Origin: an uncultured Neomegalonema sp.
GTDB taxonomy: Bacteria > Pseudomonadota > Alphaproteobacteria > Rhodobacterales > Rhodobacteraceae
Direction: 5' to 3'
Length of the DNA stretch: 64,000 bases
NCBI GenBank assembly: GCA_937995735.1
Contig: CALKIZ010000003.1
Span: forward strand, 176,287-240,286
A program made the position numbers and the translations under genes. Positions 1-64,000 of the stretch are shown piece after piece. The notes under the pieces were generated by a model. The model did no database searches and was not told where the DNA came from. It saw only the letters and a list, made by a program, of their open reading frames with translations. Within the stretch, counting starts at the first letter, position 1. The number at the start of each line of letters is the position of its first letter.

Positions 1-99
1 AAGATGCTGTCCGTACTCATCCCAAGGGATTGGCCCGCGAAAAAACCGGCCTGTCATGACGTGAAACCGAAAGTTTTGTCAGAGCCGGTCACTTTACTC

Positions 100-1971
100 C
101 TACGCCGCAAACCGCTTCCGGCCCTTCGGCGAGTCGTTTACGTCAAACAAATCCGCAAGCTGATCCGTAATCGCGCCGCCCAATTGATCTGCATCGGTGA
201 TCGTAACGGCGCGGCGATAGTATCGGGTCACATCATGGCCGATACCGATGGCGACAAGTTCGACACGGCGCTGGGTTTCAACCATTTTGATCACATCGCG
301 GAGATGCTTTTCCAAATAATGTGACGGGTTCGCAGATAGAGTCGAATCGTCAACCGGCGCGCCGTCGGAAATCACCATCAGAATTTTGCGTTGTTCTGGT
401 CTGTTCACCAGACGCCTGTGCGCCCATTCCAGCGCTTCGCCGTCGATGTTTTCTTTCAATAGCCCTTCGCGCAGCATCAGGCCCAGATTGCGCCGCGCGC
501 GCCGCCATGGGGCATCGGCCCCTTTATAAATGATGTGGCGCAGATCGTTGAGGCGACCGGGGGATTGAGGCCGACCTTTCTCGATCCATTCTTGCCGTGC
601 CGAGCCGCCTTTCCATGCTTTGGTCGTAAAGCCGAGGATTTCAGTCTTCACGCGGCATCGCTCCAACGTGCGCGCAAGCACATCCGCTGAAACAGCGGCA
701 ATGGTGATTGGCCGACCGCGCATTGAGCCGGAATTATCCAAAAGGATCGTCACGACAGTATCGCGAAATTCGGTGTCTTGTTCGACCTTAAAGCTCAGAG
801 GTGTGGTCGGGTTCGCCACGACGCGGGCAAGACGTCCTGCGTCGAGGATGCCTTCTTCCTGATCAAAATCCCAAGAACGGTTTTGCTGTGCCAGCAATTT
901 ACGCTGCAGCCGGTTTGCGAGCCGTCCCACGGCGCTTTTCAGCGGGGCAACCTGTGCATCGAGGAAATTGCGCAGCCGCGTGAGTTCCTCGGTATCGCAG
1001 AGGTCTTCCGCTTTGATTTCTTCGTCATGGGTTTTGTTGAAGACTTTGTAATCCGGGCTGGCTTCACTGTCGGGAATGCCTGGCGGCACGTAGGGCGGCG
1101 GATCACCCTCAGCCTGTTGGCGATCGTCGCTCTCGGCTGAATCGTCCGAGTCCTCATCAACCATGACCGCCGTGGTATCTGCACTCGATTCGTCGCCGCT
1201 TGCATCCTCATCGGATGATTCGGGAGGGGAGTCGTCTTGTTCCCCGTCCTGTTGTTGATCTTCGCCGCTTTGTTCGTCTTCAGAATCGTCCTCGTCTTCT
1301 TCAGGAGGGCTGTCGTCGAAATCGGTTTCTTCGGGCGGTGCGCCAAGCTCTTCACCATAGCCCATGGCGTCAATAAGATCCCACGCTTGCTTGGAAAATT
1401 CGTCCTGATTGTCGAGATTAGCAATCAGCGAGGCGATGGATTGTGCGCTGTTCGCATCAAATTTATCCGCAAAGAGTTTGATTAGGTTCGCGCCGGACTT
1501 TGGCAGAGGCCGTCCCGTCGCGGCAGCACGTAGGGCAAGAGCGCAGGCTTCGGCGAGAGGGGCATCCTCTGCGCTGTCCATGCCTGCCCAATTCGCTTTA
1601 TCGCCGCGTTCAGCAAGAGTGGCGTCAAGGTTGGCGGCGACCCCCGGCATCGCGCGCGCACCGAGGGCTTCGCAGCGTGCGGTTTCGAGTGCCCCATAGA
1701 TCTCGCGCGCCATGTCGCCCTGAGGCATCCGATGGGTATGAGCCATCTCGTCATGATAGCGCAGGCGCAGCGCAAGCGCGTCTGCTTTGCCGCGCGCGAG
1801 CTTGACCTCTTCGGGCTTTAACCGGCGGGAAACCGGGGGCAGGCGCATCCGTTGTCCGCTCATACCGGAGGGATCAGGGGTGTAGGTCACTTCCATTTCC
1901 GGCAATCCCGCAATCGTGCGGGCGGATTCGGCGAGAGCCTGTTTAAATGGATCGGCAGGATTATCACTCAT
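100..1971 (-). CDS. cobT: Cobaltochelatase subunit CobT (C-terminal VWA domain)
   Basis: 623-aa ORF; CobT-like N-terminus, long acidic D/E-rich linker, C-terminal VWA motif (DNSGSMRG); cobS lies upstream on the same strand. Confidence 0.93.
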
Positions 1972-2011
1972 AACGCTGAGATAGGGCTTGCGGACGCCGA
2001 TTCACAAGAAA

Positions 2012-2043
2012 AAAGGCGCTCCAACTTCTGCCGGAACGCCTTT
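2012..2043 (-). terminator. Rho-independent terminator for the 2089-2427 gene
   Basis: Minus strand AAAGGCG-t-TCC...GGA-g-CGCC followed by TTTTTT. Confidence 0.65.
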
Positions 2044-2088
2044 ATCGGAAAATATTAAGAGCTTTCTCAGACCGAAAAGTGCTTTGGA

Positions 2089-2427
2089 TCAACCCTCGGT
2101 AAGGCGGCGCACGTTTTGAGCCATCATTTCCATCGCTGCACTAATTTCCTTGAGAACTTGGCGGCGGTGGTCTTCCTGACGGCGTTCGGTGGCGCGCAGG
2201 TCTTCGGCTACTTTACGGAATTCGCCGCGAACGAATTGTTCGAAATCAGAAAAGCGGTCTCCGAGGTGGTCAACGCGGTCAGACATTTCCTGACGGGTAT
2301 CGCCGAACAACATCGCCTGCAGTTGATCGAACTTGTTATCTGCACTCTCATTTGCCGCGCCGGCCTTCGGATGGGGCGCTTTCGACGCATTGGTGGGCAG
2401 AGGAGGGCTTTTGGGTTGGTTCAACAT
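2089..2427 (-). CDS. Hypothetical coiled-coil protein
   Basis: 112-aa ORF, charged heptad-like sequence (RVDHLGDRFSDFEQFVRGEFRKVAEDLRATERRQEDHRRQ). Confidence 0.6.
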   Translation of the reverse strand: MLNQPKSPPLPTNASKAPHPKAGAANESADNKFDQLQAMLFGDTRQEMSDRVDHLGDRFSDFEQFVRGEFRKVAEDLRATERRQEDHRRQVLKEISAAMEMMAQNVRRLTEG

Positions 2428-2620
2428 CGTTTGGTACTCCGCAAGTCAGTCACATGGTTTATGAGCTGGTTGTAGAATGCCCGTTTTGCCTTTCGGTTAG
2501 CTTAACGCCGCACAATTTATTCACGACGTTTCGGTGAAACCGGCGGGAAGGGTGGTTGATTTCGTCTGTCTAAGATTAGAAAACGCGGCTTTCACCGCCT
2601 TTTTCTGATTTTGTCCGCAC

Positions 2621-3601
2621 TTACCCGAGGCTGATCGTTGCAGCGCTTTCCGGCAGTTCCTCGTCAAAACACCTCTGATAGAATTCGGCCACAGTAGGAC
2701 GTTCCATCTCGTCGCATTTGTTCAGGAAGCTCATACGGAAAGCAAAGGCATTGTCTTTGAAGATTTCCGCATTTTGCGCCCATGAAATGACGGTGCGGGG
2801 CGACATCAGGGTCGACAATTCACCATTCACGAAGGCCTGACGGGTTAAATTCGCGATGGTCACCATTTGCTTGAGTGTATTGGGATCGGTTTGAGGGCAT
2901 TTTGCGCCGACAATTTTCACTTCCTGTTCATGCGGCAGGTAGTTAAGCGTGACCACAAGCGACCAACGGTCCATTTGGCCTTGGTTGATCTGTTGCGTTC
3001 CGTGATAAAGCCCTGTCGTGTCGCCGAGACCAACCGTGTTGGCGGTGGCAAAGAGCCGGAAATTCGGGTTCGGTCGCAGGACTTTATTCTGATCGAGCAA
3101 AGTCAGTTTGCCTTCAACTTCCAGCACGCGCTGAATAACGAACATAACGTCAGGGCGGCCCGCATCATATTCATCGAAAACAAGTGCAACCGGATTCTGC
3201 AAAGCCCAAGGCAGCACACCCTCGTTGAACTTTGTCACTTGTTGCCCGTTTTCCAGGACAATCGCATCTTTACCGATCAGGTCGATCCGGCTGATATGGC
3301 TATCGAGATTTACTCGCACACAGGGCCAATTCAGTCGTGCGGCCACTTGTTCGATGTGAGTCGACTTTCCCGTGCCGTGATACCCTTGGATCATCACACG
3401 GCGATTATGGGAAAAACCGGCTAGGATAGCTTTTGTCGTATCCGGGTCGAATACATAGCTGCTGTCCAGATCAGGCGCGTGACTGTTCGACGCTGAAAAG
3501 GCTGGGACCACCATATCTGAATCGATGCCAAAGGTATCACGAACCGAAACTTCGGTGTCTGGCGCGACAGGCATCGCGCTGAAATCTGTTCCGTCAGGCA
3601 T
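2621..3601 (-). CDS. cobS: Cobaltochelatase subunit CobS (AAA+ ATPase)
   Basis: 326 aa; Walker [14 protein letters not shown], Walker [11 protein letters not shown]; strong CobS similarity; next to cobT. Confidence 0.95.
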
Positions 3602-3648
3602 TGGGAGTCCTCAAAATCTCGAAATTTGCGCAGTCATGACGCAGCAAA

Positions 3649-3670
3649 GCCGCCCTCGCAAGGGGGCGGC
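3649..3670 (-). terminator. GC-rich hairpin, probable terminator of the J-domain gene
   Basis: GCCGCC...GGCGGC stem in the intergenic region downstream of the 3811-4500 gene. Confidence 0.45.
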
Positions 3671-3810
3671 GTGAAAAAGTATAGAGCCAGAAGTCTTGGA
3701 GGCGAATTTTCACTGATTATTTTGCTCGATGCGTGTTCAGCGCATCATAGCGTCAAACTTTATCCGGCGAGTCGCACAAAACCTGATACCCTATGATACG
3801 TTTTGTTCGT

Positions 3811-4500
3811 TTAACGCTTAAAACTCGCGCTCTTTTTAATGTGGTTCCATGCAGCAACGGCTTTTTGCAGGCGCTCTTCTTCGCTGCGATCACCGCCATT
3901 CATATCGGGGTGAAGTTCTTTCACCAGCGTTTTGTAACGTTCGCGAATTTCCTCTGCTGTTGCCATAACATCCAGATCAAGCGCTTCTAGCGCTTTGACA
4001 TCAGCCTTCGGCAGTAAGCGTCGGCGGGCTTTGCGGGCATCATTGGCAAGCGATTCGCCGGGATTAATCGTGGCATTCTCACCGAGGACTTCATGCGGGT
4101 CGGTATACCCGAAGCGCTCCCAGGCCTTTCCTTCTGCATGAGGTTGCGAGGCGACTCCTTTTTGACGGCCTGCGCCTTTCATTTCCCAAGTGGGGCGGTC
4201 CCAGCGCCGATCTTTTTCACGCGCTTTCTCAATCTGAGCAGGACTCATCCCCGCATAGAAATCCCAGCTTTTGTTGTATTCACGAATATGCGCTGCACAG
4301 AACCAGCGATACTCATCTAGCAAGTCCGGCGATTTTGGTGCGCGATGATCGCCTTTTTCCTCGCATTCGGGCCATTCGCATATTCGTTGCGAATGCTCAA
4401 AATTGCCCGTAAACCCACGCTTTCGCGCGCGCTTTTTCTTGTCGGCACCGACGCTGATATCACCAAGAATAGACTTCCAGTCGTCGTCCAAACCACTCAC
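3811..4500 (-). CDS. J-domain (DnaJ-like) protein
   Basis: 229 aa; C-terminal J domain with HPD motif (RYKTLVKELHPDMNGGD). Confidence 0.88.
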   Translation of the reverse strand: MSGLDDDWKSILGDISVGADKKKRARKRGFTGNFEHSQRICEWPECEEKGDHRAPKSPDLLDEYRWFCAAHIREYNKSWDFYAGMSPAQIEKAREKDRRWDRPTWEMKGAGRQKGVASQPHAEGKAWERFGYTDPHEVLGENATINPGESLANDARKARRRLLPKADVKALEALDLDVMATAEEIRERYKTLVKELHPDMNGGDRSEEERLQKAVAAWNHIKKSASFKR

Positions 4501-4653
4501 TCCAAATCAATATTGCGGACGTTTGCCGTCCATTCCAGGTGACGTTACCAAACCGAATTCCAAAAAGCGGCATATGGCTCATCGTTTGAAGATTTCCATA
4601 ATGACTGTTTCCGTGCAAAAGGCCAAGGTGTCAGTGCAGCGCAGGAGGTAAAA

Positions 4654-4929
4654 ATGCCGGGAATTGCAGATTCAATGCGGAGCAAGCTGGAAACGGCGTT
4701 GTCTCCGATACGTCTTGAGATTGTTGATGATAGTGAAAGCCACCGGGGACATGGCGGGTATCGCGAAGGAGGTGAAAGTCATTTTGATATGGAAATTGTC
4801 TCTGATGCATTTAACGGGGTATCACGGGTGGCGCGGCAGCGTCTGGTATTCGATGCCCTCAAGGATGAATTAGCAGGACCGGTTCATGCACTCTCTTTAC
4901 GATGCATTGCACCGATAGAACTGGACTGA
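4654..4929 (+). CDS. BolA family protein
   Basis: 91 aa; BolA pattern LEIVDDSESHRGHGGYREGGESHFDMEIVSDAFNGVSRVARQRLVFDALKDEL. Confidence 0.92.
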   Translation: MPGIADSMRSKLETALSPIRLEIVDDSESHRGHGGYREGGESHFDMEIVSDAFNGVSRVARQRLVFDALKDELAGPVHALSLRCIAPIELD

Positions 4930-5066
4930 CCAAGAGTTTCAACAGCATCGTCTTTTATACTAATTTGTTAAAAATACGCACAATTAAATGTATTTGCGCT
5001 GTGGTTGAAGGTTTCTTCGTATGTTGGACGTAAGATAGCTATGAAATACATTTTAGGGGGGCCCTC

Positions 5067-5279
5067 ATGTTTCGTATTGGTATCGCGTTGTTGATCTCAG
5101 TTTCTCTGTCAGGTTGTATCGTAGGGACTGCGGCTGGAATTGCCACTGATGTCGTCGTTGGGACGGCCAGCATCGCAACGGATGTGGTCGTTGGCACGGT
5201 AGATGTTACCACTGACGTGGTAGGAACTGCCGTTGATGTTGTTACGCCCGGTGGCGGAAGTGATGAAGACGAAGGCTAA
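5067..5279 (+). CDS. Small repeat-containing lipoprotein
   Basis: 70 aa; lipobox LSGC; repeated (I/T)(A/T)TDVV(V)GT units; acidic C-terminus. Confidence 0.7.
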   Translation: MFRIGIALLISVSLSGCIVGTAAGIATDVVVGTASIATDVVVGTVDVTTDVVGTAVDVVTPGGGSDEDEG

Positions 5280-5362
5280 CAGTAATTTACGACCCTAAGA
5301 AAAGTTATCCGGAAGTTAAACGGTGAGCTGGTAAACTTTGACCATTAATTCATAGGGTCATC

Positions 5363-5686
5363 ATGAATACGAAACTTCACGCTATATTTTTTTCCGGGAC
5401 GCGCTTTTTAGTTCTTGGTGCGTTAATTTTTATGGGATTCCAAGTTGATTGGTTTCCATCAATTTATGTAACTGTGGCCTCTATTGTCGTCATTGCTCTC
5501 ATTCTTGACTGGCTGATTACGCAGTTTTTTAAGGTCGCCCTTCAGGCGCGTTGTGGAAATTGCCAAGCTGCGTTCAATATGTATCTGGGTAAGCGTGAAT
5601 ACAACAACGGGAGCAAGATGCGTGAAGTGAAGTATCGCTGCCATAAATGCGATATGCGCATAGAAAGCGGCATATTTGTTTGCTGA
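5363..5686 (+). CDS. Hypothetical membrane protein with zinc-ribbon-like CxxC pairs
   Basis: 107 aa; two N-terminal hydrophobic segments, then RCGNC...RCHKC. Confidence 0.6.
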   Translation: MNTKLHAIFFSGTRFLVLGALIFMGFQVDWFPSIYVTVASIVVIALILDWLITQFFKVALQARCGNCQAAFNMYLGKREYNNGSKMREVKYRCHKCDMRIESGIFVC

Positions 5687-5707
5687 GCCGTTTTGGGAAA
5701 TCTAACT

Positions 5708-6457
5708 TTACACGTGCTGTCCGCCGTTAATCTCAATCTCTACGCCTGTCACATAGCTGCTCTCTTTTGTGCAGAGGTAGTATATGGTGCGGGCGACTTC
5801 TTCGGGTTGCCCCAAGCGGCGCAGTGGGATGTCTTTCACGATGTCTTCGGTTCCCGGAGAGAGGATCGCTGTTTCGATTTCCCCCGGTGCGATTGCGTTG
5901 ACGCGCACGCCATGAGGACCAAAATCCGCTGCCATCTCTCTGGTCAATGCGGCGAGTGCGGCTTTGGATGTTGCATAGGCTGCTCCGGCAAACGGGTGCA
6001 CCCGCGCTCCGGCAATGGAGGTCACATTGACGATGGCCCCTCCAGCGGCTTTTAATTCAGAGAAAAGCCCCCGCGCCAGCACCACCGACGAGAAAAAATT
6101 CACATGAAAGACTCGGCCCCATGTCCTTAAGTCAGTGGTCAACGTGTTGAGGCGATCACCGTCTTCGCCTTTGGGTGACATGCCCGCATTGTTGACGAGA
6201 GCATCCAGTCCAGCACCATTCAGTCTTTCCTTGATCACATCAATCGCCCGGATTGTGTCGTCGGGGCTGCTGAGATCGACCTGAATGTGATCTTCTTCTC
6301 CGGCTTCCCAAGGGCAATCCTCCGGAAAGGGATGGCGCGAGCAACTCAGCACCCTCCAGCCCGCTGAAGAGAACCGCTTGACCGTCGCGTGACCAATCCC
6401 GCGACTCGCGCCGGTCAACAAAAGGGTTCGTTTAGCGGTTTCGGATTTTGTGGGCAT
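5708..6457 (-). CDS. SDR family oxidoreductase
   Basis: TGASRGIG, NNAG, YATSKAAL motifs; start chosen at internal Met (MPTKSETAKRTLLLTGASRGIG) rather than the longer ORF start at 6604. Confidence 0.9.
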   Translation of the reverse strand: MPTKSETAKRTLLLTGASRGIGHATVKRFSSAGWRVLSCSRHPFPEDCPWEAGEEDHIQVDLSSPDDTIRAIDVIKERLNGAGLDALVNNAGMSPKGEDGDRLNTLTTDLRTWGRVFHVNFFSSVVLARGLFSELKAAGGAIVNVTSIAGARVHPFAGAAYATSKAALAALTREMAADFGPHGVRVNAIAPGEIETAILSPGTEDIVKDIPLRRLGQPEEVARTIYYLCTKESSYVTGVEIEINGGQHV

Positions 6458-6618
6458 GAAAAGCCTCCCCGGTGGCACAATACCGTGTTTGTTGTCCGAT
6501 ACCAGTGCGAAACCTGACGCAGAACTGACGAAAGTTGCCTCAACCCCTCTTGACCCGAAGGATGAGTTCGTGTCTGTGACGAGTCTTATATATGAATCAC
6601 ACACAAGAGGTCGCGCTC

Positions 6619-7926
6619 ATGTCCGTCACCTATCTCAAAAAAGCAGACAAATCCTCAGCAACAGGCGAACAAGACGTGCGCGCCACGGTGCAGGAAATGT
6701 TGAACGAGATCGAGGCTGGTGGTGATGCGAAAGCAATCGAGTACGCCGCAAAGTTCGATAAATGGGAAGATGCAATTGTTGTTTCCGAAGAAGCACGCGC
6801 GGCGGCGGCGTCTCAGGTCAATCAAAAACTGAAAGACGATATAGCCTACGCGCATGAGAATGTTCGTTTGTTCGCGGAAGCTCAGAAAGCGACGATTGCT
6901 GATTGTGAGATTGAACTACGCCCCGGCCTGATCGCAGGGCAAAAGCAAATCCCTATGCAAACAGCGGGGTGTTATGTACCCGGTGGCCGCTATGCCCATA
7001 TTGCCTCGGCGATTATGACTGTGACGACTGCGAAAGTCGCAGAAGTCGATCACATCACGGCCTGTTCGCCGCCGAAGCCCGGCCAAGGCATTGATCCGGC
7101 CATTCTTTATGCGCTGAATCTTTGCGGTGCGGATACGGTGCTGAATCTTGGCGGCGTTCAAGGTGTTGCTGCGATGGCATTCGGTCTGTTCGGAACTCCG
7201 CCTGCGGATATTCTTGTTGGCCCCGGCAATCAGTTTGTTGCTGAGGCAAAGCGTATCCTCTATGGCCGTGTCGGAATTGATATGTTCGCCGGACCAACAG
7301 AGACTATGGTGATTGCCGATGCGAATGCGGATGCGGAGATTGTTGCCGCTGATTTAGTGGGCCAGGCGGAGCACGGGTATAACTCACCGGCATGGCTGGT
7401 CTCGCTCGACAAGTCATTGGCTGAAAAGGTCGCTGACATCGTACCAACCCTCATCGCGACTTTACCGGAGACAAACCGTGTGAACGCCGAGGCTGCATGG
7501 CGCGATTACGGTGAGATTATTGTCTGCGACACGCGCGAAGAGGCAGCGAAAGTTTCTGACGAATACGCTTCCGAGCATTTGCAAATTCAAGCGGATGACC
7601 TCGATTGGTGGCTGGCAAGCCTGCGCAATTATGGTTCGCTCTTCCTTGGAGAAGAAACCACAGTGGCTTATGGCGATAAATGTTCGGGAACAAATCACGT
7701 CTTGCCGACAAAAGGCGCGGCGAAATACTCGGGCGGCCTTTCGGTGCATAAGTTCATGAAGACTGTGACATGGCAACGCATGTCGCGTGAAGCAAACCGC
7801 GATATCGCACAGTCTTGTGCTCGGATCTCTCGTCTTGAAGGCATGGAAGGTCATGCGCGTACTGGCGATGTGCGCCTTGCTAAATACTTCCCCGGAGAGA
7901 ACTTCGATCTTTCAGTTGAGGGATAA
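6619..7926 (+). CDS. HisD-superfamily dehydrogenase (HpsN/sulfopropanediol-3-dehydrogenase-like or histidinol dehydrogenase)
   Basis: HisD catalytic motifs GQAEHG, SEHL, GTNHVLPT, GHARTGD; C-terminal KFMKTVTWQRMSREA resembles the HpsN-like branch; start at MSVTYLKK after AGAGG. Confidence 0.88.
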   Translation: MSVTYLKKADKSSATGEQDVRATVQEMLNEIEAGGDAKAIEYAAKFDKWEDAIVVSEEARAAAASQVNQKLKDDIAYAHENVRLFAEAQKATIADCEIELRPGLIAGQKQIPMQTAGCYVPGGRYAHIASAIMTVTTAKVAEVDHITACSPPKPGQGIDPAILYALNLCGADTVLNLGGVQGVAAMAFGLFGTPPADILVGPGNQFVAEAKRILYGRVGIDMFAGPTETMVIADANADAEIVAADLVGQAEHGYNSPAWLVSLDKSLAEKVADIVPTLIATLPETNRVNAEAAWRDYGEIIVCDTREEAAKVSDEYASEHLQIQADDLDWWLASLRNYGSLFLGEETTVAYGDKCSGTNHVLPTKGAAKYSGGLSVHKFMKTVTWQRMSREANRDIAQSCARISRLEGMEGHARTGDVRLAKYFPGENFDLSVEG

Positions 7927-8091
7927 AGCAGGCCTCGCTCTAAGCTCCAACTTCTGAAAAGAATTGTCGCTTCGTTAATAATCTCGCCATGATGCATCGG
8001 TAGACCCTGCATATCGCATATTCTGTCTGTGCTGAAACGACATCACAGGCTATGAAGAGTGAAATCTTTACTTTGTTCAGGGATTAGAGTG

Positions 8092-9459
8092 ATGAAAACC
8101 ACAAAACTTGCGGCTGTGGCGTTCGCGTTGGGCGGCGCATTGGTATTTGATCAGAACGTTGCATTCGCAAAGGGACCGCTCGATATCGAAGCGGGATCGC
8201 GTCTGATTCTCGTCAAAGAAACACCGACTGAAATCGACCTCAAGGACTTCCCTTTTGATTTGGAAGAGGGGGTGACCAAAAATGTCCGGATGTCATTCGA
8301 ACAAGAACTGTCTTTTCCTGAAGAAGAAACGGAAAAAATCAGCTATGTCGTGACCATGCCAATGCTCGAAGTCGAGAAAGATGGCGACGATAAAGTCAAA
8401 ATCATCTTCCCTGAAAACTATTCGGTGACCATGGTCATGGGACCGCAATCCGAACAGGTCCAGCTCGACATAAACGGCGTCTCGGAAAATCAGGTTATGA
8501 CCTTCGAGCGTAATGATGGCCGTATGGCCTTTAGCGGTGTGTCTGATGCGTTTGCGATGTCAATCACATCACCACAAGCCACAGAGAATGGTGTTGATTT
8601 CAAATTCAAGATGAGCGGCAAAGGTCTTGATATCAACGGCAGGGGCGCTGCCGAACAAGACTGGAATGACATCCAAAATCTCGATATCAGCTATGATTAC
8701 ACGATGGATGAAATCTTATATGATGCCATCGCTACGAATGAAGAAGACGGTCAACAATTCGAGTTAACCGGGACTGCGGCGAAAATCCTTGCGAGCGGGC
8801 AAATCGGACAAGGCCGCATCGAAGGCATAACCGCTGCCAATGACATGGCGATTAATATTGCCAAGCCTTTGCCGATTGCTGCCTCCATTGGAAGGCTGAC
8901 ATCTGAAATTTTGATGCCAACCGATCCGTCGCCAAAGCCTCAGGATATCAAATATCTGATTGGTGCGGAAAAGATCGTATTAGACGACTTTATTTGGGAA
9001 ATGATGGACCCTGCGGGTGCGTTTAAGCGCGAGCTGAACAAAATCGTCATTGACATGGAAATGCAGGCAATGCTTACGGCGTCCTTCCTTGATCCGGAAG
9101 CGATGGCGGAAATTGAGGCGACTGGTGTGCCGCCTTTGCTGCCGCTGGGTGCAAAAATCAACAGCATCGCCTTCGATGGCCTTGGTTTGGTGCTGGATGC
9201 AAGTGGCGAAGGTAAAATGAATGGCGTTCAGCCGGAGGGCAAAGCCTTTATTTCCCTCAAAGGACTTAGCGGGTTTGTTGCGGGTGCTCAAAAAGCGGGC
9301 CTGCTAGCTGATCAGCAAGCGATTATTATTGAAGGCATGGCCGGCCAACTCGGTAAAGAAGGCGATGACGGGGAACTGATCTTCGATATCAAAACCGATA
9401 GCGGCATGATCAATATTAACGGAGCGCCGATTATGCCAATCCCCGGCGTTCCCCAATAA
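8092..9459 (+). CDS. Exported protein of unknown function, possibly DUF2125-like
   Basis: Signal peptide (MKTTKLAAVAFALGGALVFDQNVAFAKG); ~455-aa continuous ORF; DUF2125 assignment is tentative. Confidence 0.7.
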   Translation: MKTTKLAAVAFALGGALVFDQNVAFAKGPLDIEAGSRLILVKETPTEIDLKDFPFDLEEGVTKNVRMSFEQELSFPEEETEKISYVVTMPMLEVEKDGDDKVKIIFPENYSVTMVMGPQSEQVQLDINGVSENQVMTFERNDGRMAFSGVSDAFAMSITSPQATENGVDFKFKMSGKGLDINGRGAAEQDWNDIQNLDISYDYTMDEILYDAIATNEEDGQQFELTGTAAKILASGQIGQGRIEGITAANDMAINIAKPLPIAASIGRLTSEILMPTDPSPKPQDIKYLIGAEKIVLDDFIWEMMDPAGAFKRELNKIVIDMEMQAMLTASFLDPEAMAEIEATGVPPLLPLGAKINSIAFDGLGLVLDASGEGKMNGVQPEGKAFISLKGLSGFVAGAQKAGLLADQQAIIIEGMAGQLGKEGDDGELIFDIKTDSGMININGAPIMPIPGVPQ

Positions 9460-9502
9460 TAATTGATGCGGTGGGGCCGGCTTTGGCCCCCGTAGATTTA
9501 AT

Positions 9503-10264
9503 TTGGAGCGTGCAATGACCGGGTTTTCTGTCGAGGGTCGCATCGCTTGTGTAACCGGCGCATCGGGTGGGCTGGGGCGTGCTGTCGCATCGGCTTTGGC
9601 TAATAAAGGCGCGCAGGTTGTTGGTGTGGCGCGGCGGACGGAACAGCTGGAATCTTGGGCAGCGGAGACGCAAGGCGAGACCGCAGTTCTGGCGGCTGAT
9701 CTTTCCGACCCGAAGGGGGTTGAGGCGTTGGCCGCACAGATTGCCGAACCGTTCGGCGCGCCGGATATTCTGGTTAACGCTGCGGGTATCAATACGCGCC
9801 AAGCGGCGGATGATGTGACACTTGAAGGTTGGCAAGTTACGCTGGACCTCAACCTCGCCGTCCCTTTCTTTTTGGCGCAAGCTCTTGTGCCCGCCATGAA
9901 AGCAAAAGGCTGGGGACGGGTGTTAAATTTTGCCTCGCTGCAAACAACACGAGCCTTCCCCGGTGGTCTTTCCTATGGGGCATCTAAAGGCGGCATCGGG
10001 CAACTGACCCGAGCCATGGCCGAGGCTTGGTCCAAAGATGGCATTACCGCGAATGCATTGGGGCCGGGGTTCTTTCCGACGGAACTGACTGCGCCGGTCT
10101 TTGAGGATAAAGAGCGCGCCGCGCGTAATGCCGGCCTGACGTGTATTGGCCGCAATGGGACGATGGATGATATTGTCGGTCCCGCCTTATTCTTTTGCTC
10201 GCCTGCGTCGGATTATGTCACCGGGCAAGTCCTGATGGTAGATGGGGGCTTTACGGCGCGATAA
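9503..10264 (+). CDS. SDR family oxidoreductase (FabG-like)
   Basis: VTGASGGLG, NAAGIN, YGASKGGI, C-terminal VDGGFTA. Confidence 0.92.
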   Translation: MERAMTGFSVEGRIACVTGASGGLGRAVASALANKGAQVVGVARRTEQLESWAAETQGETAVLAADLSDPKGVEALAAQIAEPFGAPDILVNAAGINTRQAADDVTLEGWQVTLDLNLAVPFFLAQALVPAMKAKGWGRVLNFASLQTTRAFPGGLSYGASKGGIGQLTRAMAEAWSKDGITANALGPGFFPTELTAPVFEDKERAARNAGLTCIGRNGTMDDIVGPALFFCSPASDYVTGQVLMVDGGFTAR

Positions 10265-10381
10265 GGTCCGCAGTTGTTCGCCGAGCCTCTTCCCTATTGC
10301 AGCGCAGCATGGTAAGCGCGCCGCCAGAACCAAAGTCCAGCGCATATATTGCGCTTATTCTTAATATTTGGAGTTATCCCA

Positions 10382-10804
10382 ATGGCGGTTGAACGCACGC
10401 TTTCCATTATCAAACCTGATGCCACCGAAAAGAACGTCACTGGCGCGATCATCAAAAAATTTGAAGATGCCGGCCTTCGCGTTGTCGCACAAAAGCGTCT
10501 TCATATGTCGAAAGAAATGGCTGGCAAGTTCTACGAAGTCCATGCCGAGCGTCCTTTCTATGATGAGCTGACGACATTCATGTCCCGCTCGCCGGTCTCG
10601 GTTCAGGTGCTTGAGGCTGAAAACGCTGTTGCGCTGCACCGCGATGTGATGGGAGCAACCAACCCGGCGGATGCAGCGGCAGGTACGGTCCGCGCAGAAT
10701 TTGCTGATTCTGTTGGTGAAAACTCTGTTCACGGGTCGGACAGCCTTGAGAATGCGAAAATCGAAATCGACTTTTTCTTCAAGGCAGACGAAATCGTCGG
10801 TTAG
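10382..10804 (+). CDS. ndk: Nucleoside diphosphate kinase
   Basis: [14 protein letters not shown] start and NSVHGSDS active-site motif. Confidence 0.97.
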
Positions 10805-10825
10805 AGCGAAGCGCGATAGCGCCAA

Positions 10826-10884
10826 GCCCTCAAAAATCAAAGCGTCTTCAGTGTTTAATCGCATTGAGGGCGCTTTTTCTTTTT
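10826..10884 (+). terminator. Rho-independent terminator after ndk
   Basis: GCCCTCAA...TTGAGGGC stem followed by GCTTTTTCTTTTT. Confidence 0.7.
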
Positions 10885-10995
10885 GGACCTCTGCGGCAAA
10901 GTCAGAATTGCCACACAATTGCTTGAGTCCCTTGCATTTCATTTCGGTGCGCCAGATAGAGAGAAGACGGCAGTATCAACCCTGGGGATTATGTC

Positions 10996-12300
10996 ATGAC
11001 CCGTTTCGTGAAACGCCTGTTGGCTTCTTCGTGTATCGCTTTGTTTGCATCTCCGGGCGCGAATGCAGCGGTATGGACCGCTGAGAACGAATGGACCGCT
11101 GCTTACGAGGAAGGCTTCCCCGAATGGGTGCGGTCGGGTTTCGACAAGGATGCGTTCCATAAGCCGGAAGATAAGGCGCTGTTCGGCTTGGCGCTGGATT
11201 GCTCGGATGCGATATATGCGATGCGCATAATCTATGCGTATAAGAACAAATTACCCTTTGAGATCAATGACCCCCGCAATGGCCGCATCCTCACCAATGA
11301 GTTTGATAAATGGGACGGGTTCCGCGAAAAGCGCCGCCATGAAAACGATGATGGCACGTGGTCAACTTATGAGGGGCCGGAATATACCGAGACGGACAAG
11401 CTGCGCGCGTTCATCAATTTTATCGGGGACATCACCTCGACGATCAATTTGGCGCAAGACACCTATCCGGTGGCGCTGGAGGATGTGCAGCCGGGGGATA
11501 TGTTCCTGCTGCCCCGCAATCACGCTTATATCGTCAAGGACATCGACCCGACCGGCGCGATGACAACCCTGTCGCATTCCTCGCCGCGCGCTTGGCGGAT
11601 TATGGCGGAGATCAATGATTTTCCTGCTGAAGTCCCCGAAGACAAGCGTATGCGTGACGGGTATCGCCGGTTTAAGCCGCATAAATACCTGAAAAAGAAT
11701 GCACTGAGCGTTCCCGGCGCATCGGCGGAGCAATGGGAGATATCGAAATCCCTTGGCGGGGATCGCGAGGCGTTCAAGCTGGCCACCCAAACCGCGCTGG
11801 CCAGCATCAAAGAACCGCTTGGCGCGAAAGCCGACCGTTTGTTTGCCTCGCTCTGCGATTACACCACGCAACGGGTTGATATTGTTAATGAAAGCCTGAG
11901 CTTTTTGGGCAATATGCAGAACAATTCCGGCCGCCAATGCATGACCTTTGGTGAATACGCACAGCATTCGACCCCCGGTCGGGATAAAAAGCTCGCGGGC
12001 CAATTCAAATTGCTGCGCTCCTTGATGAAAGATCCTGAATGGAATGCTGAGTATTTCGGCGTGAAGCCAGCTATTGAGGCGATTTTTGATCCGGCAAATA
12101 ATGTGTCAGAGCAAGAGATTGGCAGCTTTTGCGCGGTTCCGTTTGATATTCGCGGCGGGCGTCAGATGAGTTTGCGCGAGATTTGGCGCGCGATTGAAGG
12201 CGGTCGGCTTGTTTCCGATCCTCATGCGCCGCTCAATAGCCGTTGGGGTCTTGCGCAATCCCAGTGGCATCCGCAATGCGAAAGCGCGAACCGCAGTTAG
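10996..12300 (+). CDS. Secreted protein, possible NlpC/P60- or papain-like fold
   Basis: Signal peptide (ASSCIALFASPGANAA); LDCSDAIYAMRI ... VQPGDMFLLPRNHAYIVKDI Cys/His arrangement. Confidence 0.7.
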   Translation: MTRFVKRLLASSCIALFASPGANAAVWTAENEWTAAYEEGFPEWVRSGFDKDAFHKPEDKALFGLALDCSDAIYAMRIIYAYKNKLPFEINDPRNGRILTNEFDKWDGFREKRRHENDDGTWSTYEGPEYTETDKLRAFINFIGDITSTINLAQDTYPVALEDVQPGDMFLLPRNHAYIVKDIDPTGAMTTLSHSSPRAWRIMAEINDFPAEVPEDKRMRDGYRRFKPHKYLKKNALSVPGASAEQWEISKSLGGDREAFKLATQTALASIKEPLGAKADRLFASLCDYTTQRVDIVNESLSFLGNMQNNSGRQCMTFGEYAQHSTPGRDKKLAGQFKLLRSLMKDPEWNAEYFGVKPAIEAIFDPANNVSEQEIGSFCAVPFDIRGGRQMSLREIWRAIEGGRLVSDPHAPLNSRWGLAQSQWHPQCESANRS

Positions 12301-12910
12301 AGGGTTTCCACGGTCTGAGCGGCGATATCTGTTGAGATACCCATAGCCCAAACACCTGTGCCTCCCGCCCGAATTTCGGAGGGAGGTCAGGGAACGGTGA
12401 CACGGGCAAGCCCTTGTCGGGCGGGCGTTCAATGCGGGGTCCGGCCAATTGCCGGTCGCGAAGCGCTGGTGACGGATGTTTTTCAAAGCGAAACAAAAGC
12501 CGACACGGGGAGATTACGCCCCGCATTTGCTTTTCGATCCGGCGTATCAGGCGCGCGGCATGACGCGGCAGATGCGTCAGGACGGCAAGCAATGCCTTGA
12601 GCCGTTCGCGGCAGTCAGACAGCGAGACAGCCTTTTCGTCCACCACAAATGCACGGGCGAGAGACTCTGACAATCGGCTTTGGCCGATAGCCGAGCCGCT
12701 GCGGGATTCCATCAAGCGGGCCTGTGCAATCACCAGATACTGTGCAGCAGTTTCGGCGCGGGACAGCATCGCCCCAACAAAGCGGCAGACCGAGATTGAG
12801 AAGCCGCGCGAGATCGGACCAAGAGACAAAACCCCAACCAAAACGACCAGCCCCGCGACAAGGCGGAGCAGTTTGAGCCGCTGAGTTTCTATTGCCCGTT
12901 CAAAGTCCAC
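12233..12910 (-). CDS. Hypothetical protein, paralogue of 52567-53259
   Basis: GTG start; N-terminus MDFERAIETQRLKLLRLVAGL resembles MDWQVAIERNRAVLLRLAAVM; LexA-type box upstream. Confidence 0.6.
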   Translation of the reverse strand: MDFERAIETQRLKLLRLVAGLVVLVGVLSLGPISRGFSISVCRFVGAMLSRAETAAQYLVIAQARLMESRSGSAIGQSRLSESLARAFVVDEKAVSLSDCRERLKALLAVLTHLPRHAARLIRRIEKQMRGVISPCRLLFRFEKHPSPALRDRQLAGPRIERPPDKGLPVSPFPDLPPKFGREAQVFGLWVSQQISPLRPWKPSNCGSRFRIADATGIAQDPNGY

Positions 12911-12950
12911 GCCGTCTTTTGCCTCTCGTTTGAATCAACGACAGCAACAA

Positions 12951-12965
12951 GAACTAAATATGAAC
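12951..12965 (-). promoter_or_regulatory. Putative LexA (SOS) box GTTC-ATATTTA-GTTC
   Basis: Top strand GAACTAAATATGAAC, 41 nt upstream of the 12910 start; TTGACA on the minus strand at 12969-12974. Confidence 0.6.
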
Positions 12966-12976
12966 ATTTGTCAAGA

Positions 12977-12998
12977 TGAATTTGCAAAAGCAAATTCA
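12977..12998. repeat. Perfect palindrome TGAATTTGC-AAAA-GCAAATTCA
   Basis: 9-bp perfect stem, 4-nt loop. Confidence 0.85.
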
Positions 12999-13009
12999 TA
13001 CAACCTCGA

Positions 13010-13513
13010 CGCCAACGCAAAACCAACAGCGGCAGATGCATTTTTCGAAGAAAAATCATTGAGAGCCAAGAGCAATCTTCGCCACAGGAAAGCAAATTCA
13101 CCCAGCCTCAATCCGAGCGCGAACCAAACCACATGGTGCTTCAAACTATCCGGGTCATCATCGGACTTGTTCCGATGATCCAGGGCAGCGGACGCCCGTG
13201 TTTTTGGCTCTGGATTGCCCGAACATGTCGGGCAATGACAATTACCGTCGTGTAATGTGAACACAAAACCAGCAGCGGCAGATGTATTTTTGCACTCCCC
13301 ATTGCCGCAGGCAATGACAGGGCAAGCAAAAATCACTGAGAGCCGAGTAGTTCGACGCCACAGGAAAGCAAATTCGTCCAGCCTCAATCCGAACGCGAAC
13401 AAAGCCACACGACGCTTCAAAATATTCGAGCAATCCAGAGTTGAAAATCCCGTTCCTAATGCACTGGATCACCGGGGCAAGCCCTATGACGCACAGAATA
13501 TTTTGAAGCGCCG
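13010..13513. repeat. Composite repeat/REP cluster: two related ~140-nt units, REP pair between them, long inverted repeat at the end
   Basis: Shared CAGCGGCAGATG(C/T)ATTTTT and CGCCACAGGAAAGCAAATTC..CCAGCCTCAATCCGA.CGCGAAC; inverted repeat CGACGCTTCAAAATATTC (13410-13427) with GAATATTTTGAAGCGCCG (13496-13513). Confidence 0.75.
13152..13260 (+). repeat. REP-pair element, copy 1
   Basis: Two 9-bp stem/5-nt loop hairpins: ATCATCGGA/TCCGATGAT (13157-13179) and ATTGCCCGA/TCGGGCAAT (13214-13236); matches 29999-30122 in inverse orientation. Confidence 0.85.
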
Positions 13514-13571
13514 TATAGTATGGAGAATGGCTTAAATCATCAGGGTCAGGTTTCACGCGGTGCAAACCCTG

Positions 13572-13587
13572 TTAACACCCCCTTAAC
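13572..13587 (+). promoter_or_regulatory. Putative CtrA site TTAA-CACCCCC-TTAAC
   Basis: Exact TTAA-N7-TTAAC, 62 nt upstream of the start codon at 13649. Confidence 0.5.
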
Positions 13588-13648
13588 CTAATATGCTCTA
13601 CCGCCGATACAGGAGCAGTGCTCCGTATATGATATTAGGAGAGAAAAT

Positions 13649-13858
13649 ATGGGTTTAGGTGATATGCTCGGCGGTCTTGCCGGTGGCGGTGATATTATGG
13701 GTATGCTCAGTGAAAAAGGCATCGACGCTTCTGCAATTGAAGGGCTTGATGCTGAGGGCGTGACATCCTTTTTGGCCGATAAAGGCATTGACCTCTCGAT
13801 GCTAGAGGGCCTCGGCTTCTCGGTCGAAGACATCATGGCAAAACTCACAGGCGGCTAA
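13649..13858 (+). CDS. Small protein with internal tandem repeat
   Basis: 69 aa; RBS AGGAGAG; repeat EKGIDASAIEGLDAEGV / DKGIDLSMLEGLGFSVE. Confidence 0.65.
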   Translation: MGLGDMLGGLAGGGDIMGMLSEKGIDASAIEGLDAEGVTSFLADKGIDLSMLEGLGFSVEDIMAKLTGG

Positions 13859-13936
13859 TGCTTTTAAGCACTGTGCTGTGGCTTGCTCGTAAGGGCGGCA
13901 GCGGTAAGACCGCTTTTACGGCCTTTACATCCTGAG

Positions 13937-13972
13937 CGCACCGGAGGAGAAATGTCTCTCCCCTCCGGTGCG
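13937..13972. terminator. Hairpin between convergent genes
   Basis: CGCACCGGAGG...CCTCCGGTGCG perfect stem. Confidence 0.45.
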
Positions 13973-13979
13973 GCAATGA

Positions 13980-14522
13980 TTATTGTGGCAATGGCGCGAG
14001 CATCGCTGTCATGGCTTCGGCTTGGTCCACCGGTAGTGTCGGAAGCAATGCGCGGATCGAGTATCCACCGTAGATTTTGCCATCCTGACGATACATCCAA
14101 TCAGAGATCGCGCCGCGCTCGAAGCTATATTGTTTGCCAAGCTCCAAAGACACGCGAACAGGCTTATTACTCACAAAGCAATTGAACGCCTGCGCGTCGG
14201 CGCTTTTACATCCGGTCATCCATAGATGTTCAGGGCCGTTCTGATGCGGGACCGCAACTTTGATGCTGATTGCGTCCAAGCCGGTGGCATCCGTTGAAAC
14301 CCGTTGCCAGAATTGGTCAAATGTCGCGCGTGCCGCCGATTGCGACCGCGCCATTTTGCTGTCACCCTCAGAAAAACCCGCGACGGTTTGCTCTGAAGAT
14401 TGGACTTGCTCAGAAGGGTTGACGCTCGCCTGCGCATTTCGGTCATCAAGGGACCAGGCAAGGAGCATCCCGCCAACCATCATCACCATGCCCGCACCAA
14501 TCATGTGTCCCAGTTTCATCAC
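13980..14522 (-). CDS. DUF2314-like membrane-anchored or exported protein
   Basis: N-terminal hydrophobic segment; C-terminal AISDWMYRQDGKIYGGYSIRALLP resembles DUF2314. Confidence 0.75.
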   Translation of the reverse strand: MMKLGHMIGAGMVMMVGGMLLAWSLDDRNAQASVNPSEQVQSSEQTVAGFSEGDSKMARSQSAARATFDQFWQRVSTDATGLDAISIKVAVPHQNGPEHLWMTGCKSADAQAFNCFVSNKPVRVSLELGKQYSFERGAISDWMYRQDGKIYGGYSIRALLPTLPVDQAEAMTAMLAPLPQ

Positions 14523-14592
14523 TGACTCCTTTGCTTTTGCCTGTCATCAGCAAGAAAAAGGCCAGTGATTCTGTGGATTTATGTGTACCGCG

Positions 14593-15378
14593 TTATTTTT
14601 TCGGCGGCGGCTGTTTGCGGGAGAAAACCAGCTCTTTGTCAGAGGATGCCTTCTTGTCGAGTTTGTACCCCTCGACATTGAAGTCTTTCAGGTCTTCCGC
14701 CTTTTCGATCCGATTTTGCACAATCCAGCGTGCCATTAAGCCACGCGCGAACTTTGCGTAATACATTAACGCACGGGCTTCGCCGTCTTTGACGTTAAGG
14801 AATTTCGCGGAGATAACAGGCTGGCCCAGTGCTTTTTTGTCGACGGCCTTGAAATACTCGTTCGAGGCAAGGTTAACGATGGTGGTGTCCTTGTGGCCCT
14901 CCATGTCGTCATTCAGCGTATCGGCAATCGCTCTGCCCCAGAAATCATAGAGCGATTTACCGCGCTTTGTTTCCAACTTTGTGCCCATCTCAAGGCGATA
15001 GGCCTGAATCGCATCCAGAGGGCGCAGCACGCCGTAAAGACCGGATAAAATCCGCACATGGTCTTGGGCATAGCTGAGGTCATCATCGTTCAATGTATCG
15101 GCGTCAAAGCCCCAATAGACATCACCGTCAAATGTCAGGCCCGCAGGTTTCGCCGAGTTGCTTTGGCCCTTTACGTTAAAGGCTTTGAAACGGTCGGCAT
15201 TCAACTCCGCCAAGGCATCACTGATATGCATCAGGCGCTTGAGGTCTGCGGGTGTTTGCTTTTTGGCGGTTTTAACCAACTCGACCGTATCGCTCGTCAG
15301 GCGCGGAGCCGTTGGTTCCAATGACGTTGTAGGAGAGTCAAAATTCAGCTTTTTGGCAGGGGAAAGCAGCGTGAGCAT
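14593..15378 (-). CDS. yaaA: Peroxide stress protein YaaA (DUF328)
   Basis: MLTLLSPAKKLNFDSP start, LYGVLRPLD, YRLEMGTKL, KFARGLMARW, NVEGYKLD motifs. Confidence 0.95.
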   Translation of the reverse strand: MLTLLSPAKKLNFDSPTTSLEPTAPRLTSDTVELVKTAKKQTPADLKRLMHISDALAELNADRFKAFNVKGQSNSAKPAGLTFDGDVYWGFDADTLNDDDLSYAQDHVRILSGLYGVLRPLDAIQAYRLEMGTKLETKRGKSLYDFWGRAIADTLNDDMEGHKDTTIVNLASNEYFKAVDKKALGQPVISAKFLNVKDGEARALMYYAKFARGLMARWIVQNRIEKAEDLKDFNVEGYKLDKKASSDKELVFSRKQPPPKK

Positions 15379-15494
15379 GTCTTATCTCCGGTCCTCATCA
15401 CGTCGATACAGCAGGATGCCGGACCAGTACGCTTGGGTAAATCAGGACATAATTTTCATTATTTGAAAGTCAACGCAACCCGCGCGAAAAACTC

Positions 15495-16016
15495 TTAAGC
15501 GCTGGCCCGTTCTTTTTTGCGCTTTTTCATGCGCCCCGTGATCATCGAGCGTTTTACGGGACCAAGATAATCAATAAACAGCTTACCATCCAAGTGATCA
15601 ATCTCGTGCTGAACACAGGTTGCGAGCAAACCGTCGCAGTCAAGTTCTTGCGTTTCCCCGTTTTGGTCGAGATACCGGACGCGGACTTTCTCGGGCCGTT
15701 GGACATCGGCAAATTCTTCTGGAATAGAGAGGCAACCTTCTTCGTATGTGTTGATCTCTTCGGATGCCCAGATAACCTCCGGGTTGGCCATCATAAAGGG
15801 CTGCGGCGCGTTCTCTTCTTCTTTGACGACATCCATCACCAGAATACGCTTGAGAACACCAATCTGCGGCGCAGCGAGGCCCACGCCGGGCGCGTCGTAC
15901 ATCGTTTCAAGCATGTCCTGCATCAAAATGCGTGTTGCATCGTCAACCGACTCAACAGGCTCGCACTTCTTTTTCAGGCGCGGATCAGGGTGAAGGAGGA
16001 TTTTTCTCAAGGCCAT
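15495..16016 (-). CDS. def: Peptide deformylase
   Basis: GVGLAAPQIG, EEGCLSIP, QHEIDHLDG motifs. Confidence 0.96.
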   Translation of the reverse strand: MALRKILLHPDPRLKKKCEPVESVDDATRILMQDMLETMYDAPGVGLAAPQIGVLKRILVMDVVKEEENAPQPFMMANPEVIWASEEINTYEEGCLSIPEEFADVQRPEKVRVRYLDQNGETQELDCDGLLATCVQHEIDHLDGKLFIDYLGPVKRSMITGRMKKRKKERASA

Positions 16017-16282
16017 CCAACGCAGTTACGGCGGGACGCGACTGAAATCAAGTTCGATGCCCTGAAAAAGTTCGGTAGCAGGATTTGCAGCGCCGTACAT
16101 CACGATAACACAACGCATCATACGCCGGATTCAACCTTAGCTCAAACACGAATATAGGCGCAATGTCTTGACGCTAGACTTTGAGCGGACGATGACAGAT
16201 GCGCGCGCGTGGACATTGCGAAGGCATTTTCTGGCGCAGCGCATTGCGGACTTGGAATAACCTGTGTTGAGGGCCAATAACG

Positions 16283-17494
16283 ATGACAAAAGAGCGCTTC
16301 GATAAGCCCTTCACTCAACAAGAAGCTATTCCGGATGATGGCATTGCCGCCGCCGTAGAAATTCTGCGCGGGGGGCGGTTGCACCGGTATAATACGTTGC
16401 CGGGGGAACCCTCTGAAGTATCGTTGTTAGAAGCAGAATATGCTGCCTATCAAGGGGCGAAATATTGCCTTGCAACAACCTCCGGCGGGCAAGCGATGCA
16501 GATTGCCTTGCGCGCTGCGGGAGTAAAGCCGGGGACGAAAGTTCTCGCCAACGCTTACACACTCGCACCTGTACCGGGGGCAATTTTTGCTACGGGTGGT
16601 GTGCCGGTACTGGTCGAGATTGATGAGGACTGGCACACGGATGCCGCTGATTTGCGCGCGAAAGCTCAGACGAGCGGCGCGAAGTATTTTATGCTCTCGC
16701 ATATGCGTGGGCACATCGCGGATATGGATGCGATTTGCGCGATTTGCGACGAGTTCGGCATCACATTGATCGAGGATTGCGCGCATACGATGGGCGCAAA
16801 ATGGAAAGGCACACGCTCCGGCAATTTCGGCAAAGTCGCGTGTTTTTCAACGCAGACTTATAAGCACCTGAATTCTGGCGAGGGTGGTTTTCTCACCACG
16901 GATGATCCCGAGCTTGCGGCGCGTGCTGTCGTAGGGTCAGGCTCGTACATGCTCTATGGATCGCATGGCGCGATACCCGAGGAAGACGTTTTCCAAAAGG
17001 TGCGGCTCGACAGTCCGAATTGTTCCGCGCGCCTCGATATGTTGCGTGCTGCGATTTTGCGGGCGCAACTGCCGAACTTGGATAAGAATGTTGCGCGTTG
17101 GAATGAGCGGTATGCGGCTCTGGCTGAAGGCTTATCGGGAGCGCCGGGGATTAGGGTTGCGGAGCGCGCTGGGCACGAAGACTTTGTTGGATCATCTTTC
17201 CAGTTTCAAGCGCTTGGGATGGCAGGGAATGTTCCTGCTCTTGTTGCGGCCTGTGCAGCGCGGGGTGTCGATATTAAGTGGTTCGGCGCGGACACACCGC
17301 AGGCATTCACCAGCCGCTATGATTCCTGGAAATATCTCGGCGATTTGCCTGATCTGCCGCGTACGAAAGCCGTGCTGTCAACGACATGCGATATTCGCGT
17401 GCCTTTGACTTTCACCGTTGAAGATTGCGCTCAAATCGCGCGCATTATTCGGGATGAAGCGACTTTACTGTGTGGAGCAATGGCGGCGGAATAA
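16283..17494 (+). CDS. DegT/DnrJ/EryC1/StrS family aminotransferase
   Basis: PLP-binding region FSTQTYKHLNSGEGG; fold-type I N-terminal pattern. Confidence 0.87.
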   Translation: MTKERFDKPFTQQEAIPDDGIAAAVEILRGGRLHRYNTLPGEPSEVSLLEAEYAAYQGAKYCLATTSGGQAMQIALRAAGVKPGTKVLANAYTLAPVPGAIFATGGVPVLVEIDEDWHTDAADLRAKAQTSGAKYFMLSHMRGHIADMDAICAICDEFGITLIEDCAHTMGAKWKGTRSGNFGKVACFSTQTYKHLNSGEGGFLTTDDPELAARAVVGSGSYMLYGSHGAIPEEDVFQKVRLDSPNCSARLDMLRAAILRAQLPNLDKNVARWNERYAALAEGLSGAPGIRVAERAGHEDFVGSSFQFQALGMAGNVPALVAACAARGVDIKWFGADTPQAFTSRYDSWKYLGDLPDLPRTKAVLSTTCDIRVPLTFTVEDCAQIARIIRDEATLLCGAMAAE

Positions 17495-17548
17495 AACATC
17501 TTGCCCGAGCGTATCTTACGCGCGAGCTTGAGCTGTTCAGATGGTTTC

Positions 17549-18160
17549 TTAAGTGTCCGCCTCTCCGGGAACTTCTTCCAAGAGCTGACGCCACTCATCC
17601 ACCGTGGTTTCAGAAACTCCTATAACGACACTGGATGTACCCCCAAAAGCGGTTGGAACATCGACGGCCAATGCGTCTCGTATCGAAGGGTTGTTAAAGC
17701 TCTGGTCGGGCGGTGGTTCAGAAAAATCAAACAAATCAGAAAATCCTGAATCCGGGAGAACGACGCTTGAAACGATTAAATTTGTCAAGAAATCGAAGCG
17801 ATTCGTGACGTAGATCAATTTATCAGAATATGTCTCGAACCTAAGGCCTTCACCGATATCGGAATCGTCGGTTAGATTGATACCGTCTTGCGCCAAATCA
17901 AGTTTTAACTGCGTCGTTTGAGCATTGTTAGCGAGGTTGTGCAAAAACGCGCGCGACCAGTCTTCATTCAAATTGTTTGAAACCTGGCGCAGTTCGTCAT
18001 TTGTCAATTTGCCTGCGATGTAGGCATTACGAACTTCTATGACATGATCCTGATCGACATCTTCGTATTTGAGGACTTCCTCAGAAGCGGCTTTTGCGAT
18101 TGTTCCTGAATAGAAATCACGCAATTCGTTTGAGAACGAATTATTGACCGGTCCAGCCAT
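17549..18160 (-). CDS. Hypothetical protein, tandem paralogue A
   Basis: 203 aa; strongly similar to 18304-18927 (AGKLTNDELRQVSNNLNEDW; FNNPS...VIGVSETTVDEWRQLLEEVP). Confidence 0.75.
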   Translation of the reverse strand: MAGPVNNSFSNELRDFYSGTIAKAASEEVLKYEDVDQDHVIEVRNAYIAGKLTNDELRQVSNNLNEDWSRAFLHNLANNAQTTQLKLDLAQDGINLTDDSDIGEGLRFETYSDKLIYVTNRFDFLTNLIVSSVVLPDSGFSDLFDFSEPPPDQSFNNPSIRDALAVDVPTAFGGTSSVVIGVSETTVDEWRQLLEEVPGEADT

Positions 18161-18303
18161 GAATACTCCTTTACAATACGCTAGATGTAACTTTTAAGCT
18201 AAGTATCACGCGCTTTTAATCTATGCCGTGTAACCCGGGTTAATATCGGGCTGTTAATCCTGACTGAGCTTTTTATGCCAGTCAGCTCATATCCGTGACA
18301 CAT

Positions 18304-18915
18304 TTACGTTTCGGTTTCTTCGGGTACTTCTTCCAGCAGTTGCCGCCATTCATCCACTGACGTTTCTGCAACCCCGATAACAACATTGGATGTTCCGCCC
18401 AAAGCAGTTGGAATATCAACTTGTGATGCACCACGCTTTGACGGATTATTAAAACTCTCATCAGGGGGTGGTTGGGTAAAATCGTAAGTATCCGGCAAAT
18501 TTAGCTCGGGAGAAACCGTACTCATTGTAATTACATTCATCATGAGTTCGAAACGTTTTGCAACGTAAGCAGCTTTCGCAGAAAATGTCTCGAAACGCCG
18601 TCCTGCGCCGACATCAGAAGTATCAAGCAGGCTTATTCCGTCTTGTGCCAGGTTAAGTTTAAGTTGTGCATTGTCAGAATTGCTAGCGAGTTCTTGCAGA
18701 AAATTGCGGGCCCAGTCTTCGTCCAAATTATTAGAAACGCGGCGAAGTTCGTCATTGGTCAGTCTGCCGGCAACATAAGCCTGACGTGTTTCTTGTATAA
18801 GATTTTGATCAACTTCAGAATAGTTAGGAATTTCCTGTGGCGTTGAATTTGCCATAGTGTCTAAATAGAAAGTGCGTAATCCATCGGATGGTAAATTAAC
18901 TACTGGTTCAATCAT
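18304..18915 (-). CDS. Hypothetical protein, tandem paralogue B
   Basis: Strongly similar to 17549-18160; start placed at MIEPVVN to match the paralogue; ORF track start is 18927. Confidence 0.75.
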   Translation of the reverse strand: MIEPVVNLPSDGLRTFYLDTMANSTPQEIPNYSEVDQNLIQETRQAYVAGRLTNDELRRVSNNLDEDWARNFLQELASNSDNAQLKLNLAQDGISLLDTSDVGAGRRFETFSAKAAYVAKRFELMMNVITMSTVSPELNLPDTYDFTQPPPDESFNNPSKRGASQVDIPTALGGTSNVVIGVAETSVDEWRQLLEEVPEETET

Positions 18916-19383
18916 GAATGCCCCCATGAATATTTTTTAACCATACTTGCGAGGCAAGAGGTTGTGCAAGGGTTTTAATGTATTGATATTCATTATTACA
19001 GCGCTTGGGCCGGCGCTGTTCGTCACAACTATTCACCGGATACGGATTCCAAACAGCGAATAGCGCGATAGGGCCTTGGATTCTTAGCGATAATCAAAAT
19101 AATTTATGCCGGTATTGCGCCTGGGGTTTGACAGCAAACGATCTCATAAAGACTGTAGGCCTGTGTGTTAAAATTACGCATCTTAAAGAGAGCAACAATC
19201 ACCTCAGGTTGAAATGCAACCCCTGGTTTGATTCGATGCGAAAATCACTAATCAACACAACATCTTGAACTGACCCGTAATGAATTTTCTTGAAGGCAAA
19301 GTTATGGGGTTTACGTCATGCGCTAGGAACTGCACGCTGTGGATACCGGCGTCGGACCGCTTCGTTGAGTTAAGGTAAGATCT

Positions 19384-21546
19384 ATGAATCTCCACGTATC
19401 GCCGTCAAATATGGAATTGTCGAATTACAATACCGTCGTCACCAAAACACCCATATTGAATGAAGGTTTGGTCGAGCAAAAACGGGAAGAAATTCTCGAA
19501 TATTTTCATCGCACCTTCTCGCTCTACGAAAGCATTTTCGAATGCCTTGTCGATGATGAATCGTATTACGCCCGCGCCAATCCGCTGCGTCACCCGCTGA
19601 TTTTTTATTACGGTCACACTTCGGTTTTCTACATCAACAAACTGAACGTTGCGAAGCTGATCAATGAGCGGGTCGATCCAAAGTTGGAATCCTCATTGGC
19701 AATTGGTGTCGATGAAATGTCATGGGATGATCTCAACCAAGATCACTATGATTGGCCGACGCCTGCGGAAGTGAAAGCCCACCGCGACAAAACCCGCGAA
19801 ATTGTAGACCGCTTTATCCGCACCTATGATTTCAAAATGCCGATTACCTTCGATGATCCGATGTGGGTGGTGATCATGGGAATCGAACATGAGCGCATCC
19901 ATCTGGAGACTACCGCCGTCCTGATCCGCGAATTGCCGCTGGACCGCGTGAAATCTCACCCTGTTTGGAGCAAAATCTGCACGGAGACGGGAACTGCACC
20001 AGAGAATGAGTTACTGCCCGTCGAAGGCGGCCATATCGTCTATGGCAAATCGAAGACGAACCCTCTCTATGGGTGGGATAACGAATACGGCCACGCCGAA
20101 GCGCAGATTAAACCCTTCAAGGCGTCGAAATATCTGGTGTCCAATACCGAGTTCCTCAGCTTCGTTGAGGCGGGCGGGTATCAGACCGAAGAGTTCTGGG
20201 ATTCCGAAGGCTGGCACTGGGTGCAATATGCAAAAGCCGAGCATCCGGTCTATTGGGTCAAAAACGGCGATGCTTACCAATACCGCTCGATGCTTGAAGT
20301 CATCGACATGCCGTGGGATTGGCCCGCCGATATCAACTATCTCGAAGCCAAGGCTTTCTGTAACTGGAAATCAAAAGAAACCGGCAAGCATATCCGTATG
20401 CCGACCGAAGCCGAATGGTATCACTTGCGCGATCTGACCACGGATGCGGATCAGCCTTATTGGGATAAAGCACCGGGCAATATCAATCTCGAATACGAGA
20501 TGTCCCCTTGCCCTGTCACCCGTCACGCATTCAAAGATGGTTTCCACGACATTATCGGCAATGTCTGGCAATGGACCGAGACACCGATTGACGGGTTGGA
20601 AGGGTATAATGTCCACCCGATCTACGATGATTTCTCCGCGCCGACTTTTGATGGTAAGCACAATGTCTTCAAAGGCGGTTGCTGGATTTCGACCGGCAAT
20701 TATTCAATCAAAAATTCCCGTTACGCATTCCGCAGGCATTTCTTCCAGTATTCCGGCTTGCGCTACATTGAGGGCGAAAAATTGCCAGCACCAGAGATGA
20801 ATATCTACGAAACCGATACGCAGGTTTCGCAATATATCGAATTCCATTTCGGCGAAGAACATTACGGCGTACCGAATTTTCCGGTGGCCTGTATCGAGGC
20901 GCTGAAACCCCATACCGCTGACATTAAGACCGAGCGCGCGCTTGATCTTGGTTGCGCTACAGGGCGGTCCTCGTTCGAGTTGGCGAAGATCTTTGATCAC
21001 GTCGATGCGCTTGATTTCTCCGCACGTCTGATCGAAGCACCATCGACGTTGCAGAAAACCGGATCGCAGCGCTACACGGTCCAAGACCAAGGCGAGTTGG
21101 TTACCTATAAGGAAGTGAAGCTGTCGCAGTTTGATGGATATGACGCCATCAAAGACAAGGTGTGGTTCACTCAGGGCGACGCTTGTAACCTTGCTGGCAA
21201 GTACACGGACTATGATCTCGTCTTTGCCGGAAATCTGATTGACCGGCTTTATTCGCCCGCTGATTTCTTAGAGCAGATCAAAGCGCGCATCCGCCCCGGC
21301 GGTGTGCTGGTTCTGACCTCGCCTTACACATGGCTGGAAGAATTCACTCCTCGTGAAAACTGGATTGGCGGATTTAAGGCACTCACCGGCGAGAACTTTA
21401 CCACGCTGGAAGGCTTGGCGGATCATCTAGCACCTGAGTTTGAAAAGGTTGGCGAGCCGCAGGACATTCCATTCGTGATCCGCGAAACCGCGCGCAAGTT
21501 CCAGCACAGCGTCGCGGAAATGAGCATCTGGCGCAAAGCGAAGTAG
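19384..21546 (+). CDS. ovoA: OvoA: 5-histidylcysteine sulfoxide synthase with C-terminal SAM methyltransferase
   Basis: 720 aa; DinB-like GIEHERIHLE iron-binding motif; FGE-sulfatase-like domain (GNVWQWTETP, GGCWIST); methyltransferase motif ALDLGCATGRSSFELA. Confidence 0.93.
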   Translation: MNLHVSPSNMELSNYNTVVTKTPILNEGLVEQKREEILEYFHRTFSLYESIFECLVDDESYYARANPLRHPLIFYYGHTSVFYINKLNVAKLINERVDPKLESSLAIGVDEMSWDDLNQDHYDWPTPAEVKAHRDKTREIVDRFIRTYDFKMPITFDDPMWVVIMGIEHERIHLETTAVLIRELPLDRVKSHPVWSKICTETGTAPENELLPVEGGHIVYGKSKTNPLYGWDNEYGHAEAQIKPFKASKYLVSNTEFLSFVEAGGYQTEEFWDSEGWHWVQYAKAEHPVYWVKNGDAYQYRSMLEVIDMPWDWPADINYLEAKAFCNWKSKETGKHIRMPTEAEWYHLRDLTTDADQPYWDKAPGNINLEYEMSPCPVTRHAFKDGFHDIIGNVWQWTETPIDGLEGYNVHPIYDDFSAPTFDGKHNVFKGGCWISTGNYSIKNSRYAFRRHFFQYSGLRYIEGEKLPAPEMNIYETDTQVSQYIEFHFGEEHYGVPNFPVACIEALKPHTADIKTERALDLGCATGRSSFELAKIFDHVDALDFSARLIEAPSTLQKTGSQRYTVQDQGELVTYKEVKLSQFDGYDAIKDKVWFTQGDACNLAGKYTDYDLVFAGNLIDRLYSPADFLEQIKARIRPGGVLVLTSPYTWLEEFTPRENWIGGFKALTGENFTTLEGLADHLAPEFEKVGEPQDIPFVIRETARKFQHSVAEMSIWRKAK

Positions 21547-21609
21547 GATTGTGCCGGCCGGCATTCCCGAAAGTGCAGACGCTTACGTTAAGTGCCGCCT
21601 GATCCGGTT

Positions 21610-22326
21610 TTAACTTTTAGAGCGGGTCAGGCGGGCGACAAGCAGGATACGAACTCCTGAGAAGGCGTCTGTCATGTTCACAATACGCTCGTATACGATC
21701 CCGAAAAGATAGGTGAACGCGGTCAGGCGCAAATATTCAGGACGACCTTCGATGAGGTCGACTTCCCACGTATCAAAGCCATGCGCGGCCGCCAGTCGTT
21801 TCACGGCTGAACGCGAGTTGGCGCGGTAGCGGGTCGGAAAAGTATCTTCCTCGGGCCGCCCCCGCAGCTTGTTGTAAAATTTGTGAAACGAGGTTGGTGT
21901 CATCCGGGCTATCAGCGGCATGTAATGCGCTTTGTTCGGCGTTTTAAACAGGAATTTGCAACCCGGCTTTAAAACTCTGGAAACCTCAGCGAAAACAGCA
22001 TCAGGATTATCAACATGCTCGATAACATTGTCTGAAATGACCAGATCGAAATGCGCGTCCGGCCATGGTATCGAATCTCCCAGACCGATCTTTGCTTCGT
22101 CCAAATGCGGGTTGTCCATGATCAGCGGATTGGGATCGATGCCACAGATCTTAGCGGCCATTCCCTTGAAATTCATCTGCGGCAGATAGCCTGACCCGGC
22201 CCCAAGGTCGAGGACGACCATATCCGGTTTTAGTTCTTTCAAAACTTCTTCGCGAAATAGATGATTGTCCCAGGAATCTTTGTGATTTGGATAAAATTTC
22301 CGATCAAGATACGACACCATCGACAT
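21610..22326 (-). CDS. Class I SAM-dependent methyltransferase
   Basis: VLDLGAGSGYLPQ, DNVIEHVDNPDAVFAEVSRVLKPG; start at MSMVSYLDRKF instead of ORF start 22437. Confidence 0.88.
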   Translation of the reverse strand: MSMVSYLDRKFYPNHKDSWDNHLFREEVLKELKPDMVVLDLGAGSGYLPQMNFKGMAAKICGIDPNPLIMDNPHLDEAKIGLGDSIPWPDAHFDLVISDNVIEHVDNPDAVFAEVSRVLKPGCKFLFKTPNKAHYMPLIARMTPTSFHKFYNKLRGRPEEDTFPTRYRANSRSAVKRLAAAHGFDTWEVDLIEGRPEYLRLTAFTYLFGIVYERIVNMTDAFSGVRILLVARLTRSKS

Positions 22327-22327
22327 A

Positions 22328-23578
22328 TTAAATTTCCTTCTCACATATCGTTTCGGGAACCTGCGTACCGTCCAAGACCCACCCGCACCATGCTTTGGAC
22401 AGATCCCGCCGATTAAAATGCAATTCCGCGAGCGCAAGAGAGCGCTTACCCATAGATTTCAACGCTTCTCGGTCCGCCGCTGCCCGCTCCAATGCATCTG
22501 CAAACGCCGCCGCATCGTCGGGGGGTACAGCGAAACCGCAATCGTTTTCTTCAATCATGCCCGCAAGCCAACCCGGATAATTGTTGAGAACCGGCAAGCC
22601 TGCAGAAATATAATCGAAAAATTTGTTTGGTGACGTGCCGTAGTAGAAGGCCGGGACATTCGCAAGGCTTTGAATGCCAAGATCAGCAGCTAGAAACAAC
22701 CCCGCTAACCGCGCCTTGGGAACCGGGTCGTGGAAAATCACGTTATCCAAACTTTCCCGCGTTGCGCGCCCCACTAAATCTGACTTGAGCTTGCCATCGC
22801 CGATCAGCACGATCTTGATATCCGTCTTGCCCCGGTCCTTGAGCTGTGCGGCGGCATCAAGGACGGCGCTTAGTCCGTTTGCAGGACCGTGAGTCCCGCC
22901 GAAAACAGCCATCAAGTCATTCTCGGCGACGCCTTCCGGACGCCAAGCTGTCTCTGCTGGAACGTTAAACAGATCAATGTCACAACCATTCGGGATCATC
23001 GCGATACGCTCATGAGGAACGCCCCGGCGAGCGATGCCATCCACAATGCCAGGCGAAAGCCCGATGCAGCGATGTGCCGAACGATAACTCGACCATTCCA
23101 GCGCCGAGAGCATCCACAGCATAACCGGATTTTTAATCACACCCATCGCTCGCGGAAGTTCGGGCCACAAATCCCGCACTTCAAAGACAAAGGGCTTACG
23201 GCGCAGCCAACGCGCAGCCAGCCCCGGTAGACCAGCCGTCAACGGCGTGGTGGTGGCGAAGGCGATGTCATATTTCTCGCGCAAAGCCAGCCCGATGCTT
23301 GTCATGGCAAATTTCAGGAATAAGAACACGCGCTTCGCGAAGCCATCTTTGTTAGAATAGCTCAGATCTATTTCAATGACGTCAATCCCATCCACCGACC
23401 CACGGCGACGCCCCCATCTGAAGGGTTCGGTCAAGCCCGTCACTCCGGGGCCAAAGCTGCCGCAGACCATTGTGACGGTGTGACCTTGTTCCACGAGCCG
23501 CCGCGCCATTTCATAAGACCGGATGCCGGTTGCGCCTTTCGGCGTTGAGAAATGCTGATGGAAGTAAATCACGCGCAT
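22328..23578 (-). CDS. Glycosyltransferase family 4 protein
   Basis: 416 aa; HQHFSTPKGATGIRSYEMARRL N-terminus; GT4-type C-terminal FYYGTSPNKFFDYISAGLPVLNN. Confidence 0.9.
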   Translation of the reverse strand: MRVIYFHQHFSTPKGATGIRSYEMARRLVEQGHTVTMVCGSFGPGVTGLTEPFRWGRRRGSVDGIDVIEIDLSYSNKDGFAKRVFLFLKFAMTSIGLALREKYDIAFATTTPLTAGLPGLAARWLRRKPFVFEVRDLWPELPRAMGVIKNPVMLWMLSALEWSSYRSAHRCIGLSPGIVDGIARRGVPHERIAMIPNGCDIDLFNVPAETAWRPEGVAENDLMAVFGGTHGPANGLSAVLDAAAQLKDRGKTDIKIVLIGDGKLKSDLVGRATRESLDNVIFHDPVPKARLAGLFLAADLGIQSLANVPAFYYGTSPNKFFDYISAGLPVLNNYPGWLAGMIEENDCGFAVPPDDAAAFADALERAAADREALKSMGKRSLALAELHFNRRDLSKAWCGWVLDGTQVPETICEKEI

Positions 23579-23579
23579 A

Positions 23580-25409
23580 TCAGAACCGAATCTCCGTTGT
23601 TACCGTTCCCGGTCGCTCTAGTGCTACCTTGATCACCGGCACTGGGGTCTTGAGAAGGTAATAACGCGATTCCTGTCCCGTCGTCAGAGAAAGCGGGCAG
23701 GCTTTACCGTCTTCATATTTCACCCGAATAGACCGCACACCATCGGTCACGGTATCCTCTTCTTGTCGCCATTCGCCGGGGCAAAGGCGCAGACGCAGCA
23801 CAGCGGATTTTTCAAAACCCTTGATCCGGTCAATGCATATCAACCGGTTTTCTTCCAAGGTAATCTGACGGTTGTGAGATGCGCCCCAGCGATCGCGATA
23901 ACCCGCCGAAGCCGTTACAGCGCCCGCCTCTTCACGTACCGGCTCAACGTCCTGCGCCTTTAGCCAATCACCGAACAAAAAGCGCCCGATGCGGGGCATC
24001 TGATCCCGTCCATCCATCTCAATCGTATTGTGCCCAGCTGTGCCGTTGAAATAGGCGGCATCTGCCTCTGAAACGTTGTAGCTATAGGTTCCGCCGTCAC
24101 GCAGTACATTCTCACCATCCACCCAAAGGTCGAGATGCAAGGCATCGGCTTGCACAGGGCGAAAGCGAAAGCGCGGATAACGCAGATAGGCCGCCACTTT
24201 TTTCATCCGTAAGATATGCAGGCCACCATTATCCAGCGTCACTGAGCCGGATTGTTGGGCTAGAGTCTCGGGCCGTGCAATGCCAAGCCAAATCAGCGGT
24301 TGATCCCAGTCGCCCTCGTCCTCATAGGCAACACGATCCCGGAACAGGGTTTGCGCAAGATGTGCGCAGGGCCGGAAGTCGCGGTAATCGGTATCGGTCA
24401 GCGGAATTAATCGCGCGCCATCATTGGCCCCAAGATTGGGGGCGTCGCCGCTCTGCACATCGGTAAGCCTATGCAGCCAGTCTGCGGCCTGTCCCAGCCT
24501 CTCACGGACTTCTTCAGACCATTGTGGCAGGTTTTGGTGTCGCCGCCACGCCTCGGCAAAACTATACGTGTCGAGCATGACCCGATGATAGGTAACGGAA
24601 TATTGGCTAAAAGTTCCGTCCGGTTCGATCAAAGCAAGCGCGCGCTCGGCCAATTGTCGCTCGCCACGTTTTTGCCAGTGCTTGCCTTTTTTGTCGCCTT
24701 GTTGCGCGAGAAAAGACCCGCCAACATAAAGCGCCGCCGCCTCGGACGTGCCGTGATTATTCTGTTGGCCAATCGCATAACCGAGTGTTGGGGCGATCCG
24801 GACAAGATGCTGGCGGATCAGATCGACCAGACCCGGCAACGGATCTTTCACTTGCCCGAGAATCTGAGCCGCCAAGACAAGGTGCAAAACCCGGATGGAG
24901 GCTTCCTGCCCGCACTTCCAGTTTGCCCCACGATAAGGTGGAACGGCTTTGGTCCACTCTGAAAGCCAGTCATTGAGCCGCGCGACCTCAGCGGGTCTTC
25001 CACAAACCGCCCGTTGAGCCATCGCAATAACCCAGTCAAAGCGTGAGGCTTCCCAAACGGCTTTGATGTCACCGCTTCTCGGGTCAAAATCTGAAATCCG
25101 CCACCAGTCGAGTGCCGCCTCTGCGCGTGCATCCGGTACAGAGACATTCGCGTACCAATCCGGCGGGAAAGTTGCCCCTTGTGCCGTTCGTCCGAAATAC
25201 TCGGGTTCGGTATCCCAAGCGCGTCTTGGCACAGCCTTTTGAGGCGCAGGATTGGCGGGAGGATGAAAAAACGGCCCACGGGCCGGAACCCCTTTCACCT
25301 TCTGAACAGGGTGCAGCCCCGAGCGTAATCCAACCCGATAGAGAGCCACACGTATCACATTCCCAATGCCCAGATTGCGATACGTGCTGAGCCTCATGCG
25401 TAAGGTCAT
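23580..25409 (-). CDS. Heparinase II/III-like polysaccharide lyase family protein
   Basis: 609 aa; NNHGTSEAAALYVGG, SYNVSEADAAYFNGTAGHNTIEMDGRDQMPRIGRFLFGDW. Confidence 0.9.
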   Translation of the reverse strand: MTLRMRLSTYRNLGIGNVIRVALYRVGLRSGLHPVQKVKGVPARGPFFHPPANPAPQKAVPRRAWDTEPEYFGRTAQGATFPPDWYANVSVPDARAEAALDWWRISDFDPRSGDIKAVWEASRFDWVIAMAQRAVCGRPAEVARLNDWLSEWTKAVPPYRGANWKCGQEASIRVLHLVLAAQILGQVKDPLPGLVDLIRQHLVRIAPTLGYAIGQQNNHGTSEAAALYVGGSFLAQQGDKKGKHWQKRGERQLAERALALIEPDGTFSQYSVTYHRVMLDTYSFAEAWRRHQNLPQWSEEVRERLGQAADWLHRLTDVQSGDAPNLGANDGARLIPLTDTDYRDFRPCAHLAQTLFRDRVAYEDEGDWDQPLIWLGIARPETLAQQSGSVTLDNGGLHILRMKKVAAYLRYPRFRFRPVQADALHLDLWVDGENVLRDGGTYSYNVSEADAAYFNGTAGHNTIEMDGRDQMPRIGRFLFGDWLKAQDVEPVREEAGAVTASAGYRDRWGASHNRQITLEENRLICIDRIKGFEKSAVLRLRLCPGEWRQEEDTVTDGVRSIRVKYEDGKACPLSLTTGQESRYYLLKTPVPVIKVALERPGTVTTEIRF

Positions 25410-27535
25410 TTCTGAGCCCGCAGGATCTCCGCAACCTCAAGAGTAACTCGGGAGACTTCAAACAGTTCTTCTGCCGGGATCGGTGCGGGACCGCCTGCCT
25501 CGACCGCTTGCATAAAGATTTCCGGGCAGGTCGCTTGCCCTTTATTCTGGCGCATCAGTGAATTCTTTTTGAACCCCGGCCATCCAAACCCCTTCAGCTT
25601 TAGAAAGTTATCGAGTTGAAGGGTGCGGCCCGCTGCGAAAACCTCGACACGCTCTTTCGGGAAACTCGATGCACCATTGGCGAGGTAATGGATTGTGCCA
25701 AAAGAGCCATCCTCAAAGCCAAGCACGATGGCCGCTTTGTCTTCGGTAATGGCAACACCCGCAGCATTGCCCATGCGCCGCGCCTGAACGGAAATGATGG
25801 GCGCGCCCGCTAAAAAGCGCATCAGGTCGATGAAGTGACATGCCTCACCAATAATCCGGCCTCCCCCGGTTGCATTGTCCTGAGTCCAATGATCTTCCGG
25901 TATTGCCCCGGCATTCATCACCATCATGAAGGATTTCGGCTCTGATACCTGATCGACAAGTTTCTTCATTGTTTGAATCTGCGGCGCAAACCGGCGGTTG
26001 AAACCAACCATAAGCAGACGATTTGCATCCGCATGAGCGGCCTCGACCGCTGCGAGTTCTTCGCGCGTGATCGCCAGCGGTTTTTCCACAAAGACATTTT
26101 TACCGTTTTGGAGCGCCTTGGTGACCAGCGGAGCGTGGCTGTTATGGCGTGTGGCAATCGCGATGGTGTTGATCTGCGCGTCCGCGAACAGGCTCTCCGT
26201 GTCGGTGGTTGCATGAGCAAACCCCCCGCGCTCACCATGGACCACGCCGCTGGTTCCGCCCGAGGTCGCAATCGTATGCAGCGTTGCGCCGGTTTTTGCA
26301 AAAGCCGGGATCAGAATGCGCGAGCCGTAATTACCTGCGCCGATCATACCCAAAACCGGCTTGCCAGCGGCGGGCGTCGCGCCGTCTTTCCCAGCGAGAT
26401 CGACTTGAGCCACATGGCGGCTCTCAATGTCATGGGGATAGTTGAGCACGATCCCCCGAGCGCTTTTATCGTTGCCGAGTACCTCGTATGCCTTTGGTGC
26501 TTTCTCAAAATCAAACCGGTGACTGATAAGGGTGTCTGTCTCAATCGCCCCCGCAGACATCATATCGAGCACCGCTTCGAAATTGCGCTGTTCAGTCCAG
26601 CGCACAAAGCCGAGCGGGTAATCTTGCCCGCCCTCTTCGTAAGCAGGGTCGTAGCGGCCCGGACCGTAAGAACACGACACCTGAAAACTGAGTTCCTTAT
26701 CGTAGAAATCAGCACGGCTCAGCTCCAGCCCGACGACGCCGACGAGAATGATACGCCCGCGCTGGCGCGACATCTGCGCGGCCTGATGCACAGGATCATT
26801 CGACTTGGTAGAGGCGGTAATCAGCACCGCATCCATGCCTGCGCCCCGGCTGAAGGCCATACCGGCGGCAATAGGGTCTTCGTTGGCCGGATTACACGTC
26901 TCAGCACCAAAGCTGCGCGCGAGGGCAAGTTTATCCTCGTCAAAATCCAGTGCCAAAACCCGGCAACCCTGAGCGCGCAGCAATTGTACTGTCAACAGGC
27001 CGATAAGCCCCGCTCCTGTAACAGCTACACATTCACCCAGAGTTAGCTTGGCCAGACGGATGCCCTGTAGACCAATGCTCGCCATGACAGTAAACGCGGC
27101 CATTTCATCGGTTACGCCGTCAGGAATACGGGCGCAAAGATTCTGAGGGACGCGCACTACATCGGCATGAGAACCATTAGAAACAACACGATCACCAGCA
27201 TTGAAACCTGAAACAGCCGTTCCCGCCTCGCGTACCGTACCGACATTGCAATATCCCAGCGGAATTGGCTCGGCGAGTTTCGAACGAACGGCTTCAACAG
27301 TGGTGAGCAAACCATCCGTCTTTACCTTTGACAGAACAGCCTTCACCTTATCAGGTTGTTGGCGTGCTTTCTGAACAAGGTTTGCCTTGCCGAAATCAAG
27401 CAACATCCGCTCCGTGCCGGTGGAGATCAACGAGACGGTCGTATCTATCAGTAAAGTACCGGACGTAACGGCTGGGGTCGGTGCGGTAACGACATCCGGT
27501 CCGTCTTTGGAAAGATCCTGAAGAAGTTGTTTCAT
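25406..27535 (-). CDS. Bi-domain oxidoreductase: zinc-type alcohol dehydrogenase fused to Gfo/Idh/MocA
   Basis: 709 aa; N-terminal MDR pattern (GAGLIGLLTVQLLRAQG), C-terminal Gfo/Idh (GMIGAGNYGSRILIPAF; NVFVEKPLAI); 4-nt overlap with the heparinase gene. Confidence 0.9.
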   Translation of the reverse strand: MKQLLQDLSKDGPDVVTAPTPAVTSGTLLIDTTVSLISTGTERMLLDFGKANLVQKARQQPDKVKAVLSKVKTDGLLTTVEAVRSKLAEPIPLGYCNVGTVREAGTAVSGFNAGDRVVSNGSHADVVRVPQNLCARIPDGVTDEMAAFTVMASIGLQGIRLAKLTLGECVAVTGAGLIGLLTVQLLRAQGCRVLALDFDEDKLALARSFGAETCNPANEDPIAAGMAFSRGAGMDAVLITASTKSNDPVHQAAQMSRQRGRIILVGVVGLELSRADFYDKELSFQVSCSYGPGRYDPAYEEGGQDYPLGFVRWTEQRNFEAVLDMMSAGAIETDTLISHRFDFEKAPKAYEVLGNDKSARGIVLNYPHDIESRHVAQVDLAGKDGATPAAGKPVLGMIGAGNYGSRILIPAFAKTGATLHTIATSGGTSGVVHGERGGFAHATTDTESLFADAQINTIAIATRHNSHAPLVTKALQNGKNVFVEKPLAITREELAAVEAAHADANRLLMVGFNRRFAPQIQTMKKLVDQVSEPKSFMMVMNAGAIPEDHWTQDNATGGGRIIGEACHFIDLMRFLAGAPIISVQARRMGNAAGVAITEDKAAIVLGFEDGSFGTIHYLANGASSFPKERVEVFAAGRTLQLDNFLKLKGFGWPGFKKNSLMRQNKGQATCPEIFMQAVEAGGPAPIPAEELFEVSRVTLEVAEILRAQK

Positions 27536-27571
27536 AGATGTCTCTAGAATTTGGAGGTCAACGGAAGCACT

Positions 27572-28822
27572 TTATCGGTTCCAGATGCCCTTCGTATCAA
27601 TGATAAGCCCAGCGTCGGGGAGGGCAGCTTTAAACTCGCGGTGATCGACCAGTAGCACGTGAATATCTGCTTTAGTGCCGTGGGGGACAAGTTCTGCGTT
27701 CAGTCCATCCGGTAGGCTTTCAATATTGGGTTCCACCACGAAAACCTTTCCGGGGTGGCGTTCAGTCAGAGTGGTCACGATTCCCAGCGCAGGGCTTTCG
27801 CGCAAGTCGTCAATATCGGGTTTAAAAGCGACTCCGTAACAAGCGATGCTGACCCCGGCGGCACTGCGCTCAGGATGATCACGCAGGAAACCGCCCAGAG
27901 CTTCATCGACCTTCGACAGCACCCATCCAGGCTTGGCATCATTGACTTCGCGCGCTGTGCGGATCAGGCGCGCCAGCGCCGGTGTGCGGGAAACAATAAA
28001 CCACGGATCAACCGCAATGCAGTGACCGCCCACGCCGGGTCCGGGCTGGAGGATATTGACACGCGGATGGCGGTTCGAAAGCGCAATCAACTCCCAAACA
28101 TCAATATCCAATTCATCGCAAATCACGGACAGCTCATTGGCAAAGGCGATGTTGACGTCCCGAAAGCTGTTTTCGGTCAGCTTGGCCATTTCGGCTGTGC
28201 GTGCATTCGTAACCACACATTCGCCCGCCACGAAAGTCCGGTAGAGATCAACGGCCAGTGCCGAGCATTTCGGAGTCATGCCGCCGATAACACGGTCATT
28301 CTCGACCAGTTCTCGCATCACATGACCGGGTAAAACCCGTTCCGGACAATGAGCGATGCGGATGTCGGAGTCTCCACCATGGGTCTGGGGGAATGTCAGA
28401 TCAGGGCGGGCATGGGCCAGCCATTCAGCCATTTTTTCCGTTGCCCCAACGGGTGACGTCGACTCCAAAACGATCAGATTACCGGGCGCGAGAACCGGTG
28501 CGATGGCTTTTGATGCGGCCTCAATATAGCGCAGATCAGGATCATGATTATCGCCCTTAAATGGCGTCGGAACCGCAATGAGAAAGGCTTCCGCAGGCTC
28601 GGGTGTCGTCGTTGCTCTCAGCCAACCCTCGCTGACGGTTGATCGTACAACGATATCGAGGTCCGGCTCGACGATGTGAATCTCACCACGATTGATTTTC
28701 TCGACCGCCCGCTCGTCGATGTCGATACCGAGCACTTTTACTTTGCGCGACGCAAAAATAGCAGCCGTGGGCAAGCCGATGTAACCCATCCCGATAACAG
28801 AAACTGTATTGAAGACAGTCAT
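27572..28822 (-). CDS. wecC: UDP-N-acetyl-D-mannosamine dehydrogenase
   Basis: [44 protein letters not shown]. Confidence 0.93.
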
Positions 28823-29952
28823 GATAATGCCTTAGCGAGGGCGTCTATAATACGGGAACAGGCCCGTCCGTCGCCATAGGGGTTATGGGACCGGCTCATC
28901 GTTGCGTATGCTTTTGCATCGTCCAGAAGTGTTTGAGTTCCCTCGACGATCGCATCAACATTTGTTCCCACAAGGCGGACGGTTCCCGCAGTAACTGCTT
29001 CGGGCCGCTCCGTTGTATCACGCATGACAAGAACCGGCTTACCGAGCGACGGAGCCTCCTCCTGAATTCCCCCGGAATCGGTCAGAATTATGGTCGAGAG
29101 GCCCATCAAATGCACGAAAGGAAGATAATCCAACGGGTCGATCAAATAGACGTTGTCATGATCCGCGAGCAATCGCCTTACAGGTTCCTGTACGTTTGGA
29201 TTGAGATGGACAGGATAGACGATATCAACGTCTTGGTGGCGGGCGGCAATATTTTGAAGCGCCTGACAGATACGTTCAAAACCGTCGCCAAAACTTTCGC
29301 GACGATGGCCGGTGACGAGGATAATCCGCCGATCCGGTGACAAGAAAGAAAACCGGTCCGCCAATTGTTTTTGCAAAGCGTCATCGGAGCCGATTTTCTC
29401 GCGCACGGAAATCAGGGCATCTATCACGGTATTGCCGGTGATTGTAATTGCCTCCGGCGGGACTCCTTCAGAGAGAAGGTTGTTCTGAGCGATCTCCGTT
29501 GGCACAAAATGTAGATTGGCTAACACACCGGTCAGTCTACGATTAGCCTCTTCTGGCCAAGGTGAATATAGCGATCCCGTGCGCAATCCCGCCTCAACAT
29601 GCCCTACAGAAACTTGTCCGTAATACGCGGCTAAAGCACCGGCAAAGGTTGTGGCCGTGTCGCCATGTACCAAGACAAAATCCGGTTTCGCCTCTTCGAT
29701 AACGGGCATCATCCCCGTGAGGATGCGCGATGTCACGTCGTGGATTGTCTGATTTTGACTCATAATGTCTAAGTCGTAATCTGGGAGTATATCAAATAGA
29801 TCAAGAACTTGATCGAGCATTGTACGATGCTGTGCTGTGATGCAGACGCTCGAATGAAACCGGGCGTCTTTTTTCAACATATTGATCAGGGGGGCCATTT
29901 TGATGGCTTCAGGCCGCGTTCCGAAGACTGTGAGAATGCGCTTAGAAGTCAT
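28819..29952 (-). CDS. wecB: UDP-N-acetylglucosamine 2-epimerase (non-hydrolysing)
   Basis: [22 protein letters not shown] start, [45 protein letters not shown]; overlaps wecC by 4 nt. Confidence 0.94.
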
Positions 29953-29988
29953 TTTGGAAACTTCCAAACTTGGCATGATAACCGTCTT

Positions 29989-30142
29989 GTACCATGTCAC
30001 ACTACACGACAGTAATCGTCATTGCCTGACTTGTTCGGGCAATCCGGAGCCGGAAACACCGGCGTCTGTCGCTCTGGATCATCGGAACAAGTCCGATGAT
30101 GATCCCTAAAATCGTGTAGTGTCGTGTACCGTGGTACCATGT
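29989..30142. mobile_element. REP-pair element, copy 2, with 11-bp TIRs and flanking 9-bp direct repeats
   Basis: TIRs ACACTACACGA (29999-30009) / TCGTGTAGTGT (30112-30122); direct repeats GTACCATGT at 29989-29997 and 30134-30142; two internal hairpins shared with 13152-13260. Confidence 0.75.
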
Positions 30143-30363
30143 AATCAGAGTCTCATAATCAGAACTGAATTAAATAATTTTTCGATATACTTACCGAGTA
30201 TACGTAGAAGGCATAATCCGATCTCTAAACCGGAACAACCTATTTGACGAGAATCGACAGGCTAACTCTAAGCCAAAAGGTATGTTTACAGCATTTTGAG
30301 ATAACGCTGAAGTCCCAGACTCAGGCTCCACGTGGCTTTTGGCGTGAAACCTGAATCAACAAA

Positions 30364-30488
30364 TCTAGTGGATTGAATCGAACAAAGAACATCCATAAAA
30401 AACCGTGATATAGCACGTAAATAATCGTGTTATCAGCCTGTTACGGCGTATCGGCTTGGGGTTCTTTCGTCTCGCCCAATCCACTAGA
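30364..30488. mobile_element. Putative MITE-like element with ~28-bp imperfect terminal inverted repeats
   Basis: TCTAGTGGATTGAATCGAACAAAGAAC (left) against GTTCTTTCGTCTCGCCCAATCCACTAGA (right); outer 12 bp perfect; internal hairpin TGATATAGCACG...CGTGTTATCA. Confidence 0.6.
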
Positions 30489-30494
30489 ACTGCT

Positions 30495-30902
30495 TTAACC
30501 CGGCATCTTCTCAAAGGCTTTGAGTCCGTCGTCAAGAACGGTCGCGTTCATCTTGCTTGATGTGTAGACATTCACCATCGGCGCGAATTGTTCCTGCTCG
30601 TTGATAAGACCGGCGCGCAGACCGATCATTCCTTCGCGGGACGAATTCTGCGTGAACATCGGCGTGCCGCATGTGCCGCAGAAATGCTTGGTCATGGTGC
30701 TGCCGGCATCTGAGCTGTGTTGGAATGTTTTCGGCGTGCCTGTGATTGTCACATCGTCTTGTTTAATAAACATCAATGCGGCATAGGCGCTGCCCGTAGA
30801 TTGGCGGCAATCGGTACAATGGCACTGCGCCATAATCGGCACCTCGCCATCCGCCTCGAATGAGATGTCACCGCAGAGGCACTTTCCGGTAAGTTTGGGC
30901 AT
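30495..30902 (-). CDS. GFA family (glutathione-dependent formaldehyde-activating enzyme/CENP-V-like) protein
   Basis: CLCGDISFEA, AQCHCTDCRQSTG, FCGTCGTPMF cysteine pattern; start at MPKLTGKC. Confidence 0.9.
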   Translation of the reverse strand: MPKLTGKCLCGDISFEADGEVPIMAQCHCTDCRQSTGSAYAALMFIKQDDVTITGTPKTFQHSSDAGSTMTKHFCGTCGTPMFTQNSSREGMIGLRAGLINEQEQFAPMVNVYTSSKMNATVLDDGLKAFEKMPG

Positions 30903-31050
30903 TGGCTTCCCTTTGTATCCTGGCATCATTGCTACCACGATACTATGGAAGGGAAGGACACACTTGCAACTGAAACGTTTTATTGGAATGGGGACGGGCG
31001 ATGCTCGCTGTCTATTTGAATGCAGCTTTTTGGTGTTCTAAAGCACCCAC

Positions 31051-31078
31051 AAAAAAAGCCCCGGCAGGACCGGGGCTT
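31051..31078 (-). terminator. Rho-independent terminator of the atp operon
   Basis: Minus strand AAGCCCCGG-TCCTG-CCGGGGCTT followed by TTTTT. Confidence 0.85.
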
Positions 31079-31103
31079 GGGTCGTCGTCGAGAGTGCCAG
31101 CTT

Positions 31104-31496
31104 TTAGGCGCTTAGGTCTTTCATCAATCCGTCGATTTCGCCCAGATCGCGTTCGGCCTCGGCTTTGCGCATCCCTTCGGTCGAGTCGACCTTGGCTTGG
31201 GCTGCGGTGCGAACCGAGTCGAACATATCGCGGGTCGCTTCAGAGCGGATGGCCGCGTATTCTGCGAGGATCGAGACGCTTTCAGCGGTGATCTCAGCAA
31301 ATCCACCGGCAACCAGATACTCCGTCGTTTCACTGCCCGACTTGATCGTCACGACGCCGGGGCGCAGAGACGTTGCAGTCGGGACGTGACCGGGCATCGC
31401 TGCGAAATCGCCATCGCTGCCGGGAAGACCGACGACTTCGGCCTCCATCGACGCGAGTTTCTTTTCCGGTGAGACCAGTTCGACTTGCATCGCCAT
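31104..31496 (-). CDS. atpC: F-type ATP synthase epsilon subunit
   Basis: MQVELVSPEKKL, PGSDGDFAAMPGHVPT; downstream of atpD. Confidence 0.95.
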   Translation of the reverse strand: MAMQVELVSPEKKLASMEAEVVGLPGSDGDFAAMPGHVPTATSLRPGVVTIKSGSETTEYLVAGGFAEITAESVSILAEYAAIRSEATRDMFDSVRTAAQAKVDSTEGMRKAEAERDLGEIDGLMKDLSA

Positions 31497-31499
31497 GGG

Positions 31500-33850
<2,351 letters not shown>

Positions 33851-33874
33851 CCGCCGCTACTCCAATTTGTAAAA

Positions 33875-35422
33875 TTAGGCTGCGGCTTCGAACGTGTTCG
33901 CAAACGCTTCGATGGCGGATTTGACTTTTTCTTCGGCATCACCGGCGATCTTAGGATCGTCTTTGCTGATCATGTCGAGGACATCTTTGCCCGCACCGCG
34001 CATATGGTTCAAAAGGCCCTTTTCGAACGGTCCAACCTGCGAGACAGGAAGATCGTCAAGATATCCATTCGTTCCTGCGTAGAGAACAACGACTTGCTCG
34101 GCGTTGGTCAGCGGCGAGTATTGCGCTTGCTTGAGCAGCTCGGTCAGACGCGCGCCGCGATTCAGCAGCTTTTGCGTCGATGCATCGAGGTCGGAACCGA
34201 ACTGGGCAAATGCTGCCATCTCGCGGTACTGGGCAAGTTCCAGCTTGATCGAACCGGCAACCGACTTCATTGACTTGGTTTGCGCGGATGATCCCACACG
34301 AGACACCGAAAGGCCGACATTCACCGCAGGGCGGATACCCTGATAGAACAGCTCGGTCTCAAGGAAAATCTGACCATCGGTAATCGAAATCACGTTCGTC
34401 GGAATAAAGGCCGATACGTCACCGGCTTGCGTTTCAATGATCGGCAGAGCGGTCATCGACCCCGCGCCAAACGCATCATCCATCTTCGCGGAACGCTCCA
34501 GCAGGCGTGAGTGAAGATAGAAAACGTCACCCGGATAGGCTTCACGTCCCGGTGGACGGCGCAGAAGCAGGGACATTTGGCGATAGCCAACGGCCTGTTT
34601 CGACAGATCATCATAAATAATGAGGGCGTGCATACCGTTGTCGCGGAAATACTCGGCCATCGCGCAAGCGGAGTACGGTGCGAGGAACTGCATCGGCGCA
34701 GGGTCCGACGCGGTTGCGGCAACAACGATGGAATATTCCATCGCGCCTTCTTCTTCGAGTTTCTTCACCAGCTGCGCCACGGTCGAGCGCTTTTGGCCAA
34801 CAGCAACATAAACGCAGTACAGCTTTTTGCTGTTATCGTCGCCTGCTGCTTCGTTATAGGATTTTTGGTTCAGGATCGCATCAAGCGCCACAGCGGTCTT
34901 GCCGGTCTGACGGTCACCGATGATCAGCTCGCGCTGGCCACGGCCAACAGGGATCAGAGCGTCAATCGCCTTGAGGCCGGTTGCCATTGGCTCATGCACC
35001 GATTTACGCGGGATGATGCCGGGAGCTTTGACTTCGGCACGAATACGCTGTTTCGCGTTGATCGGGCCTTTGCCGTCGAGCGGGTTACCGAGGCCATCGA
35101 CCACACGGCCAAGCAGCTCGGGTCCGGCAGGGACGTCAACGATGTCGCCGGTCCGCTTGACCGTATCGCCTTCTTTAATGTCCCGGTCGGTGCCGAAAAT
35201 AACGATACCGACGTTATCGGTTTCGAGGTTCAGCGCCATGCCGCGAATTCCACCGGGGAATTCGACCATTTCACCGGCCTGTACGTTATCGAGACCATAA
35301 ACGCGGGCGATACCATCGCCGACGCTGAGGACACGACCGATTTCCGAGACTTCCGCCTCTTGATCGAAGTTCTGAATCTGCTCTTTAAGAATCGCAGAGA
35401 TTTCCGAAGCTTGGATGCTCAT
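33875..35422 (-). CDS. atpA: F-type ATP synthase alpha subunit
   Basis: [44 protein letters not shown]. Confidence 0.99.
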
Positions 35423-35441
35423 CGGGTGACTTTCCCCAGAG

Positions 35442-35999
35442 TTAAGATGCTTTCATGGCAAGTTGAAGACCGGCCAGCTTCGCCTTGAGCGAGCTGTCGA
35501 TCATCTTACTGCCGACTTTGACGATTAAACCCCCGAGCAGAGATGGATCAACGCTGGCGTTAATCTTAACATCCTTGCCGAAGGAAGATTTGAGGTTCGC
35601 AGCCAGTTTATCGCGCTGCGCATCTGTAAGAGGCGTGGCGGAAGTAACTTCTGCGACGGTTTCGCTGCGGTGATCCGCAAGCATATCGGTAAAGCCCTGA
35701 ATCGCGCCGGGTAGGACACCGAGTCGGCCTTTGGAAATCATCAACTTTACGAATCGGGCAGTTGTATCGGACGATCCGGCCTTAGACATAAGAGCGGACA
35801 TTGCCTTGAGCTGACTGTCGCGGCTGTAGGCCGGGCTGCCAACAAGACGCTGCAGGTCTTCGCTGCTTGAAATCATTGTAGTCAGGGCTGCAAAGTCGGT
35901 TTCCAGCGCTTCAAGCGTGTTGGTTTCGCGACCAAGGTCGAAAATCGCCGAGGCATAACGACCGGCAGCACCGGATGCAGAGGCAGCAGACGTGGACAC
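35442..35999 (-). CDS. atpH: F-type ATP synthase delta subunit
   Basis: [40 protein letters not shown] start at 35999 preceded by GAAAGGG preferred over the upstream ATG at 36095. Confidence 0.93.
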
Positions 36000-36274
36000 A
36001 GCGACCCTTTCATAATGACGGCGTGCGGTAGGAGATGTGACCGGAAATCCGTTATCACAAGCCGCTCGCTTATCAAGCGCGCGCACGTCTAGCATATGAT
36101 TTTGCTGCGATGCAAGATGCCGTGAAGCGTTGAGAGCAGACTTTTACAGCATAATTTATCGATTGTTGGCCGATGCGAGCAGAAAACGAGGGATTTCTGG
36201 GAAAATGTGTTGAGCGCTATTTTGTAAGTTGTGATGAGTTGGTGTTTCTGTCAGGCGCGAGTGGTAATGCGTGG

Positions 36275-37252
36275 TTAATCGCAGTCGGTTTTGTATCCGG
36301 CGATGGTTTGATGGCCACTTTCACTAAAATCGACGCTAATGAGCGTTACGTCTTTTAGCCGTACTTTAAATATCTCTTTGAGTTCAACGATTGAACTTTC
36401 TTGTGCCAGTGCATCAATCTGATCGTAGGGGGAGCGGCCAACAACGATGCGCATCCATATGTGAATTGCATGTTCTACCTGTGAGGGGGAGATTTCTCTG
36501 TCCGAGGTCACGGTGACTTTAGGAGGAGTCACTTTTATCCGAGTTTGGTCATTTGCCAGCATTTCGCGAGCGGTGACTGGAATGGTATTTATTCGAATGT
36601 TTTTGCTTTCATCCCGCCAGTTATGTGTGTTGTTGAAAGCGATCAGGTCGCTCCAAAACGTCCCACAGGCTATCCGGTGCTTTGGTTTTGGATCGGAACA
36701 AGAAACATGAGTCGCATGGGCGTCCACAAGTTTTGTCCCGTCAGGGTGGACGGTGCGATCTAAGTTTTGGCCGGCAAGCCATGTTTCGATGGCTCTATCT
36801 TTCGCTTTGTCCGGTGATGTCTGCGTGACGGCAGCTTTTATGGTTTCCTCGATGCCGTCTAGCGCTTGTAGATCGGGTAAATCATTGGCGCTTATTGTTC
36901 TATCTTCTGGAATCGGATGGCCCGCCGCAAGATAACTGCTGACAACGGTTTCGGGGTCATAGAGCTGATAATTGACCTCAGCTTTAATTGAGCAATCTGT
37001 GCCATTTGAGAGGGGTGTCGTCAGCTCGATTTCTTTTTTGAAAATATAAAGATTTGGAACGGTTACACCAGTTTCAACAATGGGATATTTCGCGTGTTGC
37101 CCCGGCGTGAGTGTCCGTAGGATTTTCCGGTTGCGTAGGATGAAACCGGTTTCGGTGGGATTTACGGTGACGCTTGTTCGCATATCGAGCGCATGAGCGG
37201 GCGCAGTATAAATCAAAATAGCGGCGATAATGGGTGCGATACGAAATAACAT
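36275..37252 (-). CDS. Exported protein with SPFH/band-7-like region
   Basis: Signal peptide MLFRIAPIIAAILIYTAPAHA; TPGQHAKYPIVETGVTVPNLYIFKKEIEL...VNYQLYDPETVVSSYL resembles SPFH proteins. Confidence 0.6.
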   Translation of the reverse strand: MLFRIAPIIAAILIYTAPAHALDMRTSVTVNPTETGFILRNRKILRTLTPGQHAKYPIVETGVTVPNLYIFKKEIELTTPLSNGTDCSIKAEVNYQLYDPETVVSSYLAAGHPIPEDRTISANDLPDLQALDGIEETIKAAVTQTSPDKAKDRAIETWLAGQNLDRTVHPDGTKLVDAHATHVSCSDPKPKHRIACGTFWSDLIAFNNTHNWRDESKNIRINTIPVTAREMLANDQTRIKVTPPKVTVTSDREISPSQVEHAIHIWMRIVVGRSPYDQIDALAQESSIVELKEIFKVRLKDVTLISVDFSESGHQTIAGYKTDCD

Positions 37253-37364
37253 GAATTTCGTATAATGCGGTAATGCTCTCAAGTGCAAGTTATGCGTTTG
37301 TTGATGCACAGCGAGGAAAAGAGAGCTTAGGAACAAGAATGGCGAGAGATAATACCAACGGCAT

Positions 37365-37886
37365 TTAAGTATGACCGATGTGCGCCCAATCGCGCATACC
37401 GATTGATGTGATTATAGCGGGTTGAGAGATGAGTTTGTTCCAAGCGGTGCATCCCGCATCAAGGATGGCGTCGTAGGTATCGAAGACGCGGTTGGAGAGC
37501 CAGTTCTGCCGAAGGTACTGCCAGATGTTTTCGACCGGGTTTAATTCCGGTGATCGAGACGGTAATAGAATGATGGTTATATTCTTGGGCACGTTGAGTC
37601 TTCCAGTCGTATGCCATCCGGCCCGGTCCATCAGGATAACGCCGTGTGCTTTGCGGGCGACTTGGCGACTGATCTCATTGAGGTGCATTTGCATGGCTTC
37701 GGTGTTGGCGAGTGGCATCATCAGTGCCGCACCTTTTCCTCGCGCCGGGCAGATGGCTCCGAAGAGATAGGCATTCTTATAGCGCTGATCAGCAGGCAAA
37801 CGGGGCCGCGTGCCGGTCTTTGCCCAAAGCCGGGCACGTCCATTCTTCTGGCCAAGCCTGGCTTCGTCCTGGAACCAGATTTCCAC
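37365..37886 (-). CDS. IS630 transposase, DDE domain (second frame)
   Basis: IWFQDEARLGQKNG, ILMDRAGWHTT, LPSRSPELNPVENIWQYLR. Confidence 0.9.
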   Translation of the reverse strand: MEIWFQDEARLGQKNGRARLWAKTGTRPRLPADQRYKNAYLFGAICPARGKGAALMMPLANTEAMQMHLNEISRQVARKAHGVILMDRAGWHTTGRLNVPKNITIILLPSRSPELNPVENIWQYLRQNWLSNRVFDTYDAILDAGCTAWNKLISQPAIITSIGMRDWAHIGHT

Positions 37887-37909
37887 CGGCGTGCCTTTCG
37901 GTAAATCGC

Positions 37910-38431
37910 CTATGTGTGCAGCGAGCGTTTTGCCGAAGTTTTTTTGAATGCCTCGATCACCTCGACGTCTTGCGCCGGATGCTGTGGACGCCCGCTGATA
38001 TGGGAGAAGCCCAGCACTTTCAGAAGATCACTGATCGCCCGCTCGCTGTAGTCGACATTGAAGCGATCCTTGATCACCTTTTGCAGATCGATACGTCGCC
38101 AGCGCACCACACCATCAACTTCTGGATCAGGGCCAGTCTCGACAATCTCACCAAGTTCGGCCATCTGTGCATCGCTGAGGTAACGCACCCGTCCAGGGGC
38201 CTTGCGATCTATCAGGCCATCGGGACCTTCGTCATTGAACCGATGGACCCAGTCTCGCAGCGTTTGACGATCCATGCCGCCTATCTTCGCCGCCTGCGCC
38301 CGGTCCATGCCGTCATACACCGCTGCCAGAGACAGTAAGCGCCGAGCCTGACTGGCATCAGTACAACGCCCTGCGAGAGTACGCAGATCAGACGCTGAAA
38401 AATCGGGACGAAGCGGAATACTGGCAGACAT
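37910..38431 (-). CDS. IS630 transposase, helix-turn-helix domain (first frame)
   Basis: MSASIPLRPDFSASDLRTLAGRCTDASQARRLLSLAAVYDGMDRAQAAKIGGMDRQTLRDWVHRFNDEG; ends just past an A7 run. Confidence 0.88.
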   Translation of the reverse strand: MSASIPLRPDFSASDLRTLAGRCTDASQARRLLSLAAVYDGMDRAQAAKIGGMDRQTLRDWVHRFNDEGPDGLIDRKAPGRVRYLSDAQMAELGEIVETGPDPEVDGVVRWRRIDLQKVIKDRFNVDYSERAISDLLKVLGFSHISGRPQHPAQDVEVIEAFKKTSAKRSLHT

Positions 38432-38540
38432 GGCAAAACTCCTTTGCCACATATGAATCAGACAATCACCCTGTTGGGAATCCCTCAAGAGTCCCACTCA
38501 AATGCCGTTGGTATAAGACAAAATCTCCCTATGGGCCATT

Positions 38541-38967
38541 GATGAAGGCATTCCTCATCGTCTTCCCGTTATTTCTCGTTTTCTGGACGTATTTATTTGC
38601 GGGGGCTTTCCTGACCATGGTTTGCTTCAATCCCAATGGAAAGCCTTCGCACAAACTCTTTTTTTGTAATGCCGCTATGCATGTAAATGCGTCGAGATCG
38701 GATCGACCTTGGGTCCGATCGAGTATGTTGTTTGAGCGGGGCATTGCCCATAGTCAATTGGATCGTATTGACGATGCGCGCCGTGATTTTACCGATGCAA
38801 TCATTGATGCAACGTCTGCATTTAGCAGCGCGGAACGCCCGGATGGAGAACGACATTGGTCTTCTCCATCATTTGTCCGGCTGACGGATCGAATCGAAAA
38901 AGCCGTAGGAATTGACCCCGCGACTTTGGCGCTATGGGAAGAGACTGTGGCGTCGTTGCGCGAATGA
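38541..38967 (+). CDS. Hypothetical protein, N-terminal hydrophobic segment and TPR-like motif
   Basis: MKAFLIVFPLFLVFWTYLFAGAFL; LFERGIAHSQLDRIDDARRDFTDAI. Confidence 0.55.
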
Positions 38968-39035
38968 GGGCGCGATGGCGGTTGCATCGTTTGGCGTTTC
39001 TGAAAATCAATCCTGAGCTGGCATTGCGCGGGAAT

Positions 39036-39344
39036 TTAACGTGCTGCGAGCGGCTCGAAATTGATCACGACGCGGTGTCCCGTGGCCTCTGCAAAGCGAT
39101 TGAGGGTGCGTGTGGATGGCGTTTCCTTGCCGCCTTCCAACCGCGCAATATAGGATTGTGAGGTTCTCATACGCTCCGCCAACTCTTGCTGTGTTAGCCC
39201 CGCCGCACCCCGCGCCTTAATGAATTGATCGGCAAGCGCGAATTCGTCCTCTAGCGCCGCGAACTCCGCAACGTATTCAGGGTCTTTGCGCCATTCATCA
39301 AAGGCCATCTCGACGGGGATTGTTTTCCTCTTCTCCTTTGTCAT
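39036..39344 (-). CDS. XRE-family antitoxin (HigA-like)
   Basis: HTH motif GLTQQELAERMRTSQSYIARLEGGKETPSTRTLNRFAEATG; overlaps the toxin gene by 4 nt. Confidence 0.88.
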   Translation of the reverse strand: MTKEKRKTIPVEMAFDEWRKDPEYVAEFAALEDEFALADQFIKARGAAGLTQQELAERMRTSQSYIARLEGGKETPSTRTLNRFAEATGHRVVINFEPLAAR

Positions 39345-39664
39345 TGGTCTACCTCCTTTGCCCTCTCAAGGGCGATTTCAATCTCGCGGCGCGGGGTCTT
39401 CTGAGCCTTTTTGGTGAAGACACGCACAACCACGATACGTTGACCAACAACGGTCACATAAATGGCTCGGGCAATCGTATCTTTGCCCTTCATCCGCATT
39501 TCCCAGAGCTTGCCCTGAAGGTGCTTGATGTAAGGTTCATGCACGCGCTCAAGCCCATTGGCTTGTACCAGCCGAACGATGTGTTCAAATTTCGCCCTAA
39601 TATCTTTGGGCTGGGCCTCCATCTCAGCAAGCACATCTTCGTCTTGGAATTCTACAGACCACAT
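39341..39664 (-). CDS. RelE/HigB-like toxin
   Basis: KHLQGKLWEMRMKGKDTIARAIYVTVVGQRIVVVRVFTKKAQKTPRREIEIALERAKE; paired with XRE antitoxin. Confidence 0.88.
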   Translation of the reverse strand: MWSVEFQDEDVLAEMEAQPKDIRAKFEHIVRLVQANGLERVHEPYIKHLQGKLWEMRMKGKDTIARAIYVTVVGQRIVVVRVFTKKAQKTPRREIEIALERAKEVDQ

Positions 39665-39670
39665 GACCTA

Positions 39671-39692
39671 ATTATACTAAAAAAAGTATAAT
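39671..39692. promoter_or_regulatory. Putative operator of the TA module
   Basis: Perfect inverted repeat ATTATAC-TAAAAAAA-GTATAAT directly upstream of the toxin start. Confidence 0.65.
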
Positions 39693-39859
39693 TTGTCAAT
39701 TTTGCAGCCATAGACGCCAAGAATACTGTAAGCCTGCGGTGGCGGCTGGCTTTTTTCAACGGGGTTAGGCCGGGTTGAGGCATGTCCGGCGATGATCTGC
39801 TCTTTCAGACTCGGGCGGGGGGGCTTATAGCAGCGGTAACATCTCTCAAGGAGCTTTGC

Positions 39860-41158
39860 ATGATCCCCCGCTATTCCCGTCCTGAAATGGCCGCCATCTG
39901 GTCCCCCGAAAGCAAATTTCGCATCTGGTTTGAAATCGAAGCCCATGCTGCGGATGCGCAAGCCGAGCTTGGGGTGATACCGAAAGCGGCGGCGGACAAG
40001 ACTTGGACTGCGAAGGACATGGCCTTTGATATTGACCGGATTGATGAGATCGAGCGCGAGGTCAAACATGATGTAATCGCGTTTCTGACTCACCTCGCGG
40101 AGTTGGTCGGGGACGAGGCGCGCTTTGTCCACCAAGGGATGACCTCTTCGGATGTGCTCGACACCTGCTTTAATGTGCAACTGGTGAAAGCCGCTGATAT
40201 TCTGCTTGAGGATATGGATAAGCTGCTCGCGGCGATTAAAAAGCGCGCTTACGAGCATAAAGATGATGTCTGTATCGGGCGCTCACACGGCATCCACGCG
40301 GAGCCGGTGACGTTCGGACTTAAACTTGCGCAGATGTATGCGGAGATGGAGCGCAACCGGACGCGGCTGGTCGCGGCGCGTGAAGAAATTGCGACCTGTG
40401 CGATTTCGGGTGCGGTCGGCACGTTCGCCAATATTGATCCCTCGGTTGAAGAGCATGTCGCCAAAGCGATGGGCCTGAGCGCGGAACCGATCTCAACGCA
40501 AGTGATCCCTCGTGATCGTCATGCGATGTTTTTCTCGGTGCTCGGTGTGATCGCGTCTTCGGTCGAGCGGATTTCGGTCGAAGTGCGGCACTTGCAGCGG
40601 ACGGAAGTTTTGGAAGCCGAAGAATATTTCTCGCCGGGGCAAAAAGGGTCTTCAGCGATGCCGCATAAGCGCAATCCGATCCTGACCGAGAATATGACAG
40701 GTCTGGCGCGGATGGTGCGCTCTTATGCTTTGCCCGCGATGGAGAATGTGGCGCTATGGCATGAGCGCGATATATCCCATTCCTCGGTCGAACGCATGAT
40801 CGGGCCGGATGCAACGGTGACGCTGGACTTTGCGCTGGTGCGGTTGACAGGCGTGATCGACAAGCTGTTGGTCTATCCGGATCGGATGATGAAGAACCTC
40901 AACCAGTTTAAAGGGCTGATCCACTCACAGCGGGTATTGCTGGCACTGACCCAAGCGGGTGCAAGCCGTGAGGACAGCTATCGCATGGTTCAACGAAATG
41001 CGATGAAGGTCTGGGAAGAGGGCGCGGACTTTTTGGCCGAGCTGAAAGACGATGCCGATGTGACGGCTAAGTTGTCTGATGCGGAGATCGAGGCGTTGTT
41101 CGACCTCGGGTATCACACCAAGCATGTCGATACGATTTTCGCACGGGTGTTCGGGTGA
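39860..41158 (+). CDS. purB: Adenylosuccinate lyase
   Basis: MIPRYSRPEMAAIWSPESKFRIWFEIE start; GQKGSSAMPHKRNPI signature; AAGGAG upstream. Confidence 0.97.
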   Translation: MIPRYSRPEMAAIWSPESKFRIWFEIEAHAADAQAELGVIPKAAADKTWTAKDMAFDIDRIDEIEREVKHDVIAFLTHLAELVGDEARFVHQGMTSSDVLDTCFNVQLVKAADILLEDMDKLLAAIKKRAYEHKDDVCIGRSHGIHAEPVTFGLKLAQMYAEMERNRTRLVAAREEIATCAISGAVGTFANIDPSVEEHVAKAMGLSAEPISTQVIPRDRHAMFFSVLGVIASSVERISVEVRHLQRTEVLEAEEYFSPGQKGSSAMPHKRNPILTENMTGLARMVRSYALPAMENVALWHERDISHSSVERMIGPDATVTLDFALVRLTGVIDKLLVYPDRMMKNLNQFKGLIHSQRVLLALTQAGASREDSYRMVQRNAMKVWEEGADFLAELKDDADVTAKLSDAEIEALFDLGYHTKHVDTIFARVFG

Positions 41159-41273
41159 AGATTTAGCGCTTAATTACACCCGAAGCAACTTAATGCTTTG
41201 GTTCTCACGATATATGCAAGAAAATCCCATGCTGACAGCATCGGGTTTTCGGTCTATGCTTTGAGATTATTTC

Positions 41274-41609
41274 TTGATGGAGGTCAATCATCCTATGGGC
41301 GATTCCAACGAAGGCCGAAGTGCGAAGAACGGGATTATTGCGTTCTTATTTGCATGGATATTCAGATCATTTGGAAAGATGATCGCAATTGTGTTCGGGC
41401 GGACGATCTCCAAATTTCTGAAAAGTATTGTTAAGAGTTTTGTTCCTGAAAAACGCCGTCATTCGTCCTATGTGACCTCGTTGCTAGCTAACGAACCAGT
41501 AGCGTCTTGCTTAATCTTCGGACTAATAGGCGGTGCAATTTTAGGAAATGAGCTTGGCTTTTTAGTTGGCATTGGTGTTACGTACTTGGCGTATTCTGAT
41601 ATGGTTTGA
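41274..41609 (+). CDS. Hypothetical membrane protein
   Basis: 111-aa ORF with C-terminal hydrophobic segment ASCLIFGLIGGAILGNELGFLVGIGVTYLAY. Confidence 0.45.
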   Translation: MMEVNHPMGDSNEGRSAKNGIIAFLFAWIFRSFGKMIAIVFGRTISKFLKSIVKSFVPEKRRHSSYVTSLLANEPVASCLIFGLIGGAILGNELGFLVGIGVTYLAYSDMV

Positions 41610-41621
41610 CACAAAAACACT

Positions 41622-41842
41622 ATGGAAAAAAATATCAAGGACATACTGAAGTCTCATTATGATACCGCTGTTTTTTTGACCTTTGGTGGTGCTGGTGGGC
41701 TTGCGGATGCTGTATTTGATTTTGCATTAAATGTAACCCCGTACACGGTTGCGGTAGTTTGTTTGTTGGTTTGAAAAAATTTGTTTTTAAGCCTTCTATC
41801 GATCCAGAAGCTGGGGCGGAATTATCGAAGTCAGATGAATAG
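41622..41842 (+). pseudogene. Possible short membrane-protein gene interrupted by a frameshift
   Basis: ATG at 41622 gives MEKNIKDILKSHYDTAVFLTFGGAGGLADAVFDFALNVTPYTVAVVCLLV then TGA at 41772; the -1 frame continues GLKKFVFKPSIDPEAGAELSKSDE to TAG at 41840. Confidence 0.4.
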
Positions 41843-41923
41843 GACTGAATTGATTTCGGTTGGTTTTTTTAAATGGCTTTCACTATACAGATTTCTGCCA
41901 CATTTTACCGTATCATCCGCACC

Positions 41924-42373
41924 ATGACTAACCAAACGACTGTTTCGCGGCGGACTTTTGGGGGCATGATTGCTGCCACCGCCGTTGCAGCTCCGGGTGT
42001 TGTCTCTGCCGCCGTGCGTCAGCCGCGCGATGAGACCATTCTGGAACTGAAATCTGTGCCTCTGGCATGGCCGCAATACCACATGATCGACAGCTTTGTT
42101 GAGACACCGAAAATCGGTGACACAGTGACGCTGGTGCGCGAGGCGCAAAACGGATTCGATGAAGAGGCCGTCGCGGTCTACACTTCGAATTTTAAGCGCA
42201 TCGGGTATGTCCCACGCAAACATAATGCTGCGGTTTCATGGTCGCTGGAACGTGGCGGCGCGCGCGAGGCGACGATTTCGCAAATCGCCGAACCCTCTGT
42301 TCGCGGAAAGCAAATTCGCGGCTGGGGTGCTTACCATATCGATATGAAAGTAACCGCCATCGCGGTTGCGTAA
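41924..42373 (+). CDS. HIRAN-domain protein with Tat signal
   Basis: SRRTFGGMIAATAVAAPGVVSAA Tat-type signal; GDTVTLVREAQNGFDEEAVAVYTSNFKRIGYVPRKHNAAVSWSLERG matches the HIRAN pattern. Confidence 0.78.
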   Translation: MTNQTTVSRRTFGGMIAATAVAAPGVVSAAVRQPRDETILELKSVPLAWPQYHMIDSFVETPKIGDTVTLVREAQNGFDEEAVAVYTSNFKRIGYVPRKHNAAVSWSLERGGAREATISQIAEPSVRGKQIRGWGAYHIDMKVTAIAVA

Positions 42374-42549
42374 CTCCGAAGCCATTGCCTGTCGTCGGGG
42401 GCTTCGGCTTGAGATAAACGGGTAATCGTGTCTTGCGCCTTTGCGTGTTCACCCATCGGCGCAAGACCGATCTTTTCAAAGCAATCTTGACTTCGCCTCA
42501 TTGAGAAACAACGCCTAGAGCTGTTCTGGATTTTCTGGAGGCTTGTCTC

Positions 42550-43089
42550 ATGCCGGTTTCACGTAAGTCGCTCGCTGTTGCCGCACTTCTGACGGCGGTC
42601 ACCCCTGCGCTGGCCGCTGAGCCTTCCGCCCATGATTTCAGCTTTACCTTGATTGAAGGGGATGCGCTGGATATGGCGAGTTATGCCGGTAAGACGGTTC
42701 TGGTGGTCAATACCGCGTCGCGATGCGGATTTACTGGCCAGTATGAAGGGCTACAGGCGCTTTACGAACAGTATCAGGAAAAAGGTCTGGTGGTGCTCGG
42801 TGTGCCGTCGAAAGACTTTCGTCAGGAACTCGCCAGTTCAGAAGAGGTCCAGCATTTTTGCGAATTGAACTACGGCATTGATTTTCCGATGACCGAAATT
42901 GAACCTGTCACGGGGAAAACCGCGCATCCTCTGTTCGCTTGGATGGCGGAAGACGGGAAAGTGCCGAACTGGAATTTCAATAAATTCCTGATCGGCCCTG
43001 ATGGTGATTTGCTTGAGCATTATGGGCCGACCACGCGGCCAGACTCGCCCAAGCTGGTTGCCCGGATTGAAGAGACCTTGGCCCGCTGA
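42550..43089 (+). CDS. Glutathione peroxidase family protein with signal peptide
   Basis: VVNTASRCGFTGQYEGLQALYEQY, WNFNKFLIGPDG; N-terminal MPVSRKSLAVAALLTAVTPALAA. Confidence 0.92.
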   Translation: MPVSRKSLAVAALLTAVTPALAAEPSAHDFSFTLIEGDALDMASYAGKTVLVVNTASRCGFTGQYEGLQALYEQYQEKGLVVLGVPSKDFRQELASSEEVQHFCELNYGIDFPMTEIEPVTGKTAHPLFAWMAEDGKVPNWNFNKFLIGPDGDLLEHYGPTTRPDSPKLVARIEETLAR

Positions 43090-43104
43090 CACCATGTGGG
43101 TTGG

Positions 43105-43908
43105 TTAGTTTCGGCGACCAAAACCCGTATTTGCGGTGCGGCGCGGCCTGCGCGGTGCGTCCGCTGTGAGGTCTTCCGGGACCGGCTCCAGCTTCGGTTC
43201 ATCTCCGCCCCAAAGATCCGGCTTCATCTGTGGTGGTGGTGCATCGGCAGGGCTGTTAGCGCCTTTCGGCAAAATATCGGAGATCAAACCAAAGCTCGGG
43301 TTGGTCAGAGGCTCTTCGAGCGGAACAACACGGGCGCAGCCGATCATCGCTTCCATCACAAGTGTCATCATACCAGCCGACCCAATGTGACGGGTAAAGC
43401 CGAGAACCTTCATTGCCGCCGTGATCAAGGCAAAAGCGGCATCCGCATTATCGAGCTGGTTGGTTTGCGCAATCGCCCAAATCTGGCGGCGATGGCGTGG
43501 CCCCGCATTCAGGACGTTGTGGCGCGGAGCAAGATGCGCCGGTACGCTGAGAGGAACGAAAGTCGGGTTCGCTGCAAGGCTTGCTGTAATCCGGCTTTCC
43601 GTCTCGCGAAAATCCGGAAGGGACGATTCTTTTAGACCGAACGCTTCTTTGCCGACGAGGAGGGCATAACCCCAAAGGCTCTTTGGCGAGTGAGCATCAT
43701 CGCATAGAAAAGGCGAAATATTCCTGCCAAGAACGTAACCGCTGTCCGGAAGGTTAACTTCCTTGGCGAGCAGCGCCATTTCGCCCGCAATACCCGCAGT
43801 CGCTGCGAGAAGTGTCGGCCAATGGACTTGACCGTTCTCTTGATATGCCGCTGCAAGATATTTGAGCAGCTCGTCGCCGCCCTGTCGCCACCGATGTCCA
43901 GCCGCCAT
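43105..43908 (-). CDS. Conserved hypothetical protein
   Basis: Long ORF with coherent sequence; no domain recognised; start at MAAGHRWRQGG. Confidence 0.6.
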   Translation of the reverse strand: MAAGHRWRQGGDELLKYLAAAYQENGQVHWPTLLAATAGIAGEMALLAKEVNLPDSGYVLGRNISPFLCDDAHSPKSLWGYALLVGKEAFGLKESSLPDFRETESRITASLAANPTFVPLSVPAHLAPRHNVLNAGPRHRRQIWAIAQTNQLDNADAAFALITAAMKVLGFTRHIGSAGMMTLVMEAMIGCARVVPLEEPLTNPSFGLISDILPKGANSPADAPPPQMKPDLWGGDEPKLEPVPEDLTADAPRRPRRTANTGFGRRN

Positions 43909-44189
43909 TTTGCGCCCTTTCAAACTAGATCACTCTGCCGACCGAAGCAGTCCGTTGAGAGCGCTAGAAGGTTTTGGTTGACGCATCCATACATGTGATC
44001 GCCATAGGGCAATCACAGCACAACGCGCATTTCTCGCCTGTATAATGCTGTCAAAATTCATAAAAACCCGTCAACATCGCCTGCAATTGACGGTTGAATT
44101 TAGGATCGATTTTGAAAACTTAGGCAAAACAGTCGCTTACAAGGTAACTTTTTGCTGTTTTTAAATGATATGACATCAAACTTACGCAC

Positions 44190-44564
44190 TTACTGCGTGC
44201 CTTCATCGCAAAACAGGGCGATTGCGAGAAGAATTAGGCCGTATGTCCACAATATTGAGATGGCATAGACGATGCCATGTTCCATCAAAGGACGCGCAGA
44301 GAATCGGCCATAGAACAGCAACGTTCCCGCCGCTAAAATCATCCCTGAAATTGCGAGGCCCATGCCTATCCGGGTTGCATCGAAGGGCGAATATAGAACC
44401 CGCATCACGATAGCGATGAGAATGGCCAGCCCTGCGCCGCCTATCGGGAGGAGAATTTGCAATGTTGAAGCGCTCAACGCGATGAGATCGCCATCAACCA
44501 GCAATTTGAAAACAAGCGTCAAAATCGCCCATAGAGAGAGTCCGTAAACCATTCCGCGACGCAT
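44190..44564 (-). CDS. Hypothetical integral membrane protein
   Basis: 124 aa with about four hydrophobic segments. Confidence 0.6.
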   Translation of the reverse strand: MRRGMVYGLSLWAILTLVFKLLVDGDLIALSASTLQILLPIGGAGLAILIAIVMRVLYSPFDATRIGMGLAISGMILAAGTLLFYGRFSARPLMEHGIVYAISILWTYGLILLAIALFCDEGTQ

Positions 44565-44756
44565 CGTCTTCTCCGCTGGTAGTCAAACGTAGCGGATCAT
44601 AAGTTCTTACTATATTCTTGCATAGAGCTAAGGCGGTTGAATAGAAATTAGAACTACACGCATAGTTCGCGGTGTTGTTTGCTCTCGGTCCTTTCCTCAA
44701 CGCTGAAAACGCTCTACGTCTCGTCAGGAATTGACGGTTTATGACAGGAGCCTTCT

Positions 44757-47384
44757 ATGCGCCCCGACGCTGCACCCGCCCGCCACACGACGATCCGCCT
44801 GAAAGATTACACGCCTCCGGTTTGGCTGATTGACCACGTGAAGCTCGATTTTCGGTTGGGGACCGGGAAGACGCAGGTTTTTTCTGAGGTCGCGTTTCGG
44901 CTGAACCCGGATCGTGCGCCGGATGCGAGCCGCGATTTACGGCTTGATGGCGAATTGCTGATCCTTCGGGCGGCGAGTGTAAATGGCGACGCGGTTTCTC
45001 CCACGGTGGACGAGACCGGCTTGACGGTCAGCGGAGATGCGCTGCCGGATGCTTTTGTCTGGGCCGCAGAGGTTGAGATTGATCCGGCATCGAACAAAGC
45101 GCTTGAAGGGCTTTATCTGTCGAACGGGATGTTCTGCACGCAATGCGAAGCGGAAGGGTTCCGGAAGATTACGTTCTTCCCCGACCGTCCCGATGTGATG
45201 GCCCCTTATGAAGTGCGGGTCGAGGCGGATAGGGCAACGCATCCGGTGTTGTTATCGAATGGCGAGCGGTTGCAGCATGGCGAAGATGGCGAACGGCATT
45301 GGGCGCTGTGGCGTGATCCGCATCCGAAGCCTTGTTATCTGTTTGCTTTGGTCGCGGGTGATCTGGTCAAGATCGACGACACCTTCACCACGATGAGCGG
45401 TAAGAACGTTGATCTGCAAATCTTCGTGCGTCCCGGCGATGAAGACAAATGCGATTACGCCATGGACTCGCTGAAACGCTCGATGAAATGGGATGAAGAA
45501 GCCTATGGATGCGAGTATGATCTGCCGCTGTTCATGATCGTTGCCGTTGATGATTTCAACATGGGCGCGATGGAGAATAAGGGGCTGAATATCTTCAACA
45601 CGCGCCTTGTGCTGGCTTCGCCTGAGACAGCGACCGATGCGAATTTCCTCGCAGTCGAAAGCGTCATTGCGCACGAGTATTTTCATAACTGGACCGGCAA
45701 CCGCATTACCTGCCGCGATTGGTTTCAGCTATGCTTGAAAGAAGGGCTGACGGTTTTCCGCGACCAACAATTTTCCGAAGACATGCGGTCGGCGGATGTG
45801 TTGCGGATCAAAGAAATCGGCATGTTGCGCGCCCGGCAATTTCGCGAAGATGCAGGGCCGTTGGCGCATCCGGTTCGGCCTGAAGAATATATCGAGATCA
45901 ATAATTTTTACACGGCGACGATCTACGAAAAGGGTGCTGAAGTCATTCGGATGCTGCATACGCTGGTTGGCACCGAAGCCTATCGCAAAGCGACCGACCT
46001 TTATTTCGAGCGCCATGATGGGCAGGCGAGCACCATCGAACAATTCCGGCAATGTTTTGAGGATGCGACGGGGCGCGATCTGACTCAGTTTGCGCGGTGG
46101 TGGTCGCAAGCCGGAACGCCGCGTCTGTCTGCCTCGATTGAACAAGAGGGTGCGGAGACGGTTTTGACATTGCGTCAGGAAACCAAACCGACGCCGGGAC
46201 AGGATGAAAAGCTGCCGTTGCTGATGCCGGTTTCAGTTGGGTTCCTATCGGCTCAGGGTGAGGCTTTGACGCTTGAACGGGATGGCGTTGCCGCTGAAAC
46301 CCATGTGCTAGAGCTGACCGAGGCGGAACAATCTTTCCGGTTTGTCGGGGCAAGTGCTGCGCCGATCCCCTCGATTCTGCGCGGATTTTCAGCGCCGGTG
46401 ATTTTGGAGTTTGAGCGCTCGGCTGAGGAGCTTGCGCTGTTGCTGGCGCATGACACGGACGCCTTTAACCGTTGGGAAGCGGGCCGCGATTTGGCGCTGC
46501 GCACGCTCGATGATGCTTTGGAAGGCAAGCCGATTGCGCCGCTTTATCCACAAGCGCTGGCGACAGCCCTAGAGCGCGGCGGTGATCCGGCATTTCTTGC
46601 GTTGTTGATGTCGACACCGACGGATTCAATGCTGGCAGATCATGTTGCCTTGCGCGGGGATACCGTGGACCCGGATGCGATTGCGGCGGCAACAGCCGCG
46701 CTGAATAAAACGGTTGCCGAGGCGGGCGAGAACGCGCTGAACAAAGCCTACGCGGAAAATGCAACGCCGGGTGATTTTAGTCCTGATGCCGAGAGCGCCG
46801 GTAAGCGCGCGCTGAAACTGACCGCGCTTGAACGGCTGGGTGATCTTGGCACGGATGCGGTTCGCAAGCTCGCCGCTGATCATTTCGCTAATGCCGATAA
46901 TATGACCGACAGCGCGGGGGCGCTGAACGTGCTTGTCTCGCTGGAAGGCGATGAGGCGGAGGCGGCTTTGGCGGCCTTCCATGATCGCTGGCAGAGCGAT
47001 TCACTGGTGCTGGATAAATGGCTGATGCTGCAAGCCCGCGCGCCCGGTGAAGGAACGCTTGAGCGTGTAAAAGCCATTCGTGCATCCGATGCGATTGACT
47101 GGAGCAACCCGAACCGTTTCCGCTCGCTGATCGGAGCGTTCGCGGCGAACCATCATCGCTTTCATGCGGCGGATGGATCGGGGTATGCGTTTTTCGCGGA
47201 TCAACTTGAATGGCTCGACCGGATGAATCCGCAAACGACGGCAAGGATGGCAACGGCCTTTGAGACATGGCGGCGGTTCGATGCGCCGCGCCAACAAAAG
47301 ATGCGCGAGCAAATGCAGCGCCTTGTGGACAGGCCGGAATGTTCGCGTGATCTGTTCGAAATTCTCACGCGGGTTTTGGGGTGA
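44757..47384 (+). CDS. pepN: Aminopeptidase N (M1 family)
   Basis: GAMENKGLNIFN and HEYFHNWTGNRITCRDWFQLCLKEGLTVFRDQ. Confidence 0.97.
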   Translation: MRPDAAPARHTTIRLKDYTPPVWLIDHVKLDFRLGTGKTQVFSEVAFRLNPDRAPDASRDLRLDGELLILRAASVNGDAVSPTVDETGLTVSGDALPDAFVWAAEVEIDPASNKALEGLYLSNGMFCTQCEAEGFRKITFFPDRPDVMAPYEVRVEADRATHPVLLSNGERLQHGEDGERHWALWRDPHPKPCYLFALVAGDLVKIDDTFTTMSGKNVDLQIFVRPGDEDKCDYAMDSLKRSMKWDEEAYGCEYDLPLFMIVAVDDFNMGAMENKGLNIFNTRLVLASPETATDANFLAVESVIAHEYFHNWTGNRITCRDWFQLCLKEGLTVFRDQQFSEDMRSADVLRIKEIGMLRARQFREDAGPLAHPVRPEEYIEINNFYTATIYEKGAEVIRMLHTLVGTEAYRKATDLYFERHDGQASTIEQFRQCFEDATGRDLTQFARWWSQAGTPRLSASIEQEGAETVLTLRQETKPTPGQDEKLPLLMPVSVGFLSAQGEALTLERDGVAAETHVLELTEAEQSFRFVGASAAPIPSILRGFSAPVILEFERSAEELALLLAHDTDAFNRWEAGRDLALRTLDDALEGKPIAPLYPQALATALERGGDPAFLALLMSTPTDSMLADHVALRGDTVDPDAIAAATAALNKTVAEAGENALNKAYAENATPGDFSPDAESAGKRALKLTALERLGDLGTDAVRKLAADHFANADNMTDSAGALNVLVSLEGDEAEAALAAFHDRWQSDSLVLDKWLMLQARAPGEGTLERVKAIRASDAIDWSNPNRFRSLIGAFAANHHRFHAADGSGYAFFADQLEWLDRMNPQTTARMATAFETWRRFDAPRQQKMREQMQRLVDRPECSRDLFEILTRVLG

Positions 47385-48193
47385 TGAGCGCGATTTCCGG
47401 TGAGCGAAAAACTGTCTTGAACGGTCTTGCGGATCGTCTTGCCGGGGCATGGAAAGTGAAAGGCTTGATTGGCGCTGTTGCGGATGCTGATAGGCCAAGT
47501 GATCGGGGCGAGGCGTATCACATCCAAGACCGCATGGCGGAAACGCTCGGCGTGAAATCGCTCGGTTGGAAGATCGGAGCGACAACAGCGGCGGCGCGCG
47601 AGCAAGGCGGGCATGAAGATATTATCCCCGGCCGTCTGTTCGCGTCGACCGTTCAGTTTGGATCGCAAGTTACTATCGAGCTTGGTGCGTGCCCGAATGC
47701 GCGGGTTGAACCTGAATTTGGGTTTCGCTTGAAGGCGGGTATGCCTTTGCGCGATGCGCCGTGGAGCGCTGAGGAGGTCGCGCCACTGGTGACGTTGCAC
47801 CCTGCCTTGGAGATTGTCGGCAATCGGTTTGACTTGCCGGAGATGCCAAAGGACGAGCTTTCCTTGATGGGCGTCGCTGACAATGGGCTTTGTGTCGCCG
47901 GTGTTTTCGGAGAGGCGTTTGAGGGGGCGCAAGACTTTGACTACGCAGGGCATTCGGTTTCGCTGGTGATTGATGGCGGCGCAGCCGTGCCGAATTTATT
48001 CGGTGATCTGCGCGGCGATCCTTTTGAGGTGATTGCTAATCTCGCGACCTTACTTGCAAAAAGAAAGTTAGCATTGGGCGCTGGTGAGTTGATTTTATCA
48101 GGCACAATTACCGCGCCGCAAGCCGTCAAAAAGGGCGGGCATGTTGTGGCAGATTTTGGTGTGCTTGGCCGTTTCGATGTTTCTTTCGTTTGA
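47381..48193 (+). CDS. 2-keto-4-pentenoate hydratase/FAH family protein
   Basis: GWKIGATT, VEPEFGFRL, HPALEIVGNRF; C-terminal ILSGTITAP; overlaps pepN by 4 nt. Confidence 0.88.
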   Translation: MMSAISGERKTVLNGLADRLAGAWKVKGLIGAVADADRPSDRGEAYHIQDRMAETLGVKSLGWKIGATTAAAREQGGHEDIIPGRLFASTVQFGSQVTIELGACPNARVEPEFGFRLKAGMPLRDAPWSAEEVAPLVTLHPALEIVGNRFDLPEMPKDELSLMGVADNGLCVAGVFGEAFEGAQDFDYAGHSVSLVIDGGAAVPNLFGDLRGDPFEVIANLATLLAKRKLALGAGELILSGTITAPQAVKKGGHVVADFGVLGRFDVSFV

Positions 48194-48217
48194 GGCGATC
48201 AATGCCGGATGCAGTCG

Positions 48218-49243
48218 ATGAGTAACGTACGGCTTGGTTTGGTCGGTGCGGGTGTGATTGGCGCGCGGCACATCGGGGCGATTGACCAATGCGACGGGGT
48301 TGAGCTTGTCGCGATTGCTGATCCGATGGCGACCAAGACGCAGGCAGATGTTCCGCTCTTTATGGATACGGAGGCGATGCTGTCGAATGTGAAGTGCGAC
48401 GGCGTTATCGTTAGCACACCGACAGAGCATCACTTGTCGCCGACGCTGACGGCTCTTGAAGCGGGCGCGCATGTTCTTGTGGAAAAACCGATCTGCGCCA
48501 CCGTTGAAGAGGCATCGCAAATTGTCGCTTGCTGCGCCAAAACAAAGCGTCATGTCCTTGTCGCGCATCAGCGGCGGTATTATCCGCAAGTCGAAAAAGC
48601 GCGCGAGATTATTCAGGGCGGAACCCTCGGGCCGCTTGTGGCGGTGAGCGGGCAATGGACGTTGCGCAAACACGAAACCTATTACGATCCTGATTGGCGC
48701 AAGAAATGGCAAGCGGGACCAATCGTCACCAATCTGATTCACGATATGGATGCCATCCGATATATCTGCGGCGAGGTGCAAAGCGTGATGGCCGAAACGG
48801 GCAATCCGGTTTTCGGGTGGGAGAAAGAAGATGTTGCGGCGTTGACGTTGCGGTTTGAGAGCGGCGCGCTGGGCAGCTTTATTTTATCCGATCAAACGAC
48901 ATCTCCCTGGACGTGGGAAATGGCGTTGGGCGAAAATATCTCAATCCCGAAAACCAACCAGAATGCGATGCGCTTTATGGGCCGGGATGCCTCGCTGGAG
49001 TTTCCCAATCTGGTGCTTTGGAAGCACGAGGCTTTACCCCATGACTGGACACAGCCTTTGGTGAGCGAAGCGCTGAACTTTGAAGCGGAAGATGCTTATA
49101 GGGTTCAGATGCGCCATTTTGCGCAGGTTATCCGGGGCGTAGAAACACCGCGCATTGATGCCGACGACGCCCGGCGCAGTCTGGCCGCAACCGTTGCCGT
49201 GATGGAAAGCGCGCGGACGGGACAGCGCGTGATGCTTCGCTAA
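48218..49243 (+). CDS. Gfo/Idh/MocA family oxidoreductase
   Basis: [28 protein letters not shown]. Confidence 0.92.
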
Positions 49244-49304
49244 TCTGTTGAACCTTTTGCCCATGTGTGAGAAGGCGATTGGTGATCAGAAGGGAACCAG
49301 CCTC

Positions 49305-49751
49305 GTGAAAAATGTTGTCTACGTTTTAAACGGTCCGAACCTCAATCTTTTGGGACAGCGCGAGCCGCATCTTTATGGCCATGAAACGCTCGCCGATGTT
49401 GAGGCGCAGTGTCAGGCGGTTTGCGACAGCACGGGCCTTTCGCAACGCTTTCATCAATCCAACCGCGAATACGAGATTATTGATTGGATACATGAAGCCC
49501 GTGTCGAGGGCTTTGGGATCATTATCAACGCGGCGGCGTTCACGCATACGTCGATTGCGATTTTGGATGCCTTGACCGCGTTTGAAGGGCCGGTGCTGGA
49601 AGTGCATGTCTCGAATATCCATAAGCGCGAAGAGTTCCGGCATTTTTCCTATGTCAGCCAACGCGCAGAAGGCATGATCGCCGGATTTGGCGTGCAGGGA
49701 TACGCGCTGGCAATGCAGCGCATGGCAAAATTGTTTGCGGATAAGGCGTAG
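49305..49751 (+). CDS. aroQ: Type II 3-dehydroquinate dehydratase
   Basis: [55 protein letters not shown] start at 49305 preferred over ORF start 49248. Confidence 0.93.
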
Positions 49752-49767
49752 GTTTTCGTCTTGTAAG

Positions 49768-49807
49768 CCATCCTTCGAGATGGACCTGCGGTCCTCCTCA
49801 GGATGAG
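49768..49807. repeat. Dispersed palindromic repeat, family 2, copy 1
   Basis: CCATCCTTCGAGATGGACCTGCGGTCCTCCTCAGGATGAG. Confidence 0.85.
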
Positions 49808-49908
49808 AGGTTGAGATAAACCCGAGAGAGAACTGGGATGATGGAGGCAATGGCCTTAATCTGACGCCGTATTGATCTTCTTGGAGGCGTTAAGGGGAGA
49901 ATGTTTGA

Positions 49909-50283
49909 ATGAAGACGCCGATCTTAATCAGTATTTGCGCTGTCATTTTGGTCGGTGCAGGTGAAGCAAGAGCCACAGATGATGCTTCGGATGGCAACGG
50001 CACGCCGAAGACAATTGCCTGTGCTCAGGAGCGCGGCGAGGCGCTTGGACAATGTACCTACAGCATCAAACGGGACAAGAATGGGAAAGTCACGGTAAGA
50101 GTGGCCTTCGCGAATGGCTTTAAGCGAGGGCTTTTCTTCAAAGAGGGTAAGTTCTTGAAAGCAAGCGTTACAATGTCCGGTGTTGGCACGAATGCTGATT
50201 GGAGCCTCAAGGATGGTACGCACATGATCCGTGTTGACGGTCAACGCTATGAAGTGCCGGACATCCTGATTGCAGATAATTGA
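49909..50283 (+). CDS. Hypothetical secreted protein
   Basis: 124 aa; signal peptide MKTPILISICAVILVGAGEARA. Confidence 0.65.
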   Translation: MKTPILISICAVILVGAGEARATDDASDGNGTPKTIACAQERGEALGQCTYSIKRDKNGKVTVRVAFANGFKRGLFFKEGKFLKASVTMSGVGTNADWSLKDGTHMIRVDGQRYEVPDILIADN

Positions 50284-50384
50284 TGTCGGATATTCTCTCG
50301 GTGTGATGCGTTGAGGCTTGGGCGCGGACATTGGAGGAAGACCCCCCGCGCCACTTGCGCAGCGCGGGAGCTTATTTTGGAAAA

Positions 50385-51698
50385 CTACTTGGCGCTTTCT
50401 GCGGTTATTTTGTAGATTTCTCCGCCATCAACAGCGGCGTAAAGCGCATTATCAGGCCCCATGACCAGACCCCGGAATCTTGCCGAAAACCCGAGGGGCA
50501 TCTGCGTGATCCCATTGATGCCCAAGCCGTCAGGCGTGACGCTAATCATGTCAATTCTTGAACCTTCCGGCGTATCACCAAAAGCGATGCCCATGATGCC
50601 GACTGCCAAGCGGCCCTCGTAGATGCCCCAATTTTTGCCTTTGATGAAGGCGGCAGAACCGGTTCCTTGAGAAAACCCGTTGTTGTTCCATGTCGGCGGC
50701 ATCAAATCTTCAAAGCGCGTGTCACTCATCGGCGTGTAGGCAGCACGAATTGCAGGATCTACGGCTTCCTTCTGATTTGGCTCATACCCGCAATATTTAT
50801 CCGGACACGCACCTCTGCCGCCTGTGTTTTCGGCAGGATCCCAGCCGGCATTGCCACCGTTCACGAGAGCCGTGATTTCGTCGTTATGCCATGGACCATG
50901 TTCTGCCGTGAAAGCTTTCCCGTCGCTCGGGCGGAAATCAATGCCTTGAACGTTTCTGTGCCCGTAGGTGTAGATGCGCTTATCAAAACCTTCGGGGGGA
51001 TTGTTGTCAGGGTGAGCATTTCCATCCGCGTCAATCCTGAGAACTTTACCGCACAGGAGTGACCCATCCTGCGGACAAATTCCTCTGTGACGATCACCGC
51101 CCGCTACCCAGAGATAACCGCCGGGTCCGATGCGGATTCTACCGCCGTTATGAGCGCCCGGTCCGCCAAAAGGTTGATCGGAGTCGAAGGGCTTGTATTG
51201 AATATCTTTAACGATGTCCGTTCTGTCAGAAACGCTTTTGAGGTCGTCGCTGACTTTGAATTTCATGACGATGTTGCCGTCACATTTTTCAAAATTGGTC
51301 TTGCAACCACTGCCGTGATACTTGGATGAGGTTGAGTAGACGAAAAGCGTGCGGTTCTTGTCGAAATTCCTGTCTGGTACTACGCCGAGCATCCCAGCTT
51401 GTCCGTCACAGAAAAGGTCATTACCGCTGGCTGCGTAGCCCTCGGATTCCTTCATTCCGTAGAGCGCATTCACGGTTCCGTCTTTCGTTCTTACGGAAAG
51501 ACCGTCGCATTTTTCTGTGTAGAACATCGTGCCGTCCGGCAAGAAAGCCATGTCCCAAGGCGCATCGAGTCCTTCCAGCACGACCGATGACTTGATCTTG
51601 GGAACGTCCATGCCCCCTGAATGTCCGTCCGCCCATGCAGCGGACGCCGTTGCCATCACGGACAGCGCCGCGACAGCCGATAAAAGCTGCTTGTTCAT
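50385..51698 (-). CDS. PQQ-dependent sugar dehydrogenase-like (soluble GDH beta-propeller) protein
   Basis: Signal peptide; GLDAPWDMAFLPDGTMFYTEK, GAHNGGRIRIGPGGYLWVAGGD, YTYGHRNVQGIDF, EHGPWHNDEI. Confidence 0.92.
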   Translation of the reverse strand: MNKQLLSAVAALSVMATASAAWADGHSGGMDVPKIKSSVVLEGLDAPWDMAFLPDGTMFYTEKCDGLSVRTKDGTVNALYGMKESEGYAASGNDLFCDGQAGMLGVVPDRNFDKNRTLFVYSTSSKYHGSGCKTNFEKCDGNIVMKFKVSDDLKSVSDRTDIVKDIQYKPFDSDQPFGGPGAHNGGRIRIGPGGYLWVAGGDRHRGICPQDGSLLCGKVLRIDADGNAHPDNNPPEGFDKRIYTYGHRNVQGIDFRPSDGKAFTAEHGPWHNDEITALVNGGNAGWDPAENTGGRGACPDKYCGYEPNQKEAVDPAIRAAYTPMSDTRFEDLMPPTWNNNGFSQGTGSAAFIKGKNWGIYEGRLAVGIMGIAFGDTPEGSRIDMISVTPDGLGINGITQMPLGFSARFRGLVMGPDNALYAAVDGGEIYKITAESAK

Positions 51699-51907
51699 AG
51701 TATCCTCCTATTCGTCGTTATTTTTATGACGTTATTGAGTGTCTAATGCTCAGGCGATACAGCCGAAGGGTCAAGTAAAATTAGCCTCGTCAGAAAGTGC
51801 GAATGGCAGATTTTGGTCAATGCCGAGCTTTCGGGGCCTTCGCGTTCGTTGCGGTTTAGCTATCAGAGAGTCCGGCTTTGGCTCACAGTGGACAATCAAC
51901 TAACCTG

Positions 51908-52270
51908 TCAAATGGCGGTCACAATACCTCCCGCGCACTTGCGATTACCTTCCATGCAGTAGAATTTAGTTCCGACTTTTATCCGCTGCATATGCCAATC
52001 GACCATCTCCTCGGAAACTATGTGCATTCTTGCGTTCAGTTTGCCCATCAAGGGAGTATCGCCAGCTATCGTGTTCCCGCTCTGATCAACAAATTCTGGC
52101 CAAATATCACTTATTTGAAGTGGCGAGCCGTTCAATTCAAACTCATCAAGATACGCAAACGCCCATCGAATTCCATTATGCGGATGACTCAGTCGTGTCT
52201 GTGGTCCCAATGGATAAATCGTGATTTCTGCTTCAAAATTATGTTCGTGATTGTCAAATGCTTTGGTCAT
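51908..52270 (-). CDS. Stand-alone EF-Tu domain III-like protein
   Basis: 120 aa; NFEAEITIYP...and C-terminal VGTKFYCMEGNRKCAGGIVTAI resemble the EF-Tu C-terminal barrel. Confidence 0.5.
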   Translation of the reverse strand: MTKAFDNHEHNFEAEITIYPLGPQTRLSHPHNGIRWAFAYLDEFELNGSPLQISDIWPEFVDQSGNTIAGDTPLMGKLNARMHIVSEEMVDWHMQRIKVGTKFYCMEGNRKCAGGIVTAI

Positions 52271-52369
52271 GAACAGACGGTAATCGGTTCAACATCAACG
52301 CTCAATGTAATTACACTTCCGGCGCTTGGTGGTAATCGTGTTCGATACGACATTGCGGGTTCTCGCGCT

Positions 52370-52416
52370 GTAAGCCATCCTTCGAGACGGACCTGCGGTC
52401 CTCCTCAGGATGAGGG
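52370..52416. repeat. Dispersed palindromic repeat, family 2, copy 2
   Basis: GTAAGCCATCCTTCGAGACGGACCTGCGGTCCTCCTCAGGATGAGG; near-identical to 49768-49807. Confidence 0.85.
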
Positions 52417-52449
52417 TCGTTTTTTGGTGAGGTGGGTTCAAAATCACCG

Positions 52450-52460
52450 TCGTGTAGTGT
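52450..52460 (+). repeat. Solo copy of the family 1 REP-element end TCGTGTAGTGT
   Basis: Exact 11-mer; context CACCGTCGTGTAGTGTG matches copy 1 end ACCGTCGTGTAATGTG. Confidence 0.6.
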
Positions 52461-52529
52461 GCGCGTAAGGAATGCCGTCCCTCGAAATTTATAATCGTTC
52501 TTGACAAGCTGGAAATTTGCAGTCTATTT

Positions 52530-52544
52530 GTTCATGTATTGTTC
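52530..52544 (+). promoter_or_regulatory. Putative LexA (SOS) box GTTC-ATGTATT-GTTC
   Basis: GTTC-N7-GTTC, 22 nt upstream of the ORF start at 52567; TTGACA at 52501. Confidence 0.6.
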
Positions 52545-52566
52545 TTAAATGTAAGTATGAGGCGGG

Positions 52567-53259
52567 ATGGATTGGCAGGTGGCGATTGAGCGGAATAGGG
52601 CGGTGCTGTTGCGCCTTGCTGCCGTTATGTTTGCCGCCATTGGTCTGAAGGGGGAAACGCCGGTTTCGACTGTTCCGCGCTTTATCCGTCTTCATGTGCT
52701 TGGGTTGTTGCGTCCGTCGGAGGCGGCGCTGCGACGGTTGATCGTGATCAAAGCGCGGGGGCTTGTTGCGCCTTTGCTTCGTGCGCGAGCCACCCTTGGC
52801 AAAACCATTCCACGTGGCAAGGGAAAGGCTGTACCGGCTTTTCCTCTGTTTGATCCGCGTAAGAAACTGAACCTCAATGGACAAAGGCGTCGGTATGCGC
52901 GTGGCTCCGGTCCCCGAATTTCTTCGTTTGACGAGCATCGCCGCAACGCTTTTGAAGACAAGATTGTCTCGCCCGATGATCCGGTCGATGCCGCTGCTTT
53001 GACGCGGCGGCTGTTGTCGTTAAAGGCGGCACTGGATGATATTGGGCGGCAGGCGCGTCGGCTTGTTCGGGCGGAAGCGGCGCGTAAAGCCCGCGCTGAT
53101 TTGGCCTCTTCCGGCGGTGTGAAACGATCTGCTTTGCGCCCGATGCGCCCTGGCCGGCCCCCCGGACATCAGGGAAAAGGACGGCGCGAGATTGATGAGA
53201 TTCTTGCGGAATGTCACACGCTCGCACTTCATGCTTTGGCTGTGCCGGATACCTCTTGA
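52567..53259 (+). CDS. Hypothetical protein, paralogue of 12233-12910
   Basis: 230 aa; N-terminal MDWQVAIERNRAVLLRLAAVMFAAIGL...RLIVIKARGLV; ends EIDEILAECHTLALHALAVPDTS. Confidence 0.7.
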   Translation: MDWQVAIERNRAVLLRLAAVMFAAIGLKGETPVSTVPRFIRLHVLGLLRPSEAALRRLIVIKARGLVAPLLRARATLGKTIPRGKGKAVPAFPLFDPRKKLNLNGQRRRYARGSGPRISSFDEHRRNAFEDKIVSPDDPVDAAALTRRLLSLKAALDDIGRQARRLVRAEAARKARADLASSGGVKRSALRPMRPGRPPGHQGKGRREIDEILAECHTLALHALAVPDTS

Positions 53260-53431
53260 GATGAAAAAAATCCGTTATTTATCAACCTATCGGCGCGCCC
53301 GATGGGATAATTTTGCGTGCTTGTGTTTCAAGGCGTGGCCAATGGGATCGGGATATTGCGCTTAGGGGCCGGCGTCCCTAATGTCTCGCCGGATTATGTG
53401 TGTCTGGACCATCCCGATCTGAAAGGTTCTC

Positions 53432-54235
53432 ATGGAAGTTTCTGCCGGTCGTTTTACCGCTCGCCTCGCTGAGACTCAGGAGGATGTGAGCGCCGCGCAA
53501 CGTCTGCGCTATCGGGTTTTTGTCGAAGAAATGGGCGCAAGCGCCTCGCCGCAGGAACATGCCGACCGCCGCGAGGTCGATCATTTTGACGATCATTGCG
53601 ATCATCTGATTTTATTCGATACCGAGAGCACCGTTACCGATCCGCTCGACCGGGTGATTGGTGTTTATAGATTGCTACGCGGGTCGGTCGCCAAGGCAGG
53701 GCCGGGATTTTACACCGCCTCCGAATTCGATTTGGAAAAGATTGCCGATTATCCGCATGAAACGCTGGAGTTGGGGCGGTCTTGCGTTCATGCGGAATAC
53801 CGAAGCGGGGCGGCAATGCAATTGCTGTGGATGGCTTTGGCGCAGTATATCTATACCCATAAGTTGCGGCTTTTATTCGGCTGCGCGAGTTTTCATGGCT
53901 CGGATATGCAGGCTTTGGCGAAGCCGCTTTCTTATCTGCATCATACCCGCCTCGCGCCCGAGAATCTGAGGCCGCGCGTTCTGTCGGAATTTTATAATGA
54001 TATGAACTTGCTGCCCGCCGATGAGGTCAGCCGCCCCGAAGCGATGCGAGAGATGCCCGCGCTGATCAAAGGGTATTTGCGGCTAAACGGTTATGTCGGG
54101 GATGGCGCGTTTATAGATAAAGACTTCAACACCGTAGATGTTTGTTTGGTCATGGAAACCGATAAAATCTCCGCGCGCTATCACAGTTTCTACGCTGGCA
54201 AATCACCGGAGGATATGGCGAAGGAGTTAGGCTGA
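53432..54235 (+). CDS. OlsB-like acyl-ACP:amino-acid N-acyltransferase (GNAT)
   Basis: AQRLRYRVFVEEMGA, VIGVYRLL, LELGRSCVHAEYRSGAAMQLLW, KGYLRLNGYVGDGAFIDKDFNTVDVCLVM. Confidence 0.9.
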   Translation: MEVSAGRFTARLAETQEDVSAAQRLRYRVFVEEMGASASPQEHADRREVDHFDDHCDHLILFDTESTVTDPLDRVIGVYRLLRGSVAKAGPGFYTASEFDLEKIADYPHETLELGRSCVHAEYRSGAAMQLLWMALAQYIYTHKLRLLFGCASFHGSDMQALAKPLSYLHHTRLAPENLRPRVLSEFYNDMNLLPADEVSRPEAMREMPALIKGYLRLNGYVGDGAFIDKDFNTVDVCLVMETDKISARYHSFYAGKSPEDMAKELG

Positions 54236-54817
54236 GAGCGCGGTTTTGAGGGTGCGGATAAACTGCGCTGGTTCTGCGTGAGAAAACACCTGTGACACCA
54301 AGGCAAAATCTGCGACGCCCGCGATAGCGCTGAGATCGTTTCCGGCATCGACAACCAAAGGCGTCTCTATGACGGCTTGCCACCAAACGAGCAAATCTGG
54401 CTCCAGCGCCTCCAGCGGCCCGAGCATGATATAATCGGCTCCGCCTTCCGCCGCGAGCAGAGCATCAGGGCGCGATGTGCCCGCGCCATATCCGACAATG
54501 GCGTTCCCGCCGAGCTGTTTGCGCGCCCACTCAATCTGCTTTGGTCCGTCTGAAAGATGCACACCGTCGAGCGAAAACCGCCGCGCCAAGTCCAGCGCCA
54601 TGGCATCATCCCCGGAGGCGACGAGTGGGCATTCAGCGGCATCGGCTGTCGCGATCATCCGCTCCAACGCAGGGATATTGTTGCTGGTAAAATCGGAGAT
54701 ATCCACCATCAGACACGCAACGCCCTCGGCGAGCACGGCTGACAAAATGCTTTCATCGAAAGCGGCTGGCGGCGGAGCCATTAGATAGAGCTGTGTTTTT
54801 ACAGGGTCTTGAATCAC
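54227..54817 (-). CDS. ThiE-like (thiamine phosphate synthase family) protein
   Basis: SLDGVHLSDG, GYGAGTSRPDALLAAEGGADYIMLGP, VDAGNDLSAIAGVADFALVSQVF; 9-nt convergent overlap with the OlsB gene. Confidence 0.75.
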   Translation of the reverse strand: MIQDPVKTQLYLMAPPPAAFDESILSAVLAEGVACLMVDISDFTSNNIPALERMIATADAAECPLVASGDDAMALDLARRFSLDGVHLSDGPKQIEWARKQLGGNAIVGYGAGTSRPDALLAAEGGADYIMLGPLEALEPDLLVWWQAVIETPLVVDAGNDLSAIAGVADFALVSQVFSHAEPAQFIRTLKTALSA

Positions 54818-54889
54818 GACGGGCCTCCCTTTCAGGAGGCCCCCGATAGCGTGAAATGATCGTTCGCGCTAGGTTCGTGTATCCGCTTC

Positions 54890-55300
54890 TCAGAACAGAG
54901 TGCGGGTTCCGTCAACCCGGTGTGTAAGATCTCCGAATACGTTGAAGATCTCACCAAAATCAGCATTTGCCGTAACTGTCACACGTGCGCCGGGTACTTT
55001 AGCCGGAAAATATGTGATGTCGATTGCATCACGTTCCGGCGCGTACCCGCCGGCATTTTGGATAACGATGTCACGAACGTCATCCTCAGTGACAGTTGAC
55101 CCCGGGACCGTCAGCGTCAAAGCGGCAAATCTTGCCCCTTCATTCACGCTGTCTTTCAAGGTCCGGTCAGCAAATGTGTACCGCGCAAACTCCATCGGTG
55201 GAAACATCACCAGGAACAATAACGGAAGTGTCAGTCCCATCTCGATGGTCGCAGTACCCCGCCGGTCGGCTTTCCAACGTCTCAGCTTATTCATCATCAT
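54890..55300 (-). CDS. TadE-like pilus assembly protein
   Basis: N-terminal RRGTATIEMGLTLPLLFLVMFPPMEFARY. Confidence 0.8.
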   Translation of the reverse strand: MMMNKLRRWKADRRGTATIEMGLTLPLLFLVMFPPMEFARYTFADRTLKDSVNEGARFAALTLTVPGSTVTEDDVRDIVIQNAGGYAPERDAIDITYFPAKVPGARVTVTANADFGEIFNVFGDLTHRVDGTRTLF

Positions 55301-55829
55301 CCGGCTCCTCCCTGGCTTCTACATATTGTACCGACGTGTTATACAGGAACGTCTCGACGACCTTGCTGTTGCTGGACTGTTTTTCAGGTTCAACTACCAT
55401 CGCGATATCGAGGTAACGCCCCGGCCTTGATCCGTCTTCACAGGCCTCTACCGTACACATATTGGCACTGTAAGCATTTTCCAAAGGACAACCGCAATTG
55501 CGAGTCACAGTAACGTCTACACGTTGGCTTGACCTAAGTTGATCTTTCGCCACCTGACCCAAAAGCGCTTCGAGATTTGCATTCGTCATCGCATCAACGC
55601 CAGGCAATGCACGGACGGTCAGGACCATATCATTCAGTGCTTTTTCTCCAGCATGGTCGTTATCAATGCTGTTCGCTGTGCTCAACAAGCCGACAAAACC
55701 AAACCCGAGAAAGCTGATCGCGAGGGCAATTTCAAGACTGATCGTTCCGCGTTCTTCGCGTTTGAAGCGGGAGAGGCGCTTTCGCAGCCCCTTTCCTCCA
55801 AAAAACTTTTCCTTGTTCATAATGCCCAC
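55287..55829 (-). CDS. TadE/TadG-like pilus assembly protein
   Basis: N-terminal EERGTISLEIALAISFLGFGFVGLLSTANSID. Confidence 0.75.
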   Translation of the reverse strand: MGIMNKEKFFGGKGLRKRLSRFKREERGTISLEIALAISFLGFGFVGLLSTANSIDNDHAGEKALNDMVLTVRALPGVDAMTNANLEALLGQVAKDQLRSSQRVDVTVTRNCGCPLENAYSANMCTVEACEDGSRPGRYLDIAMVVEPEKQSSNSKVVETFLYNTSVQYVEAREEPDDDE

Positions 55830-55831
55830 CC

Positions 55832-57211
55832 TTAGTTGCTGTAACGAAGTTGAGGGACCGTTTCGATCGTAACAGAAGTCGTTTGGACAGCTGTTGATGT
55901 TGTGTAGCCTGTCTCATTGACAAGTTCTTGCTCTGCTGTTGCACCGTGAAGCGTCAGGCGCGCGCTGCCTCTCATTTCAATCCACGCAGCATGAACCGAC
56001 ATATGTGCGTTTTCCCGTGATGGGCTGAGTTGAGCGTTGTTGTCGATCACCAATCCACAATTCGGGGCATAGATCACACCATCAAAAGCAAAATCAGCAC
56101 CGCCTGCGAATCTGTTTTGTTGGTTGTAAAAGGCTCCACATCGCGCTCTGTCAGACTGCCAGAACAACATGCCTGCCGAGTTGCCCGATGAAGGCGCGCT
56201 CAAGCTGACATCCGTACCGTTGTCGATGATCCACTTGCCGGGATTGTTGCCGCCGAAGTAGAAGGTCACGTCTTGGCTGTCATGAATACGGGCACCGCCA
56301 CGGACAAGGAAATCTCCGTTGATGATGTTGTAGACACCCGGCGCAAATCCCGCTTGTCCGCCGTTTTGGATAATGATGTCACCGCAATAGGTTCCCGGCT
56401 GCAGCACAGCAGGCGTAGGGACGTAGTTGACTGTCCGGCCATTGTTATCACATGAACCTTGGACGGGTGGCGTTAGGCTCGTGAATGGATCGATGAATTC
56501 TTCCACGCCGGATTCCGGTTCCACGTTTGTCGTTGTAAACCCGTTGCTTGAGTTGACGACTGTTTCGCCGACAGAGCGAATGAAGTCTGCTTCGATATGC
56601 GCGTTACGCATGTATATTGAGGCAGTTTCAAGCCAAGGACGTCTTTGGGTGTCTTCGGAGTTAGAGTGAACGCCGCAATTGGTTGCGTCGATATGCGCGG
56701 TGTTGTGCATATATATACCGCGTCTGGTGATTGGATTTGCGTCAAGTGCCGTGATGCACGGATATCCGCTGCTTTGAGTGGTTACCGAGGTAACGATTTC
56801 TCTTTGGACCAGCGCTACGTCAGCCCGGGCGTTTATAAGAACCGGCTCCTGCGTAATGATAGAACTCAGAAATCGGTCACTTTCGCGTTGAATATCGACC
56901 GTTATGTTGCCTTCACTAAACGATACTTCCATCGTCTCGCGTGATGCATCAAAGCCGTTTTTCTCAGCGTCTGCCAGAGCATAAGGCTCTAGTTCTGTTG
57001 CTCCATTGCTTTTCGCGAAGGCTGCTGCGACAGCAGCCGAGTCCGCTACGCGGGTCAGTGCAGTTTGTTCTTTTTTCCAGATGTTGTAATCAATAGCCAG
57101 GCCTGAGATGCCAATGATAACTGGCGCGGCAATTGCTAGAACAGTTCCGATAGCTCCGTCATCTGCACGGCAGAATTTTCGGATACTTGACAGAAGGCGA
57201 ATACGTTCCAT
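55832..57211 (-). CDS. TadG-related pilus assembly protein with repetitive C-terminal domain
   Basis: DDGAIGTVLAIAAPVIIGISGLAIDYNIWKKEQTALTRVADSAAVAAA; GGAGATGACGTG upstream of ATG at 57211. Confidence 0.8.
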   Translation of the reverse strand: MERIRLLSSIRKFCRADDGAIGTVLAIAAPVIIGISGLAIDYNIWKKEQTALTRVADSAAVAAAFAKSNGATELEPYALADAEKNGFDASRETMEVSFSEGNITVDIQRESDRFLSSIITQEPVLINARADVALVQREIVTSVTTQSSGYPCITALDANPITRRGIYMHNTAHIDATNCGVHSNSEDTQRRPWLETASIYMRNAHIEADFIRSVGETVVNSSNGFTTTNVEPESGVEEFIDPFTSLTPPVQGSCDNNGRTVNYVPTPAVLQPGTYCGDIIIQNGGQAGFAPGVYNIINGDFLVRGGARIHDSQDVTFYFGGNNPGKWIIDNGTDVSLSAPSSGNSAGMLFWQSDRARCGAFYNQQNRFAGGADFAFDGVIYAPNCGLVIDNNAQLSPSRENAHMSVHAAWIEMRGSARLTLHGATAEQELVNETGYTTSTAVQTTSVTIETVPQLRYSN

Positions 57212-57665
57212 CACGTCATCTCCATTTGTGAACCTTGCGTGCAATTGAAGACGATTGGCGTGCAATAAAAATTAAGTATTAAGTAAAAATAATTCTATTC
57301 CGAGTGTATATTTAGTATAATTAAATATATATAGTATTTTTTACAAAATAAATATAATAGTTTTTATGAAAATGAATTATATTCTCAGTAAAAATGACAA
57401 TTTTATTGTATTGATTTTTCTAGTTTATATTTTCAATGATTTGTATTCGACTGCTGAATTTGAAAAATACTGTTGCAAATAGGCACTGGGTCGAACAGTG
57501 TATAAAGAAAATTGATGCCACAGATAGTGCCTTCACGCGCTTGAACACGTGCCTATTATGCCCCAGATCATACCCTATCATCGAACGCGCGTTGAATGAT
57601 ATCAATTGCGCGCCTAAAAGACCGAGAATGCCGTAAGGCGAAGCGCGAATTTCAAAGGAGCTTAC

Positions 57666-59030
57666 ATGCCCTGGAGCAATAACTCTGGCGGCCCTTGGGG
57701 CGGAGGACCGTCCGGCGGCAACAATGGCGGTGGACGCAACCCGTGGGGCAATCCTCCTCCGGGTGGAGGTAATAACGGTGGTGGTCGCGGTCCCGGTGGC
57801 GGTGGTCCCGGTGGACAGCCTCCTAATCTCGACGAATTGTTCAGGCAAAGCCAAGAACGCTTACGCCGTACATTCGGCGGTGGTCCCGGCGGCGGTATTG
57901 GTGGCGGCATCAGCAAGGCCGGGCTGTTACTGGCATGTTTTGTTGCGATTATTCTTTATGCCTATCTTTGTTTTTATCAGGTGGGTGCGCGGGAGCAAGG
58001 TGTTGTGCTTCGTTTCGGCGAGTACTCGAGCACCCAAGGATCGGGCGCGCATTTTCGCGTTTGGCCCATCGACACAGTAGAAATTGTGCCGGTTGAGGCG
58101 ATCAACCAAACCAATGTAGGATTTTCAGGCAACGGACGGACCATCCCCAGTGAAAGCCTGATGTTGGCGGGTGACGAAAACATCATCGACATTCATTTCT
58201 CGGTTTTCTGGCGGATAAACGATCCGAAGGCTTTTTTGTTTAATATTGCTGATCCGAGTGAAACAGTGAAGGCTGTTGCGGAAAGCGCCATGAGGGAAGT
58301 GGTCGGACGGCCCCTCTCATCGGAAGCTGCGTTTGCTGCGGCCAATAAAGCAAAAGCGGAAGCAGAAGAGGCTGCAAAAGCAGTCGCTGCGGCGGAAGAA
58401 GAAAGCGGAGCTGCAGCAGCGGCTGAAATTGCGGCAGTCGTTCCGGTTGCTGTAAGAGCGACCCGTTCAGAAGAGATTCGCGGTGCTGGTCGTCAAAAAG
58501 TTATGGATGATGTCCGTGTACTCATTCAGGAAACCCTTGATTCTTACGAATCGGGTGTAACGATTACAGACGTAAAACTTGATAAGGCCGATCCGCCGCC
58601 CGATGTCATTGACGCATTCCGTGACGTTCAGGCGGCTCAACAGGATCAGGACCGCTTGCGAAACCAAGCAGATCGGTACTTCAACGAAAAAGTGGCTGCT
58701 GCTCGCGGCGCGGCTGCGGAAACTTTGGAGCAAGCTGAGGGCTATCGTGCCCGTGTCGTCGCCGAAGCTGAAGGTCAAGCGGCCCGGTTTGAGTCGATTT
58801 ATCAGCAATATGATGCATCGGACGAGGCCCGTAAGGTCATCAGGAAACGCCTGTACCTCGAAACGATGGAACGTGTCTTCGGTGGCATGAACAAGATTAT
58901 TCTGGATCAAAATGAAGGTGGTAGCGGAAGCGGTGTTGTGCCGTATCTGCCGCTCAACCAACTTCAGCAAGGTACACAGCGTTCACCTGCTGCCTCTCTT
59001 CAACCTAACATTCGGGGAGTGGATCAATGA
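57666..59030 (+). CDS. hflK: FtsH protease modulator HflK
   Basis: Gly-rich N-terminus, single TM, SPFH domain, ADPPPDVIDAFRDVQAAQQDQDRLRNQA. Confidence 0.96.
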   Translation: MPWSNNSGGPWGGGPSGGNNGGGRNPWGNPPPGGGNNGGGRGPGGGGPGGQPPNLDELFRQSQERLRRTFGGGPGGGIGGGISKAGLLLACFVAIILYAYLCFYQVGAREQGVVLRFGEYSSTQGSGAHFRVWPIDTVEIVPVEAINQTNVGFSGNGRTIPSESLMLAGDENIIDIHFSVFWRINDPKAFLFNIADPSETVKAVAESAMREVVGRPLSSEAAFAAANKAKAEAEEAAKAVAAAEEESGAAAAAEIAAVVPVAVRATRSEEIRGAGRQKVMDDVRVLIQETLDSYESGVTITDVKLDKADPPPDVIDAFRDVQAAQQDQDRLRNQADRYFNEKVAAARGAAAETLEQAEGYRARVVAEAEGQAARFESIYQQYDASDEARKVIRKRLYLETMERVFGGMNKIILDQNEGGSGSGVVPYLPLNQLQQGTQRSPAASLQPNIRGVDQ

Positions 59031-59905
59031 GTTTACTCGGTCGTGGCCTGCTTGCTCTCGTCGCAGTCGTACTCTTAATTATTGCGACATGCACTTTCGT
59101 TGTCGATCAACGTGAACATGCGCTGGTTCTAGCCTTTGGTAAACCCAAAGATGCTATTGCCGAGCCGGGATTGCATTTTAAATTACCCCCACCCTTTAAT
59201 AACGTCGAATACTTCGACAAACGTATTCTTCCACTTGAAAGCGATCCGTCAGAGGTTCTGGCCAAAGATCAACGGCGACTTGTTGTTGATGCGTTTGCCC
59301 GCTGGAAGATTACTGATCCGCTGAAATTCTACCAAACAGTGCGTACTGAGTCACTTGCAAGGCAGCGCCTTGATACGATCCTCGCTTCCTCGATCAAAGA
59401 GGTTGTTGGTGATGTGGTTTTTGATGAAGTTCTGAAAAAGCGTGCTGAACTGATGAAGCGGATCACCAGTGATGTTGGTGTGGGTGCTAAGGAATTCGGT
59501 GTTGAGATTGTCGATGTTCGCATTCGTAGTGCGGATTTGCCCCAACAGAACTTGTTGGCGACCTACGAGCGGATGAAAACGGAACGTCAACGGGAAGCCG
59601 CAGATTTCCGGGCGCGTGGTGAAGAAGCCAAACAGATCAAACAAGCTGAAGCGGACCGCCGTGCCGTAGAACTTACGTCTGAAGCGCGCCGTAAAGCGGC
59701 GATCATTCAGGGTGAGGCCGATGCCGCCGCTGCGAAAACATTCGCAGATGCCTTCGGTAAAGACCCCGAATTCTATAATTTCTATCGCTCGCTGATCGCT
59801 TATGAGACCGCCCTTGATGGCAATAACTCATCCATTGTCATGTCCCCAGACTCAGATTTTTTCGAGTATCTGCGAGATGAAAATGGCGCGTCGAGCAAGC
59901 GATAG
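59027..59905 (+). CDS. hflC: FtsH protease modulator HflC
   Basis: VVDQREHALVLAFGKP, LAKDQRRLVVDAFARWKITDPLKFYQ; ATGA overlap with hflK. Confidence 0.97.
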   Translation: MSLLGRGLLALVAVVLLIIATCTFVVDQREHALVLAFGKPKDAIAEPGLHFKLPPPFNNVEYFDKRILPLESDPSEVLAKDQRRLVVDAFARWKITDPLKFYQTVRTESLARQRLDTILASSIKEVVGDVVFDEVLKKRAELMKRITSDVGVGAKEFGVEIVDVRIRSADLPQQNLLATYERMKTERQREAADFRARGEEAKQIKQAEADRRAVELTSEARRKAAIIQGEADAAAAKTFADAFGKDPEFYNFYRSLIAYETALDGNNSSIVMSPDSDFFEYLRDENGASSKR

Positions 59906-59918
59906 ATCGCAAAGCCCG

Positions 59919-59947
59919 CCATCGCGGGGGCCAAGCTCCCGCGATGG
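59919..59947 (+). terminator. Hairpin after hflC
   Basis: CCATCGCGGG-GGCCAAGCT-CCCGCGATGG; no T-tract. Confidence 0.4.
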
Positions 59948-59977
59948 ATTTAGGCCTCTTGAATACAGGCTGTCATA

Positions 59978-60169
59978 ATGCACTGGACTGACCTTCTCAC
60001 GGCTCTCGGACTTGCAGCAATGATTGAAGGAATTCTTTACGCTGCCTTTCCTGAGGGTGCGAAGCAGGCGATGGCGGAATTTATGTCGCTGCCAACTGAA
60101 ACACGCCGTAAAGCTGCGCTCGGGATAGCCGTTTTCGGCTTTGCTTTGATTTGGTTGGTGCGAGGATGA
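59978..60169 (+). CDS. DUF2065 family membrane protein
   Basis: 63 aa, two hydrophobic segments; located between hflC and a degP-like gene. Confidence 0.82.
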   Translation: MHWTDLLTALGLAAMIEGILYAAFPEGAKQAMAEFMSLPTETRRKAALGIAVFGFALIWLVRG

Positions 60170-60390
60170 TGAATCCTGATCCGTTTAAACGTTTGTCTTA
60201 TTCGGATGATGTGGTGAGTTATCTCGTTTCATCAATTAAGCTTGAGTTCTATAGCGGCTTCTACCGTAAGACTGCAAAGTGTCAGTCTTTCGCCGCATTT
60301 ATGATCCAGTGAAAACGGGACAAACGTTACTTCAGAGGTTAGAGTGATGCATAACACACACGCTCGTTAAAAAAAGGAAACCGCACCACG

Positions 60391-61911
60391 ATGAAATCAC
60401 CCCGCGCTATTGCCATCGCAAGATCCAAAGAATCCCGTAGCATTCGCTTGGGATTGATAACCTTCTTTGCCATTATCGCTTTACTTGCTGCACCGGTTGT
60501 TGCATTTGCCCGCGCTGCACCTGCCAGTTTTGCGGATTTGGCTGAGCGTCTTAGCCCAGCGGTGGTCAATATTTCCACAGCTCAAAAAGTTGACCGCCCG
60601 AGTTTCGGCCCTCGCGCTGGACCCGATGTGCCCGAAGGCACTCCATTTGAAGATTTCTTCAAAGACTTCTTTGATCGGCGCGGTGGACGGGGTGGCAATG
60701 AGCCTCGTACAGTGCAATCTCTCGGATCGGGTTTTGTTATTGATCCAGCCGGATACATTGTAACGAACAACCACGTCATTGATGGTGCAGATGAAATCAC
60801 AATCAACTTTGCCAATGGCGATGCCTTGGAAGCAAAATTGATTGGGACGGACCCTAAAACGGATATTGCTTTACTTAAGTTGATAGATGAGCCGTCAGAA
60901 CCGATTCCGTTTGTGCCCTTTGCTGATAGTGACAAAACCCGCGTAGGTGATTGGGTGATTGCGATCGGTAACCCGTTTGGACTGGGCGGATCAGTTTCTG
61001 CCGGCATCATTTCAGCACGTAGCCGCGATATTAATTCCGGCCCATATGATGATTTCCTGCAAACGGATGCGGCGATCAACCGGGGTAACTCTGGTGGACC
61101 TCTTTTCAACATGGACGGTGAAGTCGTTGGTGTGAATACGGCGATTTTCTCTCCAACGGGCGGTTCTGTAGGGGTCGGTTTCTCTGTCCCTGCAAATATT
61201 GCTAGCAATATTGTTGAGCAACTACGCGAATTTGGTGAGACCCGGCGCGGTTGGCTCGGTGTGCGCATCCGCGAGGTTACGGATGAGCTTGCGGAAGGGT
61301 TAGAACTGGAAAAAGCGTCTGGGGCACTTGTGGAAGATGTTACGGAAGGTGGTCCTGCAGAAGATGCCGGCGTTGAAATCGGTGATGTTATTCTGACCTT
61401 TGACGGGACAGAAATCACAGAAATGCGTGAACTGCCTCGTGCGGTCGCCGGTACACCAGTTGATGAAACTGTACGGATGGTCGTTTCCCGCAAAGGGAAG
61501 ACGCAAACATTAAAAGTGACCGTGGGTCGCCTCAAAGAAGCCGGCGGTAAGAGCGAAAAGCCTAAAGTGGCAGAAAAAGAGGACGAACCAGAAGAAGAGA
61601 AGCAATCGTTTGTCGCTTTGGGCATGAAATTCGAAGTTCTTGATCGAAAGGCCCGTGAACGCCTTGAGCTTGATAAAGACTTACAAGGTGCTTTGATTAC
61701 CGATGTTGAATCGACCGGCCCTGCTGCGAAAAAGGGTATTCAGGTCGGCGATGTGGTCGTTGAGGTCGCGCAAGAGGCGGTTGAAACTCCGGAAGCTGCA
61801 AAAGAAAAAATTGATGCAGCGAAGAAAGATGGACGCAGCTCAGTTTTGCTGCTTATCAACCGCGGTGGAGATGTCCGGTTTGTTGCCGTTCGCTTTCCTA
61901 AAGAAGAATAA
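60391..61911 (+). CDS. DegP/DegQ-like periplasmic serine protease with two PDZ domains
   Basis: TNNHVIDGA, DIALLKL, RGNSGGPLFNMDGEVVGVNTAIFS; two PDZ regions. Confidence 0.95.
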   Translation: MKSPRAIAIARSKESRSIRLGLITFFAIIALLAAPVVAFARAAPASFADLAERLSPAVVNISTAQKVDRPSFGPRAGPDVPEGTPFEDFFKDFFDRRGGRGGNEPRTVQSLGSGFVIDPAGYIVTNNHVIDGADEITINFANGDALEAKLIGTDPKTDIALLKLIDEPSEPIPFVPFADSDKTRVGDWVIAIGNPFGLGGSVSAGIISARSRDINSGPYDDFLQTDAAINRGNSGGPLFNMDGEVVGVNTAIFSPTGGSVGVGFSVPANIASNIVEQLREFGETRRGWLGVRIREVTDELAEGLELEKASGALVEDVTEGGPAEDAGVEIGDVILTFDGTEITEMRELPRAVAGTPVDETVRMVVSRKGKTQTLKVTVGRLKEAGGKSEKPKVAEKEDEPEEEKQSFVALGMKFEVLDRKARERLELDKDLQGALITDVESTGPAAKKGIQVGDVVVEVAQEAVETPEAAKEKIDAAKKDGRSSVLLLINRGGDVRFVAVRFPKEE

Positions 61912-61943
61912 GATCTCGATAGCCTACGGCGTAGATTAATAAA

Positions 61944-61967
61944 AAAGGCTGGGGAAACCCAGCCTTT
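61944..61967 (+). terminator. Hairpin after the degP-like gene
   Basis: AAAGGCTGGG-GAAA-CCCAGCCTTT perfect stem. Confidence 0.75.
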
Positions 61968-62058
61968 AACTTTTGAATTACCAACTTGGCACCGCCTTTG
62001 CTCTCTTTTTCACTATCGCGGTTTATTTGGCCTCCGCGCATGAAAGAAGAGAAAAGTC

Positions 62059-63519
62059 ATGTCCGATAAACGCAACATCATTGCCCTTAAAAGACGCTCT
62101 AACGCCAGCGTTACTGCGGTTTGTCTTATGGGGACATTTCTCGTCGCTTGTACTGCTCCGGGGTCAGGTTCGGGAGTGTCCCGATATGAACCAACTTATC
62201 TGCGCGTGACTGAAGAACAGAAGTTTGGGCAAGCGCTGCGTCAGCATTATCTGGAACTTGCAACAAATGCTTTTGATCGCGATGATGTAACGAGATCGGA
62301 CTTCTACTCGCTTCGTGCACTCATGGCTGCTGAAGGAAAACTGGCACAACCGGCAGAGGCTTCTCAAGGTGGTGAATTATCTGCGTCTGGACAAAGATTA
62401 TCTGTAGCTTTGTCTAGTGGAGCGCGCATTGGATCGCCTGATTTAGCTGCGCGCGCGCAAGCAGCTTATGACTGCTGGTCAATCGAGTCTGATAGGGACG
62501 GTGATCCGCAGATAGCTCAATCATGCCGTTACAATGCGATAAATGCACTTGCTCAGCTTGAAAGCGCGAGTACAGGAGCGCGTCTCGTCGCGTCCGGCGG
62601 GCCAACTGAACCTCAGACGTTCAGCTATGTTGTAGAGCCGGGCGATGAATCAAAGGTGATCAACGCACCTGGTGGATACACGATCGAAGTTATCACTGAG
62701 CAAATACCCGCCCCTGTTCCGGAACATCAAGCGACTGTGCCAGCCCGGCACACAACCATAGAAACTCCTGTTCTGGTCCAAGCCCCTCAACACGTAACGG
62801 AACCAAATATTGTTGCGGCTCCACAATATATTGAGACATCTCCTATCGTAGAATATGTTGAGACACCGCAAGTTTTAGAGAATATTGTGACAACGGCGCA
62901 ACCGCAAAGAAATCAGAGTTTTGATGCTGGTTTTGCACCGTTGGAGCCGATTGTTGTTGAATCCGTTTCTACAGGACAGGAATTCGTGCTGGCCCCTCTC
63001 GATAACTATCGGCCATCGCAAGTGCCCTTTAGAGCTGGACCGGCAATTAATCTGGGGCCTATCAATTCAACACCTGTATTTGACACTGCACCATCCAAAT
63101 CATTGTCCTCAGTCGAGATTGCGTCTTTACCGTTTACAGGAGACGATGCTGTGAGTGCCTTGATTAAAGCCGCTGTTACCGCACCGGGTGATTTTTCGGT
63201 ATTTTTCGGCTTTGACAGCGATGAAGTAACTCTCGAAGGAGAAGATGTCCTCATAGATGCTGTGGAGCAAATCAGGTTGAGCGGAACTGAACGTGTCACG
63301 TTGATGGGCTTTACGGATTCGGTTGGACATGCGCGTTACAACCAACTTCTTGCGATGCGTCGTGCCCAGTCTGTGCGAAAGTTCCTTCAGAAAAAATTGG
63401 GGTCTAGGTCCAATGTCATGTTTGAGATTTTACCTGTAGGTGAGCTTCAAGCGGTTAGAGAAGGCGGCGACGGTGTCAAAGAAGCCCTTAATCGGAAAGT
63501 AGCGATTAGATTGATGTAA
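62059..63519 (+). CDS. OmpA-family lipoprotein
   Basis: Lipobox LVAC; C-terminal FFGFDSDEVTLEGEDVL...VTLMGFTDSVGHARYNQLLAMRRAQSVRKFL. Confidence 0.88.
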   Translation: MSDKRNIIALKRRSNASVTAVCLMGTFLVACTAPGSGSGVSRYEPTYLRVTEEQKFGQALRQHYLELATNAFDRDDVTRSDFYSLRALMAAEGKLAQPAEASQGGELSASGQRLSVALSSGARIGSPDLAARAQAAYDCWSIESDRDGDPQIAQSCRYNAINALAQLESASTGARLVASGGPTEPQTFSYVVEPGDESKVINAPGGYTIEVITEQIPAPVPEHQATVPARHTTIETPVLVQAPQHVTEPNIVAAPQYIETSPIVEYVETPQVLENIVTTAQPQRNQSFDAGFAPLEPIVVESVSTGQEFVLAPLDNYRPSQVPFRAGPAINLGPINSTPVFDTAPSKSLSSVEIASLPFTGDDAVSALIKAAVTAPGDFSVFFGFDSDEVTLEGEDVLIDAVEQIRLSGTERVTLMGFTDSVGHARYNQLLAMRRAQSVRKFLQKKLGSRSNVMFEILPVGELQAVREGGDGVKEALNRKVAIRLM

Positions 63520-63545
63520 CGCGCTATTCGTTTCTGTGAATACCT

Positions 63546-63583
63546 TAAGGTCCTTGTCAGTTTTCCGGCAGGGGCCTTCGTGT
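63546..63583 (+). terminator. Imperfect hairpin after the OmpA-like gene
   Basis: AAGGTCCTTGTC...GGCAGGGGCCTT, with several G-U pairs; no strong T-tract. Confidence 0.35.
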
Positions 63584-63951
63584 GTTTATCGCCAAAATAT
63601 ACGTGCAGCTTAATGGGTATCGGCTCCACAATTTGTATCAGTAGGCTTTACAATAAGGGCTGCTCAAGGCGTGATAACGGCTACTGCAGATACTTCTGAC
63701 CCTTTGACAGTCGCCAAAGCCTTTTTTGATTCTCGTATTCGGTCTTCCACTTGGAGTCGAAACAAATCAAATGTTGAATGCAAAAAGCAACTTTTGTTAA
63801 AAAAATATTATATAAAACAATTTTTTAGGTCTCGTTAAATTTTTCTTCGCACATGCGAAATTTTCTGCTTGCTAGTTTGATAATGAGTGCCTAAAACCCG
63901 CCCTCCAGACGAGGCGCTGCGGCGGAATTGTTTGGCGGCTGATTTAGCCGG

Positions 63952-64000
63952 TGCTCTTTGAAATTGATAAAGTAATGAAGGGATATGCGGGCGGCTTTCT
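63952..64000 (+). promoter_or_regulatory. Probable rRNA operon leader (boxA-like antitermination signal, pre-16S leader)
   Basis: TGCTCTTTGAAATTG followed by GAAGGGATATGCGGGCGGC, typical of alphaproteobacterial pre-16S leaders; truncated by window end. Confidence 0.65.

Follow-up and report, generated by a model that had tools for sequence, protein, structure and literature searches.

The window analysed here, a 64,000-nucleotide stretch of an uncultured Neomegalonema sp. genome, contains two genes of one protein family, each with a LexA-type box (GTTC-N7-GTTC) in its promoter. The features of the two loci are as follows.

12233 to 12910, minus strand: copy 1, an open reading frame of 225 aa with a GTG start, subfamily B.
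12361 to 12386, minus strand: hairpin CCTCCCGCCCGAATTTCGGAGGGAGG, past the conserved end of the copy 1 protein, with this one site in the window.
12951 to 12965, minus strand: LexA-type box GTTCATATTTAGTTC, 40 nt 5′ of the copy 1 GTG and within the spacer between the −35 and −10 elements.
12969 to 12974, minus strand: TTGACA, the −35 element of copy 1, 3 nt 5′ of the box.
52501 to 52506, plus strand: TTGACA, the −35 element of copy 2, 23 nt 5′ of the box.
52530 to 52544, plus strand: LexA-type box GTTCATGTATTGTTC, 22 nt 5′ of the copy 2 ATG and overlapping the −10/+1 region.
52567 to 53259, plus strand: copy 2, an open reading frame of 230 aa with an ATG start, subfamily A.

For copy 1, the reading frame, box and TTGACA hexamer lie where a preliminary description of this DNA had placed them, although the protein is conserved only to about residue 166 (near position 12413, close to the motif RIERPPDK) and not over the full extent of the frame. 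The last 59 or so residues are variable, cross the hairpin CCTCCCGCCCGAATTTCGGAGGGAGG and enter the 3′ end of a convergent open reading frame. Close subfamily-B copies have DNA in common up to about this hairpin, which is possibly the terminator of copy 1, with the long reading frame running through it. Over residues 1–168, dN/dS against paralogues and sister-species copies was 0.22–0.49, and the AF2 model (pLDDT 81, pTM 0.71) has helices at 3–30, 39–71, 97–112 and 114–129. The arrangement of TTGACA, 3 nt and box is common to six other subfamily-B paralogues. The sequence GAATTTGCAAAAGCAAATTC adjoins the copy 1 promoter, and diverged direct repeats lie behind it (window positions 12978–13435).

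The same description had named a paralogue at 52567 with a promoter box of its own, and both the coordinates and the homology were borne out: the proteins of copies 1 and 2 matched by BLASTP at E=5e-6 and, in a profile–profile comparison, over their full length (hhalign probability 99%, E=3.9e-19). In the copy 2 promoter a −10-like TATTTG follows TTGACA after 18 nt. The ortholog of copy 2 in a sister species is 96% identical (dN/dS 0.12), and its AF2 model reached a pLDDT of 82.7 and a pTM of 0.79 with no fold match in the PDB or BFVD. Structure prediction, which had been suggested as a check, thus gave confident multi-helix models for both copies.

Within the window itself, the number of boxes is no evidence for regulation, and chance is acceptable as its source. 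Three GTTC-N7-GTTC sites are present against 2.37 expected, in line with the two or so per 64 kb that had been estimated beforehand, and 48 of 100 shuffles contained three or more. The third site (54862–54876) has a G+C-richer spacer, GCGCTAG, lies 44 nt 5′ of a minus-strand open reading frame (54817–54227) and may be a chance occurrence.

The family is large. With copy 2 as the query we found 29 subfamily-A matches (E<0.01) in its own genome, and copy 1 retrieved 12 further subfamily-B members; counting from searches and fetched stretches together, the genome holds at least 41 members, fragments at contig ends included. Subfamily A proteins span about 210–245 aa and carry the motifs LRPAESALRRLI, F-LFDPRK, RPGRPPGYR and a C-terminal PDTS, while subfamily B has about 160–185 conserved residues terminating in R-ERPPDK. 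The earlier label of an uncharacterised family held for all of these copies: there was no match in Pfam, NCBIfam, PHROGs, PADLOC or PDB sequences, four weak Pfam matches of one or two members each having been dismissed, and a literature search restricted to open-licence papers found no description. Each of three sister species has at least 47 family matches. The genus of the window was judged to be Neomegalonema from contigs retrieved with one query, among them L143, which matches the G005 member at 100%. A further Neomegalonema sp. genome (G002, about 98% complete) has lexA and no family member that we could find, so the family is dispensable; judged from its sequence alone, this genome can either have lost the family or never acquired it. 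In a class-wide sample of 387 genomes, for which the best seven candidates per genome were scored, the source genome was the sole host. A scan of named genomes placed the family also in Aestuariivirga, Oricola, Mesorhizobium LHD-90, Hoeflea, Rhodobiaceae and other Hyphomicrobiales, with 2–31 matches per genome in 11 other alphaproteobacterial genomes.

The preliminary description had rested its case on paired boxes upstream of two paralogues and had proposed searching the upstream regions of all homologues. That search extended the pairing to dozens of paralogues, to the sister species and to unrelated Hyphomicrobiales. Upstream DNA could be read for 39 members of the source genome. Within 75 nt of the start, the box is exact in 21 of them and has one mismatch in 15, so that 36 of 39 promoters are boxed at one mismatch or fewer. 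Rates in the window predict approximately 0.06 exact and 0.7 one-mismatch boxes for these promoters, and shuffling of the upstream DNA (38 regions, 2000 trials) gave a mean of 0.04 exact boxes (maximum 2) and of 1.1 at up to one mismatch (maximum 6). Chance as the origin of the family boxes was ruled out genome-wide by this comparison of promoter counts with shuffles. The genome-wide total is not enriched, with 97 exact boxes against 119 for a reversed control pattern, and the case therefore rests on position: the signal is carried only by AT-rich spacers and promoter placement. Exact boxes with at least five A/T in the spacer number 38 in the whole genome, of which 21 belong to the family.

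Once near-duplicates were removed, the half-sites were the most conserved bases of these promoters, at 1.1–2.0 bits, with flanks mostly much lower. The distance from TTGACA to the box is 3 nt in seven subfamily-B copies, 9–12 or 32 nt in others, and 23–24 nt in most of the rest; the box stays near or over the core promoter despite this variation, and the differing spacings point to single promoters that were re-registered with the box retained. In a group of twelve close copies (C62), the second GTTC is mostly GTTT or the box has two mismatches, and from these letters LexA binding to their promoters may be weak. Upstream of many members (e.g. G000 C89, C92, C24 and C62) lie repeat blocks with a period of about 190 bp and palindromes of the form GCATTCGC-n-GCGAATGC; a palindrome of this type occurs within 150 nt of 15 of 37 members.

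Boxes also stand upstream of the sister-species Neomegalonema members, and of 20 promoters from four Hyphomicrobiales genomes, 19 carry the exact motif while the other differs from it at a single base. The boxed lineages are Neomegalonema, Aestuariivirga, Rhodobiaceae and other Hyphomicrobiales. Homologues lacking the box had been named beforehand as an observation that would refute SOS control, and these exist in one branch alone. No box was found upstream of the members in Oricola (20), Oricola HH (9), Mesorhizobium LHD-90 (10) or Hoeflea (1), barring one site with one mismatch in Oricola, and these roughly 40 promoters mean that LexA control is not universal in the family. Oricola nitratireducens has 25 copies and no exact box. 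In the family tree the unboxed members, which are also multicopy, form a single branch nested among boxed ones, for which loss is the simplest reading. Many of the unboxed members (L273–L312, from Oricola nitratireducens, Mesorhizobium LHD-90 and Oricola HH) have TTATCCAC or TTATCCCC about 37–73 nt before the start, in letters that recall either a DnaA box or an atypical −35 element, with a TTACC-like hexamer about 17 nt further on (a spacing read by eye from the sequences). In the boxed promoters of Aestuariivirga and relatives (L313–L332), TATTCCTA lies upstream of the box and pairs inversely with GATAGGAA around the ribosome-binding site, about 35–40 nt away.

These comparisons bear on whether the boxes are mere passengers, copied with the promoter at each duplication and without present function in LexA control. 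Close copies do share promoter DNA along with the gene, and four own-genome members have identical boxes; yet the box is kept between paralogues only 35–45% identical in protein and between orders, its half-sites persist while flanks and spacing to the −35 element vary, and its clean loss in one branch is what would be expected of a trait that can be lost. We regard passenger boxes as very unlikely.

The identity of the motif is supported by other genes and by published work. GTTC-N7-GTTC is the LexA motif of Alphaproteobacteria (PMC3323433), and boxes with AT-rich spacers have been reported in Caulobacter (PMC12700426), among them GTTCttgttatGTTC; one member of the source genome (C61:54227) has exactly this box. 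The only lexA gene of the genome has the box GTTCTATTTAAGTTC 38 nt upstream, in agreement with both reports and with the earlier assignment of the motif to LexA, and a gene for a UvrD-type helicase has a box 43 nt upstream. In 16 further genomes, which either contain the family or are related to it, lexA has an exact box in 15 cases; with the source genome this makes 16 of 17. Around several non-family boxes that we examined, lexA and the UvrD-type gene were the only recognisable SOS genes. For recA (G000:C112, L135), the stretch examined has no exact LexA box, and three one-mismatch sites lie 90–144 nt upstream of the matched start; the lack of an exact box there is a point against LexA control of the family. 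At another locus (L114, 1545–1586), boxes GTTCTTTTGATGTTC and GTTCTTAGAAAGTTC, 27 nt apart, lie upstream of a 121-aa acidic open reading frame or overlap its start; this frame is possibly a further SOS gene. A different repressor with a LexA-like motif could in principle control the family, and orientation offers it some support, the family boxes all reading GTTC relative to the gene and the lexA boxes seen reading GAAC. Against such a repressor stand the same motif at lexA in nearly every genome looked at and at the UvrD-helicase-like gene, and the match of the AT-rich spacers to the reported Caulobacter boxes, which leave it, in our estimate, barely plausible. LexA control of the family is thus strongly favoured, on the strength of this link in cis and without binding or expression data.

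The proteins are small and very basic, with a pI of mostly 10–12 and a net charge of about +10 to +28. A hydrophobic segment around residues 12–35 occurs in many of them, and hydropathy over 19 residues peaks at 1.6–2.4 in 11 of the 12 members of subfamily B and in roughly half of subfamily A. Known SOS-induced division inhibitors are much shorter proteins that span the membrane once and lack a strong basic charge. That the family might be inhibitors of this kind (SidA, DidA, YneA-like), delaying division at the inner membrane during repair, gains from the SOS-linked promoters and the hydrophobic N-terminal helix, as well as from the fact that SidA, DidA, YneA and SosA are likewise lineage-specific orphan genes of the damage response. 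These are tiny and occur once or twice per genome, whereas the present proteins have 160–230 aa, a strongly basic pI, a multi-helix AF2 fold and tens of copies, and forty copies of an inhibitor would be unusual; we consider this identity unlikely while keeping it in view. The small, basic, helical build is shared with nucleoid or DNA-protecting proteins of the HU/Dps type, for which a dosage-type function is plausible, but no similarity to these was found in sequence or, for the copy 2 model, in fold, and such proteins are not known to have tens of copies under SOS control.

Genomic context offered no functional partner. In 120 loci there was no recurrent neighbour or partner gene, and large clusters of apparent neighbours were discarded, being the family's own genes read in antisense or in a shifted frame. 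The absence of a partner or immunity gene, together with the lack of a PADLOC match and the cost that 40 chromosomal copies would carry, counts against an SOS-induced toxin family serving altruistic death or inter-strain killing. Orphan, multicopy, diversified and basic proteins with hydrophobic helices behind LexA-type boxes would suit such a toxin, and we hold it to be improbable without discarding it.

The family proteins are under purifying selection as judged from substitution ratios, with a dN/dS of 0.11 among 12 close paralogues and a looser 0.2–0.57 in subfamily B. At least 16 of 23 tested copies share flanks and position with the sister species G012, the other seven having no partner among the fetched G012 regions. 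In the amplified subgroups, most pairs of own paralogues are 84–91% alike, compared with 77–85% between syntenic orthologs, while singletons (copy 2 and C9) are 92–94% alike with their orthologs. That paralogues are closer than orthologs at shared positions indicates concerted evolution, presumably by gene conversion, and the DNA shared by close copies comprises the promoter and gene only. At one copy (G000:C61:9111–9797) the two flanks match different contigs (G012:C15 and G012:C10). Each match lies at a family gene, a pattern suggestive of copies having recombined, unless the contig was joined in assembly.

Such stability weighs on the idea of a selfish mobile gene that uses LexA to time its spread. 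The patchy distribution (the source genome alone among 387 class members, at seven best candidates each), the many copies in unrelated hosts and the repeats that flank copies, often at contig ends, could all be taken for mobility. RAYT/REPIN systems and insertion sequences similarly have tens of dispersed copies beside palindromic repeats, but here at least 16 copies keep their positions in the sister species, the family has its own LexA-boxed promoter, the shared DNA includes no partner gene, selection is strongly purifying, and there is no transposase or recombinase domain and no transposase-like Pfam, PHROG, plasmid or phage match. Stable positions and the lack of a mobility gene disfavour the selfish reading, which we rate as improbable. 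A phage, plasmid, prophage or GTA origin was also set aside, there being no relatives in phage, plasmid or IMG/VR records.

We therefore favour a LexA-repressed, SOS-induced and dosage-amplified family, with a probability of roughly 75%; the family, its copy numbers, boxes, purifying selection and homogenisation are read from sequence, and LexA binding, damage induction and biochemical activity are inferred from them. In an undamaged cell, LexA would occupy boxes that overlie the core promoter in some 36 or more copies, where a dimer would block RNA polymerase. Upon DNA damage, RecA-stimulated cleavage of LexA would release all copies together, giving a large surge of a small helical protein with a very basic charge, in a dose set by the number of copies, which gene conversion would keep alike. 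Nucleic acid would be the most likely target, with the product acting in bulk to compact, shield or handle damaged DNA, a proposal that we make only tentatively and with less than even confidence, as nothing beyond the strong basic charge supports it. Basic charge is no proof of nucleic-acid binding, and the hydrophobic N-terminal stretch could be membrane-associated; action at the inner membrane through these helices would be the main alternative role.

Known SOS regulons consist mostly of single-copy genes. The Caulobacter regulon, with 47 genes and 31 promoters (PMC12700426), resembles the present system in the promoter position of GTTC-N7-GTTC and in a lexA autoregulated by the same box, but it is made up mainly of distinct genes, whereas here one orphan family accounts for about 36 boxed promoters (21 exact). 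Most strong candidate LexA sites of this genome are thus supplied by a single undescribed family homogenised by presumed gene conversion, which probably also provides most of the bacterium's damage response. The family turns up again in several alphaproteobacterial orders, irrespective of species. Whether several such lineages have each built, from an unknown protein with a new fold, a gene-converted, LexA-controlled array of 15–50 copies that dominates the SOS regulon, a dosage-amplified DNA-damage effector without counterpart in known SOS systems, is a proposition to which we give slightly less than an even chance. Hosts with boxes on the amplified family, set beside Oricola and Mesorhizobium, where it is unboxed, amount to a natural experiment. 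If damage-inducible, the family would be a major unknown DNA-damage effector of environmental (activated-sludge) bacteria.
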